23,126 nt of DNA. Source: a candidate division WOR-3 bacterium. GTDB lineage: Bacteria; Hydrothermota; Tepidihabitantia; Tepidihabitantales; Tepidihabitantaceae. Shown piece by piece: positions 1 to 23,126 of the stretch. Positions within the stretch are counted from its first letter, which is position 1. Each line of letters starts with the position of its first letter. Made by a program: the position numbers and the translations under genes. The notes under the pieces are model-generated. The model was not told where the DNA came from and did not search any database. It saw nothing but the letters and a program-made list of their open reading frames with translations. The stretch covers positions 1 to 23,126 of the forward strand of contig JANLFQ010000004.1 in assembly GCA_024653355.1 (NCBI GenBank), in the 5' to 3' direction.

Positions 1-8
1 GCTTGCAT
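1..8 (-). CDS. 5' end of an unidentified gene leaving the window
   Basis: Only the first codons of a minus-strand gene are present: an ATG at 8-6 followed by CAA. The call rests on a strong Shine-Dalgarno sequence, AAGGAGG, read on the minus strand at 20-14. It sits five bases before the ATG, the same layout as other confident starts in this window. The product cannot be named from two codons. It would lie downstream of the sorting-domain relic on the same strand. Confidence 0.55.
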
Positions 9-457
9 TTGAACCTCCTTAAACAAAAAACTTTAGCCCTGCTAACCGAGTTGCCTTGCTATGCGCTGGTTAGCACAAAAAGATAACCTGGATAAAGTTT
101 TCTGTCAAGGTTGTTGTGTGCTGGTCTTTGTGCAAGCAACGCCCGATGTTTGCGCTCGACGTGTGAGCCTAACTTTTGCTTATAGACCGCTTTGGCTACC
201 CCAGTAGCCGCGCAATGACACCGTTTTCTCCGCCCCCGCGAACCAAGTAAGGAGTTCACCAGTGTTGACACCAGCCTGCCGGAAAGGTCAAACAACTCAA
301 TCCGCACCGGCTCTTCTCTGACAACGAGTAGGATATTCGCAAAGGCATACGGGATGGGTTGGTGCGGTAACCGATGCTTACGGCTGCGCCGCACTTAATT
401 ATAAACCTTCTAATTCGCGCATCCTTGACTCAACCTTTTGGACAAAGAAGATTTAGC
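9..457. other. Non-coding left flank
   Basis: I see no intact gene between the start at position 8 and the glycosyltransferase. The stretch holds the ribosome binding site of the left gene at 14-20 and a relic of a C-terminal sorting domain on the minus strand at about 254-352. The rest looks like decayed coding DNA with no RNA gene or repeat that I can recognise. Confidence 0.5.
254..352 (-). pseudogene. Relic of a FlgD-like/T9SS-type C-terminal sorting domain
   Basis: Read on the minus strand, this stretch gives a peptide with the core PVRIELFDLSGRLVSTLVN. It matches the usual pattern of a C-terminal secretion domain: a strand, then (I/L)(Y/F)D(L/A)SGR.V, then a second strand. The expected following part (Gly...W.G....G....GIYF) is not intact; the sequence turns basic and incoherent after about position 250. 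No start or ribosome binding site supports a free-standing gene. It is best read as the decayed 3' end of a secreted-protein gene once located here. Intact domains of this type end the phosphoesterase and the BNR protein in this window. Chance similarity is possible because the motif is short. Confidence 0.4.
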
Positions 458-2311
458 GTGCGGTACCTTATAATCCCAATCCTTGCCCTCGGTTTTCTTT
501 TGCGCCTGTTAACCGCTCAGGGCACATTTCTCAACCCGGACGAAGCGATTGTGTTTCTCGTTGCCAATCAACCGCATCTGAAGGCGGTGATTCAAGCCGG
601 CTTAACCCAGCCCCATCCGCCGTTAACCTTTATCCTCCTCTACTTCTGGCGTCTGCTTGGAACTTCAGAACTTTGGCTCAGGCTGTTTTCGGTCCTGACC
701 GGCACCGCCGCAATCTATTTCCTTTACAAATACCTCCGGTTAAAACTGGACCAGGGTACTGCCCTTGCCGGTGCGGTTCTGTTCTCCTTTCTACCTGCGG
801 TCGTCGGTTTATCGGCTGAAGTTCGGCAGTATTCCCTGCTTCTGCTCTTAATGACTATCGCCCTTTACCTTATGGAACTCGGGTTTACCCAATCCCATCC
901 TGTTGCCCTTTTCCTGTCCGGCATCTTTTCCGGACTTGCCGGCGCCACCCAGTACTCCGGTGTGGTGCTTTCGGTTGCGCTGGGCATCCTGTTTCTGTTC
1001 CGGGCGATAAGCAAGAAGGTAAAAAAGCCGCTCTGGATTTGGGGTAGTGTGGGGCAACTTTTCGCCCTCTTCATCTACGCCTTTTTCTACTTTACCCACA
1101 TCGCCCATCTGCAAGGCAGCCCGATGCAACAGTTTGCCCTGACCGGCTGGCTGCGCACCTCCTACTTTCATCCGGAACTGGAATCACCCTTGCGCTTTCT
1201 TTTCCGCACCACCTTTGAGTTATTCTCCTATTTCTTTGGCTCCCGGCTCTTCGGCATCCTGGGCATCATCCTGTTTATCACCGGTATCACCCTCACCATC
1301 ATCAGACGCCGCTGGAACCTGACCCTTTTGCTCATCGTACCTTTCGTTGTTAACATCCTCTCCGCCTTTTTGCGCTATCTACCCTATGGTGGCACCCGCC
1401 ATTCAATCGTCCTTGCCCTGTTTGTCGTCATTGGCATCACCACCGCATTAAGTTTTATACGGGTAAACGCCCGGCTCAAACCCGCCATCGCCGGTATCCT
1501 GATGCTCGGGGCTAACATCCTTCTCACCCCACCGGCACAGCACATCTCCCGGCACAACGCCCGTCAACAATTGATGCACCGGGCGATTGAAATCCTGAAA
1601 AGTAACGCACCGGAAGGCGATACCATCTTTGCCGACTATCAGAGCAGCGTTTTGTTGAGTTACTACCTTGCCGACCACACCAAGCCGGTGCCGTTCTTTG
1701 GAAAAACGGTTGGTCCTTTCTGGGAGTTCAACTACGGTGGTTATCTTGTTGTGTCCAGCACCGATTGGAGCCTGAACCGGCTCCAGTTCCTCACCGCGCT
1801 TGACTCCCTTTTCCAATACTACAGTTTCCGTGATAACCGAACCATCTGGGTATTTGACGGCGGCTGGGGCAGACCGCTTGTCTCCAATGAACCCGAACTT
1901 GGCAGTAACCTTGCGGTTTTTCCTGTCACCGCACCCGCCATCGCGATTGAGAGTTTACTTTTGACCGCCAGTGAAAAACTACGGTCTATGATAAAAAGCC
2001 CGGTGCGCGCGGTCTTTCTGCCCACCCGTTACCACAAGAGCACAACGGTCAATGCCGCAAGCCCGCTTGCTCAGCAGGTGCTCAGTTATACGCAACTCTA
2101 CCTCCGGGCAAAACAGGGGCAAAATGAGTTTGACTCCTGCCTGCCCGCGCTTGCCTTCTGGGTTTTTCAGGCACCGGAGTGGCACCCTGAGTTTATGGCG
2201 TATATGGCGGACGGTGAAAGTTACATCTCTGCGGGCTACCGCTTCACCCTGCTGTTGATGGATGTCAGCCATCAGATTGCTGTCTATCGGATAGAGAAAA
2301 TTGAACGATAA
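458..2311 (+). CDS. PMT/GT39-type membrane glycosyltransferase
   Basis: A multi-spanning membrane protein of about 617 residues, probably transferring a sugar from a polyprenyl-phosphate donor at the membrane. A hydrophobic N-terminal helix is followed by NPDEA (D28, E29), the acidic first-loop signature of the ArnT/PMT/GT39 fold, and then HPPL (53-56), a second conserved loop motif of bacterial PMT_2 proteins. Roughly ten hydrophobic helices follow up to about residue 350, and then a soluble C-terminal domain. The frame opens at ATG 374, but that ATG has no ribosome binding site. I prefer GTG 458, which puts the first helix at the N-terminus. It has only a weak AGAAG upstream and a poor TTGACT-17-AAGATT promoter (425-453). 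The acceptor (lipid, protein or surface glycan) cannot be read from the sequence, and no sugar-biosynthesis genes lie beside it. Confidence 0.75.
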   Translation: MRYLIIPILALGFLLRLLTAQGTFLNPDEAIVFLVANQPHLKAVIQAGLTQPHPPLTFILLYFWRLLGTSELWLRLFSVLTGTAAIYFLYKYLRLKLDQGTALAGAVLFSFLPAVVGLSAEVRQYSLLLLLMTIALYLMELGFTQSHPVALFLSGIFSGLAGATQYSGVVLSVALGILFLFRAISKKVKKPLWIWGSVGQLFALFIYAFFYFTHIAHLQGSPMQQFALTGWLRTSYFHPELESPLRFLFRTTFELFSYFFGSRLFGILGIILFITGITLTIIRRRWNLTLLLIVPFVVNILSAFLRYLPYGGTRHSIVLALFVVIGITTALSFIRVNARLKPAIAGILMLGANILLTPPAQHISRHNARQQLMHRAIEILKSNAPEGDTIFADYQSSVLLSYYLADHTKPVPFFGKTVGPFWEFNYGGYLVVSSTDWSLNRLQFLTALDSLFQYYSFRDNRTIWVFDGGWGRPLVSNEPELGSNLAVFPVTAPAIAIESLLLTASEKLRSMIKSPVRAVFLPTRYHKSTTVNAASPLAQQVLSYTQLYLRAKQGQNEFDSCLPALAFWVFQAPEWHPEFMAYMADGESYISAGYRFTLLLMDVSHQIAVYRIEKIER

Positions 2312-2361
2312 AATCATATCACCATTGTTGTTCTAACCGTCCTTTCTTCTTGCCCGCTTCA

Positions 2362-2390
2362 TTGGACATCAACTTCAAAAGATATAAAAT
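2362..2390 (+). promoter_or_regulatory. Candidate sigma70-type promoter of the outer membrane protein gene
   Basis: TTGGAC (2362-2367) and TAAAAT (2385-2390) are 17 bases apart in the 97-base gap before the gene at 2409. An overlapping TATAAA (2383-2388) would give 15 bp spacing. The leader would be very short, with the ribosome binding site close to the 5' end. Confidence 0.35.
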
Positions 2391-2408
2391 CCGATAAAGG
2401 AGGTCGGT

Positions 2409-3245
2409 ATGAAACAACTAATTGTCATCCTGTTTCTGGCAACACTTGTCCTGCCCGCATCTGCCCAGATTAACAATCCGTTACACAACTACGAACTGCG
2501 GGCAATTTACGAAACCGGCGCATTCCGGTTCCAGAAACACTCAATCCGATTCGGACCCGAAGGCACAACCTTTGACTATGTCCAGAACGGTGGTCAGAAA
2601 AACCTCTTCCCATTCCAGCGTGGTTCATTTGAACTGCACCTGAAACCGCGCCACACCTTCCTATTCCTCTATCAACCGCTTGATGTCCGCACCCTTACCA
2701 CCCTGACCGAACAACTGATTCTTGACTCTGACACATTTCCCGCCGGCACACCGATGAGCTTACGCTACGGATTTGACTTCTACCGGGTCAGCTGGCTCTA
2801 CGACCTTTGCGCCGCTGCCGACCAGGAACTGGGAGTTGGTCTTTCACTTCAGTTGCGCAACGCCGCCATCTCCTTCACCGCGCTTGATGGCACCAAACAG
2901 CGGGTTTACAACAACCTTGGTCCGGTACCGGCGCTAAAAGCACGCATCCGGATGCCCTTAAACTCAAACCTCTGGTGGGCAGCAGAAATTGACGGCATCT
3001 ATGCCCAGGGCACTTTCGTCACCGGCTCAACCAATGTGGAAAGCAGTTTCAAAGGCGCAATCCTTGACGGCTCCTTACGCCTGGGCACGCACATCAACCG
3101 CTTCCTTGACGGCTTTGTCAACCTGCGCTATCTCGGTGGCGGCGCCGAAGGCACCCAGAAGAAACCCGAAAACCCCAACAGCACCGGCTACACATCTAAC
3201 TGGCTCGGCGCGCTGTCATTCTCGCTGGGCATAATGTTACACTAA
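2409..3245 (+). CDS. Secreted beta-barrel-like outer membrane protein, uncharacterised
   Basis: 278 residues. A clear signal peptide (MKQLIVILFLATLVLPASA, cleavage after SAQ or ASA) is followed by alternating polar/hydrophobic segments ending in aromatic residues, for example HTFLFLYQPLDV and SLRYGFDFYRVSWLYDL. The last strand, LGALSFSLGIMLH, is the kind that closes a small outer membrane barrel. The start at ATG 2409 is supported by AAAGGAGGT at 2396-2404. There are no catalytic motifs. I do not recognise the specific family; a porin-like or assembly role is inference from secondary structure only. It is transcribed in the same direction as the glycosyltransferase but has its own candidate promoter. 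Confidence 0.65.
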   Translation: MKQLIVILFLATLVLPASAQINNPLHNYELRAIYETGAFRFQKHSIRFGPEGTTFDYVQNGGQKNLFPFQRGSFELHLKPRHTFLFLYQPLDVRTLTTLTEQLILDSDTFPAGTPMSLRYGFDFYRVSWLYDLCAAADQELGVGLSLQLRNAAISFTALDGTKQRVYNNLGPVPALKARIRMPLNSNLWWAAEIDGIYAQGTFVTGSTNVESSFKGAILDGSLRLGTHINRFLDGFVNLRYLGGGAEGTQKKPENPNSTGYTSNWLGALSFSLGIMLH

Positions 3246-3376
3246 AGAGACATCAAACGAACGGCAACCTGCCCTTCCGGTTGGGGTTGCTGTTCTGCTC
3301 GTGAACCGGACGCAGAATCCGACAATAACCGGCACATCAATAAAGGAAAAGGGTATTTGATAACCCGAGTGTAAGT

Positions 3377-3405
3377 TTGACAGCGCATTCGGGAGTTGTT
3401 AATTT
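3377..3405 (+). promoter_or_regulatory. Promoter of the YadA-head-like gene
   Basis: A perfect TTGACA -35 (3377-3382) and TAATTT (3400-3405) are separated by exactly 17 bases, upstream of the gene that starts at 3469. No other gene in this gap could use it. A loose inverted repeat, GCAACC/GGTTGC (3264-3269, 3285-3290), upstream may end the preceding transcript, but it lacks a T-tract. Confidence 0.55.
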
Positions 3406-3468
3406 TACTTATACCGGTAAAATCGGAGAAAAACAAAGGGTAGCCAGATGCAAAAAAGGGAGGTAAAA

Positions 3469-5343
3469 GTGCGACCGTATCCTTTGTTTATCACACTGTC
3501 AATCTGTTTGCTTATAACCGGCCTCATCGGCAAGGATGCGGTGATTGACAACCGAGCAATCGCCCTGACACCGGTTCTGACCGACCAGATTATTATCCCC
3601 CGGCTCATTTCGTATCAGGGCAAACTGACCGATACCCTTGGAAGACCGGTACCGAACGGCAACTACTCATTGACCTTCCGGCTCTACACCCAGGAAACCG
3701 GTGGCAACCCTTTCTGGAGCGAAACCCAGACGGTGCTGGTCCAGAACGGGCTATTTTCGGTCCTGCTGGGTGCGGCAATACCAATCCCGTCAATTCCGGA
3801 TAACGGTAATCTATACCTCAGTATGCAGGTGGACGCGGGTAGTGAACTGACTCCCCGTTTAAGGATTGGTAGTGTTCCCTACGCCTATCTGGCAGGAAGA
3901 ACCGCTAACGCCGATGCCTTGCAGGGCAAGGACACAACCGCGCTTGACTCCCGCTATGTGAACGAGGCACAAACAAACTCCATTACCAGCGCAATGATTC
4001 AGGATGGTGCAATTACCAATGCCGACCTCTCCAGTAATGCGGTTACGAGCGACAAGATTCTTGACGGCACAATCAGGGCTGCGGACCTTAATCAGATGGG
4101 TGCGGCAACAGGTCAAGTTTTAAAGTGGACCGGCGCTGCCTGGGCACCAGGAAATGACAATGTTGGTCAGGGTGATAGCGCCTGGGTGCGCGGCACACCG
4201 GACTCGGTTCTTTACACAATAAGGCAACTGGGCATTGCGCGTGGTGGTGCCAATAATATGCTTTATGGTTCCGGTCGCCACACCCATACGAACCTCGGTG
4301 TTGCCTGCACAACTGGAACAAGCGGCCAGAATTATTACTATTGCACGGTTGCTGGCGGATTAGGCAACACCGCTTCTGTTGACTATGCCACGGTTGCCGG
4401 CGGATTAGGCAACACCGCATCGAACTACTATGCAACGGTTGCCGGCGGCTGGTACAATACCGCCTCGGGCATAAATGCCACGGTTGCCGGCGGACACTAC
4501 AACACCGCCTCAAGGTACGCTGCTACAGTTGGGGGTGGAGATGGCGACACCGCCTCGGGCTACTGGGCAACAGTAGGAGGTGGCTCTGCAAATAAAGCGT
4601 CGGGCGACTATGCCACGATTGCCGGTGGCAAGGACAACAATGCCCTGGGCTACGCTGCCACGGTTGCTGGCGGGTATGCGGACACCGCAACGGGAGATTA
4701 CAGTTTTGCAGTTGGCTATAACTCGGTTGTGCGATCAGCTTTTTCACACTCTGCGGCATTCAACGGTCAGACCGCAACCGCATCAAACCAGACCAGAGTT
4801 GGCGTTCTTTCCAAAGCGTCCGGGTCATTTACCATTGACCATCCGCTTGACCCGTATAACAAAATCCTCAACCACTACTTCATTGAAGGTCCGGAGATGA
4901 GAAACATCTATGAAGGCTCGGTTATCCTTGATGCTACGGGCAGAGCCGAAGTGAAACTGCCGGACTACTTCTCAGCCTTGAACCGCAACCCGCACATTCA
5001 GTTGACCGGTGTGGGTACATACGAGGTGTATGTTGCTGAGGATGTCAAAGACAACCGGTTTGTGATTGGTGGTAAGCCCAATACCAAGGTTTACTGGCAG
5101 GTAACCGGTGAACGCCAGGATGTGTCAGCAGAGGCGACCAGACGGATGATGCCGGTTGAACAGCCCAAGACCGGTGCCCTTGCCGGCAGGATGCTGGACG
5201 ATGAGTTCTTATCCGGCTGTATGGCGCAACTGGAGCGTGAAGGTAAGGCATCAGGAATTGAGTTCCGCACCACTAAAGGCAGAGAGCGCTATGAGCGGAT
5301 GATGCGGGCGTTGCAGGAGAAGCCGGCAGAGATGAAGAAGTAA
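3469..5343 (+). CDS. Secreted YadA-head-like repeat protein with conserved C-terminal region
   Basis: About 624 residues. I choose GTG 3469 because GGGAGGT sits four bases before it and it gives a compact signal peptide (RPYPLFITLSICLLITGLIG). The frame also opens at ATG 3448, which has only a weak site. Order: signal; a ~110-residue beta domain beginning ISYQGKLTD, typical of secreted/tail-fibre-like proteins; a linker with GQVLKWTGAAW, as in collagen/tail-like proteins. Next come eight 15-residue repeats of the type YATVAGGxxNTASGx (4339-4698), the left-handed beta-roll seen in YadA/Hia heads. The C-terminal region starts near NHYFIEGPEMRNIYEGSV and ends in a charged helix. There is no YadA membrane anchor, so it is probably released or held by another route. 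Adhesion is inferred from the repeat type only. Confidence 0.7.
   Translation: MRPYPLFITLSICLLITGLIGKDAVIDNRAIALTPVLTDQIIIPRLISYQGKLTDTLGRPVPNGNYSLTFRLYTQETGGNPFWSETQTVLVQNGLFSVLLGAAIPIPSIPDNGNLYLSMQVDAGSELTPRLRIGSVPYAYLAGRTANADALQGKDTTALDSRYVNEAQTNSITSAMIQDGAITNADLSSNAVTSDKILDGTIRAADLNQMGAATGQVLKWTGAAWAPGNDNVGQGDSAWVRGTPDSVLYTIRQLGIARGGANNMLYGSGRHTHTNLGVACTTGTSGQNYYYCTVAGGLGNTASVDYATVAGGLGNTASNYYATVAGGWYNTASGINATVAGGHYNTASRYAATVGGGDGDTASGYWATVGGGSANKASGDYATIAGGKDNNALGYAATVAGGYADTATGDYSFAVGYNSVVRSAFSHSAAFNGQTATASNQTRVGVLSKASGSFTIDHPLDPYNKILNHYFIEGPEMRNIYEGSVILDATGRAEVKLPDYFSALNRNPHIQLTGVGTYEVYVAEDVKDNRFVIGGKPNTKVYWQVTGERQDVSAEATRRMMPVEQPKTGALAGRMLDDEFLSGCMAQLEREGKASGIEFRTTKGRERYERMMRALQEKPAEMKK
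4339..4698 (+). repeat. Eight 45-bp coding repeats (YadA-head type)
   Basis: Tandem 45-nt units start at 4339, 4384, 4429, 4474, 4519, 4564, 4609 and 4654, all in frame. Each encodes a 15-residue turn with the core ATVAGG..NTAS. Units 1-4 are closer to each other than to 5-8, suggesting stepwise expansion by slippage or unequal exchange. The following unit (4699 on, YSFAVGYNS...) is a degenerate capping turn. Confidence 0.85.
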
Positions 5344-6095
5344 AATAGAGCGCACATCAGCGCCCTGATATTACGCTAATTTCTGCTCGGACCTATTAAT
5401 GTGACTGGAGCATAAACGGGCTTGGGAGCAGGGAATTGAACATCGCCGGCAGACACCTGATATCAGAACCGGGGAATTTTCCGGGCAGAAAACCGGGCAC
5501 AGAATACGCAAAATAAGGGCAGCGGATTAGCAGATATTTGCCCTTGATGCGCTTGCTGGCAACCAGAGCTGCCCGCGGAATTGCGTTGTTATCTTCTGAA
5601 CCGGCGTCAATTAGCGATGCGGGCATTCTGACCCGAACCAATCATATTTTTGTCCGGGCGATTCCCGCTTACAGAACATAATGTGATATACCGACCGCAG
5701 AGTAAACCAATAAAGTTCTTCTGAAATGTAACCCAATTACAAAACCGGATGTTACACAGGAGACACCCGCAGGAACAGAATAAGAAACCGCGCATAAATT
5801 ACGCCCGAGAGCAAACCGCAGAACCCAACAACAGATTGCCGCGTTAATAACCGGCAAAATAGGGCTCTAAATAGAAGGGTAACCAACATCAGGGGCAACA
5901 ACCAGGATAACACCAGTTAGCACCATTAGCATTGCGGGTAAAAACGCCATAAAAAGGGCGGTAGAGACTATCCCAGGGATTGCCTCCGGACTGTCCACCG
6001 GACGGCAAAATTTTACAACTATTTGAAAACAATATATTTATACTATTGATTTTACCGGTTATCGCATAACATCTTAATATTTTGTATGTTAAACA
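5344..6095. other. Long intergenic stretch without an intact gene
   Basis: About 750 bases with stops in all frames and no ribosome binding site next to a long frame. The few short frames (60-80 codons, minus strand) show no family motif. The only ordered element I find is a terminator-like hairpin at 5980-6008. Beyond about 6010 the DNA becomes AT-rich and leads into the promoter of the phosphoesterase gene. The stretch may be decayed coding sequence or a long untranslated/non-coding transcript of the upstream gene. Confidence 0.5.
5980..6008 (+). terminator. Hairpin terminator in the long intergenic region
   Basis: TTGCC-TCCGG pairs with CCGGA-(C)-GGCAA around an eight-base loop, with a single bulged C, and is followed by AAATTTTA. 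The T-run is short, so efficiency is uncertain. The polarity fits plus-strand transcription from the left, more than 600 bases after the YadA-like gene ends. Confidence 0.5.
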
Positions 6096-6124
6096 TTGCC
6101 CTGCCCAAATAATTTCGCTATCAT
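6096..6124 (+). promoter_or_regulatory. Candidate leaderless promoter of the phosphoesterase gene
   Basis: TTGCCC (6096-6101) and TATCAT (6119-6124) are 17 bases apart, and the ATG at 6133 lies eight bases after the -10. Transcription would begin at or next to the start codon. This fits the absence of any Shine-Dalgarno sequence before that ATG. Confidence 0.35.
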
Positions 6125-6132
6125 CTTTACCG

Positions 6133-7494
6133 ATGAAATCAGGTAAAATTTATCTCATTTTGCTCTTTATCGCCGGCACATCGTTCGGCTTGTTTGTCCA
6201 TCCGCCCTATCTGCAAAACCTGACCGACTCCACGATAACCGTTGCCTGGCAAACTGCGGACACAAACATCGGCAGGGTGCGCTATGGCTTGAGCACCAAC
6301 TACGCGCGGGAAATCTCAGAAACCACGCCGTCAACCGCGCACCACCTTGTTTTAGACCAACTCCTTCCCGACACCGTCTATCACTATCAGGTTATTTCCG
6401 GGCAAGACACCACCGAGGACGCCACCTTCTTTACCCGGCGCCATGCTTCTGCGCCATTTCGCTTTCTTGTTTACGGTGACAACCGCACCGACAGCGCCGC
6501 ACACCAGGCGGTTGTTGACCGGATGTTCTTAACCAGCCCCAAACCCCAACTTCTGCTCAATGTTGGTGACCTGACCGATAACGGCACAGACGAAGAGTAC
6601 CGGACATTTTTCCGGATTGGAGGAAAAATCTTTAACCAGGCGCCACTTTATCCGGTGCTGGGCAATCACGACATCCGAACCCTGCCAAACTGGTTTGATT
6701 TTTTCTATCTACCCGGCAACGAACGCTGGTATCACTTCCTCTACGGCAACGCCGCCTTTTACTTTCTGGACAACTACTCCGATTTTTCACCCGGCAGCGA
6801 GCAGTACCGGTGGCTCCTTGACCAACTCCTTGCCGACAGCGCCAACCCCGATGTCCGGCACATATTCGTTACCTTCCACGAACCACCCTTCACAACCAGC
6901 GCCCGCCACTCCAGCAACGAGCAGGTCCAGCAGCACCTCTGCCCGCTTTTTGAACGGTTTCAAGTCCGGGCGGTTTTCAATGGCCACATCCACGCCTATG
7001 AACACAGTTTGGTCAACAACATCCACTACATCACCACCGGTGGTGGTGGTGCGCCGCTCCATACCGAATGGGACTCAATCCAGCCCTATACCGTTTACCG
7101 GGAAGCGAACTACCAGTTTGTCATTGTTGATGTCGCGGGCGACCTTGTCACCTGCCAGGCGGTGCGGGCAGACGGTAGCACAATGGAAACATTCACCTTA
7201 ATCCCGGGCGTCGGTGAAACCGAAAAAACCGATTGCCGGGCAACAAACCTGACCGCCTTCATCTGTTCGCTCAACCGGATTTGCCTCCAATTTCGCCTGG
7301 AAAAAGCGGCACCGATAAAACTGGTACTTTTTGACAATCAGGGCAGAGCGCGGTTAATGGTCAAACAGGGCTGGCTCGCGTCTGGTGAACACCGCTTTCT
7401 TCTCAACATTGGAAACCTGCCCGCCGGCAACTACTTTGCCCGACTCACAACACCGAAAAATACCGCCACCGCCCGCTTGACACTTTTTAAGTAA
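6133..7494 (+). CDS. Secreted purple-acid-phosphatase-type metallophosphoesterase with sorting domain
   Basis: 453 residues from ATG 6133. The frame opens at 6082, but only 6133 gives a normal signal peptide (MKSGKIYLILLFIAGTSFG). Order: signal; FN3-like N-terminal domain of purple acid phosphatases (about 22-100, with PYLQNLTDSTITVAWQT); calcineurin-like catalytic domain with all metal motifs present, YGDNR (114-118), NVGDLTD (143-149), GNHD (177-180), TFHEPPF (247-253) and GHIHAYEH (284-291); C-terminal sorting-type beta domain (about 375-453, LVLFDNQGR ... LPAGNYFARL). It should hydrolyse phosphomonoesters or diesters outside the cytoplasm with a two-metal centre; the substrate is unknown. 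The sorting domain suggests export and attachment by a T9SS-like route. Its last codons contain the promoter of the next gene. Confidence 0.85.
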   Translation: MKSGKIYLILLFIAGTSFGLFVHPPYLQNLTDSTITVAWQTADTNIGRVRYGLSTNYAREISETTPSTAHHLVLDQLLPDTVYHYQVISGQDTTEDATFFTRRHASAPFRFLVYGDNRTDSAAHQAVVDRMFLTSPKPQLLLNVGDLTDNGTDEEYRTFFRIGGKIFNQAPLYPVLGNHDIRTLPNWFDFFYLPGNERWYHFLYGNAAFYFLDNYSDFSPGSEQYRWLLDQLLADSANPDVRHIFVTFHEPPFTTSARHSSNEQVQQHLCPLFERFQVRAVFNGHIHAYEHSLVNNIHYITTGGGGAPLHTEWDSIQPYTVYREANYQFVIVDVAGDLVTCQAVRADGSTMETFTLIPGVGETEKTDCRATNLTAFICSLNRICLQFRLEKAAPIKLVLFDNQGRARLMVKQGWLASGEHRFLLNIGNLPAGNYFARLTTPKNTATARLTLFK

Positions 7495-8374
7495 GACGGT
7501 ATTATAGGGCAGTGTCCTTAAAACACCCATCCTGTTGAAAGGAGTGTTTATGAACAAACCACTTGCCCTCTTTTGCCTGACCCTGTTGATTGTCAACTGT
7601 GTTACCAACCAGCCACCCACCGCACCAGAAATCTCCGGTCCAACAACCGCCCGTCCTGGTGATACTGTCACCTTCACCTTTGTCGCCACCGACCCCGAAG
7701 GCAGCGAAGTGTCCTACAAAATTGTCTGGGGCGACACATCCAGCATTGACTGGACACCATTTTACGCCAGCGGTCAACCAGTGCGGCGCCAGCACATCTA
7801 TCCGGACACCGGCACCTACACCATCAAGGCAATCGCCCGCGACCAAAAACTCAAAGAGTCACCCTGGAGCGAAAGTTTGATTGTCAACATCCGGTTACTT
7901 CCGCCCGGAGTTCCGGAAAAGCCGGCTGGTCCTGCCTTCTGCACCACCGGCGTAACCTATCAGTACCGATTCCGTGCCTCCCATCCCCAGAACGACAGCC
8001 TCTGGTACCAGATTGACTGGGGTGGCAAGGTTGACGACTGGCGCGGACCAATACCCAGCGACACCTATCTACTGGTCAATCACACCTTTGACACCGCGGG
8101 CATCTATGCGATTGCGGTGCGGGCACGTGACAGCCGAATGCAGATGACCAACTGGTCTGATACCCTGCTCGTTACGGTTGTGGCGATTCCCGGTGGACCA
8201 CCAACAAACTTCACAATTGAAGCGGCAAGCGACACCACCGTGCGCCTGTCCTGGCAACCACCTGTTGAAGGCGTGCCCAACTTCTACCGGTTGCAGTTCA
8301 AAGAGATTGGCGGCACCGGCTGGAGCACAGTCGTTGAAACCAGCGCCTTGAGCGTGGAACACAACCCGCACGGC
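7467..8374 (+). repeat. Direct repeat, copy 1: promoter plus 5' part of lipoprotein gene
   Basis: Copy 1 of a 908-bp direct repeat with an offset of 1593 bp. It begins inside the last nine codons of the phosphoesterase gene and contains the promoter, the ribosome binding site and the first 275 codons of the lipoprotein. By eye the copies are identical from 7467 to 8345, differ at 8346-8347, match again to 8374, and then diverge sharply. Confidence 0.9.
7477..7505 (+). promoter_or_regulatory. Promoter of lipoprotein copy 1, inside the phosphoesterase 3' end
   Basis: TTGACA (7477-7482) and TATTAT (7500-7505) are separated by exactly 17 bases. The -35 and most of the spacer lie within the coding end and stop codon of the phosphoesterase gene. 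A small GTGT/ACAC hairpin could form in the leader just after the start of transcription. Confidence 0.6.
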
Positions 8375-8914
8375 AAAACCGGCGTTTACAAGGTATCGGC
8401 TTTATTCGACTCGGCAGAATATACCTGTACCACTACTCTTACCACCGTGCCAGTAGCAACTTCTGCCTTGACTATTGCTGAATTGAATGCAGGGAGTAAT
8501 TCTGGATACGGCTGGAACCGCACCACCGGTGAGGGTGCAACTTACTCAATGACTCAGGCAGCAAACGCGGCGAATGTCGACTTCTACATCACCGACTTCC
8601 AGACAACAACCTACTCAATTGCCAGTCCTGACCTCGGTCCAAGTGACCCGGGCAATATAGTTCCCGCCGCCTCCTGGCGCGTAAATGGAATTGCTGGCCC
8701 CCTTACAAGTGAAAACGCTCCTCTACCAGCTCATTCGGCCGGTGTTTATTTCAACTATCAAGATATCACCCGTACACCATATCTCGCTGCCATCTACACC
8801 GAGGATGGTTACTACGCTCTAGTAAAACTGTACGGATTTAACCCTGTTGACAAAACCTATCAGGTTTCTGGCTGGTTCCAGTTGGTCAAAGGACTGCGCT
8901 TAATCCAGCACTAA
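7550..8914 (+). CDS. FN3/PKD-type surface lipoprotein, copy 1
   Basis: 454 residues from ATG 7550, which has AAAGGAG at 7538-7544; the frame runs back to a TTG at 7535, which overlaps that site and is not the start. A hydrophobic leader ends in LLIVNC (C17), a lipobox-like site with an unusual Asn at -1, so lipidation is probable but not certain. Order: PKD/Ig-like domain (about 22-115, with YKIVWGDTS and DTGTYTIKAIARD); a second similar domain (about 118-215, YQIDWGG, DTAGIYAIAVRARD); FN3 domain (about 218-300, TVRLSWQPP); C-terminal domain (about 305-454) with GYGWNRTTGEG and FYITDF. Residues 1-265 are identical to copy 2. The repeated WGD/AxDxxxxxSxWS pattern is known from extracellular binding modules; no enzyme motif is visible. 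The ligand is unknown. Confidence 0.75.
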   Translation: MNKPLALFCLTLLIVNCVTNQPPTAPEISGPTTARPGDTVTFTFVATDPEGSEVSYKIVWGDTSSIDWTPFYASGQPVRRQHIYPDTGTYTIKAIARDQKLKESPWSESLIVNIRLLPPGVPEKPAGPAFCTTGVTYQYRFRASHPQNDSLWYQIDWGGKVDDWRGPIPSDTYLLVNHTFDTAGIYAIAVRARDSRMQMTNWSDTLLVTVVAIPGGPPTNFTIEAASDTTVRLSWQPPVEGVPNFYRLQFKEIGGTGWSTVVETSALSVEHNPHGKTGVYKVSALFDSAEYTCTTTLTTVPVATSALTIAELNAGSNSGYGWNRTTGEGATYSMTQAANAANVDFYITDFQTTTYSIASPDLGPSDPGNIVPAASWRVNGIAGPLTSENAPLPAHSAGVYFNYQDITRTPYLAAIYTEDGYYALVKLYGFNPVDKTYQVSGWFQLVKGLRLIQH

Positions 8915-8930
8915 CCGAACGATAATCTCA

Positions 8931-8956
8931 AGAGCCTCAGGATATCCGGAGGCTCT
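8931..8956 (+). terminator. Intrinsic terminator after lipoprotein copy 1
   Basis: AGAGCCTC (8931-8938) pairs perfectly with GAGGCTCT (8949-8956), and the intervening GGATATCC is itself self-complementary. ATTTTATT follows directly. It ends transcription 17 bases after the stop codon, so copy 2 depends on its own promoter. Confidence 0.75.
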
Positions 8957-9059
8957 ATTTTATTGCCGCATAAAGATTTTATATAACTATCGGGTTTTGT
9001 TTACAACTATTCTCGCCCTTGTCTGTGTCTTTACTTTCTCGGGTGCGGGGTTCTTGGCA

Positions 9060-9967
9060 CACCGCCCGCTTGACACTTTTTAAGTAAGACGGTATTATAG
9101 GGCAGTGTCCTTAAAACACCCATCCTGTTGAAAGGAGTGTTTATGAACAAACCACTTGCCCTCTTTTGCCTGACCCTGTTGATTGTCAACTGTGTTACCA
9201 ACCAGCCACCCACCGCACCAGAAATCTCCGGTCCAACAACCGCCCGTCCTGGTGATACTGTCACCTTCACCTTTGTCGCCACCGACCCCGAAGGCAGCGA
9301 AGTGTCCTACAAAATTGTCTGGGGCGACACATCCAGCATTGACTGGACACCATTTTACGCCAGCGGTCAACCAGTGCGGCGCCAGCACATCTATCCGGAC
9401 ACCGGCACCTACACCATCAAGGCAATCGCCCGCGACCAAAAACTCAAAGAGTCACCCTGGAGCGAAAGTTTGATTGTCAACATCCGGTTACTTCCGCCCG
9501 GAGTTCCGGAAAAGCCGGCTGGTCCTGCCTTCTGCACCACCGGCGTAACCTATCAGTACCGATTCCGTGCCTCCCATCCCCAGAACGACAGCCTCTGGTA
9601 CCAGATTGACTGGGGTGGCAAGGTTGACGACTGGCGCGGACCAATACCCAGCGACACCTATCTACTGGTCAATCACACCTTTGACACCGCGGGCATCTAT
9701 GCGATTGCGGTGCGGGCACGTGACAGCCGAATGCAGATGACCAACTGGTCTGATACCCTGCTCGTTACGGTTGTGGCGATTCCCGGTGGACCACCAACAA
9801 ACTTCACAATTGAAGCGGCAAGCGACACCACCGTGCGCCTGTCCTGGCAACCACCTGTTGAAGGCGTGCCCAACTTCTACCGGTTGCAGTTCAAAGAGAT
9901 TGGCGGCACCGGCTGGAGCACAGTCGTTGAAACCAGCGGTTTGAGCGTGGAACACAACCCGCACGGC
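9060..9967 (+). repeat. Direct repeat, copy 2: promoter plus 5' part of lipoprotein gene
   Basis: Second copy of the repeat at 7467-8374. It begins with the last nine codons and stop of the phosphoesterase gene, here with no phosphoesterase upstream. That orphan tail shows this copy derives from the copy-1 locus. Upstream of 9060 (8957-9059) the sequence is unrelated to the phosphoesterase. Confidence 0.9.
9070..9098 (+). promoter_or_regulatory. Promoter of lipoprotein copy 2
   Basis: The same TTGACA-17-TATTAT promoter as before copy 1 (9070-9075 and 9093-9098), carried in the duplicated orphan tail of the phosphoesterase gene. Confidence 0.6.
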
Positions 9968-10516
9968 TTGACCGGAATGTACAAAATCGCTGCGGTGTTT
10001 GGCGCTACCGTTTACGAAGATACCATTCCCCTTTCCACTGTACCGGTCCCGACCGGCAATGTTACCGTGGGCGAACTTTCCGGTCCGGACAAACCAGGCT
10101 ATGGCTGGAACCGATTAACGGGCATCGGCAAGGCGTTTCTGATGAACGATACCATTTACTGCGATTCAATTGACTGGTTCTGCACCGACTTTGCCACCGG
10201 CTCAAACGGACCATTCTACTATGTTGTCAGTCCGCACATCGCACCATATGACACCAGCGGCAATGTGCCTCCTGGACCCTGGCGCCAGACCGCGCTCGCC
10301 CTGCTTGCCGATGAACAGGGACCGGTGCCACCTGCCGGTGACACCTCCTACCACAACATCATCCGGCTCACCACCGCACCGGTCTCATTTGCCATCCGCA
10401 CCGAAGACGACTACTATGCAATCGTCAAAGTCAACCAGATAAGAATCTCCAACAAAGACATCCGCGCCCAGGCATGGTTCCAGCCCATCAACGGCTTACG
10501 CCTGCTCCGGCATTAA
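9143..10516 (+). CDS. FN3/PKD-type surface lipoprotein, copy 2 with divergent C-terminus
   Basis: 457 residues from ATG 9143 with AAAGGAG at 9131-9137. Residues 1-265 (leader with lipobox-like C17, two PKD/Ig-like domains, most of the FN3 domain) are identical to copy 1. From residue 266 the two differ, and after residue 275 they are only distantly related. The C-terminal domain keeps GYGWNRLTGIG and a WFCTDF equivalent, ends in AQAWFQPINGLRLLRH (copy 1 has SGWFQLVKGLRLIQH), and so has the same fold. Codon use matches the flanking genes rather than the AT-rich island that starts just after it. The function is probably the same as copy 1 with a different surface on the last domain. Confidence 0.75.
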   Translation: MNKPLALFCLTLLIVNCVTNQPPTAPEISGPTTARPGDTVTFTFVATDPEGSEVSYKIVWGDTSSIDWTPFYASGQPVRRQHIYPDTGTYTIKAIARDQKLKESPWSESLIVNIRLLPPGVPEKPAGPAFCTTGVTYQYRFRASHPQNDSLWYQIDWGGKVDDWRGPIPSDTYLLVNHTFDTAGIYAIAVRARDSRMQMTNWSDTLLVTVVAIPGGPPTNFTIEAASDTTVRLSWQPPVEGVPNFYRLQFKEIGGTGWSTVVETSGLSVEHNPHGLTGMYKIAAVFGATVYEDTIPLSTVPVPTGNVTVGELSGPDKPGYGWNRLTGIGKAFLMNDTIYCDSIDWFCTDFATGSNGPFYYVVSPHIAPYDTSGNVPPGPWRQTALALLADEQGPVPPAGDTSYHNIIRLTTAPVSFAIRTEDDYYAIVKVNQIRISNKDIRAQAWFQPINGLRLLRH

Positions 10517-10531
10517 GGCGGGGTCATCTTT

Positions 10532-10548
10532 CGAAAATTGATTTTTCG
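10532..10548 (+). terminator. Weak terminator-like hairpin after lipoprotein copy 2
   Basis: CGAAAA (10532-10537) pairs with TTTTCG (10543-10548) around a five-base loop, 15 bases after the stop codon. The stem is AT-rich and there is no T-run after it beyond the stem itself, so this is a weak call. Confidence 0.3.
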
Positions 10549-10579
10549 TAGTTAAACTCTACTCTTCACCATAAATTTC

Positions 10580-10607
10580 TTGACTTTGAGATAAAAATAA
10601 TTATAAG
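10580..10607 (+). promoter_or_regulatory. Candidate promoter of the TIR-STAND gene
   Basis: TTGACT (10580-10585) and TATAAG (10602-10607) are 16 bases apart in the AT-rich gap. If used, transcription would begin near 10614 and leave a leader of about 230 bases. That leader contains three short hairpins: GAAGT/ACTTC at 10619-10634, CTCCGT/ACGGAG at 10702-10724, and TTGCCA-A-TGGCAA at 10729-10741. Confidence 0.4.
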
Positions 10608-10725
10608 TAAGGCAAGATGAAGTCTATGTACTTCGCCTATATATCAAAACTAGGCAAGGGGCCGACGTTATTAGATTGTGAACGAGTTAAACCAAATGGG
10701 GCTCCGTAAATTTAAATAACGGAGA

Positions 10726-10842
10726 ATGTTGCCAATGGCAAGGAATGTCCAGCAGCATAAAATGATTGTTCCTTTAGGCATTCACCGCAACTGTATTAGT
10801 CAAAATTTCTTACCTGTAAGTTTAATAACAATAAAAGGATAG
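10726..10842 (+). CDS. Possible 38-residue leader peptide before the TIR-STAND gene
   Basis: ATG 10726 is preceded by ACGGAGA and opens a 38-codon frame that stops with TAG at 10840-10842, four bases before the TIR-STAND ATG. The stop overlaps the ribosome binding site of that gene (AAAGGA, 10834-10839). The peptide (MLPMARNVQQHK ... SLITIKG) has no recognisable family. The geometry would allow translation to reach and affect the downstream start. A frame of this length can occur by chance, so it is a candidate only. Confidence 0.25.
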   Translation: MLPMARNVQQHKMIVPLGIHRNCISQNFLPVSLITIKG

Positions 10843-10846
10843 AGCG

Positions 10847-13444
10847 ATGACACCAAATAATAAATTGAGACTGTTTATCAGTTATTCCCACCAAGATGAA
10901 GACCCCTATGTTAAAGAATTTAAACGTCATATTTCAACATTAGAAAATAATGCTCTCATTGAATATTGGTACGATCGTAAAATTATACCGGGCGAAGATT
11001 ACCAAAATAAAATTAACAATAATTTAGAAGACGCCGATATTATCTGTTTATTTATTTCCGCAAACTTCCTCTCTTCAAAAGCGTGCATGGAAGAAAAAAA
11101 TAAAGCACTAGAGTTAAAAAGAAAAAAATGTGTTGCTGTCATTCCAATTATTCTTTCACCCTGTGCATGGCAAGATTGTAACGATATTTCTAATCTTTTG
11201 GCATTACCCCGTGATGGAATACCAATTTCCACTTTTCAAAGCCGAGACGTTGGTTGGTTGGATGTGTACGAAGGAATTAAAAAGGTAGTGGAACAGGAAT
11301 TAAAATTTAGGCAATTAGAAATAACCGACGATTTTAAGGACTTTCTACAGGAAACCCAAATGTTAACAAAAGCCCATTCTAAAAAAGAAACGTTGTTATT
11401 AGAAGATATATTTATATATCCTGAGCTCGATAAATTCAGTGAGTTAAGAAAGTTTGTGAAAACCATTGGTTTGGATGAATTACTACAAAGTATTACTGAT
11501 CATCCAAAACTTGTTATAGCGGGTGAAAATTTATCTGGTAAAACTACAATCTGTAAAATATTATTCAAAGAATTAAGAAAAAGGAATTTTGTACCTGTTT
11601 ATATTTATGATAAAAATAAATTTGCTGGTAAAATAGAAAGTAAAATTACAGACGCACTAAAAACCCAATATAAAAATTTCGATGAAATTTTATTACAAGA
11701 AAAAGAAAGGATAGTTCCCATTGTTGATGATTTCCACACTGCCAAGAATAAAGAGAAACACATAAAACATTTACTCTCATATCGCTATTGCATATTAATA
11801 GTAGATGATATTTTTCGCTTAAACATAAAAGATGATGCACTTGTAAGTCAATTTATCTATTTAACGATAAGGGAGTTAAAGCCCTCACTAAGATACGAAC
11901 TCGTGAAAAAGTGGTGTTCCTTATCTAATAAAGAAGAACCAGATATTGATTACCAATCTATTGACCACAGAGTTGATTTAATCAATCAGCTCTTAGGGAA
12001 AAATATTAGCAAGAGTATTTTCCCTTCATATCCTTTCTTCATTCTTTCTGCTATTTTAACTTATGAAACATTTGCAATTCCCCTTAACGAAGAACTCACA
12101 TCTCAAGGATATTGTTATCAAGCTTTGATATATTTTTATTTAAGAAAACAAGGCGTAATAAACGAAGACATCGATATATATATAAATTTTCTTACTGAAC
12201 TAGCTTATTATTTTTACCATGCAAGGAAAGTCGAAATATCAGATACAGATTTTAACTCATTCATAACCTACTATTCAAAGAAATATAGTATTCCAATAAC
12301 GCCAAGGACATTAATTAAAAATTTAAACCAAATAATTTCTATTGACAGTTTCCACAGGTATTCATTTCGTTACCCCTATCTATATTACTTTTTTGTTGCT
12401 AAATATCTGGTTGAACACATTGAAGATAAAGAGATAAAGAATGAAATAGAGAAGATAGCTAACAATCTTCATATAGATGAATACGCTTATATTATGATTT
12501 TTATGGCACACCATTCAAGAAGTGTTAGCATATTGGATGAAATTGAACTCAATGCGTTATTTCTATTTGATAAATATTCACCGGCTAAATTAACAAAAGA
12601 AGAAGTTCAGTTTTTTGATGAAGAGGTAAATAAAATTATACAGATATCCTTACCGCCTGCAACAACACCACCCGAAAAGGTACGAGAGGAAATATTAGCA
12701 ATTCAAGATAAAATTGACCAATTAGAACCGACACAAAATGATTCCGATATAAACGAAAGCGAAGAATACGACCCATTTGAAAAAGATTTAAGAAGAGCGA
12801 TTAGGTCTGTAGAGGTTATTGGTTGCGTCATAAAAAATAGAGCGGGTTCTATAGAAAAAAAGAAACTCGAAGAGATGTTTACCGAAGCTATGAATGTCCA
12901 TCTGAGATTTTTATCTCTCTTTTTTGATATTATAAGAAATAAAGAAATGCAAAAATCTATTATTAGGTTTTTGTTAGGAATATTGACAAAAATTATTGAG
13001 GAAAAAGAAGCAGAACAGAAAAGAATAAGCATGGAAAAGATAGAAGAATATGCAAGAACACTATTTTGGAATATAAACTTCTTCGTAGTAGTCGCATATA
13101 TTCATAAAATAATACGGTCTTTGGGTTCTGATAAATTAATCGAAATTATCAATAAAGTTTGTAACGAAACCGCCACGCCTGCGACATTTTTAGTAAAACA
13201 TGGGGTTTTAATGTGGTATTGTAAGAATCTGCAAATTGACGAAATTGCGAAAAAGATTAAGGAAAAGGACTTTTCAATAATCGCAGAAAAAACATTAAAA
13301 TTATTGGTTGTTAATCATTGTGCTTTACATGAAATAAATTATAGGGATAGACAACGGATAGAAGCTTTATTAAACATACCCATTAAAAGATGCTTACCGA
13401 AAAATGCCGATAATGCAAATGTAATAAGTCGTGAGGACCAATAA
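10847..13444 (+). CDS. TIR-STAND (NACHT-like) NTPase, probable anti-phage NADase sensor
   Basis: 865 residues; ATG 10847 has AAAGGA upstream. Residues 1-150 form a TIR domain: LRLFISYSHQDED (7-19), YWYDRKIIPGEDY (40-52), and SANFLSSKACMEE, where C80 and E83 match the S..C..E catalytic position of NAD-cleaving TIR domains. An NTPase domain follows from about 215: Walker A GENLSGKTT (226-234), Walker B RIVPIVDDFH (288-297). Near 505 is FRYPYLYYFFVAKYL, the F.h....yFfA.yL motif of NACHT-type proteins. The C-terminal 300 residues are helical and probably the sensor. In related systems ligand or phage-protein binding drives oligomerisation and NAD depletion. No separate effector or Thoeris partner (ThsA) is adjacent. 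It is convergent with the minus-strand module and clearly AT-rich, as expected for an acquired gene. Confidence 0.8.
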   Translation: MTPNNKLRLFISYSHQDEDPYVKEFKRHISTLENNALIEYWYDRKIIPGEDYQNKINNNLEDADIICLFISANFLSSKACMEEKNKALELKRKKCVAVIPIILSPCAWQDCNDISNLLALPRDGIPISTFQSRDVGWLDVYEGIKKVVEQELKFRQLEITDDFKDFLQETQMLTKAHSKKETLLLEDIFIYPELDKFSELRKFVKTIGLDELLQSITDHPKLVIAGENLSGKTTICKILFKELRKRNFVPVYIYDKNKFAGKIESKITDALKTQYKNFDEILLQEKERIVPIVDDFHTAKNKEKHIKHLLSYRYCILIVDDIFRLNIKDDALVSQFIYLTIRELKPSLRYELVKKWCSLSNKEEPDIDYQSIDHRVDLINQLLGKNISKSIFPSYPFFILSAILTYETFAIPLNEELTSQGYCYQALIYFYLRKQGVINEDIDIYINFLTELAYYFYHARKVEISDTDFNSFITYYSKKYSIPITPRTLIKNLNQIISIDSFHRYSFRYPYLYYFFVAKYLVEHIEDKEIKNEIEKIANNLHIDEYAYIMIFMAHHSRSVSILDEIELNALFLFDKYSPAKLTKEEVQFFDEEVNKIIQISLPPATTPPEKVREEILAIQDKIDQLEPTQNDSDINESEEYDPFEKDLRRAIRSVEVIGCVIKNRAGSIEKKKLEEMFTEAMNVHLRFLSLFFDIIRNKEMQKSIIRFLLGILTKIIEEKEAEQKRISMEKIEEYARTLFWNINFFVVVAYIHKIIRSLGSDKLIEIINKVCNETATPATFLVKHGVLMWYCKNLQIDEIAKKIKEKDFSIIAEKTLKLLVVNHCALHEINYRDRQRIEALLNIPIKRCLPKNADNANVISREDQ

Positions 13445-13826
13445 AGGTTTTGGATCGCGTACTTATCCACCTTTACCTAAACACCACTCATCTAAATTTT
13501 GCATTGACGAAGGCCCCGTTATGACCAAAAATTCCCCTAATCTGCAGGCGACATAAAAATAACGGCGCACAATAAAACTAATTTCAGAATCTATCGCCTC
13601 AATTATCAGTAAAGAATTTTTTACGGGTTCAGTTTTACTATTGCGGCGTTGAGGACGCTCACAATCAACTTTACAATGTCCGCGGCTTTCGTACCAACGC
13701 CCGCTTTTTATTAACTAAACTAATTGTAATCGGGTTCGCTTACCTGTCTATCCACGTCTTACAATTCCCCTCATGTAAAAGAAATATAACACAACCAATT
13801 ATTACAAGACCTCACTCCGACGATTT
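13445..13826. other. Non-coding junction between the two halves of the island
   Basis: About 380 bases without an intact gene, between the convergent ends of the TIR-STAND gene and the GIY-YIG relic. The only feature I can identify is the tspO deletion relic at 13606-13695. I found no clear terminator for the TIR-STAND gene and no repeat matching the far ends of the island. Confidence 0.5.
13606..13695 (-). pseudogene. tspO: tspO relic: both ends fused by an internal in-frame deletion
   Basis: This stretch matches both ends of the intact tspO at 17498-17977. Plus-strand 13606-13658 matches the 3' end and its flank (about 17484-17534), and the rest matches the 5' end (about 17939-17979). The middle is missing; relative to the intact gene 408 bases (136 codons) are gone, which keeps the frame. 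The remaining 24 codons (13621-13692) would read ...KLIVS joined to VLNAAIVKLNP-stop. The intact gene has GATG at both possible junction points, so a four-base microhomology deletion is likely. The start codon has become ACG, so it is not expected to be expressed. It lies in the same orientation as tspO on the opposite side of the nuclease module. The shared flank beyond the stop is nearly identical, with a few transitions. Confidence 0.8.
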
Positions 13827-14301
13827 TCACATTGTCTCGAGTCCCCTTAGTATTTTTTTAAGTTCTTCTCTTGAAACATTGAATTTACGTTCAAACTCTT
13901 CCATCACTTCTTCCCCATACCCACTGCCCTGAGTATTACATTTTGGTATGTCACCATATATTTCTTTGAATAAATACAAAAAGGCTCTTTCGGCATCGTC
14001 CGGCGAACCACTTTCTTCAATCGCTGTAAAATAAAATGAGCAACTATTACAAACTTGCTTAATCTTTTTTTTCGATGATACCAACTACTAATCCCCCATA
14101 AGCGAATCCCGATGTCAACATTTCCCATGCATTACTTGTCGTTTTGCCGATATATATAACTCGTGACTTTTCATGTTTATATTCAACTTGCGTATCGCTT
14201 AAGACGAAGTAAACATAACTACTTTTCTCAAGCGCGGAGATGGTTTTTTCATCGTACTCAAAATCGAATTTAATCTCACCGAATTTCAAAACTTTCAACA
14301 T
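13827..14301 (-). pseudogene. GIY-YIG-like nuclease gene split by a frameshift in an A8 tract
   Basis: The frame starts at ATG 14301 with a strong GAGGAGG four bases upstream and encodes SYVYFVLSD ... VIYIGKTT, the paired GIY and YIG strands of this nuclease fold, but stops at 14059. The rest of the domain continues in another frame at 14084-13827: AERAFLYLFKEIYGDIPKCN, resembling the late E..l...fk..G.P.cN part of the fold, then a helical tail. The frames meet at a run of eight A's on the minus strand (14072-14065); removing one A joins them into one protein of roughly 155 residues. After YIGKTT the usual Arg seems replaced by Met (SNAWEML), which hints at loss of catalysis. It lies downstream of the PD-(D/E)XK gene on the same strand, with nearly the same start-site sequence. 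It could be a sequencing error, a true pseudogene, or a slippage-controlled gene. Confidence 0.6.
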
Positions 14302-14430
14302 TTAACCTCCTCTGAAAGTTTGGTGCTTAACCATCTTATTCATCTTACAACCTGTTTTATTCATTTGAATTCCAAACAAAGTTCTGGATAAAGGCGTAGG
14401 TAAGGTTGTTTTTAATTAGTTGATTGCTCA
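14302..14430. other. AT-rich spacer with partial inverted copy of the hairpin element
   Basis: AACCTGTTTTATTCATT near 14348-14364 is, in opposite orientation, similar to one half of the 43-base element at 14431-14473. The pair could form a larger stem. Nothing else is recognisable here apart from the ribosome binding site of the GIY-YIG relic. Confidence 0.3.
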
Positions 14431-14473
14431 GATTATAAGAATGAAACAGGTTCAGATGCCTGTCTTTGGTCAT
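14431..14473 (-). terminator. Repeated hairpin element, left copy; likely terminator of the nuclease operon
   Basis: 43-base element matching 17276-17318 at 40 positions. On the minus strand it reads AGACAGG-CATCTGAA-CCTGTTT, a stem of up to seven pairs with one G-U, followed by a T-rich tail (TTTCATTCTTATAA). It lies about 25 bases after the stop of the PD-(D/E)XK-like gene, the right place and polarity for an intrinsic terminator. Confidence 0.55.
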
Positions 14474-14498
14474 ATCCAACTATTTTATAAAGCTAATG

Positions 14499-15512
14499 TC
14501 AACTAATATTCTGCAGTCTTTTAAGCTTACGGACAAATGAATCAAGTTTTGGGAAAACAACTTTATCACCTCGCCATCTAAATAAAAGTAGTTCAATCCC
14601 TAATTTATTTAATTTTGCTTCAAGAGTTTTGTTCACTTTCTTTGGAATCGTAAGAATCAATTTTGGACGTGTTGATATCCCAACGCCATTTAGTAGCAAT
14701 TGTCCTACTCCACAATATATACTTGTTGATGAAATATCAGTCTTAATCTCGAAGAGGGATACCTTTTCACCCTTTGCGTTTACTACAAAAAGATCACATT
14801 GTTTATTATTTCCAACCTTGAAACCCCGACGCTCTAAATCGGAATCTAACGCGTTCACTATCGATCCATGGTCACATTTTGCTACTATTTTATCCTTTTC
14901 GCTTATATATACTTTCTCGCCCTCAAACTCTTCCCTGAATTCTATTGCTCTTTGTTGTTCTCGCGCTGGCGCATAAATGAGGTCTTTGATTCTTTTAACT
15001 TCAAATACAAACTGACTTACCTGCCTAACAAAGCGCGGAGAATCCATTGCACCGACAAGCGCTACCTTAGTTTCAACCCCATTCTCATCAATAGCTATCC
15101 ATTCTCCTCTATAATTATCTTCAAACAGGGACTTCCCAATACCTTTTCTGCCTCCGCCAATTTTCCCCCGATGAACGACAATAAGACTCCCTGAACTATC
15201 TGTTACAAACGCACCTCCAATACTTCTGTCAATACCTCTCGAAGGGAAATTGATTTCGCAAATAATTGAAACATTGGCGCCTTTACTCGGTTCTCCAATC
15301 CCAAATGCATTCCAATATCGGTTTTCCGCTTTTTCCTTGGATAGTAGCATCCAAATACCCAGCTTGCTTGACCAAGAAACCTCCTTTTTCTGACTATCTC
15401 CACGATGACCAACATTTACCGAGATTTTTTTGTCGATAAAAGGTTCAAATTTTTTTATAAATTTATGCTGGGCATCCTCAATCCTTTTTTCATCATCAAC
15501 GATTTTAAACAT
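14499..15512 (-). CDS. PD-(D/E)XK-like nuclease partner of the GmrSD-like protein
   Basis: 337 residues; ATG 15512 has GGAGG four bases upstream and overlaps the end of the DUF262 gene by eight bases, so translation is coupled. The C-terminal third (about 205-337) has a PD-(D/E)XK layout: helix DHGSIVNALDSDLERRGFKVG, then CDLFVV (D240), SLFEIKTD (E255, K257), then IYCGVGQLLLNG (Q271). The N-terminal 200 residues contain two striking blocks, ENRYWNAFGIG (63-73) and HRGKIGGGRKGIGK (114-127), plus ICEINFPSRGIDRSIGGAF between them. I do not recognise that domain; the basic glycine-rich loop could contact nucleic acid. A DNA-cleaving or DNA-binding partner of the neighbouring HNH protein is the likeliest role, inferred from motif spacing and coupling. 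Confidence 0.65.
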   Translation of the reverse strand: MFKIVDDEKRIEDAQHKFIKKFEPFIDKKISVNVGHRGDSQKKEVSWSSKLGIWMLLSKEKAENRYWNAFGIGEPSKGANVSIICEINFPSRGIDRSIGGAFVTDSSGSLIVVHRGKIGGGRKGIGKSLFEDNYRGEWIAIDENGVETKVALVGAMDSPRFVRQVSQFVFEVKRIKDLIYAPAREQQRAIEFREEFEGEKVYISEKDKIVAKCDHGSIVNALDSDLERRGFKVGNNKQCDLFVVNAKGEKVSLFEIKTDISSTSIYCGVGQLLLNGVGISTRPKLILTIPKKVNKTLEAKLNKLGIELLLFRWRGDKVVFPKLDSFVRKLKRLQNIS

Positions 15513-17235
15513 TTAACCTCCATCTGTCCAAACAAAACTTGATGATGTCTTCCGTTATTTGGTCTATTTTGTTTCTATCAAACCTTCTATTACTTATATC
15601 GCATCCCATATCCCTAGTTCTTGGAATGTTAGATCTCTGATAATATCGTGCCTTTTGTTCGGGTAGGTTGTCTTGGCATAGCGCATTTAAGTTACTTTCC
15701 AGCAAGCAGAGATTACCTAATCTATGTATATTTTCGAGATATTCGCCCTCATTATTAAATTCATAAGCCGGAAAAGCGAATCTAGGATTTTGTGCAAAGA
15801 TATGCTCTATTTGGCAGTCTTTATAAAGTGAACTATCGCAATCATTAAACGATGAATTTCTATGCTTCTCGTACTCCCATAAAATAAATTTAGTCGCTGG
15901 ATTGTTATAAATCGGTTGATTAAGCGTATGCTGAAATAATGTATCCGGCATAAACTCTTTTATAAAAGCTCGAATACCTTCCTCGATTAACTGAATGTTT
16001 GGTTGGCTCTTTATTTTGGCGATGACATTTATATATAAACCTGCTCTAGGTTCAGTTCCTCTTATCTTATAAACTCTTAAATCCAAAGTCTCTATTAGTT
16101 CGAGGGTTGAGTCGCTAAGCTTACCCTCTGTTTCTAATGAAATGATTAATGGATATACTCTTGTATTCAACCCTAAAAAACTGAATAACTTTTTGTATCT
16201 ACAATCTGTGTTTACCCTTTCTATTACATTTTTAAAAGCGCAAGCAAATTTTTCTAACCCATCTAAGAACTCCTCTATAAATTTCCCTAGGTCAGCAGGG
16301 GTGTTTTTAAGTTGGTTACAGGATCCTTTTAAAAATATTTCAAAGACGTTATCCGCAGTAGCATCATAGTCGTAAGCACCATTTAACTTATACCGCTGAA
16401 TAGCGTAAAAGGCAAAATAATGATAAAAAAATCTTAACAATTCATCCTCTGTAAACCTATCGCGACTTAAATAAGTTATACTCTCTTGTTCTCCAATTTC
16501 TTTGATTCTGTCATAGTAAGTGAAGATATTACCAAATGTGCTTTTTATTTTCTCATTTAACCCATTTTTCAAGTGTTTCATTGAGATAAACATCAAATAA
16601 CTTTTGGTTTTATCCAGTAGGGTTAAGGGTTTTCCTCTATCGTTAAGACTTTCAAAAGCTTTTACTGCTAAGAACGAGTCCTGAACTATAAATTCCAGGC
16701 AAAAAGTGTTATTCTGTATATATTTAGATAACTCGGAAAGCTCATTATTTTGAACAAAGCTACGGATTTGATTTTCAAAATAATTAAGGCAATCTCTCAA
16801 ACGCCTATTGGTTTTTATATCAGGGTTGGGGTCTCTGCCATCTACCAGATCTTTTAAAAATTGATTATTAAGTCCTCCAAGCTCGACTCGATAAATATCA
16901 CCACATTTAATAAAGTTATCTCTCAAGGCGGGTTTACCAGCCCTAGAAAGTGCAAGCAAAAATAAATATATTGTAGTTATTCGTTGTTGACCATCGACGA
17001 CTTCATATAAGTTATATGGTATGTCCTTCTCGGTGCAATAACGACTTTCCTCGGTAGCTTTTAAAGTAATCGTGCCCCAGTAATGTGCCGTCTTAGTTAA
17101 CAAGCCTTCTCTTATGTCATTCCAGAAATCTTCCCAATTTTTGTCAGTCCATGCGTAATTCCTTTGATAGTCAGGTATTTTAAATACTTTATTAGTAAAT
17201 AACTCTGATATATTCTTTAGAAGGTGATTTCCCAT
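15505..17235 (-). CDS. GmrSD-like DUF262/DUF1524 (HNH) restriction protein
   Basis: 576 residues; ATG 17235 with AAAGGAGG five bases upstream. N-terminal DUF262 domain: FKIPDYQRNYAWTDKNWEDF (18-37), VVDGQQRITT (79-88; the DGQQR motif of the ParB/Srx-like NTPase fold), and ESLNDRGKPLTLLDKTKSYLM (about 195-215). C-terminal DUF1524 HNH nuclease: IEHIFAQNP (from 476, with H478), HRLGNLCLLESNLN (504-517), and LPEQKARYYQRS (about 524-535). This domain order is that of single-chain GmrSD/BrxU-type enzymes, which use a nucleotide to restrict DNA carrying modified cytosine. Substrate preference here is unknown. It is the first gene of a two-gene unit with the coupled PD-(D/E)XK-like protein. The gene is AT-rich with a tail of rare codons relative to the flanks, as in an acquired module. 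Confidence 0.85.
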   Translation of the reverse strand: MGNHLLKNISELFTNKVFKIPDYQRNYAWTDKNWEDFWNDIREGLLTKTAHYWGTITLKATEESRYCTEKDIPYNLYEVVDGQQRITTIYLFLLALSRAGKPALRDNFIKCGDIYRVELGGLNNQFLKDLVDGRDPNPDIKTNRRLRDCLNYFENQIRSFVQNNELSELSKYIQNNTFCLEFIVQDSFLAVKAFESLNDRGKPLTLLDKTKSYLMFISMKHLKNGLNEKIKSTFGNIFTYYDRIKEIGEQESITYLSRDRFTEDELLRFFYHYFAFYAIQRYKLNGAYDYDATADNVFEIFLKGSCNQLKNTPADLGKFIEEFLDGLEKFACAFKNVIERVNTDCRYKKLFSFLGLNTRVYPLIISLETEGKLSDSTLELIETLDLRVYKIRGTEPRAGLYINVIAKIKSQPNIQLIEEGIRAFIKEFMPDTLFQHTLNQPIYNNPATKFILWEYEKHRNSSFNDCDSSLYKDCQIEHIFAQNPRFAFPAYEFNNEGEYLENIHRLGNLCLLESNLNALCQDNLPEQKARYYQRSNIPRTRDMGCDISNRRFDRNKIDQITEDIIKFCLDRWRLNV

Positions 17236-17275
17236 ATTTTTCCTCCTTTAACTTGTATATAATATGTATTGTATT

Positions 17276-17318
17276 GATTATAAAAATAAAACAGGTTCAG
17301 ATGCCTGTCTCTGGTCAT
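17276..17318 (-). terminator. Repeated hairpin element, right copy; likely tspO terminator
   Basis: Second copy of the 43-base element at 14431-14473 (three differences). On the minus strand ACAGG-CATCTGAA-CCTGT is followed by TTTATTTTTATAA, a better T-tract than the left copy. It lies between tspO and the GmrSD-like gene on that strand, so it can insulate the defence operon from tspO transcription. The promoter of the operon must lie between it and 17240, where the DNA is AT-rich (TATTATATA-like) but shows no clear -35. Confidence 0.55.
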
Positions 17319-17497
17319 TGTTAGTTTATTACATATATAATTTTAAGTTTTCTGTCAAGTAAATTATTAAATAAATAAGAAACATATTATTACCTTTATG
17401 CTTGCACCATAAGCCCGTTACACAGGAGGAGATAATAAAAGACTTGTCAACTGGTCTAAACTTGTTCGTTCTGTTCGCTTCAGTCAGTAAAGAATTT

Positions 17498-17977
17498 TTA
17501 CGGATTCAGTTTTACTATTGCGGCGTTGAGGATGGTGGCAAATGTTACCCAGCCGATATAGGGCAAGAGTAAGACGCCGGCAGGAACAGAGACCCGGAAG
17601 AAGAGGATGATGGTGACGAGAATCGCCAGCCAGAGGATAGTAATTTCCATAAGTCCGGCAAGGGGCGAGCGCAAACCAAAGAAGAGAAAGGACCAGAGGA
17701 CATTGAGCGCCAGTTGAATAAGGAAAACAAAGAGCGCCAGTTTTACGCCCGGGGCATTAAACCCTTTGCGCCAGACCAAAAACAGGGCGATACCCATCAG
17801 GATAAAAAGTAATGTCCATGCCGGTCCGAAGAGCCATCTTGGCGGATTGAAGACCGGTTTGTTTAAACTTTGATACCAGTTGGGGATTTTCGGCGCCGTG
17901 GCAACATTGCCGAGCGCACCCGCTGCCAATGGTAGGGCGATGCTCACAATTAACTTTACAATATCCGCACCTTTCAT
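17498..17977 (-). CDS. tspO: TspO/MBR family membrane protein (tryptophan-rich sensory protein)
   Basis: 159 residues, the usual TspO length, with five hydrophobic helices. Signature motifs are present: WYQSLNKPVFNPPRWLFGPAW (34-54), LNVLWSFLFFGLRSP (91-105) and LLPYIGWVTFATILN (137-151). TspO proteins bind tetrapyrroles and related ligands in the membrane and in bacteria influence porphyrin and stress responses; the substrate here is not determined. ATG 17977 is preceded by GAGGT. It follows mrp by 63 bases and has its own promoter at 18003-18030, so it may be transcribed alone or as the end of the UPF0251-NifX-Mrp run. A deletion relic of the same gene lies at 13606-13695 on the far side of the nuclease module. 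Confidence 0.9.
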   Translation of the reverse strand: MKGADIVKLIVSIALPLAAGALGNVATAPKIPNWYQSLNKPVFNPPRWLFGPAWTLLFILMGIALFLVWRKGFNAPGVKLALFVFLIQLALNVLWSFLFFGLRSPLAGLMEITILWLAILVTIILFFRVSVPAGVLLLPYIGWVTFATILNAAIVKLNP

Positions 17978-18002
17978 ATCAACCTCACTTTCTTATTGCC
18001 TG

Positions 18003-18030
18003 ATTGTACCCGACTTTCCCCGCCGGTCAA
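18003..18030 (-). promoter_or_regulatory. tspO promoter
   Basis: On the minus strand TTGACC (18030-18025) and TACAAT (18008-18003) are 16 bases apart in the short gap between mrp and tspO. Transcription would begin about 20 bases before the tspO start codon, leaving room for its GAGGT site. Confidence 0.5.
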
Positions 18031-18040
18031 ATGTTATTGG

Positions 18041-18850
18041 TCACTGTTCTATTAACCTTGCCGCAAGGTTGTGAAACGCCCTGGCAACTGCGCCATCGGG
18101 CGCCGATATCACGACCGCTCTGCCATCATCACCGGCTATCGCTACCGCGGGCTCAAAGGGTATCCGGGCAAGAATTGGCACCCCCATCTCCTGTGCCATT
18201 CTTTCTGCACTACCGCTGGGGAAAAGTTCCGTCTCTTTGCCGCAGTGCGGACAGATAAAGGTGCTCATATTTTCCACAACTCCTACAACCTGCAGCCCAA
18301 CCAAACGGGCAAACTCTATTGCCCGGCGCGCATCCATCGCCGAAACCGCTTGCGGCGTGGTCACAATCAGCGCCTTTGCCCCAGGAATCATCTGCGCAAC
18401 ACTCAACGGCTCATCACCGGTTCCGGGCGGTGCATCAATCACCAGCCAGTCCAGCTCACCCCAGTCAACATCGGCAAGGAATTGAGTGATTGCCCGCATC
18501 TTCAGTGGACCACGCCAGACAACCGGCGCCCCATCATCGGGCAAAAAGAACGCCATTGAGATGACCTTCAAACCGGTGTCGGTGACTACCGGCTTTATTT
18601 TATTCTGCGCTGTTGTACTGATAATCGGTTGCTCAACACCAACCATCCGGGGCACATTGGGACCATGGATGTCAACATCAAGGATTCCGACCCGCAGGTT
18701 TTTCTGCGCCAGCGCCAGCGCCAGGTTAACCGCAACCGTAGTCTTGCCCACGCCACCTTTACCGCTGAACACCATCAAGCGGTTGTGGATTTGAGTCAGA
18801 TTCTCTTTAATCCTCTGTTCAATCGCTTCCTGCGTTGTCTGTTCTGCCAT
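18041..18850 (-). CDS. mrp: Mrp/NBP35-family ATP-binding Fe-S carrier
   Basis: 269 residues from ATG 18850, which has AGGAG four bases upstream and starts one base after the stop of the NifX-like gene; the frame extends to 18883, but that extension overlaps the upstream gene. Motifs: deviant Walker A SGKGGVGKTT (29-38), LDVDIHGPN (57-65), VIDAPPGTGDE (137-147), and ENMSTFICPHCG (193-204) with the CxxC (C200, C203) that bridges a [4Fe-4S] cluster between two subunits. Mrp proteins bind and deliver Fe-S clusters using ATP. The N-terminal DUF59 domain of some homologues is absent. The neighbouring NifX-like and UPF0251 genes suggest a shared metal-cofactor role. Confidence 0.9.
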   Translation of the reverse strand: MAEQTTQEAIEQRIKENLTQIHNRLMVFSGKGGVGKTTVAVNLALALAQKNLRVGILDVDIHGPNVPRMVGVEQPIISTTAQNKIKPVVTDTGLKVISMAFFLPDDGAPVVWRGPLKMRAITQFLADVDWGELDWLVIDAPPGTGDEPLSVAQMIPGAKALIVTTPQAVSAMDARRAIEFARLVGLQVVGVVENMSTFICPHCGKETELFPSGSAERMAQEMGVPILARIPFEPAVAIAGDDGRAVVISAPDGAVARAFHNLAARLIEQ

Positions 18851-18851
18851 A

Positions 18852-19232
18852 CTACTCCTGATGTCCTGGACAAGCACCAGCAACTTCGCTCAGTTTGCCG
18901 GCAAGATAGTCCTGAACCGCACCTTCAACATCGGTCTCCCGCGTGACGAACAGCGGTTTGATACCCGCGGCAACAAGGTCCGCAATTGCTCGTTGTCCCA
19001 TTCCCCGACAGATAACCGCATCACAATCTTTTAGCGCCTCAACAATTGCGCTGTGGCTATGATGCTTCTCTTTGCCACATTCACCCCGGCTGTGTCCGGT
19101 GAATTCGTTCGCCCGCACCGCACAGCGCCGATAACCCGAATCTTCAATCTCGCAGATGACAAACATCCGGCTCCTGCCAAAATGCTGGGCGATGTTCTTG
19201 CCATCGTCCGTTGCGACCGTAATCCGTTTCAT
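18852..19232 (-). CDS. NifX/NifB-type dinitrogenase iron-molybdenum cofactor-like protein
   Basis: 126 residues from ATG 19232 (MKRITVATDDG), preceded by AAAGGAG; the frame extends further upstream but those residues are not family-like. Typical features: KNIAQHFGRSRMFVICEIED (12-31) and CRGMGQRAIADLVAAGIKP (75-93), the core of the Nitro_FeMo-Co fold, which binds Fe-S-type metal clusters. A His/Cys-rich loop, GHSRGECGKEKHHSH (46-60), could add metal ligands. No nitrogenase genes are nearby, so a general Fe-S or metal storage role is more likely than nitrogen fixation. The start overlaps the UPF0251 stop as ATGA, and the stop lies one base before mrp: a tightly coupled operon. Confidence 0.85.
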   Translation of the reverse strand: MKRITVATDDGKNIAQHFGRSRMFVICEIEDSGYRRCAVRANEFTGHSRGECGKEKHHSHSAIVEALKDCDAVICRGMGQRAIADLVAAGIKPLFVTRETDVEGAVQDYLAGKLSEVAGACPGHQE

Positions 19233-19738
19233 TTTGACTCCTTTCCTTCCTCTGAACCTTGAGAACTTACTTGCCTTGACCATCGGCACCTGCCCCAGCC
19301 CATTCTGCCCAAACCGCCGCCACCCCTTTCTTCAGGTGAACGATGCAGATTACGGCTGGAACACGCAGGACAACAACCCGGTCTTGGCGCCCCGTATGGC
19401 ACCTGCCAGCTGTGTCCACAATCATAACAGACAAAGGTTCTTTTGGGAACAACCATCATATTTCCTCCCTCGGTTTTAATTTCTAAAGCCTTGCCCTCAA
19501 CCAATGCCGCCGCAACTTTACGGTGCGCCTGCTCAAGGATGCGGCCAAATGTCGCGCGCGACACGCCCATCTTTGCTGCCGCCTCCTCCTGATGAAAACC
19601 GAGCAGGTCCGCATAGCGCAGCGCCTCCATTTCATCCAGTTCCAAAATTACCTTCTCTTTGACCGCCTTACCGGCCGGCTGAAAAAACCGGCACTCCGGC
19701 AACCAGCCAATTCGTCGACAACACTTTGGCCTTGGCAT
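19229..19738 (-). CDS. UPF0251/DUF134 DNA-binding protein with C-terminal zinc ribbon
   Basis: 169 residues. Begins MPRPKCCRRIG, the usual UPF0251 start, followed by VILELDEMEALRYADLLGF (30-48) and a sigma70 region-4-like helix-turn-helix, HQEEAAAKMGVSRATFGRILEQAHRKVA (49-76). A zinc-ribbon-like part follows: C104-x2-C107 and C123-x2-C126. The tail is Gly/Arg-rich and variable. The ATG has no ribosome binding site but lies seven bases after a consensus -10, so the mRNA is probably leaderless. As the first gene of the run with the NifX-like and Mrp genes, it is probably a transcription factor for them and possibly for itself. The family is widely found beside NifX-like genes in anaerobes. Confidence 0.85.
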   Translation of the reverse strand: MPRPKCCRRIGWLPECRFFQPAGKAVKEKVILELDEMEALRYADLLGFHQEEAAAKMGVSRATFGRILEQAHRKVAAALVEGKALEIKTEGGNMMVVPKRTFVCYDCGHSWQVPYGAPRPGCCPACSSRNLHRSPEERGGGGLGRMGWGRCRWSRQVSSQGSEEGKESK

Positions 19739-19745
19739 ACGCTAA

Positions 19746-19774
19746 ATTATAAGCATATGCTCATAACCGGTCAA
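19746..19774 (-). promoter_or_regulatory. Near-consensus leaderless promoter of the UPF0251-NifX-Mrp operon
   Basis: On the minus strand TTGACC (19774-19769) and a perfect TATAAT (19751-19746) are separated by exactly 17 bases. The start codon of the UPF0251 gene begins seven bases after the -10, the expected transcription start, so translation would begin at the first base of the mRNA. Confidence 0.65.
19747..19766. promoter_or_regulatory. Palindromic operator overlapping the operon promoter
   Basis: TTATAAGCATATGCTCATAA is a 20-base palindrome with one mismatched pair and a perfect ten-base core, AGCATATGCT. It covers the spacer and most of the -10 box, the ideal place for a repressor. The adjacent UPF0251 helix-turn-helix protein is the obvious candidate to bind it. 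Confidence 0.5.
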
Positions 19775-20097
19775 GAAAAAGGCGATGATTGGAGGGATTT
19801 ATGATGATGCCAATTTGAATATTTCTCCTGTTTTTCTTGATGACCCTAACAAAGAAGCATTTGCTTTAAGTGTTAGTGCTAATAAAGCCAAAGATAGAAG
19901 CCCAAGGCAGCGCTACACAAGGTCTAAGTCACCGTCGTTGTCCACATCAACAAGTGCCACAAAGCCGCACCAGCCGAAGTGCCGGTCAAGCGGGAAAATC
20001 ACCGAACCCTGGCCTCGGCATATGATTACTCATAACTGGTCAACGATGAGATATTCGAATTGACAGATTGTAAGCAGGTTGGGCAAAATCTGCCACC
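19775..20097. other. Intergenic stretch with relic coding sequence
   Basis: No intact gene. It contains a VCBS/FG-GAP relic on minus at 19913-20029. On plus, 19785-19910 reads as a possible fragment (NISPVFLDDPNKEAFALSVS) reminiscent of beta-helix secreted proteins, but that match is too weak to call. The whole gap looks like decayed secreted-protein genes. Confidence 0.4.
19913..20029 (-). pseudogene. Relic of a VCBS/FG-GAP calcium-binding repeat
   Basis: Read on the minus strand, a 38-codon open stretch ends in VALVDVDNDGDLDLV followed by a stop. D.D.DGD.D is the calcium loop of VCBS/FG-GAP repeats in secreted beta-propeller proteins (19960-19916). The preceding GSVIFPLDRHFGWCGF also reads as a genuine protein segment. 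There is no start codon or ribosome binding site, and an in-frame stop lies just upstream. It is therefore a fragment of a lost secreted-protein gene. Confidence 0.5.
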
Positions 20098-22599
20098 TTA
20101 ATGGCAAACCGCCAGTTTTGTTTGTAAGACCTCGACGCCGACGTTGAGGACTAAAAAGTAGATTCCGTTGTTTACCGGACGACCGTTGGGCAAATTTCCC
20201 TGCCAGGTAAACTCGTATTGACCCGCACCAAGATGTTGCGCACAGAGGTCACGCACTTTTCTGCCCGAGGCATCGTAGATGGCGAGATTGACATAAGACG
20301 GTTCCTGAAGAACAAAACTGATGCGGGTTTGGCGATTGATGATGCTGGGAAGAATCTCCAGATGGGCAACTCTTTTTTGGGTGATTTTTGGCTCGGCAGT
20401 TCCCACCAATCCCAGTGAGCCAACAAAGACACCGTTACCACTTGTGCCAAGATATAAAAGTTGCGGATTGTGCGGGTCAAAGGTCAGATAATAAGCCCGA
20501 AGATTTCCAATCCCTTCATTAACTTCAAACCAGGTTTCACCCTGGTCAGTTGAAAGATAAACGCCCCAGCCGGTACAGGAGTCGTGTTCCGCCCAGTCAA
20601 GTGTGCCCAATGCCACAAGGTTCGTGTCAAACGGACTGAAGGCAATGGTGCGCACACAGGGGCGATAGCCGTCAATCCGGAATCGGGGTAATGTGTCCCA
20701 GGTCATTCCACCATCAAACGAGCGGTAAACACCCCCGAATCTCCAAGCCCGCGCCATCAAAAAAACCGCACCGTTAAGCGGTGAAACCGCCACACCCCAG
20801 GTTTCCAGACGCCGGGGCAGCGGAAGTTCAAACCAGGAGTCGCCACCATTGGTGGTCTTATAAAGTTTTTCTCGTTTCGGCAGGCAGAGATAAAGGGTGT
20901 TCGGTTCGTTAACCGCCATCGCCAGCATCTGGGGATGGCTGTGGATAAAGGAGTCGCTGCCAATGGTGATGTTCAACCCGTTGTCCTTGCGCTGCCAGTT
21001 CGCGCCACCGTCGGTTGACTTGTATACACCGTATCTTGCCAGCCAGACATAAAGCACGGTCGAATCTTCCCGGCTGTTTGGGTCAATAAGAACGGTGCTT
21101 TTGTAAGCGGTGTCAGGTAGCCCGGGAAGCATCGTCCAGTTTTCACCGCCATCGGTTGAGCGCCAGAGTTTGCCGTAGACATAGGTCCAGGGACCGGTAC
21201 CGGCATAAAGGATGTTGTGATTGGCAGGATGAATGGCAAGGCTATAGGTCGTGTTGCCATAGGGGTACAACTGCTGAAACATATACCGGAACGATGCACC
21301 GCGGTCGGTTGACTTCAAAAGCCCAACATCGTGCAGGGCGATGTAGATGATATTGGAATCAACCGGGTCAGGAATTATCTGTTTGATACAGGTGACCTCA
21401 AGACCGGTGCTGCGCCAGTTGCCATTGCCCAGGGACTCACAGTAGCAGTAAAGCCAGTTCTCACCCGCATCGGTTGATTTCATTACCGCATGGGAATTGC
21501 AATAGAAAATTACCGCTGTGTCTCTTGTGTCCAGCGCCAGCCCATCAGGCGCATATCCCCAGAAGTAAATCCAGCCTTTTTGGACATTGTTATTGTTTGT
21601 TACCCGAAACCAGTTTTGCCCGCGATTGGTACTTTTGTAAACACCGCCACGCCCGCCATAGCCGTAGAGGGCACCAGCATAAAGTACCGCCGGGTTTTTG
21701 GGGTTCACAATAATCCGCCGGAAGTTAATTCGCCAGGCGCCGGTGGTGCAGGGTTGCCACATCTCGCCATAATTGGTTGTTACCCAGATACCACTACACA
21801 ATGAGTTCCGTGCGATATCATCCATCGGGCAGGTTGCCGCATAAACCCGGCCCGTATCAACCGGGTCAATCGCAACTTCCCGCACCACAACACTTTCCGG
21901 CATCAGGGGCAGACCGGAATTCTTTAACTCCCAGGTTAATCCGGCATCGATGCTGCGATAAACACCTAAATGGGTCCCGGCAAAAATCACATTCGGATTG
22001 TGTGGGTCAACCGCAAGGGAATAAAACAGCGCGGTGGTGTCAATACCAGTTGTGCCTCTTAGCATCTGCCAGGTTTCACCGCAGTCCGTGCTCTTGAAAA
22101 CCGCGCCCTTGGTCGGAACCCGAATCCATTTTGCGACAGTATCCATCAAGCGGGTCATTCCGACGCCGGCATAAATTATATTGGGATTTGTTGGGTCAAA
22201 AGCCAACGCACCAATCGGTGCAGTATAATTTGACGGGCTCGGCGCTGGAAAACCATTCCGTTTTGGCACCCAGGTTTCACCACCGTCCGTTGACTTGTGG
22301 ATGCCACCCCAGGTACCGAGAAAAATCACATCCGGGTTTTGCGGGTGGGGCAGAATTTTTTCTACATAGTAGTCAGTCAAACCGTTGTTGTGTATCCGCC
22401 AGGAAGAGCCGTAATCGGTTGACTTATAAAAACCGCCCACATCCGAACCAACATAAACCGTGCCCGGGTTTAGGGTATCAATCGTAATGGTCGTAAACCA
22501 GCCACCCCCTCCCATTCCAATGGAACGCCATTCTAACGACGGTTGCGCCCAGGTCAGAGTTAAAAAAAGCCCGATAGTAAAAACTTGCCGGTTAGGCAT
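20098..22599 (-). CDS. Large secreted BNR/sortilin-type beta-propeller protein with sorting domain
   Basis: 833 residues; ATG 22599 has AGGGA upstream. Signal peptide MPNRQVFTIGLFLTLTWAQ; then about a dozen BNR-type repeats with the pattern (Y/F)KSTDGG.(T/N)W alternating with DP.NP..(I/L)YAGT, up to about residue 735. These form one or two beta-propellers. The first blade, WRSIGMGGGGWFTTITID ... YVGSDVGGFYKSTD, resembles the start of GH74 xyloglucanases (GGGGF ... TDVGG, where that Asp is catalytic), so a distant glycoside hydrolase relationship is possible but unproven. The C-terminal domain (about 745-833, LAIYDASGRKVRDL ... GRPVNNGIYFLVL) is the FlgD-like/T9SS-type sorting module. Secretion and surface attachment are likely. 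It diverges from the LVIVD gene. Confidence 0.8.
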   Translation of the reverse strand: MPNRQVFTIGLFLTLTWAQPSLEWRSIGMGGGGWFTTITIDTLNPGTVYVGSDVGGFYKSTDYGSSWRIHNNGLTDYYVEKILPHPQNPDVIFLGTWGGIHKSTDGGETWVPKRNGFPAPSPSNYTAPIGALAFDPTNPNIIYAGVGMTRLMDTVAKWIRVPTKGAVFKSTDCGETWQMLRGTTGIDTTALFYSLAVDPHNPNVIFAGTHLGVYRSIDAGLTWELKNSGLPLMPESVVVREVAIDPVDTGRVYAATCPMDDIARNSLCSGIWVTTNYGEMWQPCTTGAWRINFRRIIVNPKNPAVLYAGALYGYGGRGGVYKSTNRGQNWFRVTNNNNVQKGWIYFWGYAPDGLALDTRDTAVIFYCNSHAVMKSTDAGENWLYCYCESLGNGNWRSTGLEVTCIKQIIPDPVDSNIIYIALHDVGLLKSTDRGASFRYMFQQLYPYGNTTYSLAIHPANHNILYAGTGPWTYVYGKLWRSTDGGENWTMLPGLPDTAYKSTVLIDPNSREDSTVLYVWLARYGVYKSTDGGANWQRKDNGLNITIGSDSFIHSHPQMLAMAVNEPNTLYLCLPKREKLYKTTNGGDSWFELPLPRRLETWGVAVSPLNGAVFLMARAWRFGGVYRSFDGGMTWDTLPRFRIDGYRPCVRTIAFSPFDTNLVALGTLDWAEHDSCTGWGVYLSTDQGETWFEVNEGIGNLRAYYLTFDPHNPQLLYLGTSGNGVFVGSLGLVGTAEPKITQKRVAHLEILPSIINRQTRISFVLQEPSYVNLAIYDASGRKVRDLCAQHLGAGQYEFTWQGNLPNGRPVNNGIYFLVLNVGVEVLQTKLAVCH

Positions 22600-22617
22600 T
22601 TCCCTGTCTATAAAATA

Positions 22618-22645
22618 AAATTAACCAAACTGAATTACAAGTCAA
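22618..22645 (-). promoter_or_regulatory. Candidate promoter of the BNR-protein gene
   Basis: On the minus strand TTGACT (22645-22640) and TAATTT (22623-22618) are 16 bases apart, about 20 bases before the start codon. Confidence 0.4.
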
Positions 22646-22680
22646 ACGCTCGCAACCTCATTGCTTCATAAGTACCTGCG

Positions 22681-22709
22681 TTGTACTTGATTTTGGTAAA
22701 TTATAAATT
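22681..22709 (+). promoter_or_regulatory. Candidate promoter of the LVIVD-repeat gene
   Basis: TTGTAC (22681-22686) and TAAATT (22704-22709) are 17 bases apart; an overlapping TATAAA (22702-22707) gives 15. It is back to back with the BNR-gene promoter in a 142-base divergent region. Confidence 0.35.
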
Positions 22710-22741
22710 AACATCAACGAGTAGTAACTAAAAGGAGGTTT

Positions 22742-23126
22742 ATGAAACGGTTCGCGGGTCTGTTTGTTTTACTCTTCCTCACCGGTGCGTTATTCGCCCA
22801 GGATTCTTTGAACTGCCGGGAAGTGGGTTATTATAACACGCCGGGTGTAGCTCTGGGTGTTGCGGTCAGTAACAGTTATGCGTATGTTGCGGACGGGGGT
22901 TCAGGTCTGCGGGTGGTTGATGTGTCCAATCCATCCAATCCGGTGGAGATAGGGCACTGTGAGACTCCAGGCTATGCCCGGGGCGTGGCAGTTGCAGGCA
23001 GTTATGCGTATGTTGCGGATGACTATCACGGTCTGCGCGTTATTGATGTGTCCAATCCATCCAATCCGGTAGAGCGCGGTTATTACAATACACCGGGTTC
23101 GGCCAATGGTGTGGCGGTCAGTGGCA
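22742..23126 (+). CDS. Secreted LVIVD-repeat beta-propeller protein (3' end outside window)
   Basis: 128 codons are visible from ATG 22742, which has AAAGGAGG at 22731-22738; the gene continues past the window. Signal peptide MKRFAGLFVLLFLTGALFAQ. Then three copies, the last incomplete, of a 42-residue unit with the pattern GYYNTPGxAxGVAVSxSYAYVADxxxGLRVVDVSNPSNPVE. This is the LVIVD type that forms beta-propeller blades in secreted bacterial proteins. Some segments are nearly identical at DNA level between units, such as GATGTGTCCAATCCATCCAA, showing recent repeat expansion. The ligand or partner is unknown. Confidence 0.85.
   Translation, partial: MKRFAGLFVLLFLTGALFAQDSLNCREVGYYNTPGVALGVAVSNSYAYVADGGSGLRVVDVSNPSNPVEIGHCETPGYARGVAVAGSYAYVADDYHGLRVIDVSNPSNPVERGYYNTPGSANGVAVSG
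22874..23126 (+). repeat. 126-bp tandem coding repeats of the LVIVD protein
   Basis: AGTTATGCGTATGTTGCGGA occurs at 22874 and again at 23000, a period of 126 bases (42 codons). The segment encoding DVSNPSNPV is likewise repeated without change. The array runs off the window. Confidence 0.8.

Follow-up and report, generated by a model that had tools for sequence, protein, structure and literature searches.

Two putative lipoprotein genes stand in tandem in the window, the whole 23,126-nt stretch that was analyzed (G000:C4:1-23126), and they raise the question of how neighboring genes came to share an identical promoter and N-terminal half and to end in strongly diverged C-terminal domains. The source genome (G000) is that of an uncultured WOR-3 bacterium and comprises 1.88 Mb in 6 contigs. 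A genome of the same genus (G001) served as the comparison; the genus itself is labeled g1, and another genus to which we refer is labeled g5. Both tandem proteins have a lipoprotein-like signal, PKD domains, an FN3 domain and a C-terminal domain (Table 1). The PKD and FN3 assignments are profile matches above the curated cut-off (PF00801, PF18911 and PF00041). By sequence, the N-terminus resembles that of a lipoprotein, MNKPLALFCLTLLIVNC, with an apparent lipobox ending in Cys; the Asn preceding this Cys is atypical.

Table 1. Features of the tandem lipoprotein locus (positions in the window)
Feature	Position	Strand	Remarks
Upstream metallophosphoesterase gene	6082..7494	+	listed ORF start 6082; its 3' end tells which block copy is in native context
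Shared 5' block, copy 1, native position	7467..8374	+	908 bp; begins with the last 28 bp of the phosphoesterase gene
Sigma-70-like promoter, copy 1	7477..7505	+	TTGACA-17-TATTAT; -35 hexamer 10 bp inside the block start
Copy 1, chimeric lipoprotein	7550..8914	+	454 aa; PKD-PKD-FN3-C-domain of C1 type
Putatively imported C-terminal half (C_A)	8375..8914	+	identity with C1-type cluster gene 1: 72-75% nt, 79-83% aa
Putatively imported terminator	8931..8956	+	inverted repeat with 13-nt arms, then a T-rich stretch; aligns with the repeat after C1 gene 1
Decayed start of donor gene 2	8985..9069	+	RBS and ATG missing; frame shifted by a net 2 nt
Shared 5' block, copy 2, duplicated	9060..9967	+	908 bp; bears the displaced 28-bp phosphoesterase tail
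Duplicated promoter, copy 2	9070..9098	+	within the duplicated block
Copy 2, ancestral lipoprotein	9143..10516	+	457 aa; ortholog of G001:C2:413813-415183

The shared 5' block and its borders

The first-pass annotation had read 879 identical bases, two changes, 27 more identical bases and then an abrupt fall, with a sharp border inside the FN3 domain. Our base-by-base comparison confirmed this reading. Positions 7467-8345 and 9060-9938 are exactly alike over 879 bp, the next two bases differ (8346-8347, CC in copy 1 and GT in copy 2), positions 8348-8374 are again identical in the two copies, and identity then drops to about 50% (0.498 over 534 nt). Because the 27-bp stretch is also identical in the G001 ortholog, we corrected the true border to 8374/8375, still inside the FN3 domain; for the same reason the stretch is uninformative on recency. 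No identity between the copies was found to the left of 7467/9060 in the same comparison, and this left border is exact, falling within the 3' end of the phosphoesterase gene. The block delimited in this way holds a sigma-70-like promoter, an RBS, the signal peptide, two PKD-like domains and most of the FN3 domain. The promoter of the G001 ortholog has identical hexamers and spacing.

Compared with the G001 ortholog the block is 12.4% different, with the differences spread along it, and given this divergence the 879-bp identity between the two copies lies far outside the range of chance. Divergence across the 879 bp is at most 0.34% (95% bound), and the N-block of copy 1 has a dS of 0.005 to that of copy 2. 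Both between-copy differences fall within the final 29 bp (p = 0.001 when counted as independent, 0.03 when counted as one event); the edge of a gene-conversion tract would likewise put both of them there. The changed codon is GCT in the outgroup, GCC in copy 1 and GGT in copy 2, which is most simply explained by one change in each copy. The search for further genes with the same 5' cassette, which had been suggested along with the first reading, returned only these two copies in the bacterium's own genome.

Identification of the ancestral copy

The phosphoesterase gene and other neighbors are conserved at the G001 locus, which contains a single lipoprotein gene with 90% amino acid identity to copy 2. 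The nucleotide identity between copy 2 and this ortholog is 0.878 in the N-block (dS 0.459) and 0.877 in the C-part (dS 0.451); the C-part of copy 1 is 0.515 identical to the G001 gene. Because the single gene of G001 is its full-length ortholog, with N- and C-part equally diverged, copy 2 is the old gene, vertically inherited and intact, and copy 1 is a chimera. The phosphoesterase tail that precedes copy 2 is a displaced fragment; copy 1 therefore holds the native upstream context, and the new material is therefore the segment between the two blocks.

The inserted segment and the related C1-type cluster

This segment (8375-9059) is colinear, at about 75% nucleotide identity, with a two-gene lipoprotein cluster found elsewhere in this genome (contig C1) and in relatives. 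Along the segment, matches to the C-terminal half of gene 1, to the terminator-like repeat and to the opening codons of gene 2 follow one another in cluster order, and those to the genome's own cluster lie at C1:904851-905372 and 905435-905507. The segment after the stop codon gave local scores of 76 and 60 against the C1 cluster, compared with shuffled maxima of 29 and 26. A consensus terminator scanner made no call at the repeat. In the gene-2 relic, about 44 bp including the RBS and the ATG are gone. At about residue 273 the amino acid identity profile of copy 1 ceases to be B-type and becomes C1-type, and in a 39-row tree of C-domains copy 1 is the sole PKD-bearing protein within a clade of PKD-less C1 gene-1 proteins, with a long branch (0.17) for C_A. 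The dN/dS of C_A against its relatives is about 0.06-0.1, with dS near saturation, a low ratio that reflects constraint mostly from before the fusion and is no proof that the chimera works.

The decay of the relic and the length of the C_A branch exceed the decay expected from the spotless 5' block, an observation that speaks against a recent event. Either decay had set in within the donor before the event, or the chimera has a longer history in which gene conversion kept the blocks alike.

The first-pass annotation had also called for donors of the C-terminal domains to be sought. We found no high-identity copy of the insert and no near-identical donor for C_A elsewhere in the bacterium's own genome; the exact donor was not found in 147 genomes of the phylum, where the best match was 76%, and the GTDB r220 contigs gave three loci, none of them closer (best, 83% aa). 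The genome's own C1 gene was rejected as a recent donor, being 76% identical at the nucleotide level, equal to the genomes of genus g5. The coding part of the insert leans to genus g5/G014, and the spacer and relic lean to genus g1. Grouping of C_A with the C1 genes of its own genus was not rejected (AU p = 0.088 with protein, 0.449 with DNA). A search for a phage link gave no match. Going by these affinities, the donor probably lay on the stem of the same genus or in a sister genus. We also rejected composition as a sign of foreign origin; the GC3 of C_A (0.49) is low compared with its neighbors, but values no higher than this occur in 21% of 631 genome windows. The undecided trees, a GC3 that is ordinary for the host and the failure to find the donor speak against a firm assignment to a sister lineage.

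Structure of the two junctions

The left junction, between HNPxG and KTG in conserved FN3 codons, joins homologous sequences and preserves the reading frame. The right junction is a microhomology of about 8 bp, CCGCCCGC at 9062-9069, which matches both the donor and the recipient (recipient positions 7469-7476), and the relic aligns with the donor codons for Gly-Gly-Pro-Pro-Ala up to this motif. The right-junction match is 7 of 8 bases to G001 and to the G006/G010 donors, a quality of match attained by about 0.1% of the 8-mers in the window. One homologous and one microhomologous junction are thus paired around donor DNA, the arrangement of an additive integration, and the inserted DNA, being colinear with the C1 cluster and absent from the G001 locus, comes from outside the recipient locus.

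Proposed origin of the chimeric gene

We propose, at a probability of roughly 0.6, that a recent additive integration of a donor fragment created the chimeric gene beside an unharmed parent. The ancestral locus would have consisted of the phosphoesterase gene, the promoter and lipoprotein B, as in G001. A donor fragment of about 0.7 kb, probably acquired horizontally from the C1-type lipoprotein cluster of a sister lineage, would have spanned the C-terminal half of gene 1 with the terminator that follows it and the opening codons of gene 2. Its left end would have joined through the FN3 homology, in frame between HNPxG and KTG, and its right end through the 8-bp or so of microhomology (CCGCCCGC) just 5' of the -35 box. 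One way to obtain this is pairing by homology at 8345-8375 on one chromatid and by microhomology at 7467 on its sister; a template switch would be equivalent. Pairing of the right end at a site upstream of the left end, for which the sister chromatid or a template switch is the most likely route, would have duplicated 908 bp of the recipient. The product would be a duplicated block with donor DNA in between and no recipient DNA lost. Copy 1 would have received the old promoter and N-terminus, the donor C-terminal half and the donor terminator, and may be expressed as a chimera; copy 2 would have retained a complete promoter and the ancestral protein.

A single event seems probable, and we argue that it was recent because the divergence of the block is capped at 0.34%, compared with 12.4% to G001. 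The fragment may have been taken up by transformation. Genes for ComEC and DprA are present in this genome and also in most control genomes, and their presence is only permissive for DNA uptake. An earlier suggestion of a recent duplication combined with replacement of the 3' part agrees with these data in that a duplication was joined to a different 3' part, but nothing was replaced; copy 2 is intact, and the 3' half of copy 1 and the spacer were added. A complete promoter happens to lie within the duplicated block, and in this way an insertion can create a fusion gene and still leave the parent unbroken.

Alternative explanations

A possible but distinctly less probable history is that the insertion-duplication took place before or near the G000/G001 split and that copy 1 was lost in G001 by recombination between the repeats. 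Gene conversion would then have kept the 908-bp 5' blocks identical, with the C-parts and spacer left to decay or adapt. Such a history would fit the decayed gene-2 relic, the long C_A branch, the position of the two differences at the block's right end and the relic and terminator being most like those of the same genus. However, the region at the left breakpoint is about 15-18% diverged from G001, and the identity stops only at the breakpoint itself, which conversion tracts would often fail to reach. In addition, no relative has a trace of copy 1, and repeats so close to each other should often delete, such that long persistence would require selection. The 5' blocks of the paralogs are more alike within the genome than to the G001 ortholog, with no sign of a duplication predating the split.

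We consider it quite unlikely that a mixture of strains or species in the metagenome was misjoined and the 5' block written twice. An exact 879-bp repeat is difficult for short reads, the assembly has 6 contigs and the relatives are known from MAGs, but at the right junction the overlap with known donors is about 8-10 bp at most, too little for an assembler to join on, and the left junction is in frame. Moreover, repeats that collapse in assembly normally disappear and are not written twice, and the insert was not found in other contigs. The least probable reading is the constant/variable surface-protein arrangement that the first-pass annotation had seen here, in which the 5' cassette would be a fixed expression site of an antigenic-variation locus and the C-terminal modules would be swapped with stored donors. 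The shared promoter and N-terminus before two different C-domains, and the many partners of PKD N-modules and FN3-C-domains in the family, speak for such a locus. Counting against it are the presence of only two block copies, the absence of near-identical donor cassettes from the bacterium's own genome and the single gene in G001.

Comparison with known systems

In homology-facilitated illegitimate recombination, reportedly described by de Vries & Wackernagel in 2002 and by Prudhomme et al. in 2002, integration is said to occur mainly with deletion of recipient DNA. The locus resembles that process in having a homologous anchor and a microhomology junction on the two sides of integrated foreign DNA, and differs from it in that recipient DNA was duplicated and none lost. 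Transformation of Streptococcus pneumoniae makes tandem duplications (merodiploids) by bridging sister chromatids (PMC3784515). There, as proposed here, the donor pairs at two sister-chromatid sites, yielding a tandem duplication with a recombined joint between donor and repeat (PMC3784515). However, the merodiploids span about 100-900 kb and both of their pairings are homologous, whereas the present duplication is 908 bp, with a diverged donor, one microhomology junction and a putative uptake of DNA. The concerted evolution of partial duplicates by gene conversion (general review, PMC3966226) likewise leaves an identical block sharply bordering diverged flanks; in our case the identical stretch extends all the way to the breakpoint, the relative lacks the pair and a single genome is concerned. 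Among constant/variable surface-protein loci, that of MgpC in Mycoplasma genitalium (PMC2169797) similarly encodes a surface protein with a constant and a variable portion, but donor cassettes or further copies were not found in the WOR-3 genome.

The underlying processes are of a known kind; the locus appears to catch the origin of a new gene in a snapshot. Most domain-shuffled genes are too old to reveal their making. The two breakpoints, a relative with the site unoccupied, the gene that served as parent and the gene family to which the donor belongs are all readable here, and the individual steps in the birth of a chimeric bacterial gene can therefore be retraced in an uncultured lineage. 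Domain shuffling looks common in this group because PKD N-modules and FN3-C-domains are combined with many partners across the family. In a bolder and rather improbable reading, the promoter and PKD N-module would be a landing site for repeated additive capture of FN3/C-domain fragments from related cells, through which WOR-3 cells would acquire new surface lipoproteins, with the parent gene left intact and the 5' block kept uniform by recombination.

Predicted structure of the C-domain

The C-domain had no Pfam match up to E = 1. We modeled the FN3 and C-domain with AlphaFold2 (mean pLDDT 90). The Foldseek result with the full-length model was dominated by FN3, and a second examination and a shorter model gave the DUF4466-like structure 4ei0 from Parabacteroides merdae, to which the predicted fold of the C-domain matches with a Z of 13.5 and 2.9 A over 141 residues. 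The fold match is clear, but the sequence identity is 14%. To our knowledge, DUF4466 is a family of unknown function. The protein may have a surface-anchored binding or structural role.

A low-GC island downstream of the lipoprotein pair

The region at 10560-17495 has a GC content of ~0.3-0.37, compared to ~0.55 for its surroundings, and is bounded by the lipoprotein pair and by a gene (17498-17977) that we take to be tspO-like. The region reads as a defence island, with the genes tabulated below. The equivalent slot in G001, a relative of the same genus, is occupied by another gene, which has weak matches of the SIR2 type, and because of this the slot looks like a defence hotspot.

In the 10847-13444 protein, the sequence from residue 150 onward matched positions 301-994 of the DS8 anti-phage model with a score under NCBIfam's cut-off, while the N-terminus is a ThsB-like TIR domain; the effector on a DS8-like sensor may have been exchanged here.

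The 47-bp repeat sequence corresponds to the 3' end of the 17498-17977 gene. The two copies look like attachment-site copies around a 3.9-kb element inserted at that end; none of the ORFs was seen to encode an integrase. The 43-bp repeat copies lie closely upstream of two ORFs on the minus strand, whose starts are at 14301 and 17235, the first copy being located between 14301 and 14499, and may be a regulatory element common to both ORFs.

Coordinates of the features in the window and at two further loci
Feature	Position	Remarks
45-bp repeats, run	4336-4695	inside gene of 631-aa protein
TIR/nSTAND protein, DS8-like	10847-13444	DS8 anti-phage model match (under cut-off); ThsB-like TIR domain
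Small ORFs	within 10560-17495	
337-aa protein	within 10560-17495	without Pfam match
GmrSD-type protein	within 10560-17495	
47-bp direct repeat	13618-13664 and 17495-17541	two copies, 89%
43-bp repeat	14431-14473 and 17276-17318	two copies, 93%
Two-gene FN3/C-domain lipoprotein cluster	L048:3515-5264	locus on contig C1 of the source genome
Two-gene FN3/C-domain lipoprotein cluster	L070:4728-6500	

Lipoprotein clusters in relatives and a repeat-bearing protein

Several genomes of the family share a conserved two-gene FN3/C-domain lipoprotein cluster, which lies beside a gene that we take to be rny (RNase Y); one relative, G012, has three such lipoprotein genes in tandem. The 45-bp repeats encode 15-aa units of the type YATVAGGxxNTAS, which resemble the heads of trimeric adhesins; the UspA1-repeat match of the 631-aa protein is weak.
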